Shown: positions 1 to 64,000 of the stretch, in pieces | Numbering within the stretch: position 1 is the stretch's first letter | Layout of the letters: the number at the start of each line of letters is the position of its first letter | Assembly: GCF_005885815.1 (NCBI RefSeq) | Contig: NZ_CP040602.1 | Span: forward strand, 1,751,630-1,815,629 | Length of the DNA: 64,000 bases | Direction: 5' to 3' | DNA from: Thiomicrorhabdus sediminis | GTDB lineage: Bacteria; Pseudomonadota; Gammaproteobacteria; Thiomicrospirales; Thiomicrospiraceae | Program-made: the position numbers and the translations under genes | Notes under the pieces: model-generated | The model's database searches: none | Seen by the model: the letters and a program-made list of their open reading frames with translations, nothing else | Told to the model about the DNA's origin: nothing

Positions 1-52
1 CTCCCTCATCCTGAAGATAATTCACCAGGATTTGGGCACCAGTCATTTCCAC
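1..52 (-). CDS. ilvB: Acetolactate synthase large subunit, N-terminal end (partial, runs off the left edge)
   Basis: Only the first 17 codons are inside the window. Read on the minus strand from a GTG at 52-50 they give VEMTGAQILVNYLQDEG, which resembles the conserved start of the thiamine-diphosphate-dependent acetolactate synthase catalytic subunit (first step of branched-chain amino acid synthesis). An AGAGGA ribosome-binding site lies 8 bases before the GTG; the in-frame ATG at 46-44 is too far from it. An ATG at 58-56 just upstream is out of frame and reaches a stop after four codons. The assignment rests on a very short stretch. The upstream leader (60-210) is described separately. Confidence 0.62.
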   Translation of the reverse strand, partial: MEMTGAQILVNYLQDEG

Positions 53-168
53 AACATTGGTCCTCTTAGTATGAGGTTGCAAAACAGTCGCTAAACCTTG
101 CTGACAAAGGTGATGTCGCGCTTCGGTATCCCGCCTGTTAAGCAACCATGAAAATAAGATAAAAACTA

Positions 169-190
169 CTTACCCGGGATTACGGGTAAG
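169..190 (-). promoter_or_regulatory. Perfect 8-bp hairpin in the leader of the acetolactate synthase gene (possible attenuator or 5'-end stabiliser)
   Basis: CTTACCCG (169-176) and CGGGTAAG (183-190) are perfect reverse complements with a six-base loop. On the minus strand the hairpin is followed by TAGTTTTTATCTTATTTTC, a T-rich run like that of an intrinsic terminator. A TATAAT box lies only about 10 bases upstream (201-206), so if that promoter is used the hairpin is almost at the 5' end of the RNA. No leader peptide rich in Ile/Val/Leu codons is visible. Function is inferred. Confidence 0.45.
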
Positions 191-200
191 GAAAGGCAAA

Positions 201-229
201 ATTATAGCGGATTTATCCCCTATTTAGAA
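201..229 (-). promoter_or_regulatory. Candidate sigma70 promoter for the acetolactate synthase gene
   Basis: On the minus strand there is a consensus TATAAT (206-201). Seventeen bases upstream is a poor -35 (TTCTAA, 229-224). The rest of the 300-base gap between orn and the acetolactate synthase start shows no open reading frame. The -10 is strong and the -35 weak, so this is a prediction only. Confidence 0.4.
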
Positions 230-350
230 CCAAAACAGGGGTTAATTTGCGAAAAAACCAGTAGATTAGTGAGACCTTGATAAAGGCGAATTGTTTCACC
301 TTAAAAATGGCAGATAATTTCAACCAGTCATCTCATATTGAAATTTTATA

Positions 351-917
351 TCAAGATTCTGCAACACCTTGATAATCAGATACAAACAAATGGCGGCGAT
401 AGTGCTTTAATTCATCAATAGACTCCATAATATCGGCCAACGCCAGATGTGCGCCGCTCTTTTTATGCGATTGATACACTTCAGGCGCCCAACGACGCGA
501 CAGCTCTTTCAAGGTACTGACATCGAGGTTGCGATAATGGAAAAACGCTTCCAAAAGCGGCATCTGCTCGACCATAAAACGGCGGTCCTGACAGATGCTG
601 TTACCACACATAGGCGATTTACCGGCCGGCACATAGGCTTGCAAAAACTCGATTGTCTGCTGTTCGGCTTGCGCCATGCTCACCGTGCTGTCTTTGACTC
701 GCTGGGTCAATCCGGAATTGCCATGATGAGTGGTGCACCAGTCATCCATCAAATCCAAATCGGCCTGTTCGGTCTGCACCGCAATCACCGGGCCTTCGGC
801 CAACACATTCAATTCACTGTCGGTAACCACTGTGGCAATTTCGATGATCTTGTGCGTTTTCGGCTCAAGACCGGTCATTTCCAAATCAATCCAGATCAAG
901 TTATTTGCTGATTTCAT
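351..917 (-). CDS. orn: Oligoribonuclease (3'-5' exoribonuclease of short RNA and pGpG)
   Basis: 188 residues, the usual length. Orn degrades two- to five-nucleotide RNAs, including pGpG from c-di-GMP breakdown, in the cytoplasm. The DEDDh exonuclease residues are visible: D11 and E13 in WIDLEMTG, D111, and H157/D162 in SGAHLALAD. The translation is close to full-length gammaproteobacterial Orn. It is divergent from the M48 protease gene at 1074. The nearby rsgA is a usual neighbour of orn in this class. The link to the GGDEF/EAL protein at 37.9 kb is only general, because Orn completes c-di-GMP turnover. Confidence 0.95.
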
Positions 918-1073
918 CTACTACATCTCTTATGAATTTTTGACATCATTGACGGCGTTTTTCGGCTTTTAAACTATCGAATAACGTCCGCTTAACATAC
1001 AATATTGAATTATTAATGAGACGATAACATAAAAATCGCTCAAAAAAAGAGACAATAAACACAAGATGGGCCT

Positions 1074-2330
1074 ATGAACTGGATTAGCTTAGTTTTTCTG
1101 ACAACCTTAGTCGCCAACCTGATTATCGAAGTTTGGCTAAATATCAAAAACCAATTCCATATCGGTGCCAACCGCGCCGAAGTTCCCGAAGAATTTGCCG
1201 AAGTGGTCAGCCTTGAGGCGCATCAAAAAGCCGCCGATTACAGTCGCGCCAAATTACAATTGGGTCGTTTGAGTCTATTTTATGATGCCGCGATTCTTTG
1301 GTTTATGACATTGGGGGGCGGTTTCCAGAGCATTTATAACCTGTGGTCACAAAGCTCATTGGAAACGCAATGGATCGAGGTGCTGTTTATCTTATCGACC
1401 CTGTGGGTATTGTCGATTCTGCATCTGCCGTTTGCTATTATGAGTACCTTTAAGATTGAGGCCGAATTCGGTTTCAATAAAACCACGGTCAAGACGTTCA
1501 TCAGCGACCTGATCAAACAATGGTTATTGATTCTGGCTTTAGGCCTGCCGCTGATCTGGGTGGTGGTGTCGATCATGAGTGCTTATATTGATCAGGCCTG
1601 GTGGCTTTATACCTGGATTGTCTGGATGGCGTTCCAACTGATTATTATGTGGGCCTACCCGAAATGGATTGCGCCGCTATTCAATAAATTCACGCCTTTA
1701 GAAGACGAGACGATGAAAGCGCGCATCAACCAACTGTTGGAGCGCACCGGCTTTGAATCGAACGGCATTTTTGTAATGGACGGCTCTTCACGCTCCGGTC
1801 ACGGTAACGCCTATTTCACCGGTTTTGGTAAAAACAAGCGCATCGTGTTTTTTGACACCTTGCTGGAAACCCTATCACCGGAAGAAGTCGAAGCCGTGCT
1901 GGCGCACGAACTGGGGCATTTTAAACACGGCCATATTAAAAAACGCTTGCTTGAAGCCAGTGTATTGAGCCTGATCGGTTTAGCCTTATTAGGTTGGCTG
2001 ATTCAGTTACCGGAATTTTACAGTGGCTTGGGCATGAGCGATCAATCACCGGCGATAGCGCTGCTGCTGTTTATGACGGCGGTGCCGGTCATGTTTTTCT
2101 TTATGGGGCCGATTTCGGCACTGAAAAGCCGCAAACACGAATTCGAGGCCGATGCCTTTGCCGCTCAACATGTCGGTGCCGAACACCTGATTTCAGCGCT
2201 ATTGAAAATGTATCGCGACAACGCCAGCACGCTAACACCCGATCCGCAATATTCCGCGTATCACGATAGCCATCCACCGGCAAAGATTCGTATTGAGCAC
2301 TTAAAAGCCCTACAGAAAAGGGCAGACTAG
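1074..2330 (+). CDS. M48 family metallopeptidase, Ste24 / CAAX-protease type, integral membrane
   Basis: 418 residues with hydrophobic segments near 5-20, 60-80, 100-120, 150-170, 175-195 and two after the active site. The zinc site HELGH is at 278-282, and the distal glutamate is probably in the KHEFEADAFA stretch. This layout, with an N-terminal membrane domain followed by M48 HExxH and EADxFA motifs, fits the Ste24 endopeptidase family. In bacteria that family is thought to act on membrane proteins; the substrate here is unknown. It is followed by phhB and rsgA on the same strand. A 10-bp hairpin overlaps the stop codon. Confidence 0.88.
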   Translation: MNWISLVFLTTLVANLIIEVWLNIKNQFHIGANRAEVPEEFAEVVSLEAHQKAADYSRAKLQLGRLSLFYDAAILWFMTLGGGFQSIYNLWSQSSLETQWIEVLFILSTLWVLSILHLPFAIMSTFKIEAEFGFNKTTVKTFISDLIKQWLLILALGLPLIWVVVSIMSAYIDQAWWLYTWIVWMAFQLIIMWAYPKWIAPLFNKFTPLEDETMKARINQLLERTGFESNGIFVMDGSSRSGHGNAYFTGFGKNKRIVFFDTLLETLSPEEVEAVLAHELGHFKHGHIKKRLLEASVLSLIGLALLGWLIQLPEFYSGLGMSDQSPAIALLLFMTAVPVMFFFMGPISALKSRKHEFEADAFAAQHVGAEHLISALLKMYRDNASTLTPDPQYSAYHDSHPPAKIRIEHLKALQKRAD

Positions 2331-2355
2331 GCTTGAAAAACAGGCTTTCAAGCCT
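2329..2355 (+). other. Intercistronic hairpin at the end of the M48 protease gene
   Basis: AGGCTTGAAA (2329-2338) and TTTCAAGCCT (2346-2355) form a perfect 10-bp stem with a 7-base loop, starting inside the TAG stop codon. No T-run follows, so it is more likely an mRNA-stabilising or processing element than a strong intrinsic terminator. Confidence 0.5.
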
Positions 2356-2441
2356 TAGAAATGACAATCAGATTGATTGATCAGATTATTGACAAGAACT
2401 ATTAACTCGAATCATTAAGATTCGCCGTTTTGGAGAGACTA

Positions 2442-2798
2442 ATGAGCACAGCTTCACCGATGTTAGAAGAATTACTTTCACAGAAATGCGAGGATATCGC
2501 CAAAGGCAGCAAGCCGATTATCATCCCAACTATCGAAAGTAATCTCAGCGTGCTATCGGGCTGGGACACACCGCTAAACTATGCCCATATCCACAAGACT
2601 TTTCAGTTCAAGAACTATCATCAAACGGTAGCCTTTGTGAATGCGGTAACCTGGTTGGCACATAAAGAGGACCACCATCCGAAAATCTGCTTTGACTACA
2701 ACAGCTGCGAAATTTCTTTGAGCACTCACAATGTCGGCGGTCTGACCATGAACGATATGATTATGGCCGCTAAAATCAACGCCCTGCTAGAAGACTGA
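2442..2798 (+). CDS. phhB: Pterin-4a-carbinolamine dehydratase
   Basis: 118 residues from the ATG at 2442, preceded by GGAGAG at a good distance; the frame is open 12 bases further upstream from a TTG that lacks a ribosome-binding site. The protein dehydrates 4a-hydroxy-tetrahydropterin. The family signature is seen as EDHHP (H78, H79, P80) and THNVGGLTMND near 95-105. No phenylalanine hydroxylase gene is nearby. Such orphan PhhB proteins are common in this class and may serve pterin or molybdopterin metabolism. rsgA starts 10 bases after the stop, so the two are probably cotranscribed. Confidence 0.9.
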   Translation: MSTASPMLEELLSQKCEDIAKGSKPIIIPTIESNLSVLSGWDTPLNYAHIHKTFQFKNYHQTVAFVNAVTWLAHKEDHHPKICFDYNSCEISLSTHNVGGLTMNDMIMAAKINALLED

Positions 2799-2808
2799 TT
2801 GCCGGTTT

Positions 2809-3852
2809 ATGGCTAAACGCAAACTCACCCAACAGCAAAAACGCCGTGTCAGTGGACGCCGACAAGGTGGCAATAATGGCAAACAGACAACCGAAAGTGC
2901 CAACTCCCTATTGGGTGAAGAGCAACCGGGGTTGGTTATTACCAGCTTTGGTAAACGCGTATTGGTCGAAGATATCAATGGCGCAACCCATAGCTGTGCC
3001 ATTCGTCAGCATCTAGGCAAACTGGTGGCCGGTGACAAGGTCATCTGGCAGAGCGATGTTGAAGCCAATACCGGTGTAGTGGTCAGTGTGATGCCGCGTA
3101 GCCATGAACTCAGCCGCCCGGGCTTTCGTGGCCAAACCCGCATGGTGGCGGCCAATATTGATTTTATTGGTATTGTCACTCCTGTGGTTCCGGGTATCCA
3201 TCCGGATATGATCGACCGTTATCTGGTTGCCGCACAGCAACTCGATATTCCAGCGGTTATTATCATCAATAAGGTTGATCTGGTCGATTCGGAAGAACAC
3301 TGGGATGCAATTGGTGATTTGCTCGCCCCTTATGTCGAACTGGGCATCGAACTGATTCCGGCCTCAACCGTTTCCAACCAAGGTTTGAATACGTTACTGG
3401 ATTTTATGGCCGATAAGAATTCGGTATTTGTTGGCCCGTCCGGCGCCGGTAAATCCTCATTGATCAATGCCTTGATTCCGGATATTGATATTCGCGTCGG
3501 TCAACTCTCAGAAGCCACGGGTTTGGGTAAACACACCACCACCAACAGCATTCTCTATCACCTGCCGGCTTTGGATGACAAGCAAGGCGATCATCTCAAT
3601 AGCGGCAATCTGATCGACTCACCCGGCGTGCGTCAATTTAGCCCTATGCCTTGCGAGTTGTCGGAGCTGGAAACTTATTATCCTGACTTCGCGCCGTTTT
3701 TAGGCGGTTGTAAATACAATAACTGCAGCCATACCATTGAGCCGAACTGTGCCATCAAACAGGCGGTAGAAGATGGCGAGATCGCTTACAGTCGTTATCA
3801 GAGTTTCCAGCGTTTACTGCAGGAATTCAAAGACAGCAATGAGCCACACTGA
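2809..3852 (+). CDS. rsgA: Ribosome small-subunit-dependent GTPase A (circularly permuted)
   Basis: 347 residues, normal for RsgA/YjeQ, a late 30S ribosome assembly GTPase. The permuted order is clear: G4 NKVD (154-157) comes before G1 GPSGAGKSS (209-217) and G3 DSPG (270-273). Then comes the zinc knuckle C301-C306-H308-C314. A basic, Gln-rich N terminus (KRKLTQQQKRR) precedes the OB fold. It lies 10 bases downstream of phhB. The 3' end faces a small minus-strand membrane protein gene six bases away. Confidence 0.95.
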   Translation: MAKRKLTQQQKRRVSGRRQGGNNGKQTTESANSLLGEEQPGLVITSFGKRVLVEDINGATHSCAIRQHLGKLVAGDKVIWQSDVEANTGVVVSVMPRSHELSRPGFRGQTRMVAANIDFIGIVTPVVPGIHPDMIDRYLVAAQQLDIPAVIIINKVDLVDSEEHWDAIGDLLAPYVELGIELIPASTVSNQGLNTLLDFMADKNSVFVGPSGAGKSSLINALIPDIDIRVGQLSEATGLGKHTTTNSILYHLPALDDKQGDHLNSGNLIDSPGVRQFSPMPCELSELETYYPDFAPFLGGCKYNNCSHTIEPNCAIKQAVEDGEIAYSRYQSFQRLLQEFKDSNEPH

Positions 3853-3858
3853 TTTGTT

Positions 3859-4035
3859 TTAATTGGAGACAAACCAGACGGAAATCAAATACAGCAGCCC
3901 CATTGAACCGAAAATTGTGGCAATCCAGAACAGAAACACCAGCCCAATATGTACCGACTTTCTGACCAGTTTTAACACAAACCAGCTGATCAGCGTCAAA
4001 ACCAAACTAATAACAAATAGTCGAATCAACATCAT
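3859..4035 (-). CDS. Small two-helix membrane protein of unknown function (58 residues)
   Basis: The minus strand between rsgA and the cytochrome gene carries an uninterrupted 58-codon frame from ATG (4035-4033) to TAA (3861-3859). An AGGA lies about 9 bases upstream of the ATG. The product has two hydrophobic helices, about residues 3-22 and 30-54, joined by a short basic linker (KLVRKS), so both ends are predicted on the same side of the membrane. I do not recognise the family. It is convergent with rsgA. The real-gene case rests on the ribosome-binding site, the clean two-helix pattern and the otherwise unexplained gap. Confidence 0.6.
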   Translation of the reverse strand: MMLIRLFVISLVLTLISWFVLKLVRKSVHIGLVFLFWIATIFGSMGLLYLISVWFVSN

Positions 4036-4249
4036 TTAGGGCATTCCTTTTTTACATAAATATTTTTTTCTGACGAATCTGGCAAAACATCGATAATTCT
4101 CCGCACAAAGCCGACTTTTTTATTTTCGAATTGGCGCAGGTATAAAGTCTGTATAACAAGATAACGAGTTTCGCTAAAACTGTGAAGCTAGGATATGATT
4201 TTACTCCACTATTAGCGACTATTTTAAGGTTTGCTCAAGGTTTATCAAC

Positions 4250-4278
4250 TTGACTCAGCGCCTCTTTTCGCTTGTAAT
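4250..4278 (+). promoter_or_regulatory. Candidate promoter of the first cytochrome c gene
   Basis: TTGACT (4250-4255) and TGTAAT (4273-4278) are separated by 17 bases, about 55 bases before the ATG at 4334. The -35 is close to consensus. The coding frame is open upstream of the ATG through this region, but that extension has no signal-peptide character. Confidence 0.5.
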
Positions 4279-4333
4279 AGCGCCTAGGGATAAAACCCGA
4301 AACTTTTTTAAAAGTGCTTTAGGAGAGTACACT

Positions 4334-4639
4334 ATGAAAAATACAGTAATTGCTCTAGCTGCGGCTGGGATGGTTTCTTTTGGTGCAGCTGCTCAAGCTG
4401 GTGACGCTACTGCTGGTCAAGCGGCTTACGCTACTTGTATCGGTTGTCACGGTGGTGCAGCTGAAGGTGGTGTTGGACCAAAACTAGCTGGTCAAGCTGC
4501 TGCTGATATCGTTGCTAAGCTTCAGAAATACAAAGCTGGTGAGCAAGTTGGTCCTATGACTTCAATGATGGCTCCAATGGCTGCTGGTCTTTCTGACGCA
4601 GATATGGAAAACATCGCAGCTTACGTTGCTGGCCTATAA
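4334..4639 (+). CDS. Small periplasmic class I cytochrome c
   Basis: 101 residues starting at the ATG preceded by AGGAGAG; the upstream in-frame extension is discarded because the signal peptide (about residues 1-23, ending AQA) must be N-terminal. It has one haem site, CIGCH, and several methionines (MTSMMAPMAAG) that could give the distal ligand. It probably carries electrons from periplasmic donors, such as the Sox system, to a terminal oxidase. Codons are strongly biased to GCT/GGT forms as in soxXYZA, which suggests high expression. A second cytochrome gene and separate terminator follow. The exact subfamily (c5/c553-like) is uncertain. Confidence 0.85.
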   Translation: MKNTVIALAAAGMVSFGAAAQAGDATAGQAAYATCIGCHGGAAEGGVGPKLAGQAAADIVAKLQKYKAGEQVGPMTSMMAPMAAGLSDADMENIAAYVAGL

Positions 4640-4664
4640 TTTTATAGACCTTTAACGTCGCGAT

Positions 4665-4702
4665 AAAAACCGCCTTTGACTAATGTCTCTGGCGGTTTTT
4701 TT
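4665..4702 (+). terminator. Rho-independent terminator after the first cytochrome c gene
   Basis: AAAAACCGCC (4665-4674) pairs with GGCGGTTTTT (4691-4700) and a T run follows. It ends the transcript of the cytochrome gene at 4334. Confidence 0.88.
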
Positions 4703-4838
4703 ATGTCTGGATTTGGCGCTGTTTAAAGCATTAAAAGCATGGAACAGTATGCAATAGACTTGATTTAATTAACCGATAGCTTAAAATTGTTTGCAATCAA
4801 GACCTATAAATTCATTCTACTCAGAGAGAGAACTCGTT

Positions 4839-5144
4839 ATGAAAAAATTAATCCTAGCAGCCCTAACCAGCGGGCTTATGGTTTCAGCTAACGCACAGGC
4901 TGAAATGCCGGCAACACCGGCGAAAGCGGCGATGTGTATCGGTTGTCACGGCGAAGCCGGTAACAGCGTTGTACCTAACTTCCCTAAACTGGCGGGTCAG
5001 CACGCTGCCTACACAGAAAAGCAGTTAAAGGATTTCCGTGAAGGTTACCGTAAGGATCCGGTAATGTCCGGTTTCGCCAAGGGTCTAACCGATGAAGAGA
5101 TCAAAGAGCTGGCGGCTTACTACGCAGCTCAGACTCAGAAGTAA
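4839..5144 (+). CDS. Small periplasmic cytochrome c, c4/c553-like single-haem
   Basis: 101 residues from the ATG at 4839, with a GAGAGAG tract about 8 bases upstream. It has a signal peptide of about 21 residues ending ANAQA, then one haem motif (CIGCH). The spacing NFPKLAGQHAAYTEKQL is typical of the c4/c553 half-domain. A likely distal methionine lies in DPVMSGFAKGL. It has its own terminators on both sides, so it is transcribed separately from the cytochrome at 4334. Its role is probably electron transfer between periplasmic dehydrogenases and the oxidase; the partner is not shown by the sequence. Confidence 0.85.
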   Translation: MKKLILAALTSGLMVSANAQAEMPATPAKAAMCIGCHGEAGNSVVPNFPKLAGQHAAYTEKQLKDFREGYRKDPVMSGFAKGLTDEEIKELAAYYAAQTQK

Positions 5145-5192
5145 TTACTGAGCAAAGACTTAATGCCGATGTGTTTATCGATATCGGCCAAT

Positions 5193-5219
5193 AAAAAAGG
5201 CGCTTTAAGCGCCTTTTTT
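5193..5219. terminator. Bidirectional terminator between cytochrome c and the FAD/Fe-S oxidoreductase
   Basis: AAAAAA, then the palindrome GGCGCTTTAAGCGCC (5199-5213), then TTTTTT. The symmetric A and T runs let it serve both convergent genes (4839 plus, 5245 minus). Confidence 0.88.
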
Positions 5220-5244
5220 ATTGTCTGGAACTCATCCGCAATGA

Positions 5245-8200
5245 TTACAGCAGAACCTTTTCCACACCGTCTTTTTCCAGTAACTTGATAAAGTCGCCTT
5301 TCCAGTTATCACCCAAACGGGTTTTCGCCAGTTCGACAACGATATAGTCGGTTTTCAGACCGGTATCGCCTTCATAACGGTTTAGACCTTGCTGACAAGC
5401 AGGACATGAGGTCAATAGCTTAACCTCGTTCTGCTTCACCTTGGTCTCACCGGTCAACTCGACAATACCTTTGGTCAACTCTTCGGTTTTTCTAAAGCGC
5501 AACTGCTCGGCGATATCTGGACGAGAGGTCGCCATGGTACCGGCCTCACTACAACAACGGTCAGAGAACAAGACTTCTTCGGTTTTCAGCAGGTTCTTAG
5601 CCACCTCGGTACCATCACGCTTTTTCATCGGATCGTGACACGGCGCATGATAAAGATATTTGACACCGGTCGCAGACTCAACCGAAATACCTTTTTCTTC
5701 CAGATATTCATGGATATCCAATAGACGGCAACCCGGGAAAATCAACTCGAATTCATATTTCAGCAGCTGATCCATACAGGTACCACAAGACACCACCACG
5801 GTTTTGATATCCAGATAATTCAAAGTATTGGCAACACGGTGGAACAAAGCACGGTTCTCCGCCGTGATCTGCGCACCCTTATCTGCTTGACCGGCCGCTG
5901 TCTGTGGATAACCACAGCATAAGTAGCCCGGTGGCAATACCGTCTGCGCTCCAGCTTCAGACAACATGGCGATGGTTGCCAAACCTATATCGCTGAAGAG
6001 TCGCTCAGAACCACAACCAGGAAAATAGAAGACCGCATCAGAGTCATCGGTAACCTTATTAGGGTCACCGATAATCGGCACATAGTTCGACTCTTCCAAA
6101 CCAAGCAATGCACGCATCGTCGCCTGGTTGGGCCCGGTATTCAATGGCTTGCGCACAAAGTTAATCACCTGCTGCTGGACCACCGGTGGCTTGGTTGATT
6201 GACTTGGAATATCCTTGGCGCGTCCCAATAGACCCAGGGCTTTAAACACCTTATGACCTAGGGTAATCATTGGCGCACTCCAGCCGATCATGGTCTTACG
6301 CAGTAATTTGATGGTCAACGGATTCTTCGCATTCAAGAAATACAATGCCGCTTTCACCATAAACGATGAACGTTTCTGCCCCATATTGGTCAGGATATTG
6401 CGCATACGGATCGACACATCACCAAAGTCGATATCGACCGGACATGGCGTTTCACACTTGTGACAAGTAGTACAATGATCGGCGACATCGTTCATCGCTT
6501 CGAAGTGCTGTAAAGACACACCACGACGGGTCTGCTCTTCATACAAAAATGCCTCGATGACCTGACCGGTCGCGAGGATCTTATTACGCGGAGAATACAG
6601 CAGATTCGCGCGTGGAATATGCGTTTGGCAAACCGGCTTACACTTACCGCAACGCAGACAATCTTTGATGTCTTTGTTGAGTTCGTCAAGCTCGTTAGCT
6701 TCAAGAATAATCGCCTCTTGCTCCACCAGGCTTAACGACGGTGTATAGGCATCATGCAGACCGGAACCCGGCATCAGTTTACCGCGGTTAAAGACGCCAT
6801 TCGGATCGACCTGGTTTTTGTATTTGACAAAAGCTTCGATCTTCTGTTTTTCCAGATATTCGATTTTTGTCAAACCGATACCGTGCTCACCGGAAATAAC
6901 CCCTCCCAACCTGTGCGCAATGGCCATAATGCGATCGACCACCTTCTCGGCCATCTGCACCATTTCGTAGTTACCCGAATGCACCGGGATATTGGTATGG
7001 ATATTACCGTCACCGGCATGCATATGCAGGGCCACAAACAGACGGGCATTACGGGTTTTTGCGTGGACTTGGTCAAGATGCTTAAGCATCTTTTCAAAGT
7101 CATTACCCATAAAGTTATCAATTAGGAACTGCTTCACTTCATCACGGAAAGAGACCACGATTTCACGGCGTAAGAACAGGTCCAGCACCGTATCATCGGC
7201 CTGCATCAGGCTTTGATCATAATCTGGATACAGGGCAAGCTGACCTTGCGCCGACTCGTCCAGACATTCCAATAAAGACGCCCAACGTTGACGCACCTGC
7301 TGCAGGTGGTTTTGCGTTGCGCTGATTTTCTTATTGAGGAAATCCACCGGACCGGAGATATTTTCAAAATCCTCAAGCTGGTCAATATCGGCAATATCCT
7401 GTGAGAAGTAGTCTTCATACTTCTGCAAAATATCCAGTTTGTTTTTGATCGACAGCTCGATATTGATACTTTCGATTTCGCGGTTATAGTCGTTCAAACG
7501 CTCCAGCGGAATCACCACGTCTTCGTTGATCTTAAAGGCATTGGTATGCGAAGAGATCGCTGCGGTGCGTGAACGGTCCAACCAGAAGCGTTTACGCGCT
7601 TCTTCACTAACGGCAATAAAACCTTCCGCATCACGCTTATTTGCCAACTCGACAATCTCGGTACAGGTCTTGGCAACTTCAAAACCGTTTTCACCGCAGA
7701 TATCGGCCAATAACATCATTTTCGGCAGTTCACGGCGATCCGCCTTGGTGTTGTATTTCACCGCGCGGATATAACGCTCATCCAAATGCTCCAGACCGGC
7801 AAGCAGAATGCCTTCTTTTTTCTTCGCTTCGACATAATCGATGATCTCGACAATCGCCGGCACCGCCGCGCTCAAATCATTACCGAAGAACTCAAGACAT
7901 ACGGTACGGGTATGGCTAGGCATACGGTGAACGATAAAGCGTGATGAAGTAATCAGACCATCACAACCTTCTTTTTGCACACCCGGCAGACCACTCAGGA
8001 ACTTATCGGTAACATCCTTACCCAAACCGGCTTGACGGAAACTTGACCCCGGAATTTCCAGACGCTCGGTTTCACCGATCTGGGTGGTACCGTCTTTCTC
8101 GAAACGTTTGATATCGAAAATAACGGTCTGCTGATCCTGCAACTTACCTAAGTTATGGTTGATACGCTCGACTTCGAGCCATTTCGCATCCGGAGTCACC

Positions 8201-9108
8201 ATACGCCATGAAGCCAGGTTATCCAGCGTGGTTCCCCACAATACGGCTTTTTTACCACCGGCATTCATCGAAATGTTTCCACCGATGGTTGAAGCGTCTT
8301 GCGAGGTCGGGTCCACCGCAAAGGTATAACCGAAACGCTCGGCCTGTTCGGAAACGCGACGAGTCACCACGCCGGCACCGGTGCGGATGGTCGGCACCTT
8401 TCCGATCATCGGCAGCTCGACCTGCTCGACCAAGCTCATGAATTCAAGTTTTTCGGTATTGATCACCACCGTATTGGCATGCAATGGAATCGCACCACCG
8501 GTATAACCGGTACCGCCACCACGCGGGATAATCACCAAGTCCAATTCGATACAGGCTTCGACCATCTCAATGGTTTCCGCTTCGGTATCAGGTGTTAGCA
8601 CCACTAATGGCAGTTCAACACGCCAGTCGGTCGCATCGGTGGCATGAGAGACTCGTGCCAGTCCGCCGAAATCGATATTGTCTTCACGGGTGACTTTTTT
8701 CAGACGTTTATTGACCTTGCGGCGCAACTCAACCTGTTCCGGGAACCAGTCCGAAAAGTCCTTAACCGCTTTCACCGTTGAATCCAACAGCTCCTTGGCG
8801 GTTTCATTACCGTTGAGACGCTTTTGCACCTCTTTTAATCGGTGCTGCAATGCATCAATCAATGCTTGACGACGCTTTGGATTTTCAATCAGGTCATCTT
8901 GAATATAAGGGTTACGAGTCACCACCCAGATATCACCCAATACCTCAAACAGCATTCTCGCAGAACGCCCGGTATTTCGTGTTTCACGCAGGGATTCAAT
9001 GGTTTGCCAACACGACTCGCCCAATAGACGACACACAATTTCCCTATCTGAGAAAGAGGTATAGTTATATGGAATTTCGCGAATACGTTTGGTCGGTTTT
9101 GGACTCAT
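5245..9108 (-). CDS. Giant fused FAD-linked oxidase / ferredoxin / CCG-domain oxidoreductase (D-lactate dehydrogenase-like)
   Basis: 1287 residues from the ATG at 9108; a TTG four codons upstream is less likely. Domain order: an N-terminal region of about 150 residues (probably the family called DUF3683), then the FAD-binding part with [14 protein letters not shown] near 205. The FAD-oxidase C-terminal domain has [10 protein letters not shown] and [10 protein letters not shown]. Two 4Fe-4S motifs follow, [11 protein letters not shown] near 820 and [12 protein letters not shown] near 883, then two CCG modules (FPGCGSERL near 1035, [10 protein letters not shown] near 1160, plus LCCGYPQ and CCSEAG). 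It resembles a D-2-hydroxyacid dehydrogenase joined to a GlpC-type electron-transfer unit. The substrate is unknown, with D-lactate or glycolate possible. Confidence 0.8.
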
Positions 9109-9225
9109 GGTATTTATCAAACTCTTTAAATAATCAAAATTAAAATTTACTGCTAAATAAATTCAAGCACCATGTGCAATCACACATGATGCTTTGAACA
9201 ATGCATCTACATTGTTAAATTCGTT

Positions 9226-10662
9226 TTAACTGCGACGTTTTTTTGTGGTGGCGCGTTTTTTCTTCAGCTTGGCTTTCATCACAGATTTTTCCGCCTTCTG
9301 GCTCAGACGTGAATTCGGCTTGCTCTTACGACCTTCAAACGGGTTTTCGCTGGCCTTGTATTCAATCGTGACCGGCGTTCCCACCCATTTAAAAGCCTTA
9401 CGGAATACATTGACCAGATACTTGGTATATGCATCCGGCAATTTATCGACCTGATTACCATGCACTATGACACGCGGAGGGTTCAAACCACCAAGGTGGG
9501 CATAACGCAATTTGACGCGGCGCCCGGCGATCAACGGTGGTTGATGATCCAATACCGCCTGTTCCAGCACTCGGTTAAGATCCGATGTCGAGACCCGTTT
9601 GAAAGCGGCCTGATGCACCGCATCAACCGTTTTGAACAGGTCTCCGACACCGGTTCCGTGCAATGCGGAAATCAAATGCTGTTTGGCATAATCGGCGAAA
9701 CGCAAACGGAAGCTCAATTCGTTTTTCACCCATTCTCGCTGATCCGTACTCAGGTTATCCCATTTATTGACCGCCAATACCAAACCGCGACCCGATTCGA
9801 TTGCCAGCCCTAACAAGGTCAGGTCTTGATCGGTCAGACCTTCCGAACCATCGATCACCAAAATCACGACGTGCGAATCATCCATCGCCTCAATCGCTTT
9901 AACGATACTGAATTTTTCGACTTTTTCTTTAATATTCTTGCGACGACGCACCCCGGCGGTATCAATCAATGTATAAGGCTTACCGTTTCTTTCAAAGGGT
10001 ACAAAAATACTATCGCGGGTGGTTCCCGGCATATCGAATGCGACCACCCGCTCTTCACCGATCATGCGGTTAATCAGGGTAGATTTACCGACATTCGGGC
10101 GACCGATAACGGCAACTCGCACCCCTGGATGATCGTCCAAATCGAAGTCTTCTTCGATATGCGATTTATCCGGCATCAGCTCAAGTACCTTGTCGATGGC
10201 CGCGGCGACATTATCCCCATGCGCCGAAGAGATCGCCATCGGTTCGCCCAAACCTAAACGGAAGAACTCGGAATTGGCGATATCGTGGTCATAACCTTCG
10301 GCTTTGTTGACCAATAACTGAACCGGCTTATCGAATTGACGCACATAATTGGCGATGACTTCATCACCCGGAATCAGACCTTGGCGACCGTCCACCAAAA
10401 ACAGCACCGCATCGGCTTCGTCCAAAGCCGCGCGAACCTGCCCCGCCATTAACGGATCAACACCATCGGTCTCGCCACTCAAACCACCTGTGTCGACAAC
10501 AATATAAGGTTCTTTACCGACACGCCCGGTACCATACTGGCGATCACGAGTCAGGCCGGGATAGTCGGCGACAATCGCATCACGGGTACGCGTTAAGCGG
10601 TTAAATAAAGTCGATTTTCCCACATTGGGACGCCCAACTAGGGCGATAACAGGCTTACTCAT
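9226..10662 (-). CDS. der: Ribosome biogenesis GTPase Der (EngA)
   Basis: 478 residues with two tandem GTPase domains and a C-terminal KH-like domain. The first P-loop GRPNVGKST starts at residue 10, the second near 190. The G4 motif is NKAE in domain 1 (a known type of variation) and NKWD in domain 2. The C terminus is very basic (KKKRATTKKRRS), as expected for a 50S assembly factor. It is the last gene of the minus-strand run hisS-yfgM-bamB-der, the same order as in E. coli, with 34 bases separating it from bamB. Confidence 0.96.
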   Translation of the reverse strand: MSKPVIALVGRPNVGKSTLFNRLTRTRDAIVADYPGLTRDRQYGTGRVGKEPYIVVDTGGLSGETDGVDPLMAGQVRAALDEADAVLFLVDGRQGLIPGDEVIANYVRQFDKPVQLLVNKAEGYDHDIANSEFFRLGLGEPMAISSAHGDNVAAAIDKVLELMPDKSHIEEDFDLDDHPGVRVAVIGRPNVGKSTLINRMIGEERVVAFDMPGTTRDSIFVPFERNGKPYTLIDTAGVRRRKNIKEKVEKFSIVKAIEAMDDSHVVILVIDGSEGLTDQDLTLLGLAIESGRGLVLAVNKWDNLSTDQREWVKNELSFRLRFADYAKQHLISALHGTGVGDLFKTVDAVHQAAFKRVSTSDLNRVLEQAVLDHQPPLIAGRRVKLRYAHLGGLNPPRVIVHGNQVDKLPDAYTKYLVNVFRKAFKWVGTPVTIEYKASENPFEGRKSKPNSRLSQKAEKSVMKAKLKKKRATTKKRRS

Positions 10663-10696
10663 GTATTCTCTTTAATCAAAGCTTCAATGACGCCGT

Positions 10697-11971
10697 TTAA
10701 AACGGCCATAAATCACTGAATTTAAATCCTGAACCGTTGCTGTCATCAGCAGCCAGTTCATTGCTTTCGCCGTGCTCGTCCTTAAACAGACGCAAATTAG
10801 ACGGCTTCACGTTATAGCTGGTAATCACACCTTCATCATCCAAGAGATAGGTGCGTTTGTTTTCATTCATTACGCGCAGGATACGGTTACCGTCACCATA
10901 ATCATTACTGTGCTTGGCGCGCCCGATTTCGATTCCCTGCACCTTATTCATCCAGTGCAAATACCCCCAGGCATCGACCGCCAGCAGTTTATCTTCAAAT
11001 AATGACAGATCACCTACCAGGCGATTCTTGAAGGCTTCTTGTTTCCAAAGCTGGGCGCCGCTGATTTTATCGAAACCGTAAAGCACATCATTTTCATCGA
11101 CCACATACAGGCCTTTGTCATCGACCACGAAATCACGGTAACCGGAGACTTCTTTTAGGAAGTAAAAGTTGCCGTTATCCGGATTGATCGCTGCCAGACG
11201 GCCGTGATAACCCAATGCATACAAGTAACCGTCGTTGAAGACCAGATTGGCTTGCACATCGACCATACGTTCCAGATCGGTTCTGCCGCGAGGCACCGCA
11301 ATACGGGTTTCCCAGAGGCGTTCGCCCGACTTGGCCGACAACCCTTGAATGGAACCCGATTCCCAACCGATAAACAGCTTGCCGTCGTTATAGACTACTG
11401 CCGGAGCGCCACGCAGTGACAGGCTTGGCATCTGGTGTTCAATCACCCAGATATCATCGCCAGTTTTACTGTCCAGCGCATACAGCTTTCCGTCTACGGT
11501 ACGGGTGAAGATCTTGCCTTCGGCGATCACCGCCTTACTCATCACTTCACTGGAAAGCTGTTTTTGCCATAGGTATTCACCGCTTTCGGCAGACAGTGCA
11601 ATCATCTGACCTTTTGAGGTACCGACCAAAAGTTGCTCACCATGTAAAGTCGGACCAGATACAATCGGTGAATCCAATTGCGACTGCCAAATCACCTGAT
11701 CAACCCAACGCGACTGATTGTCTTTCTTTAACGCCGCCAAATGACCGGTTTCGGTAGCGATAAATACCGCGGTATCGGTTTCACTGAATGCAATACCGCG
11801 TACATCGCGATTGGGTAGGCTATCAAGTTTGACCTGCCAGTTCTTATCAATGCTTACATCAGACTCCATTGGCGCCATATATGGCTCAACCAGCGGTTTA
11901 GGTGTTGAGCAACCGTTAAGTAAACCGGCTGTTGAAAATACCGCAACAAAATAAATTAGGGGCTTTTTCAT
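10697..11971 (-). CDS. bamB: Outer-membrane assembly lipoprotein BamB
   Basis: 424 residues from the ATG at 11971. The N terminus is a lipoprotein signal (MKKPLIYF... with lipobox LNGC). The rest is an eight-bladed PQQ-type beta-propeller, seen as repeated units such as SGEYLWQKQL, TGDDIWVIEH and SGERLWETRI. BamB is the scaffold lipoprotein of the BAM complex. A TTG four codons earlier has a better-placed AGGA (five bases away), so the true start may be 11983. The neighbours yfgM and der match the classic order. The tail after about residue 390 is an acidic, Ser/Asn-rich extension. Confidence 0.93.
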   Translation of the reverse strand: MKKPLIYFVAVFSTAGLLNGCSTPKPLVEPYMAPMESDVSIDKNWQVKLDSLPNRDVRGIAFSETDTAVFIATETGHLAALKKDNQSRWVDQVIWQSQLDSPIVSGPTLHGEQLLVGTSKGQMIALSAESGEYLWQKQLSSEVMSKAVIAEGKIFTRTVDGKLYALDSKTGDDIWVIEHQMPSLSLRGAPAVVYNDGKLFIGWESGSIQGLSAKSGERLWETRIAVPRGRTDLERMVDVQANLVFNDGYLYALGYHGRLAAINPDNGNFYFLKEVSGYRDFVVDDKGLYVVDENDVLYGFDKISGAQLWKQEAFKNRLVGDLSLFEDKLLAVDAWGYLHWMNKVQGIEIGRAKHSNDYGDGNRILRVMNENKRTYLLDDEGVITSYNVKPSNLRLFKDEHGESNELAADDSNGSGFKFSDLWPF

Positions 11972-12068
11972 ACTAGGTACCAATCTTGTCCTTTTATTAC
12001 AAAGTGAAACTGAGTGTTTATTTAATCAACCAAGCAAACCGAATTTGCTCTGTTCTAAAACGGCTAAA

Positions 12069-12088
12069 CCCGCTAACAATGTAGCGGG
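12069..12088 (-). other. Hairpin in the yfgM-bamB intergenic gap
   Basis: CCCGCTA (12069-12075) and TAGCGGG (12082-12088) form a 7-bp stem with a 6-base loop on the transcribed strand. No T run follows on the minus strand, so it may be a processing or stabilising element rather than a terminator. The 159-base gap otherwise holds nothing recognisable. Confidence 0.4.
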
Positions 12089-12130
12089 CAAAGCGACAAC
12101 AAATCTAATTAAACGCTGGATATTTGAAGC

Positions 12131-12772
12131 TTATTGCGCCAAGTCATCCAACTGGATTTGCGCAAGACCTAACAGGCTTTTTTCCGTTTCGCTATTATCC
12201 ACCACCGCTTTAAATGCCTGTTGCGCTTTAGTGATATCGCCTTGCTGCAATGCCAATAAGCCGCTGACATAATCGTAATTGGCTTGCTGTACCGCAGTTA
12301 ACTGTGTCGCCGGCATAGCTTTTAACTGTTCTGCGGCTTTATCAAACTGTTGATTATCCAGATAGATACGAGCGATACGTAGCTGAGCAATGCTTTTCAA
12401 ACTGTTGTCGGTAGCGTTTTGGCTTACCCAGTTCAGATTATCGATCGCTTCGTCTTTTTCGCCTTTTTCAAAACTGTATTTGGCGTGCAACATAGCCGCT
12501 GCCGCTGCGTAAGGGCTGTCAGGCTGCTCTTGCATCAACTTCAAAGCTTCACGAGAGACTTCACCAAACTGACCTTGCTGTGAACGCATCTGTAACAGCT
12601 CATACATGGCCGAGGCATTCGCCGATTCAACATATTGCGTGTTGCTCCAATAACGCCAACCGGATACCGCAATGACCACCACTAAAATTGCTGACAATAA
12701 CTGAGTACCGTTTTTGTTCCACCACTGTTTAAACGCTTCAACCTGTTCTTCTTCTGTCTGGTAACGACTCAT
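12131..12772 (-). CDS. yfgM: YfgM family: ancillary SecYEG translocon subunit / periplasmic TPR protein
   Basis: 213 residues. It has a short cytoplasmic N terminus with the family-typical start (TEEEQVEAFKQWWNKNG), one transmembrane helix near 25-42, then TPR-like repeats (YAAAAAMLHAKYSFEKGEKDEA, LDNQQFDKAAEQLKAMPA and onward). YfgM in E. coli associates with SecYEG and the chaperone PpiD. It sits between hisS and bamB exactly as in E. coli. Confidence 0.93.
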   Translation of the reverse strand: MSRYQTEEEQVEAFKQWWNKNGTQLLSAILVVVIAVSGWRYWSNTQYVESANASAMYELLQMRSQQGQFGEVSREALKLMQEQPDSPYAAAAAMLHAKYSFEKGEKDEAIDNLNWVSQNATDNSLKSIAQLRIARIYLDNQQFDKAAEQLKAMPATQLTAVQQANYDYVSGLLALQQGDITKAQQAFKAVVDNSETEKSLLGLAQIQLDDLAQ

Positions 12773-12909
12773 GCTCTAACCCTGGTTTATTTTAATAACT
12801 GTTTTTACTGAAATTACTGTAGCAAAGATTATAGAGTAATTTATGCGAATTACGACCATTAAAGGCACGAAAAACGCATTCAATAACCTTTTCGCGGATT
12901 AACACCCGA

Positions 12910-14184
12910 CTAGCTTGCAAACTTGCCTGTCAGAAAAGCGGTCAAATCAGACCAAGCGATGGTTTCTTGCTCGGCATCTTCGCGCAGTGGCTTAACCTGT
13001 GCCTGCTGCTGATTGACCTCTTCTTCACCGAGAACGATGGCAAAACGCGCGCCGGATTTATCGGCTTTTTTGAACTGGCTTTTAAAGCTTCCGCCGCCAC
13101 AGTTCATTTGCACATTCAACTCCGGTAAGGCATCACGCAGCATTTCACCAATCACCATTCCCGGACGACTGGTCGTCTCACCCACGGTGACGATATAAAG
13201 ATCCGCCTGTTGTTGCGCGCCAACCAATTGTTTGTCCATCAATAAAGCCACCAAGCGCTCGATACCCATCGCGAAACCGACCGCCGGCGTTGATTTACCG
13301 CCAATCTGTTCGACCAAACCATCATAACGACCACCGGCACAAACCGTACCCTGTGCGCCCAACTCGGTGGTCACCCACTCAAATACGGTACGGTTATAAT
13401 AATCTAAGCCTCGTACAAGATTTGGGTTGACGACATAATCGATACCGATATCTTGCAGATAAGCCTTAACCTGTTCAAAGTGCTGTTTGGATTCTTCATC
13501 AAGATGGTCAATCAGCTTAGGTGCCTGCTCGACAATGGTCTTCATCTCCGGGTTTTTGCTATCCAGAATACGCAATGGATTACTGTGTAAACGACGCTTA
13601 CTGTCTTCATCCAGCTGATCTTCGAACTGTGCGAGATAAGCAACCAAAATATCACGGTATTCGGCACGTGCCTGCTGTGAACCCAAAGAGTTGATTTGCA
13701 ACTCCAAGCCGTCCAAACCGAGCTGTTCCCATAGGCGGGCAGTCAAGATAATCAACTCGGCATCGATATCGGCACTGGCCAACCCGAACACCTCTACACC
13801 AAACTGGTGGAACTGACGGTAGCGACCTTTTTGCGGACGTTCATAACGAAACATCGGCCCGGTGTAATACAGCTTTTGTACCTGATTATGCACCAAACCG
13901 TTTTGCACCACGGCACGTACACAACCTGCGGTGCCCTCCGGACGCAAGGTTAAGCTATCGTCATTACGGTCGGCAAAGGTATACATCTCTTTTTCAACGA
14001 TATCGGTAACCTCACCGATAGAGCGGGCAAACAATTCGGTTTTTTCGACAATCGGCAAGCGGATCGAGTTGTAACCATATTGTTGTAGTACGCGTTCCGC
14101 GCTATTAATCAAATAATCAAATGCGTTGGCCTGATCGCCGTAAATATCATTCATGCCGCGAATAGCCGAAATCTGATTTGCCAT
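12910..14184 (-). CDS. hisS: Histidyl-tRNA synthetase
   Basis: 424 residues, normal length. Class II catalytic core: motif 2 in [21 protein letters not shown], histidine-specific boxes [13 protein letters not shown] and [13 protein letters not shown], and motif 3 in [11 protein letters not shown]-terminal anticodon-binding domain follows (about 330-420). It belongs to the run rodZ-hisS-yfgM-bamB-der. In E. coli ispG lies between rodZ and hisS; here the gap is 59 bases. Confidence 0.97.
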
Positions 14185-14243
14185 GCTCTATTGTTCTCTT
14201 TCTTAACTGTTTAAGGGTTTAAAAATTGGGTTTAAATATCGTT

Positions 14244-14675
14244 TTATTGCAGCAGTTTATCTATGTCGCTAGCGGTAAAATGATTGGCAAACAAAATAAA
14301 CAAACCGACAATCACCACAATAATCATCAGGTAGTAAAAACGTTTGCCCCACTTACTTTTACTGACCGGTGGCGGCATCTCATAACTGAAGCGTTCCATT
14401 GACTGTAATTGCGAACTGATTTGACTGCCGTCCGGAAACTGCTCTTCAAAAACACCGATATCGACTTCAAGAAAATGGGCGTAGTTACGCAAATAGCCGC
14501 GTTCGAAATTATTCAGTTTATCCAGCGCCAGATCATCCTGTTCAAACGCTTGTAACTTCGACTCCGACAGATTGAGCTTTGCCGCGACTTCATCCAACCC
14601 AAGCTTACGTTTCTCTCTGGCTTGCCTTAGCAGCGTTGCTAGCTCGATTCTCTTCGGTTGTTCAGTCTCTGTCAT
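14244..14675 (-). CDS. rodZ: RodZ-like cytoskeletal HTH protein lacking the periplasmic domain
   Basis: 143 residues. There is a helix-turn-helix domain at about 11-80 (LATLLRQAREKRKLGLDEVAAKLNLSES, with the RodZ-like FERGYLRNYA element). A linker follows, then a basic stretch (KSKWGKRF), one transmembrane helix at about 112-131, and only about a dozen periplasmic residues. RodZ links MreB to the membrane; E. coli RodZ has 337 residues with a large periplasmic beta domain that is missing here. The location between rlmN and hisS supports orthology. The short form looks intact, because the frame ends cleanly and no remnant of the missing domain fits in the 59 bases before hisS. Confidence 0.85.
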   Translation of the reverse strand: MTETEQPKRIELATLLRQAREKRKLGLDEVAAKLNLSESKLQAFEQDDLALDKLNNFERGYLRNYAHFLEVDIGVFEEQFPDGSQISSQLQSMERFSYEMPPPVSKSKWGKRFYYLMIIVVIVGLFILFANHFTASDIDKLLQ

Positions 14676-14736
14676 ACGCCATCCTACCCGGTTATTTGCG
14701 ATTACAAGTCTTGTCTACAGGCGATGAGCCCGCTGT

Positions 14737-15903
14737 TTACTGCTCACCTTGTGCAAACTCCACTCTATGTAGAGTTCGCTTTGTTCTATCCGCCACCTTA
14801 CCGGCCAACTGCCCACAAGCGGCATCGATATCGTCACCACGCGTTTTGCGCACTGTGACATTGAGACCACCTTCTTCCAATATTGCTCTAAAACGATGGA
14901 TGGCGTTATTTGAAGAACGTCGATAGTCGGTATTAGGAAATGGATTGAACGGAATCAGGTTCACCTTACAAGCCAAACCTTGTAGCAAATCCACCAGCTC
15001 ATGAGCATGTTCAGGACGGTCATTGACCTTATCGATCATGACATACTCGACGGTAACGTGTTTTTTACTGTGGCCGCCTTCGACAAATCGATGCAAACTC
15101 GGCATAAGCACTTCTAGCGGATACTTCTGGTTAATTGGCACCAGTTCGTCACGCAACGGATTATTCGGCGCATGCAATGAAATCGCCAAACTGACATCCA
15201 CTTCGGCCTTGATTTTATCAATCGCCGGCACCACGCCAGCGGTACTGATGGTGACGCGGCGCTTAGACAAACCATAAGCGAAATCATCCATCAGAATTCG
15301 TGCCGCCGGGAAGGTATGGGTAACGTTCAACAAAGGCTCGCCCATTCCCATAAACACCACATTACTGATGCGACGCTCTTCTTTCGGCTTACAGCCCAAT
15401 GCTTTGTTGGCAACCCACATCTGCGCGATGATTTCCCAGTTTTCCAGGTTTCGGTTAAAACCTTGTTTACCGGTTGAGCAGAAACTGCAATCCAGCGCAC
15501 AGCCTACCTGCGATGAAATACACAAGGTGCCGCGGTTTTTCTCGGGAATAAATACGGTTTCCACCGAGTTTTTATTATCCATCTCCAGCAACCATTTAAT
15601 GGTGCCGTCATCTGAGTGTTGCTCAGCAACAATTCTCGGAGTGCGTACCTGAGCAACTTTCTTAAGCTTGTCACGCAAAGCCTTACTCAGATTAGTCATC
15701 TCATCGAATTCACTGACACCAAACTGATGAATCCATTTCATCACCTGCCCGGCACGGAAGGGTTTTTCGCCAATACTGGCAAAAAACGCTTGCATCGCAT
15801 CACGATCCATTCCCAACAGGTCAGTCTTTTTCTCGACTTGGGGCGCGCTTAAATCATTCATCGCGTTGGCATCGTCTGCCTTATTGGATACTTGAGAACT
15901 CAT
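14737..15903 (-). CDS. rlmN: Dual-specificity 23S rRNA/tRNA adenosine C2-methyltransferase
   Basis: 388 residues from the ATG at 15903; an upstream TTG overlapping ndk is less likely. RlmN is a radical-SAM enzyme that methylates A2503 of 23S rRNA and A37 of some tRNAs. The cluster motif is CALDCSFCSTGKQGFNRN, and the C-terminal catalytic cysteine is in DIDAACGQLAGK. The start is 8 bases past the ndk stop, so the genes are probably one operon. Confidence 0.95.
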   Translation of the reverse strand: MSSQVSNKADDANAMNDLSAPQVEKKTDLLGMDRDAMQAFFASIGEKPFRAGQVMKWIHQFGVSEFDEMTNLSKALRDKLKKVAQVRTPRIVAEQHSDDGTIKWLLEMDNKNSVETVFIPEKNRGTLCISSQVGCALDCSFCSTGKQGFNRNLENWEIIAQMWVANKALGCKPKEERRISNVVFMGMGEPLLNVTHTFPAARILMDDFAYGLSKRRVTISTAGVVPAIDKIKAEVDVSLAISLHAPNNPLRDELVPINQKYPLEVLMPSLHRFVEGGHSKKHVTVEYVMIDKVNDRPEHAHELVDLLQGLACKVNLIPFNPFPNTDYRRSSNNAIHRFRAILEEGGLNVTVRKTRGDDIDAACGQLAGKVADRTKRTLHRVEFAQGEQ

Positions 15904-15911
15904 AACCGTAA

Positions 15912-16337
15912 TCAGTCTCGACAACAGATTTCATCATCGGCAAAAAAGAAGGCGATTTCACGCGCCGCACTTTCTTCAGAGTCAGAACCATGAACGGAGT
16001 TTTCACGCACGGATAAGGCGTAATCGGCGCGAATTGTATTCGGCTCGGCTTTGGCAGGGTCGGTCACCCCGATAATCTGGCGGTTTTTGGCAATCGCATC
16101 TTCGCCTTCCAGAACCTGAACCACAATCGGAGCTGACACCATATAAGCGATTAGCGGTTCATAAAAATCACGACCTTTGTGCTCGGCATAAAACGCCTCG
16201 GCTTGCTCAGTGCTCAAACGAACCATTTTGGCAGCAATGACACGCAGGTCATTGTCTTCAAATCTCTGCACAATCTTACCTATCAGGTTTCGTTTTACCG
16301 CATCGGGCTTGATTATTGAAAAAGTTCTTTGCATCAC
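15912..16337 (-). CDS. ndk: Nucleoside diphosphate kinase
   Basis: 141 residues, the usual size. It transfers the gamma phosphate between nucleoside triphosphates and diphosphates through a phosphohistidine. The active-site histidine is in NSVHGSDS and the N terminus [17 protein letters not shown] is canonical. Two consecutive Met codons begin the frame, and either could be the start. It is followed by rlmN as in E. coli. Upstream lies the terminator of the iscR-iscA unit. Confidence 0.97.
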
Positions 16338-16395
16338 CAGCTTATCCTGTAATTTTTAACTGTGGATATTTTAACAAGTCTTGACCATCAGTGCA

Positions 16396-16424
16396 GAAAA
16401 ACAAAACCCCGAGAGGTCTCGGGG
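16396..16424 (-). terminator. Terminator of the iscR-iscA unit
   Basis: CCCCGAGA (16407-16414) pairs with TCTCGGGG (16417-16424). On the minus strand it is followed by TTTTGTTTTT. It closes the iscR-iscA transcript before ndk. Confidence 0.85.
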
Positions 16425-16458
16425 CTTGTTGATTAGGAGAGTCTTTCTGTTTGGTCGC

Positions 16459-16785
16459 TTAAACGGTAAAGGATTCTCCACACCCACAACTGTCTTTGAC
16501 ATTAGGGTTTTTAAAATCAAAACCTTCATTAAGCAAACTCTCTCTGACATAATCGATTTCCATGCCGTCAATATTTGCCAAACTTTTATCATCAACAATC
16601 ACTTGAGTACCAAAGCTTTCAAACACATGGTCGCCCGCCTTGACTTCATCGGCATAATCGACCACATAAGCAAAGCCGGCACAGCCACTCACCTTGGTGG
16701 AAACACGCAAACCAATACCATGACCTCGTTTTTCGATCATTGTTTTGACTCTGTCTGAAGCCGATTCAGTTAAAGTAACCGCCAT
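16459..16785 (-). CDS. iscA: A-type iron-sulfur carrier protein, IscA-like
   Basis: 108 residues with the three conserved cysteines: C35 in KVSGCAGFAYVV, and C100 and C102 in KDSCGCGESF. The pattern and C terminus match IscA more closely than ErpA or SufA. It carries Fe-S clusters or iron to client proteins. It lies 23 bases after iscR on the same strand. In E. coli iscS and iscU come between iscR and iscA; both are missing here, and hscB, hscA and fdx do not follow. Here it may serve the SufBCD machinery at 53-58 kb as the carrier; that is inference. Confidence 0.92.
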   Translation of the reverse strand: MAVTLTESASDRVKTMIEKRGHGIGLRVSTKVSGCAGFAYVVDYADEVKAGDHVFESFGTQVIVDDKSLANIDGMEIDYVRESLLNEGFDFKNPNVKDSCGCGESFTV

Positions 16786-16808
16786 TTAATTCCTTCCGTA
16801 CTAATAAT

Positions 16809-17240
16809 TTAGGCAAATGCCACAATTTTATGCTCTGCATGATTTCTCGTAACGATATCATGCAAGGTAATATTCTTTAAGAACGAATCGATTGTATCAC
16901 TCAATTCGCTCCATAACTGGTGTGACAAACACTGGTTGCCACCGTGACAATTGGCTTTTCCGCCGCATTTACGGGCATCCACAGATTCGTCCACCGCGCG
17001 AATAATATCACTGATCGAGATCTCATTCGCCAAACGACCCAATCGATAACCGCCACCTGGACCACGGGCACTGGAGACCAGTTCGGCCTTTTTCAGTTTA
17101 GAAAACAACTGCTCAAGGTAGGACAATGAAATTCCCTGACGCTCGGAAATCAATGCCAGCGTAATTGCTCCTTTTTCCTGATTAAGCGCTATATCAATCA
17201 TTGCCGTTACCGCGTAACGTCCCTTAGAAGTCAGTTTCAT
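16809..17240 (-). CDS. iscR: Fe-S cluster-sensing Rrf2-family regulator IscR
   Basis: 143 residues. Winged-helix N terminus [18 protein letters not shown], recognition helix [17 protein letters not shown], and the wing [11 protein letters not shown]. The [2Fe-2S] ligands C92, C98 and C104 and the fourth ligand H107 sit at the E. coli IscR positions, so this is a true cluster-sensing IscR. It is the first gene of an iscR-iscA unit. A perfect palindrome lies over its -10 box (17261-17280), which fits autoregulation. Confidence 0.95.
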
Positions 17241-17260
17241 CTTTTGTTTCCCAAACTATC

Positions 17261-17280
17261 TAGTATTAGCGTTAATACTA
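17261..17280. promoter_or_regulatory. Perfect 8-4-8 palindrome, likely IscR operator
   Basis: TAGTATTA-GCGT-TAATACTA: both eight-base arms match without error and cover the iscR -10 element (17275-17280). IscR in E. coli represses its own promoter through an AT-rich dyad at the same place. The operator role is inferred from position and symmetry. Confidence 0.65.
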
Positions 17281-17303
17281 TAATAACCCAGTAAATAACT
17301 CAA
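17275..17303 (-). promoter_or_regulatory. iscR promoter
   Basis: On the minus strand TTGAGT (17303-17298) and TAGTAT (17280-17275) are separated by 17 bases. The transcript would begin about 28 bases before the iscR start codon at 17240. Confidence 0.6.
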
Positions 17304-17406
17304 GATTTATCGACACTGACAAGCTGAAGAAAAGCTGAATATCGACACCAAATCTAACGCCGAACCTTGGCCATTTAAAAGCGCTAAACAACCCACCCGG
17401 CATTAT

Positions 17407-18192
17407 TTAGCTTTTCTTTTTCAAATGCGACACTTGCTCAGGGTCGCCTGGATCCAATACCACATCATCCAGTTCGGGCAATTTCATATCAATCGAATCG
17501 CCACCCAGTTTCGCCAATGAATCGGCCATTTTTTCGAGCTTTTCGTCCTGCACCTGAATATGATCCAATAAACTATAAATCGCTTTTTCCACCGGATCGG
17601 TCATATCCTGACTGACGCCATAGGCGTCAAAGCCGATTTTTTCTGCGATCTTGGCGCGGCGCTGCATCTTATCATCGCTTTTGGGATTGACGACTCGCCC
17701 CGGAATACCGACCACGGTCTGCCCTTGCGGCACCGGTTTCAGCACTACGGCATTGGAACCGATTCGTGCATTATCACCAATTTCAATCGGCCCAAGCACC
17801 TTGGCACCGGCACCGACAACCACACCATTACCCAAGGTTGGGTGGCGTTTACCGGCGCGCCATGATGTACCACCCAAGGTCACACCATGATAAAGGGTGC
17901 AGTCATTACCAATCTCAGCGGTTTCACCTATCACCACGCCCATCCCGTGGTCGATAAAGAAACGCTCGCCGATTTTGGCCGCCGGATGAATCTCAATACC
18001 GGTAAACCAACGGGCAAAACCGGAAATAAAACGCGCCAGCCACTTCAAACGCCAAAGCCACAATCGATGCGCCAGACGATACCACAAAATCGCATGAACT
18101 CCGGGATAGGTCGTCAGCACCTCAAAGGTATTGCGCGCTGCCGGATCTCGGTCGAATACACAATTAATATCAGAACGTAAACGTTTAAACAC
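17407..18192 (-). CDS. cysE: Serine O-acetyltransferase
   Basis: 261 residues. It makes O-acetylserine from serine and acetyl-CoA, the first committed step of cysteine synthesis. The left-handed beta-helix hexapeptide repeats run at about 65-150, with the signature [28 protein letters not shown]. An extended tail after 175 ([22 protein letters not shown] and on) fits the longer EpsC/CysE-like subgroup. It sits directly upstream of iscR; a cysE next to isc genes is known in other gammaproteobacteria, where cysteine supplies the sulfur for clusters. It has no obvious shared promoter with iscR. Confidence 0.93.
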
Positions 18193-18284
18193 TAGCTGTC
18201 CTTACTATTTTCTTTAATTTTCCAGGCCAGTCGCTTAAATCGACTCAACCAACTAATACAAACACTTTACCAAATCAGGCAAAG

Positions 18285-19043
18285 TTATTCCGATTTCTCG
18301 CCCGACGCCTTACGCTGAGCCGCTGTCAAAATACCACGCAAGATATCGATCTCTTTGACATCCAACTGAGTACGGTTAAACAAACGGCGCATACGACGCA
18401 TAAAGCGTGCGTTTTTCGAAGGGTCTAAAAATTCGATATCCTGCAAAGCCTGATAAAGGTGATCATAAAACCCTTCCAACTGATCCGCCGATGCCAACTT
18501 ATGCTTATAGCCTTTACTGTGTACGGTTTCAATCTGGGTTGCCATCAAACACTCATAGGCAAACACCTGAACCGCCTGACTGATATTTAATGAACTGTAG
18601 GTCGGGTTACTGGGAATATGCGCCAGATAATGACACTTATCCATCTCGGCATTGCTTAATCCGGAGTCTTCACGACCGAACAGCAACGCCACTTCACCAT
18701 CCTCTACCGTTTGTAGAGCCAGTTGCGCGGTTTCTCGAACATCCAACTGCGGCCATGACACCTTACGCAGGCGGGCACTGGCACCAACCACCAACTTTGC
18801 ACCGACAATCGCTTCATCAATGGAATTAACCACTTTTGCCGAATCCAAAATATCACACGCACTGGAAGCTCGTGCCGAGGCCACTGAACTCGGAAATTCT
18901 TTCGGGTTAACCAGCACAAGCTGACTCAACCCCATATTTTTCATCGCTCGAGCAATTGCACCGATATTGCCGGGATGCGAGGTCTCAATCAGGACAATTC
19001 TGATTTTTGCCAGGTTGGGATCCAAACGGTAGTCTTCAATCAT
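18285..19043 (-). CDS. trmJ: tRNA (cytidine/uridine-2'-O-)-methyltransferase TrmJ
   Basis: 252 residues of the SPOUT (trefoil-knot) superfamily. Motif 1 is RIVLIETSHPGNIGAIARAMKNMG, motif 2 LLFGREDSGLSNAEM, motif 3 NPTYSSLNISQAVQVFAYE. It methylates position 32 of tRNAs. Gene order trmJ-(cysE)-iscR with divergent suhB reproduces the E. coli suhB-trmJ-iscR neighbourhood. Confidence 0.94.
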   Translation of the reverse strand: MIEDYRLDPNLAKIRIVLIETSHPGNIGAIARAMKNMGLSQLVLVNPKEFPSSVASARASSACDILDSAKVVNSIDEAIVGAKLVVGASARLRKVSWPQLDVRETAQLALQTVEDGEVALLFGREDSGLSNAEMDKCHYLAHIPSNPTYSSLNISQAVQVFAYECLMATQIETVHSKGYKHKLASADQLEGFYDHLYQALQDIEFLDPSKNARFMRRMRRLFNRTQLDVKEIDILRGILTAAQRKASGEKSE

Positions 19044-19267
19044 GGTTTATTTCCGTTATAATTCATGCAAATTAACTAGCTGTCATATTCAATACGATTT
19101 TCAGCTATGATAAAAAACAGATTATTTTAACCGTTCATTAACAATTAAACAGCTTTGCGCGCAAAAAACAGCATGGAATCTTCGTAATCGCACATTACTC
19201 AAGATTACACCCCCTTCCATAGCCTTGCTTGCCACTCAACTGTCCATCGCAGACAAAGGTAATTCTC

Positions 19268-20068
19268 ATGCACCCTCTTTTAAATATCGCCACCGAAGCC
19301 GCACGTGCCGCCGGTAACCACATTATCAACAGCCTGGAAAAAATCGATCAGCTCAATATCGAACATAAAGGCAAAAACGACTATGTCAGCGAAGTGGACA
19401 AGCAAGCCGAAAGCATTATTATCAAAACCATTCGCAAATACCATAGCAACCACCAGATCCTGGCGGAAGAAAGCGGCCAAACCAGCAATCAATCCGATGT
19501 GCGCTGGATTATTGACCCGTTAGACGGCACCACTAACTTTTTGCATCAGTTTCCACAATTTGCGGTATCGATTGCGGTAGAGGTAAAGGGCAAAATCGAA
19601 CACGCCGCCATTTATGACCCAACCCGTGATGAAATGTTCCAAGCGACACGTGGTAGTGGCGCTTTTTTAAATAATTTCCGTATTCGCGTCAGCGAACAAA
19701 AAACACTGGACAACTCACTACTGGCAACCGGATTCCCCTACCACGACTTTAGCTATATTGATGCCTACCTGAGCAGCCTTAAAACATTTATGACCAGCAC
19801 CGCAGGAGTTCGCCGTGCCGGTTCTGCTGCGCTTGATCTTGCCTATGTCGCAGCCGGCCGCGTGGACGGCTTCTGGGAATTCAACCTAAAGCCATGGGAC
19901 ATTGCCGCTGGCGCTTTGATTGTTAAAGAAGCCGGCGGTTTGGCTACCGACTTCAATGGCGGAGAGAACTTCTTAAACAGCGGCAATATCATGTGCGCCA
20001 ATACCAAACTTTATAAAGAGATGGCACAAGTGATTGGCAAGACCGTTCCGGCAGAGCTTCGTCGCTAA
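19268..20068 (+). CDS. suhB: Inositol-1-monophosphatase family protein SuhB
   Basis: 266 residues from the ATG at 19268 (AAAGGT a few bases before). The Li-sensitive phosphatase motifs are present: metal ligands in AEESG, the signature WIIDPLDGTTNFLHQFP, and WDIAAGALIVKEAGG near the C terminus. SuhB also joins the rRNA antitermination complex in E. coli. It is divergent from trmJ across 224 bases, which hold no other gene. A strong bidirectional terminator follows. Confidence 0.94.
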   Translation: MHPLLNIATEAARAAGNHIINSLEKIDQLNIEHKGKNDYVSEVDKQAESIIIKTIRKYHSNHQILAEESGQTSNQSDVRWIIDPLDGTTNFLHQFPQFAVSIAVEVKGKIEHAAIYDPTRDEMFQATRGSGAFLNNFRIRVSEQKTLDNSLLATGFPYHDFSYIDAYLSSLKTFMTSTAGVRRAGSAALDLAYVAAGRVDGFWEFNLKPWDIAAGALIVKEAGGLATDFNGGENFLNSGNIMCANTKLYKEMAQVIGKTVPAELRR

Positions 20069-20086
20069 AGAGCGCTGATTGCCAAT

Positions 20087-20123
20087 AAAAAAAGCCGGTT
20101 GAATTTTATCAACCGGCTTTTTT
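20087..20123. terminator. Bidirectional terminator between suhB and rimI
   Basis: AAAGCCGGTTGA (20091-20102) pairs perfectly with TCAACCGGCTTT (20109-20120), a 12-bp stem with a six-base loop, flanked by A and T runs. Confidence 0.9.
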
Positions 20124-20153
20124 ATACCACCAACTTACCGAACACCGAAACAA

Positions 20154-20666
20154 TCAGTACGACTCGGTCCAACGATAGGACATTAACACCGCATCCTCAC
20201 GATCTTCGCTAATCTGCTGCTCACTCTCATCCCATAACTTACAGCGATAGTAGTTCTTTCGCATCCCATCTTCGACAAATCCAAGACTTTGATAGAGCTT
20301 ACGCGCCTTATGATTGGACTCCCTGACCTCAAGCAGAACCACAGAATAGCGACTCTGCAGTCTCTCAAGGATTTTCACCAAAGCCTGGCGCCCGATACCT
20401 TTACCCTGAACCCTTGGCGAAACGCATAGGTTTAACAGATGCGCTTCATCGAGCACCGTCAAAATACAGCAATAACCGATGATCTGTTCATCAAGATCAC
20501 AAAAAACAAAATTAATGCCCTGTTCAAGACAACGCTCAAAACCTGCTTCTGTCCAAGGATAATCGTAAGCTTGCTGCTCAATCGCAGCGACATGACGCAA
20601 ATCCCGGTCTTCCATGGTACGCATGTATTGAAATACATCAGAATGCTCGACTGCTTCAGCCACCAC
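20154..20666 (-). CDS. rimI: Ribosomal-protein-S18-alanine N-acetyltransferase (GNAT)
   Basis: 170 residues starting at GTG 20666, with AGGA five bases before it. The GNAT acetyl-CoA motif A is VSPRVQGKGIGRQAL, and the RimI-type C-terminal signature is EVRESNHKARKLYQSLGFVEDGMRKNYY. It is slightly longer than E. coli RimI (148 residues) because of both tails. The preceding gene on the same strand is HolD-like, the same pairing as holD-rimI in E. coli. Confidence 0.9.
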   Translation of the reverse strand: MVAEAVEHSDVFQYMRTMEDRDLRHVAAIEQQAYDYPWTEAGFERCLEQGINFVFCDLDEQIIGYCCILTVLDEAHLLNLCVSPRVQGKGIGRQALVKILERLQSRYSVVLLEVRESNHKARKLYQSLGFVEDGMRKNYYRCKLWDESEQQISEDREDAVLMSYRWTESY

Positions 20667-20701
20667 ATTTTTCCTAATAGCAACCGCTGCTTAGCGGATG
20701 A

Positions 20702-21400
20702 TTAATAAGCCAGTTCGGGCATTAACCCCAAAACGGTTTGATAAAACGTCTTTTTCGCAAAGGGGTCGGCAAACATATCTTCAAAATCTGGTACCGATAC
20801 CACCTGCAAACCTTCGCTCAACTGCTCACTTAGCGGATGCTCGTCATCCATCGACAAAACCCATTCGCAACCGGAATCGATAATCTCTTCAATAGTGCCA
20901 AACACCATATCTTCAGAGACCATAAGACGGGTATCATAAAATTGCACGCCCGCTTCATCCCAGCCGAATACCTGCATAATATTCTGCCAAAGCTGCCATT
21001 CGACCGCTTCCTCATTCTGCCAATAACTTTCCAGATCCTGTCCGATAAGCACCACACCTTTTTGCACACCCCCCTCGGCTTGTAGCAACGGCTCTTCAAT
21101 TGACTCCACAACCGTTTCAACTTGCTGTTCAGTGAAAGACTCCGCCTCATCCGCAAACAATGACGGATTGGCGTTTTTCTCTGTCTGCGCAACAAGCGAT
21201 ATGGGCTCATTACCCATGCCTGGATCAGACTGAGACTCAAGCGCCTGCTGCTGCACAACCTTAGGCTGCAAGCCTTGTTCATTAACTAAAGAGTCACCAG
21301 AACCCTGCTCTGTTGCAGACGGCAAAACACCTTCTCTGACTTGCCAGTGAGTACCGCCCAACTGTTCGAAAAGATCGGCTGAAAACTTTGTCTTCGACAT
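20702..21400 (-). CDS. Divergent HolD-like (DNA polymerase III psi subunit) protein with a long acidic/Gln-rich insert
   Basis: 232 residues. Residues 10-28 (LFEQLGGTHWQVREGVLPS) resemble the N-terminal peptide of E. coli psi (LQQLGITQWSLRRPGAL), which binds the clamp loader. The C-terminal part (VLIGQDLESYWQNEEA onward, ending DPFAKKTFYQTVLGLMPE) parallels the rest of psi. Between them are about 85 residues rich in Gln, Glu, Ser and Val that look disordered. The gene lies directly upstream of rimI, as holD does in E. coli. The length (psi is 137 residues) and low similarity keep this at moderate confidence; otherwise it is a hypothetical protein. Confidence 0.55.
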   Translation of the reverse strand: MSKTKFSADLFEQLGGTHWQVREGVLPSATEQGSGDSLVNEQGLQPKVVQQQALESQSDPGMGNEPISLVAQTEKNANPSLFADEAESFTEQQVETVVESIEEPLLQAEGGVQKGVVLIGQDLESYWQNEEAVEWQLWQNIMQVFGWDEAGVQFYDTRLMVSEDMVFGTIEEIIDSGCEWVLSMDDEHPLSEQLSEGLQVVSVPDFEDMFADPFAKKTFYQTVLGLMPELAY

Positions 21401-21420
21401 ATTCCGTAACAGACCCGCTC

Positions 21421-22965
21421 TTAAACCGGAGCCTGAGGATGGGCTTTTTGGGTCGAATCCATCAACTTATTCAATGCATTGATATAGGCCTTGGCCGATG
21501 AAGTGACGATATCGGTATCCGCACCCTGACCATTGACGATGCGCCCACCTTTTTCCAGACGCACAGCCGTATCCCCCATTGAGTCGGTTCCATCGGTGAC
21601 ATTACTTACCGAATACAACTGCAAAGTAGCCCCTGAATTCACCATAGACTCAATCGCTTTAAACGTGGCATCGACCACACCACTACCACTTGCCAGGGCA
21701 CTGACTTCATCACCGTTGACCGACATAGTCACTTCCGCCTGTGGTGATTCGCCCGTTTCACTAGAAGCTTTTAACGACACCAACTGGTAAATTTCGTTTT
21801 CGACACGCTGTGTATTGTTATCGGTAACCAGTGCTTGAAGATCTTCATCATAGATTTCATGCTTGCGATCCGCCAAATCTTTAAAACGCATAAAGGCTTC
21901 ATTAAGCTCTTGTTCGGTTTCAAACTCCATGCCCAATTCCTGCAAACGGGTCTTGAATGCATTGCGTCCGGAATGTTTACCCATAACCATCTTATTGGCA
22001 TTCCAGCCAACATCTTCGGCACGCATGATTTCATAGGTTTCGCGATGCTTGAGTACGCCGTCCTGATGAATTCCGGATTCATGGGCAAACGCATTGGCGC
22101 CGACAATCGCTTTGTTCGGCTGTACCGCAAAACCGGTCACACTCGAAACCAAACGCGATGCAGCAAGGATTTCGCGAGTATTGACACGAGTATCAACATC
22201 AAAAATATCCTGACGGGTCTTAACTGCCATCACCACTTCTTCCAAAGCGGTATTACCGGCTCTTTCACCTAAACCGTTAATAGTACATTCGATCTGACGA
22301 GCACCGTTGCGCACCGCTGCCAGAGAGTTCGCCACCGCCAAACCAAGATCGTTATGACAGTGGGCTGAAAAAATAGCTTTATCGGAATTAGGAATCTTTT
22401 CCAATAGATTCTTGAACAATTGACCGAACTGGTGGGGCACGTTATAACCGACCGTATCTGGAATATTGATTGTTGTTGCACCGGCATCAATCACCGCCTC
22501 AATCACTCTGCATAAGAAATCCAGATCGGAGCGCCCAGCATCTTCCGGAGAGAATTCGACATTATCGGTAAAATCTCGAGCACGCTTAACCGCCCAAACG
22601 GCACGCTCAACCACTTCATCCGGCGACATACGCAGCTTCTTTTCCATATGAATTGGAGAAGTCGCGATAAAGGTATGGATCCTTCCCGAATTGGCGGCTT
22701 TAATGGCTTCACCGGCACGAACTATATCGTTTTCGACGGCACGCGCCAAACCACAGATAGTGCTATCTTTAACTACCGAAGCCACCGCCTGAACTGATTC
22801 GAAATCACCTTGACTGGCCGCCGGAAATCCGGCTTCAATCACATCGACCTGAAGCTTTTCCAGCTGCTTGGCAATGCGAATCTTCTCTTCTTTTGTCATT
22901 GAAGCGCCCGGGCTCTGCTCACCGTCACGCAAGGTAGTGTCAAATATCACCAAATGATCTTTCAT
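21421..22965 (-). CDS. leuA: 2-Isopropylmalate synthase
   Basis: 514 residues. It condenses 2-oxoisovalerate with acetyl-CoA, the first step of leucine synthesis. The DRE-TIM core shows [13 protein letters not shown] near residue 10, the metal-binding HxH in [13 protein letters not shown], and [13 protein letters not shown]. The C-terminal regulatory (LeuA allosteric) domain starts near 390, so feedback inhibition by leucine is expected. It is followed by the HolD-like gene 20 bases on and preceded by pssA 40 bases before. Confidence 0.97.
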
Positions 22966-23005
22966 ATCATTCTCTCTTCTCGGTTATGACTATCGTGTTT
23001 TGTGT

Positions 23006-23869
23006 TTATTTTTCAGAAACCGGAGGCGACTTTGCCTCGATCTCATCATTGTCAGCTTGTGCAGCGCCTGACTCGGCATTGCTTTGTGATACCTGCGAAC
23101 TCTTGTCGCTATCAACTACGCCAACATCATCCGACTCGGCTTTATGCATTTTGCGGTCGGCGCGTTTTTTTCTTAACAGCATCAATGTCATCACCGGACC
23201 TGAGAAAGCATAGACCAGGAAAAACAGAAACAGAATCATCGCCGGTTTCAATGTCACCACAACAAATACCAGCACCACCACCAACAAAGTAACAAAAGGC
23301 ACCTTGTCTTTAAGTTTTAATTCCTTAAACGAACTGAAGCGGACATTACTCACCATCATAATGCCGGCAAACAAGGTTAAGCCCAACGCAACCAACGGCA
23401 TAATCGCCAATTCAATCTGATTACTTTCCACCATCCAAATCAGGCCAGCCAACAAGGCCGCTGCCGCCGGACTCGGTAAACCTTGGAAATAACGTTTATC
23501 GGCAGTAGCCACCTGAGTATTGAAACGCGCCAAACGTAAAGCCGCACCCACCGTATAAATAAAGGCCACCAACCAGCCCAGCTTACCAAAATCCATCAGC
23601 GCCCACTGAAACACCAAAATTGCCGGTGCCAAACCGAATGAAACCATATCCGCCAAGCTATCGTATTCGGCCCCAAAAGCACTGCATGAATTGGTCATGC
23701 GGGCAATACGCCCATCCAAACCATCAAACACCATAGCGATAAAAATGGCGATTGCGCCCATCTCAAAATTGCCTTGAATACCGGCAATTACCGCGTAAAA
23801 ACCGGCAAACAATGCTGCGGTGGTCATCAGATTTGGCAGCAGATAAATTCCTCGATCAAATGGTTTCAT
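23006..23869 (-). CDS. pssA: CDP-diacylglycerol-serine O-phosphatidyltransferase
   Basis: 287 residues. The CDP-alcohol phosphotransferase motif D49-G-L-D52-G-R...G...D70...D74 is complete, in a protein with several transmembrane helices. It makes phosphatidylserine, the precursor of phosphatidylethanolamine. The last 35 residues (after RKKRADRKMHKAE) are an acidic Ser/Glu tail predicted cytosolic and disordered. It belongs to the type II (Bacillus-like) membrane form, not the E. coli PssA. It precedes leuA in the same direction, a common pairing. Confidence 0.92.
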   Translation of the reverse strand: MKPFDRGIYLLPNLMTTAALFAGFYAVIAGIQGNFEMGAIAIFIAMVFDGLDGRIARMTNSCSAFGAEYDSLADMVSFGLAPAILVFQWALMDFGKLGWLVAFIYTVGAALRLARFNTQVATADKRYFQGLPSPAAAALLAGLIWMVESNQIELAIMPLVALGLTLFAGIMMVSNVRFSSFKELKLKDKVPFVTLLVVVLVFVVVTLKPAMILFLFFLVYAFSGPVMTLMLLRKKRADRKMHKAESDDVGVVDSDKSSQVSQSNAESGAAQADNDEIEAKSPPVSEK

Positions 23870-23997
23870 AAAGCTTTGTAGCCTCTATATTTATTATCCT
23901 AAGTCAATCAACAAAGCCGTTCAGACTCTAGGCTTGCTAATTATTCAATTCACATATTATGACACTAGTCAGTTCAGAAAGATTGAAATAGATACTG

Positions 23998-24516
23998 TTA
24001 AACAAATAAACTTTGCGTCTGTGGTGTCTGAGCAAAATAACTGGCTGCACCGGCAAAATCAACACCCGACATGAAATCCGCTTGCTGATAGCCCATCAAT
24101 TCCATTGTCATTTGACAGACCGTCATTTTCACCCCCATCTCGACACAAACTTCACGAAGTTCATCTAGAGGCACCTGGCCTTGCTGCAGCATCTGCTTTT
24201 TAAAGCCCCAGGTTGCCAATTGCGCCATTCCCGGTAAGGTCCATAGCAATCCCGGCAACACTCTATTCAAGTCAACTTTACGCAACCAATCGGGTCCGAC
24301 CGGGCTATGCATTACCATACCGGGATTACCCAATGGCGATACCTTTAACCCATCGGTCGACTTCAGTGCCGCCTTTAAACCGTAAAAGGTAAAAAACAGC
24401 TCGACATCCTTATCCATTGCCGCCGCAGTACTAGCCAAAATAAAAGTGGGGTAGGCCCAATCAAGCGAGCCCTTACTATGAATAATGCTTAATTGTGGTT
24501 GCTCGTTATCTGTCAT
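23998..24516 (-). CDS. dsrE2: DsrE2-family sulfur-transfer protein
   Basis: 172 residues. The fold is that of the DsrE/F/H-like family. Two conserved cysteines C124 and C134 lie in EVCVEMGVKMTVCQMTMELMGY, a pattern typical of the DsrE2 group, with the DFMSGVDFAGAASY tail. DsrE2 and TusA bind and pass sulfane sulfur in sulfur oxidisers. It follows tusA by 35 bases on the same strand. No rhodanese or hdr/dsr genes are next to it here. The hydrophobic PGLLWTLPGMAQL stretch may contact the membrane. Confidence 0.88.
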   Translation of the reverse strand: MTDNEQPQLSIIHSKGSLDWAYPTFILASTAAAMDKDVELFFTFYGLKAALKSTDGLKVSPLGNPGMVMHSPVGPDWLRKVDLNRVLPGLLWTLPGMAQLATWGFKKQMLQQGQVPLDELREVCVEMGVKMTVCQMTMELMGYQQADFMSGVDFAGAASYFAQTPQTQSLFV

Positions 24517-24551
24517 ACGCCCTCCTCAGAAACCTTTCTTGCCGATAACAA

Positions 24552-24773
24552 CTAGATCAAGTCTCCACTTATCTTAAACTGCAATACATCGGCATCGGCC
24601 AGCAGCTCACAATGCAGACCTTTTTGTCGACAAAATGCCGGTAGATCTTTAATTGCACCACGATCAGAGAGCGAAACCGTCCAATCGATATGCTGCCCTT
24701 TATTTTCAGCAAACAACTTTTTCAAACGAATTACCGGCATTGGGCAAGCTAACCCGGTCAAGTCTATATTCAT
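24552..24773 (-). CDS. tusA: TusA-family sulfurtransferase
   Basis: 73 residues from the ATG at 24773; the open frame continues 48 bases upstream but lacks TusA similarity there. The sulfur-carrying motif is C10-P-M-P in LTGLACPMPVIRLKK, and residue C10 would carry the persulfide. It is the first gene of a tusA-dsrE2 pair, divergent from the protease gene at 24857. In sulfur oxidisers this pair moves sulfur within the cytoplasm toward oxidation. The soxXYZA operon lies about 2 kb away. Confidence 0.9.
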   Translation of the reverse strand: MNIDLTGLACPMPVIRLKKLFAENKGQHIDWTVSLSDRGAIKDLPAFCRQKGLHCELLADADVLQFKISGDLI

Positions 24774-24856
24774 ACTTGATTCCAAACTTTGAAAAAACAG
24801 ATAGCTATAATAACAATTCAATTTCGCCTAAGGTAGCTAAAAGGCCTGGATTATCT

Positions 24857-26326
24857 ATGAATTTTTCTCGCATTTTGCGATTTTCAGCAACCGCCGCAGT
24901 ACAGAACACAAAAACCGTTCTGGCTAAAGCGCTTTCTATTCATGCTTTCGCCATCAGCACACTGATGCTGAGCACAGCCAGCCATGCGACCAACCTGCCG
25001 GATTTAGGCTCACCTGATCTGGTTGAATATGACCGCATCACCGAAAAAAAGCTTGGTCAGGCCTTCACCTATGCGCTGCACACCGAATATAAACTTTATC
25101 AAGACCCTGCAATCACCCAGTACATCAGAGATATTGGCCACCAGATAGCCGGTTTTAGCGGCACCAATCGTCATTACTCTTTTTATATTATTGACAACCC
25201 AGCGATCAACGCTTTTGCCGGACCGGACGGGGTTATCGGCATCCATACAGGACTGATTAAAGCGGTGCGCAATGAAGACGAATTGGCCGGTGTCATCGCC
25301 CATGAAATCTCTCATGTCACCCAAAATCATTTATCGCGTCGTTATGAATACTCCACCACCCAAGGCACGATTAACAGCTTGGCATCGTTTATTGCTGCAG
25401 TGTTAATTGGTTCGCAGGACCCTAATGCCGGAATGGCTGTCTTTATGGGAGGGATGGGGCTTAATATGCAAGAACAGCTGAAGAACTCACGACAACATGA
25501 ATCTGAGGCAGACTCACTCGGTATAGACCTTTTATACAAGGCCGGCTACGACCCAAAAGCGATGGCGAGTTTTTTTGGGCACCTTAATGACCAATCACGC
25601 AGCAATAGCCAACAGGTACCGGAAATCCTGCGCACTCACCCAACCAGTGCTCACCGCCTAGCTGAAGCAAGCAACAGAGCCCAACAACTTGAATTTCAGC
25701 CAGATCCGCACAAGCAAAGCCGCTTAGATATTATTAAACTGAAGCTACAACAAACAATAGAATCAAACCCGCAACACAATGTATTGAGAACAGCATTCGA
25801 TAACTGCTACAAACAAGCCCTAACAGGCAAAACCATTACCGACAAAACCTATGACTGCCTAACCGATAAAACACAAAACAGCGGGCTATTACGCCAAGCC
25901 AACTACCTGCTTTTACAACAGGCAGACAAACTGGACGACAAACAGAGAAAAGCGCTGCAACACTACAGCGAATATATGCTCGCGCTCTACCCAACAGACA
26001 TTGCGCTGCATAATCTATACAGCAACTATCTGTCAGAAAACAACCAGATGTTGCAAGCAACACAATTGCTAGAAAACCTTGATAGCAAAACCTACCAATA
26101 TGAAATCCAACAACACATAGCTAAGCTCTATAATCGTCAGAACAAGACTGCAAAGGCCTACTTAAACTTGGCAAAAGCATACATAGCCGTAGGGGATAAA
26201 GAGCGTGCAAAACACTATATAGAGCAGGCAAACACATTAGCAAAAGGCAATATAAATTTACAAAATGCCATTAAAAACTTTATTGAAGATCACGCTATAA
26301 CACTGATAGAAAAGAATAATTCCTGA
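24857..26326 (+). CDS. bepA: M48 family metalloprotease with C-terminal TPR repeats, BepA-like
   Basis: 489 residues from the ATG at 24857; the frame is open upstream but overlaps tusA. There is a long N-terminal segment with a signal-like helix ending near residue 43 (STASHA). The M48 catalytic domain has HEISH at 149-153, the distal metal-binding motif HESEADSLGID, and a large TPR-like helical region from about 265. This layout is that of BepA/YfgC, a periplasmic protease and chaperone of outer-membrane protein LptD. It is divergent from tusA, and a TATAAT at 24806-24811 may be its -10. C-terminal residues are Lys/Asn rich. Confidence 0.88.
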   Translation: MNFSRILRFSATAAVQNTKTVLAKALSIHAFAISTLMLSTASHATNLPDLGSPDLVEYDRITEKKLGQAFTYALHTEYKLYQDPAITQYIRDIGHQIAGFSGTNRHYSFYIIDNPAINAFAGPDGVIGIHTGLIKAVRNEDELAGVIAHEISHVTQNHLSRRYEYSTTQGTINSLASFIAAVLIGSQDPNAGMAVFMGGMGLNMQEQLKNSRQHESEADSLGIDLLYKAGYDPKAMASFFGHLNDQSRSNSQQVPEILRTHPTSAHRLAEASNRAQQLEFQPDPHKQSRLDIIKLKLQQTIESNPQHNVLRTAFDNCYKQALTGKTITDKTYDCLTDKTQNSGLLRQANYLLLQQADKLDDKQRKALQHYSEYMLALYPTDIALHNLYSNYLSENNQMLQATQLLENLDSKTYQYEIQQHIAKLYNRQNKTAKAYLNLAKAYIAVGDKERAKHYIEQANTLAKGNINLQNAIKNFIEDHAITLIEKNNS

Positions 26327-26434
26327 TTTCATAAAACCGTCATAAAAAAATATTTACCCTCTATTAAATAATACTATCGAAATACAACATCAAAAACCTT
26401 GCGTTTAAAAAGTATCTGAGTAAGCTAACCGTCT

Positions 26435-26450
26435 AAAGAGCAATCTCTTT
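26435..26450. promoter_or_regulatory. Inverted repeat upstream of the sox operon, candidate activator site
   Basis: AAAGAG (26435-26440) and CTCTTT (26445-26450) are perfect arms around CAAT. They sit just before the expected -35 region of the sox promoter, where activators of the operon would bind. Role inferred from position; it could also be chance. Confidence 0.35.
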
Positions 26451-26475
26451 TGTTCAAAATAAGAAAATCCCAACA

Positions 26476-26481
26476 TATAAT
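26476..26481 (+). promoter_or_regulatory. -10 element of the soxXYZA promoter
   Basis: A TATAAT box lies 34 bases before the soxX start. There is no good -35 at 16-18 bases upstream, which suggests activator dependence. A GGAGGAG ribosome-binding site follows at about 26504-26512. Confidence 0.45.
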
Positions 26482-26514
26482 GGGAACGTCGCAAGACACT
26501 TTAGGAGGAGAAGA

Positions 26515-26895
26515 ATGATGAATTCTAAGATGAAGCAACTGTTGACTGCTTTAGCAATTTCAACAGCGGTAGTAGCTGCCCCTGTATCTTCGGTACAGGC
26601 AGCAGAAAAAGCAGCATCTACAGTTGAACAGGGCAAAAAATTGGCAACTAGCCGTTCGAAAGGGAACTGTCTAGCGTGTCACATGATGGGCGATGGCGCT
26701 ATGCCAGGTAACATCGGTCCTGCTTTGATTGCGATGAAACTTCGCTACCCTGATAAGCAAAAGCTTTTTGACAAAGTATGGGGTACGCCTGAATCACAGA
26801 CTGTGCCAAACAGCATGATGCCTCCATTTGGAGAACACGGCATCTTATCAGACGATGAAATCAGCAAAATTGTTGATTACATTTATACTCTATAA
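26515..26895 (+). CDS. soxX: Sulfur-oxidation cytochrome c SoxX
   Basis: 126 residues with a signal peptide (to about residue 29, ending VQA). The single haem site is C52-L-A-C-H56, and the distal ligand is probably in NSMMPPFG. SoxX with SoxA forms SoxAX, which links thiosulfate to the SoxY carrier and takes up electrons. It is the first gene of soxX-soxY-soxZ-soxA, the same gene set and order known from Thiomicrospira-type bacteria. The codon choice is strongly biased, suggesting high expression. GGAGGAG ahead of the ATG is a near-perfect ribosome-binding site. Confidence 0.95.
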   Translation: MMNSKMKQLLTALAISTAVVAAPVSSVQAAEKAASTVEQGKKLATSRSKGNCLACHMMGDGAMPGNIGPALIAMKLRYPDKQKLFDKVWGTPESQTVPNSMMPPFGEHGILSDDEISKIVDYIYTL

Positions 26896-26930
26896 TTTTT
26901 TATAAACCTTAACCGGGAGTTTAAAACCTT

Positions 26931-27398
26931 ATGAAACGTAGATCTTTCCTTAAAGGTACTCTAGCAACTGGCGCAGCTGCTGTAGCTGTTAACGCTGGTC
27001 TATTAACACCAAGCACAGTATTGGCTGAGTGGAATGCAAAAGCATTCGCAGCTAAGACTACTGATGATGCGCTATCTAGCGTTTACGGTTCAGCAGCTAC
27101 TGCTGATTCTGGCGACGTTCAACTTAAAGCACCTGCTATCGCTGAAAACGGTGCGGTAACTCCTGTTACTGTTGATGCTTCAGGAATCGATGGTGTTGAA
27201 TCTATCTCTATCCTAGCTTCTAAAAACCCAATGCCTATGGTTTGTGAATACACATTCTCAGCGGGTGCTGTTGGTTACGTTTCTACACGTATCAAAATGG
27301 GTCAGACAATGAACGTTATTGCTATTGTTAAAGCTGGCGGTAAGCTACTTAAAGCTGAACAAGAAGTTAAAGTAACAATCGGTGGTTGTGGTGGTTAA
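26931..27398 (+). CDS. soxY: Sulfur-carrier protein SoxY
   Basis: 155 residues. The twin-arginine signal MKRRSFLKG is followed by a hydrophobic stretch to about residue 32, so it is exported folded, probably with SoxZ. The C terminus ends in GGCGG, the flexible arm whose cysteine carries sulfur intermediates. It lies 35 bases after soxX and 56 bases before soxZ. SoxB and SoxCD are not in this window. Confidence 0.96.
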   Translation: MKRRSFLKGTLATGAAAVAVNAGLLTPSTVLAEWNAKAFAAKTTDDALSSVYGSAATADSGDVQLKAPAIAENGAVTPVTVDASGIDGVESISILASKNPMPMVCEYTFSAGAVGYVSTRIKMGQTMNVIAIVKAGGKLLKAEQEVKVTIGGCGG

Positions 27399-27454
27399 TC
27401 CCCACTGAAATTACTTAATTTCGATTAGCAAATAATTTATAGAAAGGAAATAAC

Positions 27455-27766
27455 ATGTCTATCAAAATCAGAATGCGTGGTAAGTCTGCTGGTGGTGTTG
27501 CTGAAGTTAAAGCACTAATCAAGCACGAAATGGAATCAGGTGCTCGTATGAACAAGAAAACTGGTAAGCCATATCCAGCTAAGTTCATCGACATGGTTGA
27601 AGTTTCAGTTAACGGTACTAAAGCTGTTGACGCTCAATGGTCTGGTGCAGTTTCTGCTAACCCATACATGGCTGTTAAAGTTAAAGCCAACAAGGGTGAC
27701 GAAGTTACTGTATCTCTAAAAGACAATACTGGTGCTACTGGTACTGAGTCTATCAAGCTTAAGTAA
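27455..27766 (+). CDS. soxZ: Sulfur-carrier partner protein SoxZ
   Basis: 103 residues without a signal peptide. SoxZ forms a heterodimer with SoxY and is carried out by SoxY's Tat signal. The typical features are IRMRGKSAGGVAEVKALIKH at the start and the immunoglobulin-like pattern with ANKGDEVTVSLKD near the end. Its codons are biased like soxY. A 9-bp hairpin separates it from soxA. Confidence 0.96.
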   Translation: MSIKIRMRGKSAGGVAEVKALIKHEMESGARMNKKTGKPYPAKFIDMVEVSVNGTKAVDAQWSGAVSANPYMAVKVKANKGDEVTVSLKDNTGATGTESIKLK

Positions 27767-27776
27767 TTAAGTTTGC

Positions 27777-27803
27777 ACTGACGTCGGCATCGCTGGCGTC
27801 AGT
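27777..27803 (+). other. Intercistronic hairpin between soxZ and soxA
   Basis: ACTGACGTC (27777-27785) pairs with GGCGTCAGT (27795-27803), with one G-T pair and a nine-base loop. It has no T run, so it may mark mRNA processing or stability that sets unequal levels of SoxYZ and SoxA. A partial attenuation is also possible. Confidence 0.55.
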
Positions 27804-27860
27804 ATAATCCCAAAAATATAATAACTAGAAATATACAGAGCTCTCGGACGGAGGATTGGA

Positions 27861-28691
27861 ATGAAAAAGTCACTACTAATCGCCTTATCATTAGGTGTAG
27901 CAGTTAGTGCCGGTAGTCAATCGGCTTATGCTGTAGATCCAGAGACGGATCGTCAACAAATTGTTGATTTCTTCAAGGCAAAAAACCCTAAACTTGCCCC
28001 TGAAGAATATGTAAACGGTGCTTATATTTATAGCGCTGACAAGATGGCTCAATGGGAAGCCGCAGAAGAATTCCCTCCATATTTAGATGCAATCGATGCT
28101 GGTGAAGCAGCATGGAATAAAGACAAAGCAGTTTATGAAAAATGCTTTGGTTCGGATGTTTCAAAAATCCGCGCTCAGTACCCATACTTTGATGATAACG
28201 CTGGTCAAGTTGTAACACTTGAAGGTGCTATCAACAAATGTCGTACTGATGCTGGCCTGAAAGCGCTTAAGTGGAAAAAAGGTACTCTAGCTCAGATTAG
28301 TGGTTACCTAGCTTACAATGCGCGTGGTCAGAAAATCGACGTTAAAATCGAAAGCGAAGGTGCTAAAAAAGCATATAACGAAGGTCGTGCAATGTACCTA
28401 GCGGAAAAAGGTCAACTAAACCTTTCTTGTGCTAAGTGTCACACTTACAATGCTGGACGTAAAGCACGTTCTAACACACTTTCACCTGCTCTAGGTCACG
28501 TAACTCACTTCCCTGTGTTCCGTGCTAAGTGGCAGAACCTTGGTACACTTCACCGTCGTTATGGTGGTTGTCACAAGAATATGCGTGCTAAGCCATTCAA
28601 GGCTCAGAGCGCTGAATACCGTAACCTAGAATTCTTCCAGGCTTATATGTCTAACGGTTTGGAAATCAATGGTCCAGGTTACCGCGAGTAA
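27861..28691 (+). CDS. soxA: Diheme/monoheme sulfur-oxidation cytochrome SoxA (probable single-haem type)
   Basis: 276 residues with an N-terminal signal peptide ending SAYA. The catalytic C-terminal domain has haem site CAKCH (190-194), and the cysteine C237 in YGGCHKN is the expected haem ligand that becomes persulfidated. The N-terminal domain has no CxxCH; it has lone cysteines C95 (KCFG) and C127 (NKC), which in single-haem SoxA form a disulfide. This indicates the monohaem class. GGAGG precedes the ATG. It is the last gene of the operon. Confidence 0.93.
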   Translation: MKKSLLIALSLGVAVSAGSQSAYAVDPETDRQQIVDFFKAKNPKLAPEEYVNGAYIYSADKMAQWEAAEEFPPYLDAIDAGEAAWNKDKAVYEKCFGSDVSKIRAQYPYFDDNAGQVVTLEGAINKCRTDAGLKALKWKKGTLAQISGYLAYNARGQKIDVKIESEGAKKAYNEGRAMYLAEKGQLNLSCAKCHTYNAGRKARSNTLSPALGHVTHFPVFRAKWQNLGTLHRRYGGCHKNMRAKPFKAQSAEYRNLEFFQAYMSNGLEINGPGYRE

Positions 28692-28703
28692 TTAAAACGA
28701 CTC

Positions 28704-28735
28704 AAAAAAAAGCCCAGGCAACTGGGCTTTTTTTT
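28704..28735 (+). terminator. Terminator of soxXYZA
   Basis: AGCCCAG and CTGGGCT form a stem with a GCAA tetraloop, flanked by A8 and T8 runs. Strong intrinsic terminator. Confidence 0.92.
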
Positions 28736-28830
28736 GCTCTAATAAAAAACATTAATAAAAACTTATATTAGTTAATAACGATTCGATGTAGAGCTTAATA
28801 AATTCCTCCGATTGGTCTTTTTCTAAAGAC

Positions 28831-28862
28831 AAAAAAACCGGCTATTATAGCCGGCCTTTTTT
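28831..28862. terminator. Bidirectional terminator before the TerB-like gene
   Basis: CCGGCTATTATAGCCGG (28838-28854) is a palindromic stem flanked by A7 and a CCTTTTTT run. It closes the minus-strand TerB-like unit and backs up sox termination. Confidence 0.85.
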
Positions 28863-28883
28863 AAGTAAATGTCCTCGCGGAAT

Positions 28884-29285
28884 TTAATCCAACTCGAGCA
28901 TCTGTTCCCCTTCATAGACCCAGTCAAAACCTTGACGAACCCACTTCTCGATACGCATAATCAGACTGGCATCATTTAAGCCCATTTTCTGAGCAATTAA
29001 GAACACCTTATCCTGCTCTTCCTTACCGAAGTGACCATCTTTATAAGAAAGCTTGATCAACTCCTGTAAAGTGATAATACGAGACGCTTTAGTATCCAAT
29101 ACGGTCAACAGATCATCGTAGTTGATATCAACCTTATCCAGGTTGTATTCGATACCGTAGGCCTCACTAAAAGACTGTAAATAACCAATCTCCTCTTCGG
29201 AGACATCATTATCGGCCGCGGCCAAATTTGCCGCCAAGTCAAAAACAACCTGACGCTGCTCAGGGGTTAGTTTATTTGCAAACAT
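28884..29285 (-). CDS. TerB-like small helical protein of unknown function
   Basis: 133 residues from the ATG at 29285 (a CGGAG lies 5 bases upstream; an in-frame GTG two codons earlier is less favoured). The all-helical pattern with DLAANLAAADNDVSEEEIGYLQ and a second KLSYKDGHFGKEEQD element looks like two EF-like acidic turns of the TerB/DUF533 family. Members are often annotated as tellurite resistance proteins, but no tellurite genes are near, so the true role is unknown. It starts 14 bases after ilvD on the same strand, so it may be cotranscribed with it. Confidence 0.7.
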   Translation of the reverse strand: MFANKLTPEQRQVVFDLAANLAAADNDVSEEEIGYLQSFSEAYGIEYNLDKVDINYDDLLTVLDTKASRIITLQELIKLSYKDGHFGKEEQDKVFLIAQKMGLNDASLIMRIEKWVRQGFDWVYEGEQMLELD

Positions 29286-29299
29286 CCGCACTCCGTCCT

Positions 29300-31159
29300 T
29301 TAATTACGTTCAACCTGTTCAATATTACGTACCGCACCAAACGCCGCACTCGTTGTCATCGCCGCATAAGCTCTTAAGGCGACACTGACGCGTCGCTCTC
29401 TAGGCTGCTCTGGCTTCCAAGCGTGTGCAGCGCCTTTTGATTCCATCGCATGACGACGCTCTTCAAACTCTTCATCACTTACTTTAGCATTGATGGTACG
29501 GTTTGGAATATCGATTTCAATAATATCACCATCCTCAACCAGACCGATATTACCGCCTTCGGCAGCTTCTGGAGAACAGTGACCGATTGACAGCCCTGAA
29601 GTACCACCCGAGAAACGTCCATCCGTTAACAAGGCACATTCCTTACCAAGCCCTTTTGACTTCAAATAACTGGTCGGATATAACATTTCCTGCATACCCG
29701 GACCACCTTTGGGGCCTTCATAACGAATCAACACCACATCACCGGCTTTGACTTCATCACCCAAAATTCCGGCTACCGCATCATCCTGACTTTCATAGAT
29801 TTTCGCCTTTCCGGTAAACTTAAAGATCGACTCGTCAACACCGGCTGTTTTTACAATACAGCCATCCAGCGCGATATTACCTTTCAATACCGCTAAACCA
29901 CCGTCTTGAGTATAGGCGTGTTCCATAGAACGGATACAGCCATTTTCATCATCAACATCAACGTCTTTCCAACGTTTGGACTGACTGAAGGCTTCGGTGG
30001 TACGAATATTACCCGGCGCCGCTCTAAAGAAGGTATGCACCTGTTCGTCTTCGGTACGCGAGATATCCCATAGATCAATCGCCGCGCCCATTGTTGAGGC
30101 ATGCACCGTATGCACATCGGTATTGATCAAACCGCCGCGCTCCAACTCACCTAGGATTCGCATAATACCACCGGCTCTATGCACATCTTCCATATGATAG
30201 GTTTTCGAGTTCGGTGCCACTTTTACCAAACAAGGCACTTTACGAGAAATATCGTCCATATCCTGCATATTGAATTCAACCTTGGCTTCATGAGCGATAG
30301 CCAAGAGGTGCAGTACGGTATTGGTTGACCCCCCCATTGCCACATCCAACGCCATCGCATTCTGGAAAGCTTCATAAGTGGCGATACTACGTGGCAATAC
30401 ACGCTCGTCATCCTGTTCATAATACTGCTTGGTGATTTCAACAATACGACGTCCTGCTTCTATAAACAGGTTTTTACGATCCGCGTGAGTCGCCAAGGTA
30501 GTCCCGTTACCCGGTAAAGCCATACCCAGCGCTTCTGCCAAACAGTTCATCGAGTTAGCGGTGAACATCCCAGAACAGGAACCACAGGTCGGGCAAGCGG
30601 AACGTTCAACTTCTTCAACATCACTGTCTGAACAAGAGTCATCCGCTGCCATAACCATCGCATCAACCAGGTCAAGCTTAATGCCTTCACCACCTAAAAC
30701 GGTTTTACCGGACTCCATCGGTCCACCGGTCACGAAAATCGTCGGGATATTCAAGCGCATCGCCGCCATCATCATTCCCGGAGTGATTTTGTCACAGTTA
30801 GAGATACAGACCAAGGCATCGGCACAGTGCGCATTACACATATACTCGACAGAGTCGGCGATCAAATCACGAGAAGGCAATGAATACAACATACCGTCGT
30901 GACCCATGGCAATACCATCATCAACCGCAATGGTATTAAACTCTTTGGCAACACCGCCAGATTCTTCAATCACCTTGGCAACCAGCTGCCCCATATCTTT
31001 CAAATGAACGTGACCGGGTACAAACTGGGTAAATGAATTGGCAACCGCAATAATAGGTTTACCAAAATCTCCGGTTTGCATTCCAGTGGCTCGCCATAAA
31101 GCACGGGCCCCTGCCATATTGCGACCATGCGTACTGGTTTTAGAACGATACTGCGGCAT
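29300..31159 (-). CDS. ilvD: Dihydroxy-acid dehydratase
   Basis: 619 residues from the ATG at 31159 with AGGAG just before it; the frame is open further upstream without a start that fits. The iron-sulfur enzyme makes 2-keto acids in valine and isoleucine synthesis. The cluster ligands are in [21 protein letters not shown] and [19 protein letters not shown]. It is divergent from argA across 99 bases. It depends on a cluster, which ties it to the Suf and IscR genes in this window. Confidence 0.97.
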
Positions 31160-31258
31160 GAAAAACTCCTTTTGGGCACTCAATCGTAAAAGCCTTGTCG
31201 ACTTTGCTAAAGAGGCTGTTATACTTACAAAAATTATTACTGTTATTTTCGCACATTC

Positions 31259-32542
31259 ATGCAGCAATCTGAATTAGATTTTATTAATACACTACGACAA
31301 TCGACTCGTTATATTGAACAACACAGGGGTAAAACCTGCGTTATCTATATTCCAGGCGAATTTATGGCTGAAAAACAGTCGGTTGCTCAACTGTGTCAGG
31401 ATATCGGCCTGCTGCATAATCTCGGCCTCAAACTGGTATTGGCCATGGGTGCCAATCAGCAGTTGAATGAAGCCTTTGCGGCGGAGAATTTTGCTGAAAT
31501 CTATCATCAGCAATTTCGCATTACCACCACCGAGATGATTCCTTGTTTCCAAAAGACCATTGGTCTGTTGCGCAGTCAATTCGAAGCCAGTTTCAGTCAA
31601 GCCAACTCTCATCAGCCAAACCCGCCTACTTTGGTGTCTGGCAACTGGGTGGTGGCACAACCTAAAGGGGTTGTTGAAGGCATCGATTTCCAACATACCG
31701 GCAAACTGCGCAAAATCCAACACAAGGCGATCAGCGACTGTTTGGAATCCGGTCAAGTTGCCCTGCTAACGCCTATTGCCTACTCTTTGACCGGTGAAGT
31801 CTTCAACCTAAATACGCTGGAGCAAGCTTGTCAGATTGCCGCCACCATCGAAGCGGATAAGTTAATGATTTACGGCTCTGAGTCGCAATTAAAAGGGCTT
31901 GCCAAACAGATGAGCCTGCCACAGCTAAAGCAGTTAAAAGCGGACAATATCGAGCAGCAGCAACTGATCGAACAGATCAGCGTGCTGCAGAACAAGGTCA
32001 AACGCATCCATTTGATTGCGCAAATCGATCCGAGCGCTTTACTGCTTGAGCTATTCACCAGAGACGGTGTCGGCAGCATGATATTCAGTGACCGTTATCA
32101 TCAATTGCGTGCGGCGCAAATCGATGATGTCTGCGGCATTCTCAGCCTCATTGAGCCACTTGAACAATCAGGCGTTCTGGTAAAACGCTCGCGTGAACGT
32201 TTGGAACTGGAAATTGAAAACTTCTCCGTTATTCAACGCGACGATTTGATTATCGGCTGCGCCGCACTCTATGCATCCGGCAATGATATGGCGGAACTGG
32301 CTTGCTTAGCGGTCAGCAAAGAATACCAAGGCCAGGAACTGGGCTTTGAACTGCTCAAACACCTTGAACAGCAAGCCAAACAATTAGGCTATAAAACGCT
32401 GTTTCTATTAACGACTCACACTCATCACTGGTTCATCGAACATGGATTTGTCCTAGGTGATATCAGCATGCTTCCCGATGAAAAACAGAGTCTCTATAAT
32501 TACCAAAGACAATCCAAAGTACTCGTCAAACCGCTGTCCTAA
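31259..32542 (+). CDS. argA: N-acetylglutamate synthase (AAK plus GNAT)
   Basis: 427 residues. The first about 280 residues are the amino-acid-kinase-like regulatory domain ([14 protein letters not shown] near 20). The C-terminal GNAT domain follows from about 285, with [27 protein letters not shown] as acetyl-CoA motif. It begins arginine synthesis, together with argJ at 42.5 kb. Since argJ (ornithine acetyltransferase) recycles the acetyl group, ArgA here has mainly a priming role. It is divergent from ilvD, and rnt follows 18 bases after. Confidence 0.93.
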
Positions 32543-32560
32543 CAGCTAAAGCTTGTTTTA

Positions 32561-33187
32561 ATGAACTATGTAAATAAGATCAAAGACCGATTTCGTGGTT
32601 TTCTTCCTGTCGTTGTTGATGTGGAAACAGCCGGATTCAATGCCAAAACCGATGCGCTACTGGAAATGGCGGTAGTCACCTTGAAAATGGATGAATACGG
32701 TCAGCTTAAACGCGATAAGACCTTTGATCGCAATATCCTGCCGTTTCCAGGCGCCAATATCGAACAAAGCGCTCTTAAATTTATCGGCATGGAAGACCCC
32801 TTTCACCCTTTCCGCCAAGCGATTAACGAAAAACAGGCTTTAAAAGAACTGTTCGAACCAATCAAGCAACAGCTTAAAGAAACCGGCTGCAGCCGTGCAG
32901 TATTGGTCGGACATAACGCTTTTTTTGATTTGAATTTTGTTCTCGCCGCTGCCGAGCGCTGTCACCTGAAAGCACCGTTTCACCAGTTCAGCACTTTTGA
33001 TACGGTCTCTTTATCAGGATTGGCCTACGGTCAGACCGTACTCGCTAAAGCGGCTATCTGTGCCGGGCTTGAATGGGATAATCAGCAAGCTCATTCAGCG
33101 GTTTACGATACCGAAAAGACAGCGGATTTATTCTGCAAAATCGTCAATCAATGGCCGCTAAGCATGCCGGATGATAACGACGACTAA
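32561..33187 (+). CDS. rnt: Ribonuclease T (tRNA 3'-end maturation)
   Basis: 208 residues of the DEDDh exonuclease superfamily. Active-site D and E are in [20 protein letters not shown], with [12 protein letters not shown] and [14 protein letters not shown] carrying the other two acids and the histidine. RNase T trims tRNA and 5S/23S rRNA 3' ends. It is the second member of the same superfamily in the window, after orn. It follows argA by 18 bases. Confidence 0.95.
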
Positions 33188-33191
33188 ACGC

Positions 33192-34196
33192 CTAACACTC
33201 AATCACCAGCTTGCCACACATATCCCCCTTGGCGATGCGTGCTAAAGCAATTTTCAAATTATTGGCATTAAGCCCTGTTAGCTGCTGGGAATCTATCGGC
33301 TGAAATTCCTGCTGATCAATAATGGTGGCGATTTTGGTTAAGATCTGCCCTTGTAAAAACCGATCCTTGGTCTGATACAGGCTTCGGCTGAACATAAACT
33401 CCCAATGAATCGAGACGCTTTTGTTTTTAAAGACGTTCAGATCGGTTTCCTTGCCCGTCGACACCAATAAACAAATTTCACCAAATGGCTTGATCGATTC
33501 GGCCATATTCTGCATATGTGTATCACTGTCGGCGGCACAAAGAATATAGTCCACTTCAGCTTGTATCGCTTTTTCCAACTGTGCTTTTAGAGGCTGATAA
33601 TGATCAATCACCTTATCCGCCCCCATCGCCAAGCACCATTTTTTGGAGCTTTCACGGGAGGCCGTGGCAATCACTTGTAAACCGACACGCTTGGCCAATT
33701 GAATCGCTATGGAGCCGACACCACCGGCACCACCAATAATCAAAAGCGACTTATTACGGTTATCGACCCTATTTTCGCTAATCGACAACTTATCAAATAA
33801 GGCCTCGTAGGCAGTAATAGACACCAGAGGAAATGCGGCGGACTGAGTTAGGGATAATTTCGATGGCGCCTTACCGACCAATTGCCAATCAATTAACTGT
33901 TGATCGGCAAAGCTGCCGGAACGAGTCATATCACCAGCATAGAACACCTTGTCGCCGACCTGAAAACCATTGACCTGATCACCCATTGCAACCACTTCAG
34001 CAACGGCATCATAGCCGAGCACTTTGTTTTGCTGCGCTTGGTTGAGCGCGTTTTGATATAGCTTGGTGTCTACCGGATTAACCGCTACCGCCAAAGGCCT
34101 GACCAGTAAGTCATTGGCCGTCATGACATCTAATGCCAATGGCTCTACCTTAAAGTTAAAATCTTTATTTTCAATATCAACAACAAATTGCTGCAT
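33192..34196 (-). CDS. Zinc-independent medium-chain alcohol dehydrogenase / quinone oxidoreductase-like protein
   Basis: 334 residues. It has an N-terminal GroES-like domain (VNPVDTKLY, GYDAVAEVVAMGDQVNGFQVGDKVF). The NADPH-binding Rossmann fold has GGAGGVGSIAIQLAKRVG near 155. The usual structural zinc cysteines are absent, which fits the quinone-reductase-like branch (often labelled zinc-binding alcohol dehydrogenase family). Likely an NADPH-dependent enone or quinone reductase, substrate unknown. It is convergent with rnt, with only 4 bases between the stops. Confidence 0.82.
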   Translation of the reverse strand: MQQFVVDIENKDFNFKVEPLALDVMTANDLLVRPLAVAVNPVDTKLYQNALNQAQQNKVLGYDAVAEVVAMGDQVNGFQVGDKVFYAGDMTRSGSFADQQLIDWQLVGKAPSKLSLTQSAAFPLVSITAYEALFDKLSISENRVDNRNKSLLIIGGAGGVGSIAIQLAKRVGLQVIATASRESSKKWCLAMGADKVIDHYQPLKAQLEKAIQAEVDYILCAADSDTHMQNMAESIKPFGEICLLVSTGKETDLNVFKNKSVSIHWEFMFSRSLYQTKDRFLQGQILTKIATIIDQQEFQPIDSQQLTGLNANNLKIALARIAKGDMCGKLVIEC

Positions 34197-34266
34197 ACAG
34201 CTTTCCTTTTGCGGTTTAACGAGGTTATTTCTTCATCAATGTCAGTCTTTGCTCGGTTCTAAACGC

Positions 34267-34302
34267 AAAAAGGCATCTGAAGAAACTCTACAGATGCCTT
34301 TT
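34267..34302 (-). terminator. Terminator of grxD
   Basis: AAAAAGGCATCTG (34267-34279) pairs with CAGATGCCTTTT (34291-34302). On the minus strand the stem is followed by TTTTT. It closes grxD. Confidence 0.85.
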
Positions 34303-34324
34303 CAAACCGATTCATAACAATGAA

Positions 34325-34687
34325 TTATGCTTCTGCGGCCGCCTCATGCTTGGCATTTGCGTCAGCCATCATTTTTTTCAATTCACCAGATTCAGCCAAT
34401 TCAATAGTGATATCGCAACCACCTTGTAGTTCACCACCGATATAAAGCTGCGGGAAAGTCGGCCAATCCTGATACTTTGGCAAATGCTCAAAAATAGTCG
34501 CGTCCGCTAACACATTAACGAAGGCAAACTTTTCACCGGTATCCGCCAACGCCTGCGCAGCGCGACTTGAAAAACCGCAAGAAGGCATTTGTGGAGAACC
34601 TTTCATATAGATAACCACTGGATTATTTGTTACCTGGCTATGAATACGTTCTAAAGTTTCTTGAACGACTGGATCTTCGTGTTGCAT
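34325..34687 (-). CDS. grxD: Monothiol glutaredoxin Grx4
   Basis: 120 residues with C37-G-F-S40 in place of the dithiol CPYC. The SCGFSSRAAQAL and WPTFPQLYIGGELQGG segments are typical. Monothiol glutaredoxins carry [2Fe-2S] clusters with glutathione, acting as carriers with the Suf or Isc machines. The last ten residues are Ala/Glu-rich and not conserved. It has its own terminator and no co-oriented neighbour close by. Confidence 0.95.
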   Translation of the reverse strand: MQHEDPVVQETLERIHSQVTNNPVVIYMKGSPQMPSCGFSSRAAQALADTGEKFAFVNVLADATIFEHLPKYQDWPTFPQLYIGGELQGGCDITIELAESGELKKMMADANAKHEAAAEA

Positions 34688-34838
34688 ATTTAATTCCTTA
34701 GTTTTAATTACCCGAGTATTTTACTAGGTTATTCATCAAAAAAACAGTGACCAATCTCAGTGGTTTATTACTTAACTGTTTAAATGGCGACAAAAAATGA
34801 TTTTTCAAGTCAAGCCGTCGCATAATTCTTGATAAGAG

Positions 34839-36671
34839 CTATAGAACTTTATCGACATGTTTTTGTAACCAGAACTCAAGCAGCGCAGCATGCCAGAGCT
34901 TACTGCCCTGAATTGCGGTAAAAGCTTGCGGTGCTTCCGGGTCATCGAGTAACTGCTGAAGCTTTTCGGCATTAAAAATACCACGCTTTTGTGCCGCTTC
35001 TGAGGTTAACAACGCTTTCATAAATTCAAAGAACTCACCACGTACGTATTTCAACGCCGGCATAGGAAATGCCACTTTCGGACGATCAATAATCGCATCC
35101 GGCACCAAGCCGCGACCTATCGCTTTTAAAATCTGCTTACCATTTTGTTTTAATTCGGCCGGAGCGGCCATCGCCACTTCCACCAGTTTATGATCCAAAA
35201 ACGGCACTCGCGCTTCCAATCCCCAAGCCATCGTCATATTGTCGACTCGCTTGACCGGATCATCGACAATCAAAGTGGTCACATCAAAACGCAATACCTG
35301 ATCTAAAAACTCATCCGCCCCGACTTCGGTCAAATGGTCGCCGACATACTGCGCAGTGACATTTTCCAAATGGTATTTCTCATTAACCACCTCAAGCCAT
35401 TCCTGATGTGATCTGTCGAAGTAATAAGGTGCAAAAGCTTGCAAGGCAACTTGCGGATCCGACAAATCCGCACCGGCGTCAACTAATTGTGCGGCCGCCT
35501 CGGCCATTTTGTCGTACCAGAAATAACCGCCGAAGACTTCATCGGCGCCCTGTCCGGACATGACAACTTTGACATCCTTTGATACCTGTTCGGAAAGCAG
35601 GTAAAAAGCGATCGCATCTTGGCCCACCATCGGCTCGGCCATTGCTTCAACCGCTTCATGCAAACGTGGCAATACCTCACTATTGGAAATCAAATATTGC
35701 TTATGGTCTGTCTGATAGCGCTTCACCACCATATCGGAAAAATCAAACTCATGCCCGCGCTCTTCCGGAGCGTCCTCAAAACCGATAGAGAAGGTTTTGA
35801 TATCTTTCACCCCGGCTTCAGCCAACATGGCCACCAATAAACTCGAATCCAAACCGCCTGACAACAAGACACCCACCGGTACATCGGCGGCGGTTAACCG
35901 TTTATGCACAGCCCGCTTAAGCTCTTCATGGATTGCATCGACCCATTGTTGCTGAGTTTGTGGAGCCGGGTTGCCATTCAAGGTTGTCGGGCGCTTGGCT
36001 TCTAAATGCCAGAAGCGCTTTTTATACATTTGCCCGTCCGGATTAACGATTAACCAGTGACCCGGTTCCAGTTTTTTAATGCCTTTTAAAATGGTATGAG
36101 GGGCCGGAATCACCGCATGCAAGGTCAACTGAAAATGCAAACCTACCGGATCGATTTCGCTGTTGATATCGTCTTCGACCAATAAAGCTTGGGTATTTGA
36201 GGCAAAACGCACGCCGCCATCAACCGGTGCATAATAAAGTGGCTTGATACCCAAACGGTCACGTGCCAACAGCAACTGTTGCTGTTCATCGTCCCAAATA
36301 GAAAAAGCAAACATCCCCTCAAAACGTTGCACACATTCCATCCCCCACTGGCGATAGGCCTTGAGAATCACCTCGGTATCGGTATGAGATTGAAATCCAT
36401 ATCCCAGATCAATCAATTCAGCTCTCAGTGCTTGATAGTTATAGATACAGCCGTTGAATACCAGAGTTAAACTGCCATCAATCATCGGTTGGTGACCTGC
36501 GGAAGAAAGATCGATAATGGATAAACGTTTATGCCCCAGGCCAACATGCTGATCGACCCATACGCCTTCATCGTCCGGCCCGCGATTCTGCATCGCCGCT
36601 AACATCGGTTTTAAGCGTTGTTCACTGGCCTTTTTTCCATTCCAGTAAATTTCTCCACAAATACCGCACAT
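34839..36671 (-). CDS. Asparagine-synthase-family amidotransferase, N-acetylglutaminylglutamine amidotransferase-like
   Basis: 610 residues. The N-terminal class II glutamine amidotransferase has the catalytic Cys2 (MCGICGEI) and NRGPDDEG. The C-terminal synthetase domain has the pyrophosphate loop LSGGLDSSLLV and SGQGADEVFGGY. Segments such as LVFNGCIYNYQALRAEL and LHAVIPAPHTILKGIKKLEPGHW look like the osmolyte N-acetylglutaminylglutamine amide (NAGGN) amidotransferase (asnO type) rather than E. coli AsnB. The usual ngs partner gene is not adjacent. Ordinary asparagine synthesis cannot be excluded. A gap of 364 bases upstream holds no gene and only weak promoter-like boxes. Confidence 0.75.
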   Translation of the reverse strand: MCGICGEIYWNGKKASEQRLKPMLAAMQNRGPDDEGVWVDQHVGLGHKRLSIIDLSSAGHQPMIDGSLTLVFNGCIYNYQALRAELIDLGYGFQSHTDTEVILKAYRQWGMECVQRFEGMFAFSIWDDEQQQLLLARDRLGIKPLYYAPVDGGVRFASNTQALLVEDDINSEIDPVGLHFQLTLHAVIPAPHTILKGIKKLEPGHWLIVNPDGQMYKKRFWHLEAKRPTTLNGNPAPQTQQQWVDAIHEELKRAVHKRLTAADVPVGVLLSGGLDSSLLVAMLAEAGVKDIKTFSIGFEDAPEERGHEFDFSDMVVKRYQTDHKQYLISNSEVLPRLHEAVEAMAEPMVGQDAIAFYLLSEQVSKDVKVVMSGQGADEVFGGYFWYDKMAEAAAQLVDAGADLSDPQVALQAFAPYYFDRSHQEWLEVVNEKYHLENVTAQYVGDHLTEVGADEFLDQVLRFDVTTLIVDDPVKRVDNMTMAWGLEARVPFLDHKLVEVAMAAPAELKQNGKQILKAIGRGLVPDAIIDRPKVAFPMPALKYVRGEFFEFMKALLTSEAAQKRGIFNAEKLQQLLDDPEAPQAFTAIQGSKLWHAALLEFWLQKHVDKVL

Positions 36672-37035
36672 AAATCTTTTCCTACCGCTTGTTTGTTTTC
36701 TATTGTTTATTTAAGTTGAGGTCTGTTGCTCGCTGTTAGAGCCCCCTGCAGCTAAATAAGTGCCCATTGTATAATTTTCAGGCCTTGCAGTCTGTTAAAT
36801 AGCGTAAAAACAGAGTTTGGAACTGAACATTATCGGCAAATACTGTGTCCAATAAAAGCCAACAACAGGCAAGTACAACGCCACGATACACACATCAACA
36901 ATTACTTATATATATGTTTTTTAATTTACCCTTCTGGTAATCTTTGCTACCCTTGAGCTATTAACTCATAATTGCTTGCTCCCTACCGACAGGGATTGAG
37001 CTATAAATCACCGATGAGAAGAGTTTATAAAACCT

Positions 37036-37917
37036 ATGAGCATTTCTAGAGCCCGCAATATATTATTTGCTTTTGCATTGCTGTCCATAGGCATGAATTC
37101 GGCATGGTGCAAGACCGTCACTCAGCCTATAGAAGTACTTGGTGTTCCTGCCGATGCCGAATACATTAAAGGCAACACAGACAAGCCTGCGGTGATGATT
37201 GTCCACGGCTTTCTCACCACCAATAAATTTCACACCATCACCTCCATCAGCAAAGCTTTAAGCGATGAAGGTTATACGGTACTGGCCCCGACGCTGACTC
37301 TAGGCATCGCCAGTCGGCAGAGTCCACTGAAATGCAACTCGATTCATTCACATACCTTAGAAAATGATGTCGCCGAGATTGCCGACTGGCGTCAATGGTT
37401 GAAAGACCAAGGACATGAAGAAGTAGTGGTGGTAGGGCATTCCAGCGGCAGCCCTCTATTGCTGGAATACCTGACCCGGAACAGTCAGGCGAATATCAAA
37501 GCCGCCATTTTCACCAGTCTGTTCTTTTTGAATGCCAAAGAGTTAGGCAGCATAGAAACCGAAATTGAACATGCGCAACAGCAGCTCGCTGCAAATAGCA
37601 ATAAACCCCACAAATACAGTTTCTTGTTTTGTCGCAATAATTATTTTGCCACCCCAGAAAGCTTTTTATCCTATATGAAGCTAACCCGTAAATATGTATT
37701 TGACCTATTGGCACAACTCAATATCCCGCACTACACTGTTATGGGTGGTGCCGATAAACGCCATATGCAAGTCGGCGGTGATTGGTACCAACAACTGAAT
37801 GACAGTGAAACAAAGCTTGTGGTAATAGATGGCGCCAACCACTTCTTTTCAAGTGAGTATGAGTTTGACCTGCAAGATGAGATGATCAAAATTCTCAACC
37901 AGGTCAGTCAGCATTAA
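37036..37917 (+). CDS. Exported alpha/beta hydrolase of unknown specificity
   Basis: 293 residues with a signal peptide of about 25 residues (ending SAWC). The alpha/beta-hydrolase pattern shows the oxyanion element VHGFL, the nucleophile elbow GHSSG, and the acid and histidine in VMGGADKRHM and DGANHFF. The substrate is not known; an esterase or lipase is possible. It lies 11 bases before the GGDEF/EAL gene, so both are likely one transcript. The 364-base gap before it shows only AT-rich sequence. Confidence 0.75.
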   Translation: MSISRARNILFAFALLSIGMNSAWCKTVTQPIEVLGVPADAEYIKGNTDKPAVMIVHGFLTTNKFHTITSISKALSDEGYTVLAPTLTLGIASRQSPLKCNSIHSHTLENDVAEIADWRQWLKDQGHEEVVVVGHSSGSPLLLEYLTRNSQANIKAAIFTSLFFLNAKELGSIETEIEHAQQQLAANSNKPHKYSFLFCRNNYFATPESFLSYMKLTRKYVFDLLAQLNIPHYTVMGGADKRHMQVGGDWYQQLNDSETKLVVIDGANHFFSSEYEFDLQDEMIKILNQVSQH

Positions 37918-37928
37918 ACGGAATTCTT

Positions 37929-40205
37929 ATGCAAACACCTAAATTCCTGATCCGCTCGATTCGCTTTTATTATCTGGCTTTCTCCCTGATTGGCTTGTTT
38001 ATTCTGCTGTTTGTTGACTACACGCTCTACTCACGTGGCCAGGACATTCAAAAAACCGTTGCCGAACAAACCCAGTTGGAAGCTCAAAAAGAGCTTGCTT
38101 TTGCGCTCGATAAAGCGATTCGTCTTTTGCAGATAGAAGCGCAGAATTTCGCCTTATGGGATGAGGTTCATCAACAGTTCAGCGACCCGACCTACTATTT
38201 TTTCTGGCGTGATGAGCGTTTGAAAGAGACCGATTACTATCAGTCCCACTATGATGGCGTCGAACTTTATGGCGCCGATAAGAAACTGTTGCAGAATGCC
38301 TATGTCAATCAACCCAACCACTTCTACTTGCCTGAACAGATCGATAAGACGGAAGCGCAGGTAATCTTTACCAAAAACACGGAAACACATTTGAACTACT
38401 TTTATCCGGTTCAAAAACGCAACAGCAAAGAGATTGTCGGTTATATCGGCATCACCATCGATTTTTTGCCTTACCTACTAAAAACCGTTAATTTTTATAC
38501 CATTAACCCGACCAGCCTACGCCTTGACAACACCAATAACCTCAGCATTCCCTATACTAAATTGAGTGAACACATTCAATATCAGATAGCCAGAAATCCG
38601 GTTAACGATTACCTCTGGCAACTGATTCAAGAATTCATTATTGAACTGATTATTCTCATGCTTGCGGTAGGCCTGCTGGTGTTCCTTATTTTCAACTGGA
38701 CCATCTATCGCCCCTTGAATGTGATTTCACAGTTTCTCGAGACCCTGCAAGCCAGCCCAAATAAAGTGCAGCCACTGCCAAATGAGAAGTTCTTTTTGCA
38801 AGAGTTTGAACAACTCAAGCACTCCATTCATGATTACCACAGTAATTTGCAGCAAGCTCAAAATGAGCTCGACCTGCAAAACCAAACCGTTTGGGAACAG
38901 GCGCGTCGTGATGTATTAACCAACATTTATAATCGCCGCGCCTTTGATGAAGCTTGGACGGAAACGGTGAAAAGCTTCCAGCAGAACCCTCATACCGTCT
39001 GTTTTATGCTGATCGACTGTGATTTTTTCAAAGCCCTCAACGATACCTACGGTCATGAAAGTGGAGATGAAGTCATTAAACTGACCGCAAGCGGCCTGCA
39101 GAAACACCTGCCAATCGATTGCCCTCCCTATCGAATCGGTGGCGATGAATTTGCCGTGATTTTACAAAACCGCTCCTTACAACAGGCAAAAGAGATTGCG
39201 CAAAAATGCCTGCATGAACTACTCAACCTCGAATTCAGTGAGCTTGGCATTCGTGAGAAAATGGCATTCAGTGTCGGCATGAGCCATACCGATGACGGCT
39301 TGGAAATCGATATTCAACACCTGCCTAAACAAGCCGACATTGCCATGTATAAAGCCAAGCAGTCACTTAAGGATAAAATTCAGGTTTATCATCAGACCAT
39401 GGAAAAAGAGTCGCGTTCCTTGGTATCGAGCAATATTGCCAACACCATCGTCAATGCCATCGATAGCGGCGACAATATGGAACTCCACTTTCAGCCGATT
39501 GTCTCATTGAAAAATGACTCGGTCTATTACGAATCACTGGTGCGTATCCAAGGCGAAGATGGACTGATTTACCCGAACGATATCTTTCATGTGGTGGAAC
39601 GCAGGCGTCTGGAAATGGAACTGGATTATCAGATTGTTCAACAAGTTAGAAAAAAGCTCGCCGATAAAACCATTCCGCGCGGTAGCGGTGTATCCATCAA
39701 TATCTCGGCAAAAACTTTACTTGATAGCGGTTTCACCGAACTGTTCAAGGATATCAAGCCGTTTTTAACCGACTATAAAATCGTTATCGAAATCACGGAA
39801 ACCAGCTTGATTGACCATATCTATTACGCCAATAAGGTGCTCAATATTATGCGTAATGACGGTTTTTTGATTGCACTGGATGACTTTGGCAGCGGTTACT
39901 CATCAATTCGCTACTTGGCGCACATGCCGGTTGATATTATCAAATTCGATATGACCATGACACAGGCTCTATTGAGCAAGGACAGCAAAACCCAGCAGAT
40001 TATCCGAACCACAGCAGAGATGGTGTTACATACTGGCTACGATCTGGTCTTTGAAGGAATTGAAGACGCGCATATGCTTGATGTGGTTAAACAGCTCGGC
40101 GCCACCCACGTTCAGGGTTATCTACTAGGACGTCCGGCGGCGATACCGCCCCAAATCAGTTTCGATAAAGCGCTCAGTAGCGAGAGAGCAGTAATAAATG
40201 GCTAA
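37929..40205 (+). CDS. Membrane sensor GGDEF-EAL protein (c-di-GMP synthesis/degradation)
   Basis: 758 residues. Two transmembrane helices at about 12-30 and 230-252 enclose a periplasmic CHASE4-like sensor (NFALWDEVHQ). A GGDEF domain is next, with the intact signature G404-G-D-E-F408 but no RxxD inhibitory site before it. The EAL domain has E535 in an ESL variant motif and DDFGSGYSS with the key acids. Both activities are possible. The 3' end overlaps coaE by 8 bases. A secreted hydrolase precedes it, which could be its sensory partner; this is speculation. Confidence 0.9.
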   Translation: MQTPKFLIRSIRFYYLAFSLIGLFILLFVDYTLYSRGQDIQKTVAEQTQLEAQKELAFALDKAIRLLQIEAQNFALWDEVHQQFSDPTYYFFWRDERLKETDYYQSHYDGVELYGADKKLLQNAYVNQPNHFYLPEQIDKTEAQVIFTKNTETHLNYFYPVQKRNSKEIVGYIGITIDFLPYLLKTVNFYTINPTSLRLDNTNNLSIPYTKLSEHIQYQIARNPVNDYLWQLIQEFIIELIILMLAVGLLVFLIFNWTIYRPLNVISQFLETLQASPNKVQPLPNEKFFLQEFEQLKHSIHDYHSNLQQAQNELDLQNQTVWEQARRDVLTNIYNRRAFDEAWTETVKSFQQNPHTVCFMLIDCDFFKALNDTYGHESGDEVIKLTASGLQKHLPIDCPPYRIGGDEFAVILQNRSLQQAKEIAQKCLHELLNLEFSELGIREKMAFSVGMSHTDDGLEIDIQHLPKQADIAMYKAKQSLKDKIQVYHQTMEKESRSLVSSNIANTIVNAIDSGDNMELHFQPIVSLKNDSVYYESLVRIQGEDGLIYPNDIFHVVERRRLEMELDYQIVQQVRKKLADKTIPRGSGVSINISAKTLLDSGFTELFKDIKPFLTDYKIVIEITETSLIDHIYYANKVLNIMRNDGFLIALDDFGSGYSSIRYLAHMPVDIIKFDMTMTQALLSKDSKTQQIIRTTAEMVLHTGYDLVFEGIEDAHMLDVVKQLGATHVQGYLLGRPAAIPPQISFDKALSSERAVING

Positions 40206-40806
40206 GGTTATTGCGATTACCGGCGGCATTGGTTCAGGCAAAAGCACCCTGACCGATTTCTGCGAACAGCTCGGTTATCCAGTCATCGACAGTGACCAAT
40301 TGGCTCGCCAGGCCGTTGCCCCCAATTCGACGGGGCTTTTACAGATTATCGAGCATTTCGGTGAAGAGTTAAGGCTTAGCAATGGCGAACTGGATCGTGC
40401 CAAGCTGCGTCAACAAATATTCAATAATCCGCAAGCCAAAAACTGGCTGGAAGAATTACTCCACCCGATTATCCGCGAACTGACACTGGAACAGATTGGT
40501 CATTTTCGCAAGCAACAATGTCACTGTATTTTTGTTGCCATCCCATTACTGATCGAAGGCATTGATAAAACGGGCAGCAAGCCTGATTTTATTGATGAAA
40601 TTTGGGTAGTTGACTGTCCCGAATCATTGCAACTGGAACGCGCCAGTCAGCGTGACCAATACAGCAAAGCGGAAATCAAAAAAATTCTTGATCAACAAGT
40701 AGACCGTCAGCACCGTATCGCTTTTGCCGATCAGGTGCTAGATAACTCTGCCGACCCGGCACTGCTTAAACAGCAATTGATTACTTTATTGGCGGAATAC
40801 TGTTAA
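40198..40806 (+). CDS. coaE: Dephospho-CoA kinase
   Basis: 202 residues. The P-loop GGIGSGKST is near the start, followed by PVIDSDQLARQAV, typical of CoaE. It catalyses the last step of coenzyme A synthesis. Its ATG lies inside the end of the GGDEF/EAL gene with an 8-base overlap, suggesting translational coupling. In many gammaproteobacteria coaE belongs to a pilD-coaE-yacF-yacG cluster; here that context is absent except for mutT on the opposite strand. Confidence 0.95.
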   Translation: MAKVIAITGGIGSGKSTLTDFCEQLGYPVIDSDQLARQAVAPNSTGLLQIIEHFGEELRLSNGELDRAKLRQQIFNNPQAKNWLEELLHPIIRELTLEQIGHFRKQQCHCIFVAIPLLIEGIDKTGSKPDFIDEIWVVDCPESLQLERASQRDQYSKAEIKKILDQQVDRQHRIAFADQVLDNSADPALLKQQLITLLAEYC

Positions 40807-40817
40807 TAAGAGCTTAA

Positions 40818-41222
40818 CTAAAGCCCTAATGCCGTTAAGATTTTTTGATTCGCTGCGGGAAATTGGTAATCAACCAAGCGCTCCATATCGACCCATTTGA
40901 CCTGCTGACCTTCATTGCCGACCGGCTCTCCGCTAAACTCGTCACTTTGGTACACATGCAGATAAACCGAAACCTTTTGATAATGCCAAGGTATCTCGAT
41001 CAAGGGTTGCCAATTATGCGTTACGATTGCCAACTCTTCGCTAAACTCTCTTTGCAAGGCCTGTTGTACGGTTTCACCGGCTTCGATTTTGCCTCCGGGA
41101 AACTCCCAGCAATCGGCGTGACTCTGATGTTTTTGTCGTAAACTTAAACAGACTTGATTAGCTTGTTTTAATACACCAACGGCAATATGGATAAATTCGT
41201 TCTTTGTTTGATTGTCTGTCAT
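40818..41222 (-). CDS. mutT: 8-oxo-dGTP diphosphatase (Nudix, MutT)
   Basis: 134 residues. The Nudix box is complete: GGKIEAGETVQQALQREFSEE with both E residues. The protein sanitises 8-oxo-dGTP to avoid transversions. It is convergent with coaE (11 bases) and divergent from hisC. The neighbourhood coaE-mutT follows the conserved secA-mutT-coaE region of gammaproteobacteria, here separated from secA by hisC and argJ. Confidence 0.93.
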   Translation of the reverse strand: MTDNQTKNEFIHIAVGVLKQANQVCLSLRQKHQSHADCWEFPGGKIEAGETVQQALQREFSEELAIVTHNWQPLIEIPWHYQKVSVYLHVYQSDEFSGEPVGNEGQQVKWVDMERLVDYQFPAANQKILTALGL

Positions 41223-41356
41223 GCAAAACCCAAAGTTAATTTCGTAATTTTTAGCGATCCATCACTGTCATCTGATAACTGTGATGTGGATTTAAGGTAA
41301 AATACAGCATATATTTTTTTATGGTGCCTTGCACGTTTTAGCAAAAGAGTTTTTCT

Positions 41357-42418
41357 ATGAGTCAGTTTTGGAGTGAGCTAGTTCACAATTTGGATCCTTA
41401 TGTACCGGGTGAACAGCCTAAAGTTAATAACTTAATTAAACTTAACACGAATGAAAACCCCTATCCACCTGCTGATTCGGTGTTAGAGGCAATCCGCAAT
41501 GCGACAGATGATAAATTGAAACTTTATCCTGATCCGAATGCCGACCTGTTAAAACAGCGTATTGCCGATTATTTTTCGGTTCAGCGTAATCAGGTATTTG
41601 TTGGCAATGGTTCGGATGAAGTGCTCGCCCATGCGTTTCAAGCGTTGCTGAAAAAGGATAAGCCGCTACTTTTTCCGGATATCACCTACAGTTTTTATCC
41701 GGTTTATTGCGGTCTTTACGGTATCGACTTTCAAACCATCCCACTGGATGAAGATTTTGCTATCAATGTCAATGACTATGGCGATCAGGGTGGAGCGATT
41801 ATTTTTCCGAATCCTAATGCGCCAACCGGCCGATTGTTGACCTTGAAAGAAATTGAAAAGTTGTTAATCAACAACCAAGACAAGGTGGTTGTGGTGGATG
41901 AAGCCTATATCGATTTTGGTGGTCAGAGCGCGATCAGCCTGGTCAATCAATATCATAACCTACTGGTCATTCAAACCTTGTCTAAATCTCGCTCTCTGGC
42001 CGGGTTAAGAGTGGGTTATGCGATTGGTCATGCCGATTTGATTGATGGCCTTGAGCGCGTTAAGAACAGCTTTAACTCCTATCCTATGGACCGTTTGGCG
42101 ATCTATGGTGCCGTCGCTTCTTTTGATAATGAAGAAGCCTTCCAGCAATCTTGTCGGGCGATCATCAATACCCGTGAAACCTTAACCGATAAGCTGCAAT
42201 CTCTTGGCTTCAAGGTGATTCCTTCTACGGCCAACTTTGTTTTTGCCAGTCACCCTGATTTTAGCGCCGAACAAATTGCACAAAAACTTCGTGAGAAGGC
42301 GATTATTGTACGTTATTTCAATAAACCACGTATTAACGAGTTTCTGCGTATCACCATTGGTAACAACGACGAAAATGCAGCCTTATGCACGGCGCTTTCT
42401 GAAATTATCACGTCATAA
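41357..42418 (+). CDS. hisC: Histidinol-phosphate aminotransferase
   Basis: 353 residues of the PLP fold-type I class. The PLP lysine is in [13 protein letters not shown], with NPNAPTG upstream and the arginine in [11 protein letters not shown] near the end. It makes histidinol phosphate in histidine synthesis. The gene is divergent from mutT and closed by a strong terminator. No other his genes are nearby. The short type matches the HisC-II branch. Confidence 0.93.
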
Positions 42419-42448
42419 AAAATACATATTTCAGTGAGCCCTGCAATC

Positions 42449-42476
42449 AAAAAAGCCCGCAATAGCGGGCTTTTTT
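42449..42476. terminator. Bidirectional terminator between hisC and argJ
   Basis: GCCCGC (42455-42460) and GCGGGC (42465-42470) with an AATA loop, flanked by A6 and T6 runs. Confidence 0.92.
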
Positions 42477-42499
42477 ATATCAATCGGATAACCGTTAAA

Positions 42500-43720
42500 T
42501 CAGGTACGGTATTCGGCATTGATCTTAACATAGTCATAAGAGAAATCCGTTGTCCAGACAGTCTCTTCGGCATCACCACGATTCAGCTGAATGGTAATAT
42601 CGATATCCGATTTCTGCATAACCGCACTTCCGGCTTCTTCGGTATAGCTTGCCGCACGCCCGCCGTTTTCGACAATACACACATCACCTAAATAGATTTT
42701 CAAGGCATCAATATCGAGACTATCGACTCCGGCACGCCCCACCGCCGCCAAAATACGACCCCAGTTGGCATCGGAAGCGAACAGCGCGGTTTTAACCAAT
42801 GGAGATAAGGCCACAGTATTGGCAACCTGCAAACACTCTTGAGCATCCTTACCGCCTTCAACCTTGATGGCAACGAATTTGGTGGCACCTTCACCGTCAC
42901 GAATAATCATCTGCGCCAGCTCAACCATCACCATTTCAATTTCTGCGGCGAATTGCTGGTAAGCAGTAGAGTTAATATCATCAATAGTCGCCATATCGGC
43001 TTGCTGGGTTGCCGTTAGGGTACAAGCATCGTTGGTTGAGGTATCGCCATCTACGGTAATTCTATTGAACGATTTATTCACCGCATCCAATAGAGCCTTA
43101 TCCAGACACGGCTGCGAAATTTTCGCATCGGTCGCCACAAAACCTAGCATAGTCGCCATATTCGGATGAATCATCCCCGAGCCTTTCGCCATACCGGTGA
43201 TGGTAATATCCGTACCTGCAATATTGATGATACGACTGACCGTTTTCGGTACCAAATCAGTGGTCATAATGCCGCGACTCGCCTTTTCCCAACCGGTTAC
43301 CGTCAAATCGGACAGCGCTTGCGGAATACCGTTATGGATTTTTTCCATCGGCAGGTTTTGACCGATCACACCGGTCGAAAACGGCAGCACTTGATGCGCT
43401 TCACAACCCAACTCCTGAGCGACCCATGCACAACTCTGTACAGCATCAGCCATTCCTTGCTCACCGGTACCGGCATTGGCATTACCACTATTGATCAATA
43501 ACGCTCTGGCCGGAGTCGCTTGCAGGTTTTTACGTGCTAAGGTAACCGGCGCGGCGCAAAACGCATTCTGGGTAAACGTTGCCGCGGTCAAAGCCTGCTC
43601 GCAGAACTTGATAACCACTAAATCAATTTTATCCGCCTTGCTGGTTGCTTTGATTCCTGCATGGCAACCACCTAAATAAACGCCTGCCACAGGATGCAGT
43701 TCGGCAGTTTGCTGACTCAT
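42500..43720 (-). CDS. argJ: Ornithine acetyltransferase / glutamate N-acetyltransferase
   Basis: 406 residues. ArgJ self-cleaves before a threonine, seen in KGSGMIHPNMATMLGF, to give alpha and beta chains. It moves acetyl from N-acetylornithine to glutamate, recycling the group in arginine synthesis. Substrate residues in GDTSTNDACTLTATQ fit the family. It follows secA on the same strand with 82 bases between, and the secA terminator lies in that gap. ArgA at 31.3 kb is the starting enzyme. Confidence 0.96.
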   Translation of the reverse strand: MSQQTAELHPVAGVYLGGCHAGIKATSKADKIDLVVIKFCEQALTAATFTQNAFCAAPVTLARKNLQATPARALLINSGNANAGTGEQGMADAVQSCAWVAQELGCEAHQVLPFSTGVIGQNLPMEKIHNGIPQALSDLTVTGWEKASRGIMTTDLVPKTVSRIINIAGTDITITGMAKGSGMIHPNMATMLGFVATDAKISQPCLDKALLDAVNKSFNRITVDGDTSTNDACTLTATQQADMATIDDINSTAYQQFAAEIEMVMVELAQMIIRDGEGATKFVAIKVEGGKDAQECLQVANTVALSPLVKTALFASDANWGRILAAVGRAGVDSLDIDALKIYLGDVCIVENGGRAASYTEEAGSAVMQKSDIDITIQLNRGDAEETVWTTDFSYDYVKINAEYRT

Positions 43721-43737
43721 ATTTAATCCTCATAGAC

Positions 43738-43772
43738 AAAAAACCCACCCTAGTCATACTAGGGCGGGCTTT
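43738..43772 (-). terminator. Terminator of secA
   Basis: On the minus strand GCCCGCCCTAGT (43772 down) pairs with ACTAGGGTGGG through one G-U pair, then a T6 run (43743-43738). Strong intrinsic terminator for the secA transcript. Confidence 0.85.
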
Positions 43773-43802
43773 CAAATTATTATGTTTTAAGAATACTGCG
43801 GA

Positions 43803-46520
43803 TTACGTTAATTTTCCACAACATTGTTTGTATTTTTTACCTGAACCGCAAGGGCAAGGATCATTACGCCCCACCTTTGGCCGTGAACGAACGAAAGTGC
43901 TTTCCTGCTCTTCGTCATCGGCAGACTCATTGTGAATGCCTTGTGCACTTGGGTGCTCGGCATCCAGATGCTGTTGTTCACGTTCTTGCTGAGCTTGCTG
44001 CTCGAATTCAGAAACATCCTTGGCGCCTTCAATCTGAACCAAAGACAATACCTTAACGGTTTCAAACATGACTTCATTCAAGAAGCTTTTGAACATCTCG
44101 GCCGATTCACGACGATACTCCTGGAACGGATCCTTCTGTGCATAACCACGTAAATGGATACCACGGCGTAGATAATCCATTTCAGAAAGATGTTCACGCC
44201 ATTGACGGTCGATAGTACGCAACAACACTTCTTTTTCAAAATGGTGTTTGGTTTTTGGATCAACCACCGATAGTTTTTCGTCATACAAGGCTTTCAGTTC
44301 AGCAACGATTTTTTCAATCAGCTTCTCTTCATATAAAGACTTATCTTCGGCCAACCAAGTCTGTAGCGGGAAATCCGCTCCCAACTCTTCCTGAATCGCT
44401 TTTTCGGCGCCCTGCACATCCCACTGCTCATCCAAAGAGCCTGGCGGAATATAGGTCGCAACAAGCTGCTCAACCACCTGCTCGCGCAGCCCATCAACCA
44501 CATCGGTAACATCGTCGGCTTCCATCAACTCATTACGTTGCTGATAGACCACCTTGCGCTGTTCATTGGAGATATCATCAAATTTCAATAGGTTGGCACG
44601 TTCGTCCTGATGCATACGCTCAACCTGTTTCTGCGCGCGCTCAATTGATTTGGTGACCATACCATGTTCGATCGCTTCATCAGATGTCATACCTAAACGC
44701 TTCATCATCGACTTGACCTTTTCCGAAGCAAATCGGCGCATCAGATCGTCATCCAATGATAAATAGAAACGGGTTGTCCCGACATCACCCTGACGGCCGG
44801 AACGACCACGTAACTGGTTATCGATACGTCGAGATTCATGACGTTCGGAACCGATCACTTTTAAACCACCTAAAGCCAGTACTTCGCGATGGCGCTCACT
44901 CCATTCATGCTTAAGTTTTTCAATTTTTTCCGGCGTCGGATTTTTCAACCCTTCGATTTCCATTTCTAGGTTACCACCCAAAACGATATCGGTACCACGA
45001 CCTGCCATATTGGTGGCGATAGTCACCGCACCAGGTATACCGGCATTGGCGATAATTTGTGCTTCTTTTTCATGCTGCTTGGCATTCAAGACATTGTGTG
45101 GAATTTTCGCCTGCTTTAAGAAGTGTGCCAGCGTTTCCGACATTTCAATCGAAGCAGTCCCCACCAAAACCGGTTGACCTGTCTTGTAAGTCTCAGCGAT
45201 ATCTTTAACGATCGCCTTGAATTTGCCCTGCATATCCAGATAAACCAAATCCGGTAAATCGATACGTTGCGGTTCTTTATTCGGCGGAATGACCACGACT
45301 TCCAAGCTATAGGTCGACAAGAACTCACCCGCTTCGGTGTCCGCAGTACCGGTCATACCGGACAACTTTTCATACTGACGGAAATAGTTCTGGAATGTAA
45401 TCGATGCGAAAGTCTGGCTTTCCATCTGAATTTTGACATTCTCTTTTGCTTCCACCGCCTGGTGAAGCCCTTCACTCCAGCGACGTCCTGCCATTTTGCG
45501 ACCGGTGAACTCATCGATAATGACAACTTCACCATCTTCGACAATGTAGTCTTTGTCTTTTTCAAACAAAAGGTTGGCACGTAACGCCGCATTGACATGA
45601 ATCATCAAACCGATATGCGCAGCATCGTAAAGACTATCGCCTTCTTCCAACAAACCGGCTTCGGTCATCAACTCTTCAACCTTGGCATGACCGTCATCGG
45701 TCAGATAGATCTGACGTGCTTTTTCATCAATAATGAAATCACCGGATTGCTCTTTGGTTTCAGGGTCTTCTTCACCGCGCTCTAAATGCGCCACCATCGG
45801 GTTGATCTTTTTATACAGCTCGGCTTTATCTTCCGCCGGACCGGAAATGATTAACGGCGTACGCGCTTCATCGATTAAAATCGAATCGACCTCATCGATT
45901 ACCGCAAAGTGCTGACCACGCATCACTTTCTCTTCAGCGAAAATCGCCATATTGTCGCGCAGATAATCAAAACCGAATTCATTGTTGGTGCCGTAGGTAA
46001 TATCGCACGCATAGGCTTGCTGCTTCTCGGTTTGCGACTGTCCACTTAAAATAACGCCGGTTGTCAAACCAAGGAAACCATACAGCTGTCCCATCCATTC
46101 CGCATCACGCTTAGCCAGATAGTCGTTAACGGTAATAACGTGCACCCCCTGACCTTGCAACGCATTCAAATAGGTTGCCAGGGTGGCTACCAGAGTTTTA
46201 CCTTCACCGGTACGCATCTCGGAAATACGGCCGTCATTCAATGCCATACCACCGATTAACTGAACATCATAATGGCGCATCCCAAATACGCGCTTACCGG
46301 CTTCACGAACTGTTGCGAATGCCTGAGGCAAAATATCGTCCAGCGTTTTGCCTTCAGCTAACTGCTGTTTTAGCTCGGCTGTTTTCTGCTGAATTTGTTC
46401 ATCTGTTAAAGCCTCGAATTCAGGCTCTAAAGCGTTAATGACGTCAACCACTTTGCGATACTGCTTAAGCATGCGTTCATTGCGGCTACCAAAGATTTTT
46501 TTGAAGATATTAAAGGCCAT
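43803..46520 (-). CDS. secA: Preprotein translocase ATPase SecA
   Basis: 905 residues from the ATG at 46520. The DEAD-like motor shows RTGEGKTL (Walker A), [17 protein letters not shown] (Walker B), the preprotein cross-linking region and [10 protein letters not shown]. The C terminus has the zinc finger [13 protein letters not shown] for SecB and ribosome binding. It drives export through SecYEG. The gene lies next to dciA (opposite strand) and lpxC, the expected neighbourhood of the division/cell-wall cluster. No secM is present. Confidence 0.97.
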
Positions 46521-46758
46521 CAAGTATGATTCCAATTTCGAATTTTGTCTGTAAACAGTGCTCTTTTATACACTAAAAAAGGTCGATTTTCAGGGTTAAT
46601 TTCAGATTTTTTCTAGGCCTGAAGACATTCGTCAAACTGACGATTTTTTCACCCAGTGCAAGTCTCTTAAATCAACGTGTCAATCGACCTATCGATTAAG
46701 GTAAAATATCCAAGCATTTTAGCACAAAAGCCTACCAATTAGCGGAACAAAGCTGAAG

Positions 46759-47196
46759 ATGAAACCCTTTTTAAATCAGGCACAAGGCGCTCTCAAACAT
46801 TTATTGGAAGACGCCCAACTTTATCAAGCGCTACTTGAAGTGGGTCGTGATGTTTTGCCACGCAAGCTGCAACCGCATGTGTTGGGTATCAGCTTTGAAG
46901 AACAAAATTTATTGGTTCAAATCGATGAAGCGGTCTGGGCGACTCAGTTGCGTTTTCACGAGCCAGACCTACTGGGCATTTACCAACAGCATTTTCCCCA
47001 CCTGATGTTGAATAGAGTCAAGGTTAAGGTTCTGCCGCAACCGCCAGCACCGAAACGTAAACCGAAAATCATGGTGCCGCCGACCAAGGAAGATGCCAAA
47101 TCCATGCAGGAATTAAGTGAAGCGGTCGAATCCGAAGGTTTGAGAAATGCCTTGCAACGTTTGAGTCAACGTGCGAAAGACAGTTCCGGCAATTAA
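46759..47196 (+). CDS. dciA: Replicative helicase loader DciA (DUF721)
   Basis: 145 residues. The conserved N-terminal DciA domain is seen in LLEDAQLYQALLEVGRDVLPRKLQPHVLGIS and the VWATQLRFHEPDLL stretch. The C terminus is Lys/Pro rich then helical. DciA is the ancestral loader of DnaB in bacteria without DnaC. It lies between lpxC and secA as in Pseudomonas, but on the strand opposite to both. A terminator follows, and its own promoter must lie in the 238 bases before it. Confidence 0.85.
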   Translation: MKPFLNQAQGALKHLLEDAQLYQALLEVGRDVLPRKLQPHVLGISFEEQNLLVQIDEAVWATQLRFHEPDLLGIYQQHFPHLMLNRVKVKVLPQPPAPKRKPKIMVPPTKEDAKSMQELSEAVESEGLRNALQRLSQRAKDSSGN

Positions 47197-47216
47197 AACC
47201 GCACAAAGGTTTGGGC

Positions 47217-47246
47217 AAAAAAAACGCCTCAAAAGAGGCGTTTTTT
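47217..47246. terminator. Bidirectional terminator between dciA and lpxC
   Basis: ACGCCTC (47224-47230), loop AAAA, and GAGGCGT (47235-47241) flanked by A and T runs. Serves the convergent dciA and lpxC. Confidence 0.9.
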
Positions 47247-47265
47247 ATCAACTGGTTACAAAGAT

Positions 47266-48186
47266 TTACAACAATACCTTACTGCTGCCATATTGAACAG
47301 GCGGACGTGTTTCACCGTAAGTGACCACCTCGTAGGCATCCGGTTGTGACATCAAGGCACGCAGTAACTGGTTGTTTAGGGCATGACCAGATTTATGCGC
47401 GGTAAACTCACCGATAATCGGATGGCCCAGCATATACAGATCACCAACCGCATCCAGAATCTTGTGACGCACAAACTCGTCTTTATTACGCAAACCTTCA
47501 TCGTTCATCACGCCTTCGTCATCCAGACCGATAGCGTTTTTCAAGCTCGCACCCAAACCTAGGTTACGCGCTCTTAGGGTTTCCATATCCTTCATAAAAC
47601 CGAAAGTACGGGCACGGCTAACCTCTTTGAAATAGGAGGTTGCGGAAAAATCCAAGGTCATTTTCTCAGCGGTCTGCTGGAATGCAGGATGCTCGAAATC
47701 GATCGAGAAGTTCAGACGGTAACCTTCATGCGGCGCGAACTCAGCCCAACCGCCCTTATCGTTTTCAACACGCACCTTATGCAGAATGCGCACAAACTTC
47801 TTAGGCGCGCCTTGAATCTTGACTCCGGCAGACTGCAATAAAAAGATAAAGTGTGACGAGCTGCCATCCATAATCGGCACCTCATCAGAAGAAATATCGA
47901 TAAAGACATTATCGATACCGATTCCAGCCAAAGCCGACATCAAATGCTCAATGGTCGCGATTTTCACCGGCTTATCCGCCAATTTCTGCACAATCGTGGT
48001 ACATAGGGTAGTTTCACCGACGATCTCTGGAGACACCTTGAATTCGATCTGCGGATCGCAATCAACGCGACGGAAAACAATGCCGGTATTCTCAGGAGCC
48101 GGACGCAAAGTCATAACAGATTCATGGCCGGTATGCAGCCCGATACCTTTGGCTTTGATTGGGTTGGATAAGGTTCTTTGGTTCAA
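47266..48186 (-). CDS. lpxC: UDP-3-O-acyl-N-acetylglucosamine deacetylase (TTG start)
   Basis: 306 residues. LpxC is the first committed enzyme of lipid A synthesis. The zinc ligands are in TIEHLMSALAG and in the KILDAVGD element; the C-terminal histidine is in SGHALNN. The start codon is TTG at 48186, with AGAG 7 bases ahead; no ATG or GTG fits, and an upstream stop limits the frame. The N terminus (NQRTLSNPIKAKGIGLHTG) aligns with E. coli LpxC, which supports this start. A 140-base gap separates it from ftsA, where ftsZ is normally found. Confidence 0.93.
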   Translation of the reverse strand: MNQRTLSNPIKAKGIGLHTGHESVMTLRPAPENTGIVFRRVDCDPQIEFKVSPEIVGETTLCTTIVQKLADKPVKIATIEHLMSALAGIGIDNVFIDISSDEVPIMDGSSSHFIFLLQSAGVKIQGAPKKFVRILHKVRVENDKGGWAEFAPHEGYRLNFSIDFEHPAFQQTAEKMTLDFSATSYFKEVSRARTFGFMKDMETLRARNLGLGASLKNAIGLDDEGVMNDEGLRNKDEFVRHKILDAVGDLYMLGHPIIGEFTAHKSGHALNNQLLRALMSQPDAYEVVTYGETRPPVQYGSSKVLL

Positions 48187-48326
48187 GGGAAAACTCTTTT
48201 CTACTGAGCTCTGAGGCGAAATCTACAGGGAGGCTGGCCAACAAATGAGCGTTAAAATTTTATTGCCGATATTTTAACACTTTTTTGCCAGTCTATGTGA
48301 CTGACAAAATCAACTAAAAACAACGA

Positions 48327-49577
48327 TTAAAAGCTTTTATTAAACCAGGTTTTCATTCGTCCTAGCAAGCTACCAGCGCTGACACCGGGACCTTGTGGTT
48401 GAGAAAGTTCGCTAATCGCATCACCCAAGTGTTCACGAGCATGCATCAACAAGCCGACCGTTGTCGCATAAGATGGGCTGTTAACCTCATCCTTAAGCCC
48501 TTCAACTCCTTGCGGGTAACCTAAACGTACCGGCATATGGAAGACTTCTTCGGCTAATTCCACCGCACCTTCGACCAAAGAACTGCCACCGGTCAAGACA
48601 ATACCGGCCGCCAATGACTCTTCAAAACCGGCACTACGCAGCTCGGCTTGGATCAACTGGAACAGCTCTTCATAACGCGGCTCAATCACTTCAACCAGAG
48701 TACGGCGAGACAGACAACGCGCCGGGCGATCACCGACACTCGGCACTTCAATTTCTTCATCTTTGTCAATCAACTGCGGCAAAGCACAGGCGTGATTACG
48801 CTTAATCGCTTCGGCGGCCTGTGTTGGTGTACGCAAAGCCACGGCGATATCATTAGTGACTTGATCTCCAGCCACCGAAATCACCGCAGTATGGCGAATC
48901 GCACCGTTATGGAAAACCGCGATATCGGTAGTACCGCCCCCGATATCGACAAGACAGACACCAAGCTCTTTTTCATCTTCGGACAATACCGATTCGCTCG
49001 ATGCCAACTGCTCAAGAATAATATCGGCAACACCTAAACCGCAACGCTCGACACATTTAGTAATGTTTTGCGCCGCACTCACCGAACCGGTGACCATATG
49101 CACTTTGGCTTCTAGACGCACACCGGACATACCGATCGGCTCACGAATACCGCCTTGATTGTCGATAATGTATTCCTGAGACAGGATATGCAAGACACGC
49201 TGATCGCCGGGAATGGCGATGGTTTGCGCCGCATCCATAACGCGTTCGATATCTTCATGCTGAACGTCCTGGTTACGGATAGCCACCATTCCCATCGAAT
49301 TGAAACTTTTGATATGACTGCCGGCAATACCGACATAAACTGACTGGGCTTCGAAACCGGCCATACGCTCGGCTTCGTCTATGGCGCGCTGAATAGATTC
49401 AACGGTAGAGTCGATATTAACAACCACCCCTTTCTTTAAGCCTCTTGAAGGATGAGTTCCCATCCCTACTACCTCAATGCTGCCATCCGCTTTGATCTTA
49501 CCGATAATAGCCGCAATTTTTGAAGTTCCAATATCCAGTCCGACGACCATATTAGAAGAGTGCTGTTTTCGCGCCAT
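48327..49577 (-). CDS. ftsA: Cell division protein FtsA
   Basis: 416 residues of the actin-like ATPase fold. Nucleotide-binding elements are GLDIGTSKIAAIIG, the phosphate 2 loop VDIGGGTTDIAVF and VLTGGSSLVEGAV. The C-terminal amphipathic helix (GRMKTWFNKSF) that anchors Z-rings to the membrane is intact. FtsA tethers FtsZ, yet ftsZ is not the next gene: the stop is followed after 140 bases by lpxC. It lies 100 bases after ftsQ on the same strand. Confidence 0.97.
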   Translation of the reverse strand: MARKQHSSNMVVGLDIGTSKIAAIIGKIKADGSIEVVGMGTHPSRGLKKGVVVNIDSTVESIQRAIDEAERMAGFEAQSVYVGIAGSHIKSFNSMGMVAIRNQDVQHEDIERVMDAAQTIAIPGDQRVLHILSQEYIIDNQGGIREPIGMSGVRLEAKVHMVTGSVSAAQNITKCVERCGLGVADIILEQLASSESVLSEDEKELGVCLVDIGGGTTDIAVFHNGAIRHTAVISVAGDQVTNDIAVALRTPTQAAEAIKRNHACALPQLIDKDEEIEVPSVGDRPARCLSRRTLVEVIEPRYEELFQLIQAELRSAGFEESLAAGIVLTGGSSLVEGAVELAEEVFHMPVRLGYPQGVEGLKDEVNSPSYATTVGLLMHAREHLGDAISELSQPQGPGVSAGSLLGRMKTWFNKSF

Positions 49578-49678
49578 ATTGTGCTTTACCTTTTCCCAAT
49601 TGAAATTTCCAAGTCCGCCTGTAGGCGTAGCGGCAGACCGGTTTCGCTAGTGTATAACCCATGCCTTTTGAGCGTGAT

Positions 49679-50368
49679 TTAATTTTGCGCCACTATAAAA
49701 CCATTACTATAGCGTAAATCGTAAGTCTGTGCTGAGTTTCTCATTTCAGCACTGAGCTGTGGATAAGCCTTGATAAAACGTTCGATTTTATTGGCGTAAT
49801 TCAGCTCGTCGACTTTAATGACTGCACCGCCAAGCAACTGGATTTGCCAAACATTATCTACTGAAAAACGCATTTCAGCAATCACCAAATCTAGACCGGC
49901 AAACCACTGCCGTGTCTGCATAAATTCAGTTAACACTTTTTCCGACTGATCAAGGCGCCCCTGTAGACGCACCAGATTTTCAAAACCTGCAATGCTACGC
50001 GGGAAAAACACTTCGCCATGGCGGTTGATCAATCCGGATTCACCCCAACGTGCTACCGGTTGCTGTTCACTAATGGAGATATAGAGCAGATCGGGCCACT
50101 TGCGGCGTATTTGTGCCGAATGCACCCAATCCAGACGAACGATACTGGCTTGAATTTTCTGCAACGGCAACTGCCAGAACGACTCCCCCAGATAGGGAGA
50201 AACGGCATCGGACAACTCGACATCACTCACCTGATGTAAAGGCGTCAGTAGCTCATAATGTGACACCGGTTTATAAAATGGTGATTGTTTGGCAAGCAAC
50301 AGCCACACCGCCGCCACTATAAAAAATAGCAGCGCAAACAATAAGGAAAATTGCCCAATGCGTCTCAT
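49679..50368 (-). CDS. ftsQ: Cell division protein FtsQ (POTRA-domain divisome protein)
   Basis: 229 residues. One transmembrane helix near 9-28 (LLFALLFFIVAAVWLLLA), then a POTRA domain (about 45-115, VSDVELSDAVSPYLGESFWQL and VHSAQIRRKWPDLLYISISEQQPVARW) and the FtsQ beta domain. It is a scaffold of the divisome. Eleven bases separate it from ddlB. Slightly shorter than E. coli FtsQ (276). Confidence 0.94.
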   Translation of the reverse strand: MRRIGQFSLLFALLFFIVAAVWLLLAKQSPFYKPVSHYELLTPLHQVSDVELSDAVSPYLGESFWQLPLQKIQASIVRLDWVHSAQIRRKWPDLLYISISEQQPVARWGESGLINRHGEVFFPRSIAGFENLVRLQGRLDQSEKVLTEFMQTRQWFAGLDLVIAEMRFSVDNVWQIQLLGGAVIKVDELNYANKIERFIKAYPQLSAEMRNSAQTYDLRYSNGFIVAQN

Positions 50369-50379
50369 TGCCAGTCTGA

Positions 50380-51285
50380 TTAATCCAAAGTAGTTTTTAA
50401 GATTTCGACCACAAGTTGCTCGAAACTCAAACCTTTCGCCCTGGCCGCCATCGGCACCAAACTATGGTCGGTCATCCCCGGTACGGAGTTCAGTTCGATC
50501 AACCAAGGCTGTTCGTCTTCATCCAACATCACATCAACTCGTCCCCAGGCTTTGGCACCAACGACATCGAATGCTTCCAATACCAGGTTCTGAATATCGG
50601 CAGTCAGTTCATCGTCCAGCGCACATGGGCAAATATATTGTGTGTCATTGGCCTTATACTTTGCATCAAAATCATAAAAATCGTGCGTTGTCTTTAACTC
50701 GATCAACGGCAACGCCTCATCATTCAATACTGCCGCGGTGAATTCACGACCGGTAATCCACTGTTCGATCAGAATTTCACTGTCATACTGTTGGGCGAAT
50801 GAAACGGCTTCAACCAGTTGCGGCTTATCATAGACTTTGCGCATGCCGATACTGGAACCTTCATGACAAGGTTTAACAATGACAGGAAACGGCAGATCAA
50901 AACTATCCATATCAAGCGGCATGTTTTTGGAAACCCAGACAAAACCTGGAGTCGGCAGCCCGGCTCCCATCCAAAGCCATTTGGTGCGCAGCTTATCCAT
51001 GGCAATAGCCGAAGCGGCCATATCACTGCCGGTATAAGGCAGGCCCAAATCGCTCAATACCGATTGCACACCACCGTCTTCACCCCAGCGACCGTGCAGA
51101 GCGATAAAGGCACGATCATAATCTTGCGCAATACGGCACAGATCGGCAACACTATCGACATCTTCGGATACGGCATCAATCCCTTGATCCAATAAGGCTT
51201 GAGTGACCGCCTGTCCGCTTCTTAGAGAGACTTCTCGTTCGGCGGCTTTACCGCCCATTAATACTGCAACCTTGCCAAAATCCAT
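50380..51285 (-). CDS. ddlB: D-alanine-D-alanine ligase B
   Basis: 301 residues from the ATG at 51285 with GGAG six bases upstream; a TTG four codons earlier is not favoured. ATP-grasp enzyme joining two D-Ala. Elements include VLMGGKAAEREVSLRSG, HGRWGEDGGVQ, KPCHEGSSIGM and WLIELNSVPGMT. It follows murC by 14 bases and precedes ftsQ, the E. coli order murC-ddlB-ftsQ-ftsA. Confidence 0.96.
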   Translation of the reverse strand: MDFGKVAVLMGGKAAEREVSLRSGQAVTQALLDQGIDAVSEDVDSVADLCRIAQDYDRAFIALHGRWGEDGGVQSVLSDLGLPYTGSDMAASAIAMDKLRTKWLWMGAGLPTPGFVWVSKNMPLDMDSFDLPFPVIVKPCHEGSSIGMRKVYDKPQLVEAVSFAQQYDSEILIEQWITGREFTAAVLNDEALPLIELKTTHDFYDFDAKYKANDTQYICPCALDDELTADIQNLVLEAFDVVGAKAWGRVDVMLDEDEQPWLIELNSVPGMTDHSLVPMAARAKGLSFEQLVVEILKTTLD

Positions 51286-51299
51286 CAATCTCTCCAATC

Positions 51300-52697
51300 C
51301 TAATTTGTCTCGGTCAAAGCCTTGGATTCACTCCATTGTCTGGCCAATTGACCGACATCACCAGCCCCCATAACCAAGACAACATCATCATCCTGTAAAA
51401 CATCCGTCGCCAATTGTTCTAATTGCGCGAAATCTTCGGCAAAGAAACCATGCCCACCACGGACACGCAACGCCTGTAACAGGGCTTTCGAATCAAAGCT
51501 CGGCAGATGTGGCTCCCCCGCGGCATAGACTTCCAATAACACCACCATGTCCGGCCCGGTCAAGGACTGAACAAACTCATCGAACAGATCGCGGGTACGC
51601 GTGTAACGGTGCGGCTGGAAGACTAAAATCAGGCGCTTGTTCGGGAACGCTTCCTTAGCGGTTGCAATCGTTGCCTGTAATTCGGTTGGGTGATGACCGT
51701 AATCATCTACCATGGTGACATTATGACCGGCTATTTGCCTGTTGTCATAAACCTCGAAACGACGGCCAACACCGCCAAACTCTTTCAATGCCTGCTGAAT
51801 CGCGGCAATCGGCACATCCAATTGCAAGCCGACCGCAATCGCTGCCAAGGCATTTTGCACATTATGCTTACCTGGCAAGTTTAACTCTACGGCAAAACTC
51901 TTATCGCGCCCGACTAAAACCTGAAACTGCATTTTCAAGCCTTTTGCCTGAACATCAATGGCACGGATATCGGCGTTTTCAGAGAAACCGTAAGTCGTGG
52001 TTTTACGTGTCAATTTAGGCAAAATGTGACACACATTGTCATCGTCTATACACATAATCGCCATACCGTAAAACGGCAAACGGTTAATAAATTCAATAAA
52101 GGTGTTTTCCAATATCTGATAATCGCCTTGATAAGTATCCATATGATCTTCATCAATATTGGTTACTACCGACATCATTGGCGACAAATGCAGGAAGGAA
52201 GCATCCGATTCATCGGCTTCGGCCACCAGATAGTTACTGGATCCCAAACGGGCGTTGGTGCCCACTTGATTGAGCTTTCCGCCAATCACAAACGTCGGAT
52301 CAAGCTCACCATGAGTCAATACCGCCGCGGTTAGACTGGTAGTCGTAGTTTTACCGTGAGTACCGGCGATGGCGATACCAAAACGCATACGCATCAATTC
52401 GGCCAACATTTCCGCTCTTGGAATGACCGGAACCCGCGCTTCGCGTGCCCAGTTGACCTCGGGATTGTCTTTACCGATTGCGGTGGAAACCACCACCACA
52501 TCGGTATTTTTCACATGTTCGGCATTATGACCTAGCTGAATCAAAGCACCAAGCGATTCAAGGCGGGCAACCGTAGGGTTATGCTTGATATCCGAACCGC
52601 TTACGGTATACCCCAAGTTCAGACAGACTTCAGCGATACCGGCCATACCTACACCACCGATACCGACAAAATGGATTTGTTTTACCTGTTCTTTCAT
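51300..52697 (-). CDS. murC: UDP-N-acetylmuramate-L-alanine ligase
   Basis: 465 residues. Mur ligase three-domain protein: the N-terminal HFVGIGGVGMAGIAEV, the ATP site AGTHGKTTTTSLTAAVL, and VDDYGHHPTE. It adds L-alanine to UDP-MurNAc. It begins the visible dcw block; murG, which precedes it in E. coli and Pseudomonas, is absent. The 224 bases upstream show no gene, and the next gene is an unknown 115-residue protein. Confidence 0.96.
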   Translation of the reverse strand: MKEQVKQIHFVGIGGVGMAGIAEVCLNLGYTVSGSDIKHNPTVARLESLGALIQLGHNAEHVKNTDVVVVSTAIGKDNPEVNWAREARVPVIPRAEMLAELMRMRFGIAIAGTHGKTTTTSLTAAVLTHGELDPTFVIGGKLNQVGTNARLGSSNYLVAEADESDASFLHLSPMMSVVTNIDEDHMDTYQGDYQILENTFIEFINRLPFYGMAIMCIDDDNVCHILPKLTRKTTTYGFSENADIRAIDVQAKGLKMQFQVLVGRDKSFAVELNLPGKHNVQNALAAIAVGLQLDVPIAAIQQALKEFGGVGRRFEVYDNRQIAGHNVTMVDDYGHHPTELQATIATAKEAFPNKRLILVFQPHRYTRTRDLFDEFVQSLTGPDMVVLLEVYAAGEPHLPSFDSKALLQALRVRGGHGFFAEDFAQLEQLATDVLQDDDVVLVMGAGDVGQLARQWSESKALTETN

Positions 52698-52921
52698 TAA
52701 ATTCTAGCTTTCTGCTATTAAGACATGACAACTGAAGGGATCAGTTGATTTGATTAATTGGTTTCAATACGTTTTGCTACTTTCAGCATCGATTATGATT
52801 AACCATATCATACAACGAAACCTGTTTTAGGTTAGCGCCAATTATCGACTCTATGTAACAAATTCATTGCTTACTAGGCTAGCATCGATTCGGCTCAGCT
52901 AAGTTGAGAAACCCTTGCAGA

Positions 52922-53269
52922 TTACTGCAGTGAAACGGGCTCTTGCTTATGCTCTTCATTTTCTTCAATTTTTTCAAAAGGTTCCTTGACCGGTCTTGGC
53001 ACCACCCAGAAAAACTGCGCCAGAATTGCCGCCAGTTCCGTGGTCTTTTTCAAGGGTTCGGTAATTTCAATACTTGAACCCAACTGGCTTTCAACATGTC
53101 CGGTTTGCTTGGCCTGCTCAATCATCTGCCAAATCACCTCATCCGCTCCTTCCAGCAAGCCTTCATCCGGATTCCACCAGGCCATCATCGTGTCAAAGCG
53201 ATCTTCAAAGTTAGCCAATGGAATCAATTCCAACTGAATCCAGTGCAAAGGTGTTTTCTCTTCACTCAT
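52922..53269 (-). CDS. Hypothetical soluble protein, 115 residues
   Basis: No family recognised. It is acidic, without signal or membrane helix. It opens MSEEKTPLHWIQLELIPLANFEDRFDTMMAWWNPDEG and ends in a Glu/Lys-rich tail. Several tryptophans (WIQ, AWWN, FFWVV) sit in otherwise helical sequence. It lies between murC and the suf operon, 160 bases after sufS, but the suf terminator is between them, so it is probably transcribed from its own promoter. Whether it belongs with cell-wall genes or Fe-S assembly cannot be told. Confidence 0.65.
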   Translation of the reverse strand: MSEEKTPLHWIQLELIPLANFEDRFDTMMAWWNPDEGLLEGADEVIWQMIEQAKQTGHVESQLGSSIEITEPLKKTTELAAILAQFFWVVPRPVKEPFEKIEENEEHKQEPVSLQ

Positions 53270-53373
53270 TACCCTATCCTTTTTCTCTGCATTTAAACTA
53301 TCTCATACAGCCCGGGGCAACTCAATGCGATTGGCGATTAATTTTTTATGCTGATACACAAAACCGCTTAAAT

Positions 53374-53399
53374 AAAAAAAGCGACCGAAGTCGCTTTTA
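53374..53399 (-). terminator. Terminator of the sufBCDS operon
   Basis: On the minus strand AGCGAC-TTCG-GTCGCT followed by a T7 run; the UUCG-type tetraloop makes it very stable. The stem on plus coordinates is 53380-53395. It sits 31 bases after the sufS stop. Confidence 0.92.
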
Positions 53400-53429
53400 T
53401 CCAATTTACCGCGGCTGGCTTTAGCGCAA

Positions 53430-54656
53430 TTAAAGCAGCATATCTTTCGCTTCTTCAATCGCACTGACTAAACGGTCAATGTCCGCTTTATTATTGTAAA
53501 CCCCTAAAGAGGCTCGCACCGTGGCAGGCACATTGAAATGCTGCATGACCGGCATCGCGCAGTGATGACTGGCGCGCACCGCAATGCCGTCCTGATCCAT
53601 CAAAGTCGCCATATCATGCGGATGAACGCCTTCAATAATAAAGGAGATGACCCCGCCTTTATTTTTAGCCTGGCCGATAATCTGCAAACCGTCGATCCGA
53701 CTCAAGCTCTCCGTTGCATAAGCTAACAGCTCATGTTCGAAACCAGCAACCTGCTCCATACCAATAGCCGTTAAAAAATCGATTGCGGCCCCAAGCCCGA
53801 TGGCTCCGGAAATATTTGGCGTACCTGCCTCAAACTTATAAGGCAAGACATTATATTCGGTCTTTTCAAAGGTCACCGAATAGATCATGTCTCCACCGCC
53901 TTGATAAGGCGGCATTGCTTCCAATAAGGTTTCTTTGGCATAAAGCACACCAATACCGGTTGGACCATACATCTTATGCCCGGAAAGTGCATAAAAATCA
54001 CAACCAATATCGGCAACATCTATCGCCATGTGGGCACACGCTTGTGCACCGTCAACCAACATTTTCGCACCTACCGAATGGGCGATTTCCGTCATTTCCT
54101 TGACCGGGTTAATGGTTCCCAGTGCATTCGACATATGGGTTGCGGCAACCAGTTTGGTTTTTTCCGAAACCATACCTTGCAGAGCACCTAAACAGATCTC
54201 GCCCTGATTGTTCATGCGCAACACATTCAAACGAATACCGAGCTGATCACGCAACAACTGCCAAGGCACAATATTGGAATGATGTTCCATTTCGGTGACA
54301 ATAATTTCATCACCTTCTTTTAGATTTTCACGCGCCCAACTCTGTGCCACTAAGTTAATCGCCTCGGTGGTGCCGCGAACAAACACCACCTCTTTGGTCG
54401 AGGCGGCATTTATGAATTGACGCACCTTTTCACGAGCACCTTCATATTTCTCGGTGGCGCGTTCACTCAGACCATAAACACCGCGATGTACATTGGCGTT
54501 TTCTTGACGGTAATAACGTGCTAAAGCATCAATCACCATCTGCGGTTTTTGCGAAGTCGCACCATTATCCAAATAGACTAATGGGTGCCCATTTTCCTGC
54601 TGGTTGAGAATCGGGAATTGTGCTCGGATATCAGCAAAATTTTGCGTTGCAGCCAT
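53430..54656 (-). CDS. sufS: Cysteine desulfurase SufS
   Basis: 408 residues, PLP-dependent. The PLP lysine is in ALSGHKMYGPTGIGVLY and the active cysteine in RASHHCAMPVM near residue 365. It supplies sulfur to SufBCD. It lies 27 bases after sufD in the order sufB-sufC-sufD-sufS. No sufE or sufU partner follows. IscS is missing from the iscR-iscA locus, so this may be the main desulfurase for clusters; that cannot be checked from this window alone. Confidence 0.96.
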   Translation of the reverse strand: MAATQNFADIRAQFPILNQQENGHPLVYLDNGATSQKPQMVIDALARYYRQENANVHRGVYGLSERATEKYEGAREKVRQFINAASTKEVVFVRGTTEAINLVAQSWARENLKEGDEIIVTEMEHHSNIVPWQLLRDQLGIRLNVLRMNNQGEICLGALQGMVSEKTKLVAATHMSNALGTINPVKEMTEIAHSVGAKMLVDGAQACAHMAIDVADIGCDFYALSGHKMYGPTGIGVLYAKETLLEAMPPYQGGGDMIYSVTFEKTEYNVLPYKFEAGTPNISGAIGLGAAIDFLTAIGMEQVAGFEHELLAYATESLSRIDGLQIIGQAKNKGGVISFIIEGVHPHDMATLMDQDGIAVRASHHCAMPVMQHFNVPATVRASLGVYNNKADIDRLVSAIEEAKDMLL

Positions 54657-54683
54657 GTTTATATCAGTCCAATTAAAACGCTA

Positions 54684-56015
54684 TTAAGCTTGTTGCACGG
54701 AATTTAATGCTTTTGACAGACACTCGGTCGCCCAAAAACGAATCGCATCATTGGCAATGGTTTCACATGGTTCCAATAAGAACGCATGGGTAATCATATT
54801 GATCGCATCTTGGCGACGAATACCACGTGCCTGCAGATAGAAAATCTGATTTTCATCAATCTGACCGGAAGCCGAACCATGAGAACACTTCACATCATCA
54901 GCGTAGATTTCCAACTGAGGCTTGGTATCCATTTTTGCACTATCAGACAATAACAAGTTTTTGTTATCCATCTGACCATCGGTCTTCTGTGCTTTTTGGT
55001 CAACACGGATCATACCGTTAAAGACACCTGTTGCCTTGCCCGACAACACATATTTATGCAACTGGCGGCTAATGCCATTTGTATCGTTATGTTCGGTATT
55101 GGTACGTGAGTCAACAGTTTGACTGGCCGTTGCCAGACAAGCACTGTTCTGATTGTTTTCGATGTGATCGCCATTCATAGTCAAATAGTTCTGCTGACGA
55201 GAAATCGCAGATCCCACTGAGGCAAAGAAACTATTGAACTGGCTACCTGCCTGCTGATCGATGAACTGGTTATTGAAGTAATAACTGGCTTCACTTTGAT
55301 CCTGCAAAATCACTTGATGCACTCTGGCATACTTGGCAACGAAAATTTCTGTCAACACATTGGTACAGGCACTGTCATCGACGTTGTCTAATAGGCTTAC
55401 AAAGCGCTCAACCACAGTCACTTCGGCATTTTCACCGACTTCTATTCGATTACGGATATTGCCCAGATTATTGTTCGCCGTCTGCACATTCATAATGTAA
55501 AACGGCATGGTAATCTGGGTATTGGCATCAACATTGAGCGCAAAACCATCGGCCAGCAATGCGCTATTCAACAGACCAAACGGCTCTTTATTGATTTTTT
55601 CCTGATTGGTAAACAACTTATCCGCATTGCTGTTTAACTCTTCCCCGTCTCTAAACAGCTCAAATTGAACCCCATCAGGTAAAGCTTGCAGATTATCCGA
55701 CAAGGCCTCATTGAACCAGCCATCAACAAACACCAAGACAATCGCCGCAAAGCTAGGCATAAACGGACGAATATCATCGCTAGTCAAAGGTTGAGCCGGC
55801 TTTAATTCAAAGTGCTTCTGAACAAAACCGGTCAAACGTGTATATTGCCAGTCTTCATCACGCTGCGTCGGGAAACCTTGCTTTGCAAACAGTTGACTCG
55901 CTTGCTCTCGAATTTGTACAACTTGTGGATTACTGCAACTGGCGTTCAATTGTTTCGCTTGATTCAAATAATGATCAACGGCTTTCTGTGCGACAGGTGA
56001 AATTTTTCTTTGCAT
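54684..56015 (-). CDS. sufD: Fe-S cluster assembly protein SufD
   Basis: 443 residues. The parallel beta-helix core and the C-terminal element CSHGSASGQIDENQIFYLQARGI are typical of SufB/SufD. With SufB and SufC it forms the scaffold on which clusters are built. The DVKCSHG histidine/cysteine pocket is conserved. It lies between sufC and sufS. Confidence 0.93.
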   Translation of the reverse strand: MQRKISPVAQKAVDHYLNQAKQLNASCSNPQVVQIREQASQLFAKQGFPTQRDEDWQYTRLTGFVQKHFELKPAQPLTSDDIRPFMPSFAAIVLVFVDGWFNEALSDNLQALPDGVQFELFRDGEELNSNADKLFTNQEKINKEPFGLLNSALLADGFALNVDANTQITMPFYIMNVQTANNNLGNIRNRIEVGENAEVTVVERFVSLLDNVDDSACTNVLTEIFVAKYARVHQVILQDQSEASYYFNNQFIDQQAGSQFNSFFASVGSAISRQQNYLTMNGDHIENNQNSACLATASQTVDSRTNTEHNDTNGISRQLHKYVLSGKATGVFNGMIRVDQKAQKTDGQMDNKNLLLSDSAKMDTKPQLEIYADDVKCSHGSASGQIDENQIFYLQARGIRRQDAINMITHAFLLEPCETIANDAIRFWATECLSKALNSVQQA

Positions 56016-56074
56016 CTAATAGTTCGCTTCTATCGATTAGGATGAATTTGTTTCTTAGTCAAACACGTCTATGA

Positions 56075-56827
56075 TTAAGAGTGTGCTTGAATAATCTCGT
56101 CATAGCCGTTTTCTTCCAGCTCATGAACCAGTTCAAAACCACCTGATTTGACGATTTTTCCGTTGTACAACACATGCACATGATCAGGCTTGATGTAATC
56201 CAATAAACGCTGGTAGTGAGTGACCACTATAAAGCTACGCTTATCGTCACGTAAGGCATTAACCCCATTGGCGACGACTTTAAGTGCATCGATATCCAAA
56301 CCGGAATCGGTCTCATCCAAAATGCATAGTTTCGGTTCAAGTAGAGCCATCTGGAAAATATCATTACGTTTTTTCTCACCACCGGAGAAGCCGACATTAA
56401 CCGAACGCTCAAGAAGGTCGGCACGCATATTTAGCAGTTCGATCTTGCTTTGTGCAAACTCATCAAAATCAAACATATCCAAGGCCGGTTCGCCACGTTC
56501 TTCACGAATCGCATTGACCGCAGTCTGCATAAACAGTTTGTTGCTCACACCTGGAATCTCAACCGGATATTGAAATGCCAAGAACAGACCTTTACGGGCA
56601 CGATCCTCAGGATCCATATCCAGCAGATCTTCACCATCAAAGGTGACAGTTCCCTCGGTTACTTCATAGTCATCTCGTCCAGACAAAACATTCGCCAAGG
56701 TACTTTTACCCGCTCCGTTTGGTCCCATAATGGCGTGAACTTCGCCAGGATTGACTTCGATATTCAATCCTTTGAGGATCTGTTTATCATCAATTTCTGC
56801 TTGTAGATTATCGACTTTAAGTAACAT
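56075..56827 (-). CDS. sufC: Fe-S assembly ATPase SufC
   Basis: 250 residues, an ABC-type ATPase. Walker A GPNGAGKSTLANVLSG, the SufC-type signature FSGGEKKRNDIFQMALLEPK, Walker B LCILDETDSGLD. It powers structural changes in SufBCD. It is preceded by sufB (57 bases) and followed by sufD. Confidence 0.97.
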   Translation of the reverse strand: MLLKVDNLQAEIDDKQILKGLNIEVNPGEVHAIMGPNGAGKSTLANVLSGRDDYEVTEGTVTFDGEDLLDMDPEDRARKGLFLAFQYPVEIPGVSNKLFMQTAVNAIREERGEPALDMFDFDEFAQSKIELLNMRADLLERSVNVGFSGGEKKRNDIFQMALLEPKLCILDETDSGLDIDALKVVANGVNALRDDKRSFIVVTHYQRLLDYIKPDHVHVLYNGKIVKSGGFELVHELEENGYDEIIQAHS

Positions 56828-56884
56828 GGTTTTCTTTCACTAATAAGGTTGCAATATTTAATTTGGACTCTGGTTGATTCGGTT

Positions 56885-58399
56885 TTAACCTACCGAACCT
56901 TCCAGACTGATGGCTAACAGCTCTTCGGCTTCTTGAGCAAATTCAAGAGGCAGCTCACTGAACACCTCTTTACAGAAACCATTTACAATCATTGAAATGG
57001 CGTCCTGCTCACTGATTCCGCGTTGCTGACAGTAGAACAACTGATCTTCACCGATACGGGAAGTGGTCGCCTCATGCTCAACTTGAGCAGTTGGATTCTC
57101 CACTTCGATATATGGGAATGTATGGGCTCCGCACTGATCGCCAATCAACATGGAGTCACACTGGGTAAAGTTTCGTGCACCTTCGGCGGTTGGCAGGATT
57201 TTTACCAGACCGCGATAGGTGTTATCACTTTTACCTGCCGAAAGACCTTTGGAGATAATGGTACTGCGCGTGTTTTTACCGATATGAATCATTTTGGTAC
57301 CCGTATCGGCCTGCTGACGACGATTAGTCAAAGCAACCGAATAGAATTCACCAATCGAGTTATCACCCTTTAACACACAACTTGGGTATTTCCAGGTGAT
57401 CGCTGATCCGGTTTCGGCCTGAGTCCATGACAATTTCGAATTACGCCCTTCGCAGACACCACGTTTGGTAACGAAGTTTAAGATACCGCCTTCACAGTCA
57501 TCATCACCCGGGTACCAGTTTTGTACGGTTGAGTATTTTACCTCGGCATCATCCAAAACGATGACCTCAACTACCGCTGCATGCAACTGGTAACTGTCAC
57601 GAACCGGTGCAGAACAGCCTTCGATATAACTGACATAGCTGTTTTTATCGGCAATCAGAATGGTACGCTCGAACTGGCCGGTCTTCGCTTCATTAATACG
57701 GAAGTAAGTAGATAGGTCAATCGGGCAACGCACGCCTTCGGGGATATAAACAAAGGTACCGTCCGATGCCACTGCCGAGTTCAATGCGGCAAAGTAGTTG
57801 TCATGGTAAGGCACAACAGTACCCAGATATTTTTGCACCAATTCAGGATAATCCTGAACGGCTTCCGAGAACGAACAGAAAATAATACCTAGCTTAGACA
57901 GGTCTTCACGTTTAGTGGTTGAGATAGAAACCGAGTCAAAGATGGCATCGACCGCGATATTCGCTTCATCTCCTGCAATCGGTACCCCCAGACTGGCAAA
58001 AGCCTTGGCTACTTCTGGATCGATTTGCTCTTCAACACCTGAGTCTGTTTCACAACTTCCGGCGCAAGAACCGCACTCAGGTGCGGAATAATAACTATAG
58101 TCCTGATAGTCCAGAGGCGTATATTCGGCTTTGGCCCAATGGGGCTCTTCCATGGTCTGCCAATGCTTGAATGCTTTTAAACGAAACTCAAGCATCCATT
58201 CAGGTTCGTTCTTTTTCGCCGAAATGGCGCGCACGACATCCTCGTTCAATCCACGTTCAAATGTCTCAACCGAGGTAGTGGTAACAAAACCTTCTTTATA
58301 GTGTTTGTTTTTCGCCAGAAGGCTGTCAATTTCTTCGTATTGACTTGTCTGCATCGCGCCTTCAGGAACCAATTCTGTAATTTTTGCTGCTTCAGCCAT
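56885..58399 (-). CDS. sufB: Fe-S cluster scaffold protein SufB
   Basis: 504 residues. The N-terminal cysteine-rich segment [12 protein letters not shown] and the core [22 protein letters not shown] are typical. The C-terminal [16 protein letters not shown] carries the conserved Glu and His region. It is the first gene of sufBCDS. There is no sufA or IscR-like gene directly before it; the IscA of the window is at 16.5 kb. Confidence 0.96.
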
Positions 58400-58422
58400 C
58401 TTGATAAAATTGCCTAATATTA

Positions 58423-58451
58423 ATATCTGAGTATTTTAGTTGGTTATTCAA
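58423..58451 (-). promoter_or_regulatory. Candidate sufB promoter
   Basis: On the minus strand TTGAAT (58451-58446) and AGATAT (58428-58423), 17 bases apart, 24 bases before the sufB start. The AT-rich imperfect dyad CTAATATTAATATCTGAGTATTTTAG region around it might be an IscR-type site, but it is far less regular than the iscR palindrome. Confidence 0.35.
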
Positions 58452-58526
58452 AAAAAGTCCATGCGGATCACATAAAAATCCTAATGCCGACCACGACAAA
58501 AAATTACATTAAGTAGAATTATCACC

Positions 58527-59306
58527 TCAATAACGCGCGGCCTTAATCAATTGCTCGAACCACTCATCATTAAGCTCAAACCCATAGATTTTTAGATAAT
58601 TCTCTGGTTCCGTTTGATCCGCCGCAAAACTATCCAAGCGACAAGCACTGCCTTCTAAACGTACACGATTGGCGTACTCCAAAGTATTAAGATTCGCAGT
58701 GACACGCAATATCGGCATGGTCAAACTATGGCGTGAATTATCCAAAGCCATCAGCAAGTGGTCGAACACCATCTGAGAAACATCAAACCGCAAACACTGC
58801 AGTTGCTGCCCAACCCAAGGGTGGCTTAACTGCTTTTGAGCGTTTTGCTTTTTACTAAAAGTCGTCAAGATATCCTGCGGCCACTGCTGGTTCATCACCC
58901 TAACAATCGGTAGAGCATTCAGGCCATGTTTTTTTAGCCATGAGCTCCACTCTGCCTGCAATGTCAGATCGCTTTGTTCTGTGAAGTTGAAGACGATACT
59001 ATCGGCTCCCTGCAGCTGGGCAAGCAGCAAGCTTTCCAAACCTGGCAACCAGCATAACGCCTGCGGCGAGCTGCGCACATCGATCACACAGGCATGGTGC
59101 ACATCGTCCTGTACAACAGGGAAATCGACGATACCATTGTCAACAAAAGACCAGCTATAAAGCCCCGGCTTATCTACTGATTCCGCGAGCTGCAAAGAAG
59201 CCGTTGGCATATCGACAAACTGTAGCTGCCAGGTCGATAATAACCTCGATATTCCGCAACCGGGCAAACCGGTCAATACCACTTTTAAATTACCTGCGTT
59301 TTGCAT
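58527..59306 (-). CDS. Degenerate COG0523-like P-loop protein next to zinc-uptake genes
   Basis: 259 residues. The N terminus (LKVVLTGLPGCGIS, loop at 13-20) looks like the COG0523 (CobW/ZigA) GTPase P-loop, but the essential lysine of GxxGxGKT is replaced by isoleucine. The G4 position NKxD is replaced by NFTEQSDL after the helix LLLAQLQGADSIVF, and no zinc CxCC motif is seen. It lies 41 bases after znuA on the same strand. It may be a pseudo-GTPase partner of the zinc transporter. Other assignments are possible, so the family link is tentative. Confidence 0.45.
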   Translation of the reverse strand: MQNAGNLKVVLTGLPGCGISRLLSTWQLQFVDMPTASLQLAESVDKPGLYSWSFVDNGIVDFPVVQDDVHHACVIDVRSSPQALCWLPGLESLLLAQLQGADSIVFNFTEQSDLTLQAEWSSWLKKHGLNALPIVRVMNQQWPQDILTTFSKKQNAQKQLSHPWVGQQLQCLRFDVSQMVFDHLLMALDNSRHSLTMPILRVTANLNTLEYANRVRLEGSACRLDSFAADQTEPENYLKIYGFELNDEWFEQLIKAARY

Positions 59307-59347
59307 AGCTTTCTTTCAGACTCTACTTCTAGGCCATCCTGCAATTT

Positions 59348-60373
59348 CTATGGCTGCAAACACTTGAACACTTCATGCGCCAAGCTGTGATAAAGCTTCT
59401 CATAGCCAACAAACCCCTTATCACTGCTCTGTCGTGAAGTCGACTGCCCCGCTGATCCGACACCTAAAGGATCGGCAACGCCGATTTTGACATCGGTACC
59501 ACGAGTGACCGCTTGAATACGTCTTTCGGGAAACTGTGGCTCTTTAAAGACACATACCACCTCTTTGGCAAGCACCTTATTGCGCAATTCATAAACACGA
59601 CGAATACTTGGCGCAATGCTTGGGTTTAACTGGATCGAACCGACCGCATTTAAACCATAATGCTTTTCAAAATATTGAAACGCATCATGCAGAACCAGAT
59701 AAGGCCGTGACTTAACCGCCGACAACATTTCCTGAACCTGTTTATCCAAGGCTTGCAAAGCTTGCACAAACTTGGCTTCACGAGTGGCAATCTGTTGTTT
59801 TTTGTATGGCGCCAACCGCTGCAGTTCCCGACTGACAACCTTGACCAATTGCACCGCATTATCAAGCTCCAGCCAAAGATGACCGTCGACTACCAAATCC
59901 TTGTGCTCCGCATGACTACCTTGGCCATGCTCATGATCGTGCCCTGCCTGCCAGGCGCCGCCCTCTCGAACCGGCAGACGCTTAATGTCCTTCAAGTTGG
60001 CAAACTGGACAACAGGCGCATAAATACTGAATAAAGATTTATTTAACCAAGCATCGATACCGGCACCGTTCATCACCACCAATTCAGATTGATGCAATGC
60101 TTTGAGGTGAGAAGGTTTGAGCTGAAAACCGTGCGGGCTGCTACTGGCATTGAGCAATAACTGCAAACTGTCGTTTTCATCCAACAAAGGTTCAATCAAA
60201 CCTGCCAAAGGCGCAATACTTACCGTGACGATAACGCCTTTCTTGGTTGGCGATTGTGCATAAGCGCTCTGGCTTACCGCCAAGGCCAACATTGCCCATA
60301 GAAAAACTCTAGCGAATTTGCTCGCTTTTGATGCGAAGCGGTAATTAAATTTTAGTAAATTTGTTATTATCAT
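59348..60373 (-). CDS. znuA: Zinc ABC transporter periplasmic binding protein ZnuA
   Basis: 341 residues from the ATG at 60373, with a long signal sequence ending AYA. Cluster A-I fold: HGFQLKPSHLKALHQSELVVMNG (zinc histidine), a short His-rich loop HDHEHGQGSHAEH near 145, HLWLELDN, and VLHDAFQYFEKHYGLN. It binds zinc for ZnuBC. The 29-base gap to znuC means promoter elements overlap the coding ends. The degenerate P-loop gene follows. A GTG six codons upstream is an alternative start. Confidence 0.9.
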   Translation of the reverse strand: MIITNLLKFNYRFASKASKFARVFLWAMLALAVSQSAYAQSPTKKGVIVTVSIAPLAGLIEPLLDENDSLQLLLNASSSPHGFQLKPSHLKALHQSELVVMNGAGIDAWLNKSLFSIYAPVVQFANLKDIKRLPVREGGAWQAGHDHEHGQGSHAEHKDLVVDGHLWLELDNAVQLVKVVSRELQRLAPYKKQQIATREAKFVQALQALDKQVQEMLSAVKSRPYLVLHDAFQYFEKHYGLNAVGSIQLNPSIAPSIRRVYELRNKVLAKEVVCVFKEPQFPERRIQAVTRGTDVKIGVADPLGVGSAGQSTSRQSSDKGFVGYEKLYHSLAHEVFKCLQP

Positions 60374-60402
60374 CTTTATTTCATGTTCCACTAAGGCTTA
60401 GC

Positions 60403-61332
60403 GTGCAAAACCACAGCTCAATGACTCCTGTCGATAACCTATCCACAGCAGATTCAATCCTGATTGAAGCGCAAAACATTAACCACCGTTTTGCCGACAA
60501 TCTGGTACTGCAAAACATCTCTTTGCAGATCCTACCCAAACAGATTGTCACCCTAATCGGCCCAAACGGTGCCGGTAAATCAACACTGTTAAAGATTCTA
60601 CTCGGCTTGATCAAGCCTAGCGAAGGCAAGATTCGCCGTGCTGAAAATCTTCGCATCGGTTTTATGCCGCAAAAAATCCAGGTCGATCCGACTCTACCAA
60701 TGAGTGTTAAACGCTTTTTGCAACTTGGTTTAAACCGTCATCACCCAACCAATCACAAAGCCGCATTGGCAAAAGGCAGAAAACCTTTATTCAAACGCTT
60801 AGTTGAGCGCCTGTTTTTCAGGGCTCGCTATGATAACACATTGATTAATAAAACCATTGAAGAACTGGATATTGGCCATCTGCTAAACCAACCGATCCAA
60901 AAAGTGTCCGGCGGGGAAATGCAACGTATTTTGTTGGCGCGCGCGCTAATCAGACAACCGGACCTATTGGTATTGGATGAACCGGTTCAAGGGGTTGATT
61001 TGCAGGGGCAGACCGAAATCTATCAATACATCAATAAAATTCGTCATGAATATGGCTGCGGCATCTTGATGGTCAGCCACGATTTGCATATCGTCATGAG
61101 CCATACCGACCAAGTCTTGTGCTTAAACCAGCATCTCTGCTGTACCGGCCACCCGCAAAGCGTCAGCCAAAGCCCTGAGTTCCAGGCGTTATTCGGCGAA
61201 ATGGCCGATGAAATCGCCATCTACGAACACCATCACGACCACTCTCAATGCCAGCACACTCATGGTGAACATCATCAAGAAAGCGCCAATGAAGAAAAAC
61301 TGACCCTCAATAACCACAAGGAGGTTAAATAA
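60403..61332 (+). CDS. znuC: Zinc ABC transporter ATPase ZnuC with a His-rich C-terminal tail
   Basis: 309 residues from GTG 60403, which has AAGG six bases before it; ATG 60421 is an alternative. Walker A IGPNGAGKSTLLKILLG, signature VSGGEMQRILLARAL, Walker B LLVLDEPVQGVD. The last about 35 residues hold a cluster (EHHHDHSQCQHTHGEHH) typical of zinc-binding tails. Its stop overlaps the znuB ATG. Confidence 0.93.
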   Translation: MQNHSSMTPVDNLSTADSILIEAQNINHRFADNLVLQNISLQILPKQIVTLIGPNGAGKSTLLKILLGLIKPSEGKIRRAENLRIGFMPQKIQVDPTLPMSVKRFLQLGLNRHHPTNHKAALAKGRKPLFKRLVERLFFRARYDNTLINKTIEELDIGHLLNQPIQKVSGGEMQRILLARALIRQPDLLVLDEPVQGVDLQGQTEIYQYINKIRHEYGCGILMVSHDLHIVMSHTDQVLCLNQHLCCTGHPQSVSQSPEFQALFGEMADEIAIYEHHHDHSQCQHTHGEHHQESANEEKLTLNNHKEVK

Positions 61333-62132
61333 TGTTATTTGATCTTCCACAATTTATTTGGCTGGCACTGTTAGGCGGTCTCGGCTTAGCTTTAATTTCG
61401 GCACCTTTGGGCGTTTTTATGGTGTGGCAACGTCAATCCTACTTCGGTGCGACTCTGGCGCATTCCGCACTGCTGGGCATTAGCCTTGGCCTGTTTTTCA
61501 GCATCGATTTAACCCTAAGTGTGATTATCACCTCAATACTGGTGGCCACGCTGATTTTTGCTCTAGGCCAATATCGCCAGCTTTCCACCGACACGCTACT
61601 GGGAATTATGGCACACAGCAGCTTGGCGCTAGGCTTGGTGTTTATCAGCCTGCAAAGTAGTGTGCAAATTGATTTAATGAGTTACCTGTTCGGCGACATC
61701 CTGGCGGTGACACCACTGGATTTATGGTTGATTCTGCTCACCAGTGTATTGATTCTGTTTTTCCATATCCGCCATTGGGACAATCTATTAAACATTACTC
61801 TTAACCCGGAATTGGCCAGAGCTGAAGGTATCAAGGTCAAGCGGGTACAATTCGAATTCGCACTGTTGCTCGCGTTTATGATTGCCCTTTCAATGAAAAT
61901 TGTCGGCGTCCTGCTGGTAACGTCTTTATTGATTATTCCTGCCGCGGCGGCAAGAAAACTGGCGCAATCACCGGAAACCATGCTGTTTACCAGCATGCTG
62001 TTCGGTAGCTTGTCGATTCTTGCAGGCTTGGCTTTATCTTTTCAATTTGACCTCCCCACCGGTCCGGCGATCGTGCTGATGGCAACACTCATCTTTCTTG
62101 CTCTGCAATTAAAACCTAACACAGAAAAATAG
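61332..62132 (+). CDS. znuB: Zinc ABC transporter permease ZnuB
   Basis: 266 residues with seven or eight predicted transmembrane helices. The ABC-3 family coupling region GIMAHSSLALGLVFISLQ and ARAEGIKVKRVQFEF are visible. Its ATG overlaps the znuC stop by one base (TAATG), showing coupled translation. It is followed by a bidirectional terminator before folA. Confidence 0.93.
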   Translation: MLFDLPQFIWLALLGGLGLALISAPLGVFMVWQRQSYFGATLAHSALLGISLGLFFSIDLTLSVIITSILVATLIFALGQYRQLSTDTLLGIMAHSSLALGLVFISLQSSVQIDLMSYLFGDILAVTPLDLWLILLTSVLILFFHIRHWDNLLNITLNPELARAEGIKVKRVQFEFALLLAFMIALSMKIVGVLLVTSLLIIPAAAARKLAQSPETMLFTSMLFGSLSILAGLALSFQFDLPTGPAIVLMATLIFLALQLKPNTEK

Positions 62133-62171
62133 TGCTGAGCGGTTTATAGACTGAATGCCTAATATGGAAAC

Positions 62172-62206
62172 AAAAAAGCCTTAGGCCATTTAACCTAAGG
62201 CTTTTT
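62172..62206. terminator. Bidirectional terminator between znuB and folA
   Basis: GCCTTAGG (62178-62185) and CCTAAGGC (62194-62201) form a perfect stem between A6 and T6 runs. Confidence 0.92.
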
Positions 62207-62236
62207 TGATGATCTGGGCAAAGAAACCTGAAGCGA

Positions 62237-62749
62237 TCAAGCCGCCCTTTCAAGGGTGATAAAATCGAAGGCATATTGATGACGTGCATCAATTGGATGA
62301 TGCTCTCTGGAAACTTCGAACCACTCCCCCTCTTGCTGCCAATCCGGGAAAAAGGTATCACCGTCAATATCAGCGTCAATCAAGGTCAGGTATAGGCGTT
62401 CAGCCTGCTCCATCATTTGAGAATATAATTGACCGCCCCCCATAATAACCACTTCATCCGGATTGTCGGCCTTAACAGCTTGTAACGCCTTTTCTACCGA
62501 ATCGAAGACCGGTACGGAATAATTCAGGTCGGTCTGTCTGGAAATCACATAATTGGGTCTTCCCGGCAGTGGACGACAGCCCAGAGATTCAAAGGTTTTT
62601 CGTCCCATAATCACTGGCTTGCCTAAGGTGTTTTTCTTAAAAAACTGCAAATCATCAGGCAGATGCCAAGGCATATCGTTATCTTTGCCGATGACACGAT
62701 TGGTCGTCATCGCAGCAATCATTGATATTCTCATTTGACTTTCATTCAT
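62237..62749 (-). CDS. folA: Dihydrofolate reductase
   Basis: 170 residues from the ATG at 62749. Active site elements: [32 protein letters not shown] with the catalytic aspartate. It regenerates tetrahydrofolate after thymidylate synthesis. The ATG overlaps the thyA stop (ATGA), so translation is coupled to thyA. A second in-frame ATG at 62734 (MRISMIAAM) matches the usual N terminus and could also be the start. Confidence 0.95.
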
Positions 62750-63579
62750 ACCGACACCTGCGCTTTGATATGCGGGTGTGATTCATAGTCCACTATTTCA
62801 AAATCTTCAAACTTATAATCAAAAATCGATTCCGGCTTGCGCTTAATGACCAACTTCGGCAAAGGATAAGGCTCGCGGCTGATCTGCTCTTTGGCCTGCT
62901 CGATAGTATTGTTATACAGATGCACATCACCGCCGGTCCAGACAAACTCGCCCACTTCATAGCCGGTTTGCTGAGCAATCATGTGCAATAGCAATGCATA
63001 GCTGGCAATATTGAACGGCACCCCTAGAAAAGTATCGGCGCTACGCTGGTATAGCTGACAAGAAACACGATTATTGGCCACATAGAACTGGAAAAACGCA
63101 TGACAGGTCGCTAACGCCATCTGCCCATTTTCAACATTCTGTTGCGGACTGATCGACTCATCCGGCAGGTCAGACGGGTTCCATGCGGTGACGATCATGC
63201 GACGACTGTTCGGGTTGTTCTTCAGAGTTTCGACCACTTCGGCAATCTGATTGATGGTACTACCGTCCGGGTTCTGCCAAGCGACCCATTGCTTACCGTA
63301 TAGAGGCCCTAAATCACCGGACTCGGTCGCCCATTCATCCCAGATACGCACGCCATTGTCTTTTAGGTATTTGATATTGGTATCACCACTCAAAAACCAC
63401 AATAGCTCATGCACAATAGAGCGGATATGCAATTTTTTGGTGGTGACTAACGGAAAACCTTGTTGCAAGTCAAAACGCATCTGGTAACCAAATACTGAAC
63501 GGGTACCGGTACCGGTTCTATCACCTTTATCGGTACCATTCTGCAAAATATGCTGCAAAAGATCTAGATACTGTCTCAT
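62746..63579 (-). CDS. thyA: Thymidylate synthase
   Basis: 277 residues. The nucleophile cysteine is in [13 protein letters not shown], and the folate and phosphate-binding elements [23 protein letters not shown] and [13 protein letters not shown] are intact. A short insertion ([12 protein letters not shown]) precedes the active site. It makes dTMP from dUMP. Order lgt-thyA-folA; lgt-thyA is a common pairing. Confidence 0.97.
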
Positions 63580-63647
63580 ATGCTGTTTTGTCTCATGTTA
63601 ATTTTAAAATCGATCTTGTTTTGCCTAGGCGCCATAGCGCTGATAGT

Positions 63648-64000
63648 TCAAGGTTTAACGGCACTGCATTTTTTGCCGTACCACCATAAAAGCACACCGG
63701 CAATTATCATCGGCATTGAGAGAATCTGCCCCATAGTCAGCCAATTCCAAGCCAGATAACCTAGCTGCGGATCAGGCACCCGCCAGAACTCTACGATAAA
63801 TCGGAAGACGCCATAGCCGATTAAAAATAGCGCCGCCACAGCACCCGGCGTTCTTGGCTTGGCACTGAACCACGCCAATACAAGCAGTAATACCATTCCT
63901 TCCAAAAAAGCTTCCAATAACTGCGTTGGATATTTCTGCACTGTTTGCATTAACAGCGGATCGTATACCCACATACCTAAAGGCGAATCGGTCAGCTTGC
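63648..64000 (-). CDS. lgt: Prolipoprotein diacylglyceryl transferase, C-terminal end (partial, runs off the right edge)
   Basis: The last about 117 codons of the minus-strand gene. Frame is open to the window edge (KLTDSPLGMWVYDP). C-terminal Lgt features: YPTQLLEAFLEG, RTPGAVAALFLIGYGVFRFIVEFWRVPDPQLG and the final membrane helix. It attaches diacylglycerol to the lipobox cysteine of lipoproteins such as BamB. thyA starts 68 bases after its stop. Confidence 0.9.
   Translation of the reverse strand, partial: KLTDSPLGMWVYDPLLMQTVQKYPTQLLEAFLEGMVLLLVLAWFSAKPRTPGAVAALFLIGYGVFRFIVEFWRVPDPQLGYLAWNWLTMGQILSMPMIIAGVLLWWYGKKCSAVKP

Follow-up and report, generated by a model that had tools for sequence, protein, structure and literature searches.

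ftsZ stands third in the dcw cluster, behind mraZ and rsmH, throughout the order of Thiomicrorhabdus sediminis, with similar relocations elsewhere

The closest described systems are dcw clusters regulated by MraZ. In other bacteria MraZ binds GTG repeats at the mraZ promoter, and the parts of PMC7761207 on which we draw describe the site as four copies of the repeat, one every ten bases, directly downstream of the -10 box. The same parts state that MraZ of Escherichia coli represses the genes from mraZ to murC, with ftsZ outside that range, and that in Burkholderia cenocepacia a canonical 15-gene operon, ftsZ included, is read from one MraZ-regulated promoter (PMC7761207). For Neisseria elongata, excerpts of PMC9395523 have MraZ altering the first five to seven dcw genes. 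By the E. coli and Neisseria accounts, as far as these excerpts go, a gene in third place lies inside the MraZ zone and a gene placed after ftsA lies outside it. In Mycoplasma genitalium, where the cluster reads mraZ-mraW-MG_223-ftsZ, loss of mraZ left ftsZ mRNA higher by a log2 value of 2.34 and FtsZ protein up about 25-fold, according to portions of PMC8475190, which also state that no apparent phenotype has been reported for loss of mraZ in E. coli.

We analysed a stretch of 64,000 nucleotides from Thiomicrorhabdus sediminis (G000:C1:1751630-1815629), hereafter the window, in which ftsA is followed by lpxC with no ftsZ between them. In window coordinates, ftsA occupies 48327..49577 on the minus strand (416 aa; PF14450 and PF02491 by Pfam) and lpxC occupies 47266..48186 on the same strand (306 aa, TTG start; PF03331, 343 bits). 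A first-pass annotation had described both genes as intact and 140 bp apart, with the membrane anchor of FtsA kept and no ftsZ remnant in the gap. These descriptions hold: the coordinates and Pfam agree on the two genes, the C-terminal tail of FtsA, GSLLGRMKTWFNKSF, reads as a probable amphipathic helix, and a whole-genome family search returned no Tubulin/FtsZ match at the junction (48187..48326). The 140-bp gap is what remained after ftsZ had departed, and its length varies from 16 to 331 bp among 23 Thiomicrospiraceae loci. Many Thiomicrospiraceae gaps carry, by eye, a motif of the form TGNTARAAT, represented here by the extended -10-like sequence TGTTAAAAT (48271..48279, minus strand), a putative element that could serve as the promoter of lpxC. 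A generic promoter scan of the ftsA-lpxC region stayed at chance level and did not report this motif.

Upstream of ftsA on the minus strand lie ftsQ (49679..50368), ddlB (50380..51297) and murC (51300..52697), the last of which starts the 3' half of a split dcw cluster. We named ddlB and murC from their positions and their matches in relatives, and ftsQ from its position and the match of its translation to the ORF between ddlB and ftsA of relatives. murB is absent between murC and ddlB (window 51297-51300) and is not in the dcw cluster. Positions 52922..64000 belong to a 15-kb stretch that separates murC from murG, which itself falls outside the window, and hold a suf operon (53430-58399; SufBD, an ABC ATPase and a class-V aminotransferase by Pfam) and a znuA-like gene (59348-60391).

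The genome is a single contig of 2,373,486 bases, 99.99% complete, and contains one match to the Tubulin/FtsZ family, G000:C1:1830523-1830987(-). The match lies in a single-copy, full-length ftsZ (G000:C1:1829848-1831041, corresponding to L003:14848-16041, minus strand), whose intact reading frame encodes 397 aa from an ATG preceded by aagggga. Its upstream neighbour, on the same strand, is rsmH, also called mraW (L003:16106-17077), and its downstream neighbour is ftsL (L003:14438-14785). The gene precedes ftsA by 28.6 kb in the same orientation and belongs to the same dcw cluster; it lies about 14 kb past the right end of the window, so a reader of the window could not have seen it. The 5' half of the cluster runs rnpB, mraZ, rsmH, ftsZ, ftsL, ftsI, murE, murF, mraY, murD, ftsW, murG. 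After murG comes the 15-kb stretch, with, among others, genes for an SDR protein and a chemoreceptor, lgt, the suf operon and the znuA-like gene, and then murC, ddlB, ftsQ, ftsA and lpxC; the dcw names in L003, and those of the SDR gene, the chemoreceptor gene and lgt, were assigned by reading translations. ftsZ does not directly follow ftsA, as it does in a canonical dcw cluster, and the remaining genes keep their usual order, split here after murG. The first-pass annotation had called ftsZ missing, and that claim fails: loss is ruled out by the intact single copy between rsmH and ftsL. The junction is real, and one of the annotation's two alternatives, that ftsZ has moved, is what the genome-wide search found, except that the gene did not go to an unrelated place; it stands third behind mraZ and rsmH, in the same cluster and orientation.

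The relocation of ftsZ within the dcw cluster is stable and common to the whole order, and it is echoed elsewhere. Our sample of the order comprises 62 genomes, all of one family and spread over seven genera. ftsZ was detected in 60 of them. In each of the 60, rsmH is its immediate upstream neighbour, on one contig and one strand with it, and 87-225 bp separate the matched domains. The two genomes without a detected ftsZ are drafts, one also without rsmH (G007) and the other with rsmH at a contig end (G074). Named family records, which include Thiomicrorhabdus, Hydrogenovibrio, Thiomicrospira and Sulfurivirga, have rsmH as the gene upstream of ftsZ in 38 of 39 cases, the other record being cut off. 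At the vacated junction, lpxC adjoins ftsA in 34 of 35 family ftsA loci, and the exception is a short locus of a genome that has no lpxC match (G003). The comparison with related sulfur oxidisers that the annotation had proposed gives the same junction. Its argument that the gap is not a recent decay in place holds, and the order-wide uniformity excludes an assembly deletion. In one genome rsmH was matched as two overlapping pieces (G018:C1:529908-530821), reflecting a frameshift or a sequencing error.

Two loci from two other genera, L301 (G071) and L302 (G058), have a compact cluster whose genes, as far as they were read, follow the canonical order except for ftsZ, with murG and murC adjacent. 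In their genera ftsZ and ftsA are 13.0-13.6 kb apart (three genomes, one contig and strand), compared with 27.7-58.5 kb in genera g1, g3 and g6 (likewise on one contig and strand); in genus g5 the two halves of the cluster lie apart or in another order. Because ftsZ is already displaced where the cluster is still compact, and because of these distances, it seems that ftsZ moved before the cluster came apart between murG and murC.

FtsZ of this genome matches PF00091 (147 bits) and PF12327 (117 bits) by Pfam and ends in the C-terminal peptide YLDIPAFLRRQAD, which aligns with the tail of the PDB FtsZ chain 8h1o_A. The conserved C-terminal peptide of FtsZ binds FtsA and ZipA. FtsZ probably still docks on FtsA through this conserved tail, which makes an ordinary division machinery likely. 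The suggestion that the machinery might differ finds no sign in the two proteins examined: FtsZ is full-length and keeps YLDIPAFLRRQAD, and FtsA keeps its tail. Two short deletions run through all 97 family FtsZ rows (53 distinct proteins), one of three residues ahead of the loop GLGAG and one of two residues after KPFxFE; we take them to flank loops T3 and T5. A longer FtsZ, of 457-477 aa, occurs in a subgroup of the genus (L110, L112, L113, L198, L204 and L210), and three of these loci (L198, L204 and L210) have a divergent MraZ, 41-43% identical to that of this genome.

We consider it probable that the native ftsZ moved once, from between ftsA and lpxC to third place behind an mraZ promoter with MraZ-type boxes. 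In the common ancestor of the order, the single native gene would have moved to the interval between rsmH and ftsL; ftsA and lpxC would have closed up after its departure, and the gap often still holds what may be a separate promoter for lpxC. Transcription of ftsZ would then start at the mraZ promoter, with ftsZ third in that operon, and the dose of FtsZ would be set by MraZ through that promoter. A relocation that carried with it a change in the control of ftsZ is plausible. The annotation had expected relocation to break the coupled regulation of the cluster; this is partly right, as ftsZ has lost its coupling to ftsQA, but from where it now lies it seems to have gained one to the mraZ promoter.

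A predicted promoter upstream of mraZ matches TTGACA-17-TATAGT (11/12 consensus) and is followed by four AGTGG repeats with a 10-bp period. With one mismatch allowed, the tripled AGTGG pattern occurs twice in 19 kb and in none of 200 shuffles. Judged by sequence, mraZ would head an operon that has tandem GTG repeats of 10-nt period after its -10 box. AGTGG repeats lie upstream of mraZ in all 19 family loci compared, and TTGACA in 17 of the 19. A scan of 318 loci, many of which end short of the mraZ upstream region, found a similar box pattern in 77, of which 75 are of the family and the other two are L298 and L300; the family loci L100 and L186 gave no exact match to the pattern. The remaining promoter-like sites across mraZ-ftsL are at chance level, and one promoter-like site (9/12 consensus) lies within rsmH and, as a possible promoter of ftsZ, counts against control from the mraZ promoter.

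An 11-pair hairpin is found just 3' of the ftsZ stop (L003:14817-14845). In the family, the 75 bases after this stop have a median folding z of -2.0 relative to shuffles (18/36 below -2), compared with medians of -0.13 to 0.26 for the stretches after rsmH, mraZ, ftsA, ftsI and murE. We rejected the idea that the hairpin separates ftsZ from ftsL, because canonical relatives fold there too (median z -1.18; 12/35 below -2; p 0.13 versus the family); the folding looks like a feature that accompanies ftsZ. By eye, most of these stretches have no run of T, and they may overlap ftsL.

The position of ftsZ might instead have changed by chance and carry no regulatory meaning, the gene being read from long dcw transcripts anyway, an account that we regard as unlikely. 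It can draw on B. cenocepacia, where, according to the parts of PMC7761207 used here, a single promoter serves the entire canonical cluster. A move of ftsZ need not, then, have changed its regulator, and control of third-place ftsZ by MraZ is therefore an inference from sequence. The family's cluster also came apart later at the murG-murC boundary, and other lineages include some with a broken cluster as well. Against a chance shuffle, the new order persists in 60/60 genomes and seven genera despite cluster breaks in several, and in three other families, f89, f38 and f32, ftsZ likewise came to lie at the promoter end or close to it.

Outside the family, ftsA is the next gene upstream of ftsZ in 72 of 78 class loci, while three loci are cut by contig ends and three are relocated; these 78 loci combine 18 from the search of relatives, the 30 best class-search matches and 30 weak, score-chosen ones, and are not a random draw. 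ftsZ and rsmH share a contig in 97 of the 125 class genomes for which both are listed. Their spacing is the canonical 10-22 kb in 85 of the 97 and within 6 kb in seven (four of this family, two of f89 and one of f38); four genomes have them farther apart and one has them on different strands. In all three genomes of f89 (G149, G255 and G340) rnpB is followed by a box array with TATAGTGG and then by ftsZ, mraZ and rsmH, with ftsZ at L298:6759-7976, L299:7899-9159 and L319:5874-7109. FtsZ of L298 and L299 carries neither of the family's deletions, and FtsZ of L298 falls inside the gamma group of an 87-row quick tree, so the f89 move is independent. Family f38 (two genomes, 1.1 Mb) has ftsZ between ftsI and murE (L300:7214-11612 and L321:5681-10052), and family f32 (one genome, 0.9 Mb) has it before rsmH (L320:5050-6955), where neither mraZ nor MraZ boxes were found at the one ftsZ locus. 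All three moves are toward the promoter end.

A wider reading, which we put forward tentatively and as somewhat short of probable, is that several lineages of Gammaproteobacteria independently brought ftsZ to the front of the dcw cluster, under the control of MraZ: to third place in this order, between the boxes and mraZ in f89, after ftsI in f38 and before rsmH in f32. If true, this would amount to a separate type of regulation, with the dose of FtsZ set by MraZ and not by ftsQA-region promoters. The move may also have freed the split between murG and murC; as ftsZ lies far from rsmH in G100, G226 and G219 too, we offer this idea only as a suggestion.

It is quite improbable, in our judgement, that the original ftsZ was lost and that a foreign gene, from a betaproteobacterium or an unsampled source, was inserted between rsmH and ftsL. 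The shortening before GLGAG, by at least three residues, joins the 97 family rows to 41 betaproteobacterial-type rows, L282 and L291, and is absent from 117 other FtsZ rows. Four of 11 columns that are diagnostic between the family and gammas, the deletion included, have the betaproteobacterial state, and a joint clade of the family and betaproteobacteria was not rejected by an AU test on 46 hand-picked rows (p 0.445). The family FtsZ is nevertheless closer to Gammaproteobacteria than to betaproteobacteria (median core identity 62.9% versus 58.2%), which makes a betaproteobacterial origin less likely as far as sequence identity goes. The betaproteobacterial rows do not share the family's two-residue deletion, 37 of 41 being of full length after KPFxFE and four being without one residue; nor is that deletion private to the family, as the two residues are missing from L289, L295 and L297 too. 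Among the non-family matches listed (54-63% identical; 369 class genomes), none presents itself as a donor.

The trees and the companion genes complete the comparison. The family occupies an open fork outside the 38-row main gamma group (support 92) in the 87-row quick FtsZ tree, and stands beside the gammas with weak support (57/52) in a careful tree of 46 rows; in a quick FtsA tree, one group (support 90, not starred) holds the family and 35 of the 38 gamma rows. Identity between the family and gammas, compared with that between gammas, is 62.9% versus 72.3% for FtsZ, 63.2% versus 65.2% for FtsA and 54.9% versus 66.3% for LpxC. The FtsZ and FtsA values suggested an acceleration specific to FtsZ after the move, an idea weakened by LpxC, which shows the same excess divergence; the divergence is therefore not special to FtsZ. 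Together, the trees, the identities and LpxC lead us to prefer a moved native gene over a replacement. A record titled Thermoflexus hugenholtzii (L154, a MAG) has a dcw FtsZ with the betaproteobacterial short loop and is possibly a mislabelled or mixed bin.

That the assembly dropped ftsZ from the ftsA-lpxC junction, or that the gene is truly lost, has a vanishingly small probability: nothing beyond the gap itself speaks for either, and both are rejected by the one intact ftsZ found elsewhere in a genome of a single contig and by the same order in every scorable relative.

An order-wide move of ftsZ, the best-known gene of the dcw cluster, with the cluster otherwise unchanged and with similar moves elsewhere, amounts to a natural experiment. 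It bears on why dcw gene order is conserved and on the purpose that MraZ serves, both of them open questions. It predicts that in these organisms, in contrast to E. coli, MraZ matters for the FtsZ level and for the size of the cells. None of the papers listed by our literature searches deals with where ftsZ lies in these bacteria; Megrian and others reportedly surveyed dcw clusters in 2022, and that survey may mention it.

Compared with the canonical dcw cluster of E. coli and Pseudomonas, the cluster has the same genes, on the same strand and with the others in the same relative order (L301, L302). It differs in that ftsZ is third, after rsmH, rather than between ftsA and lpxC, and in this genome it is also split between murG and murC. 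The AGTGG array resembles the MraZ site described in the consulted parts of PMC7761207 in the number of copies, their period and their place after the -10 box. B. cenocepacia, on the evidence of those parts, shares with this cluster an ftsZ downstream of an MraZ-regulated promoter, which here is predicted, and a site after the -10 box, there made of four seven-base repeats with three-base spacers; its operon runs from mraZ to ftsZ with ftsZ last, whereas here ftsZ is third. In Neisseriaceae, as excerpted from PMC9395523, MraZ acts on promoter-proximal genes (the first five, up to seven), but ftsZ stays with murC, ddl, ftsQ and ftsA outside the MraZ zone, and here it would lie inside. The cluster of M. 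genitalium, in the portions of PMC8475190 cited above, also has ftsZ close behind mraZ-mraW, and repression of ftsZ by MraZ is known there; that cluster is reduced to four genes, whereas the present one retains the rest of the dcw genes, ftsZ being the only one displaced.
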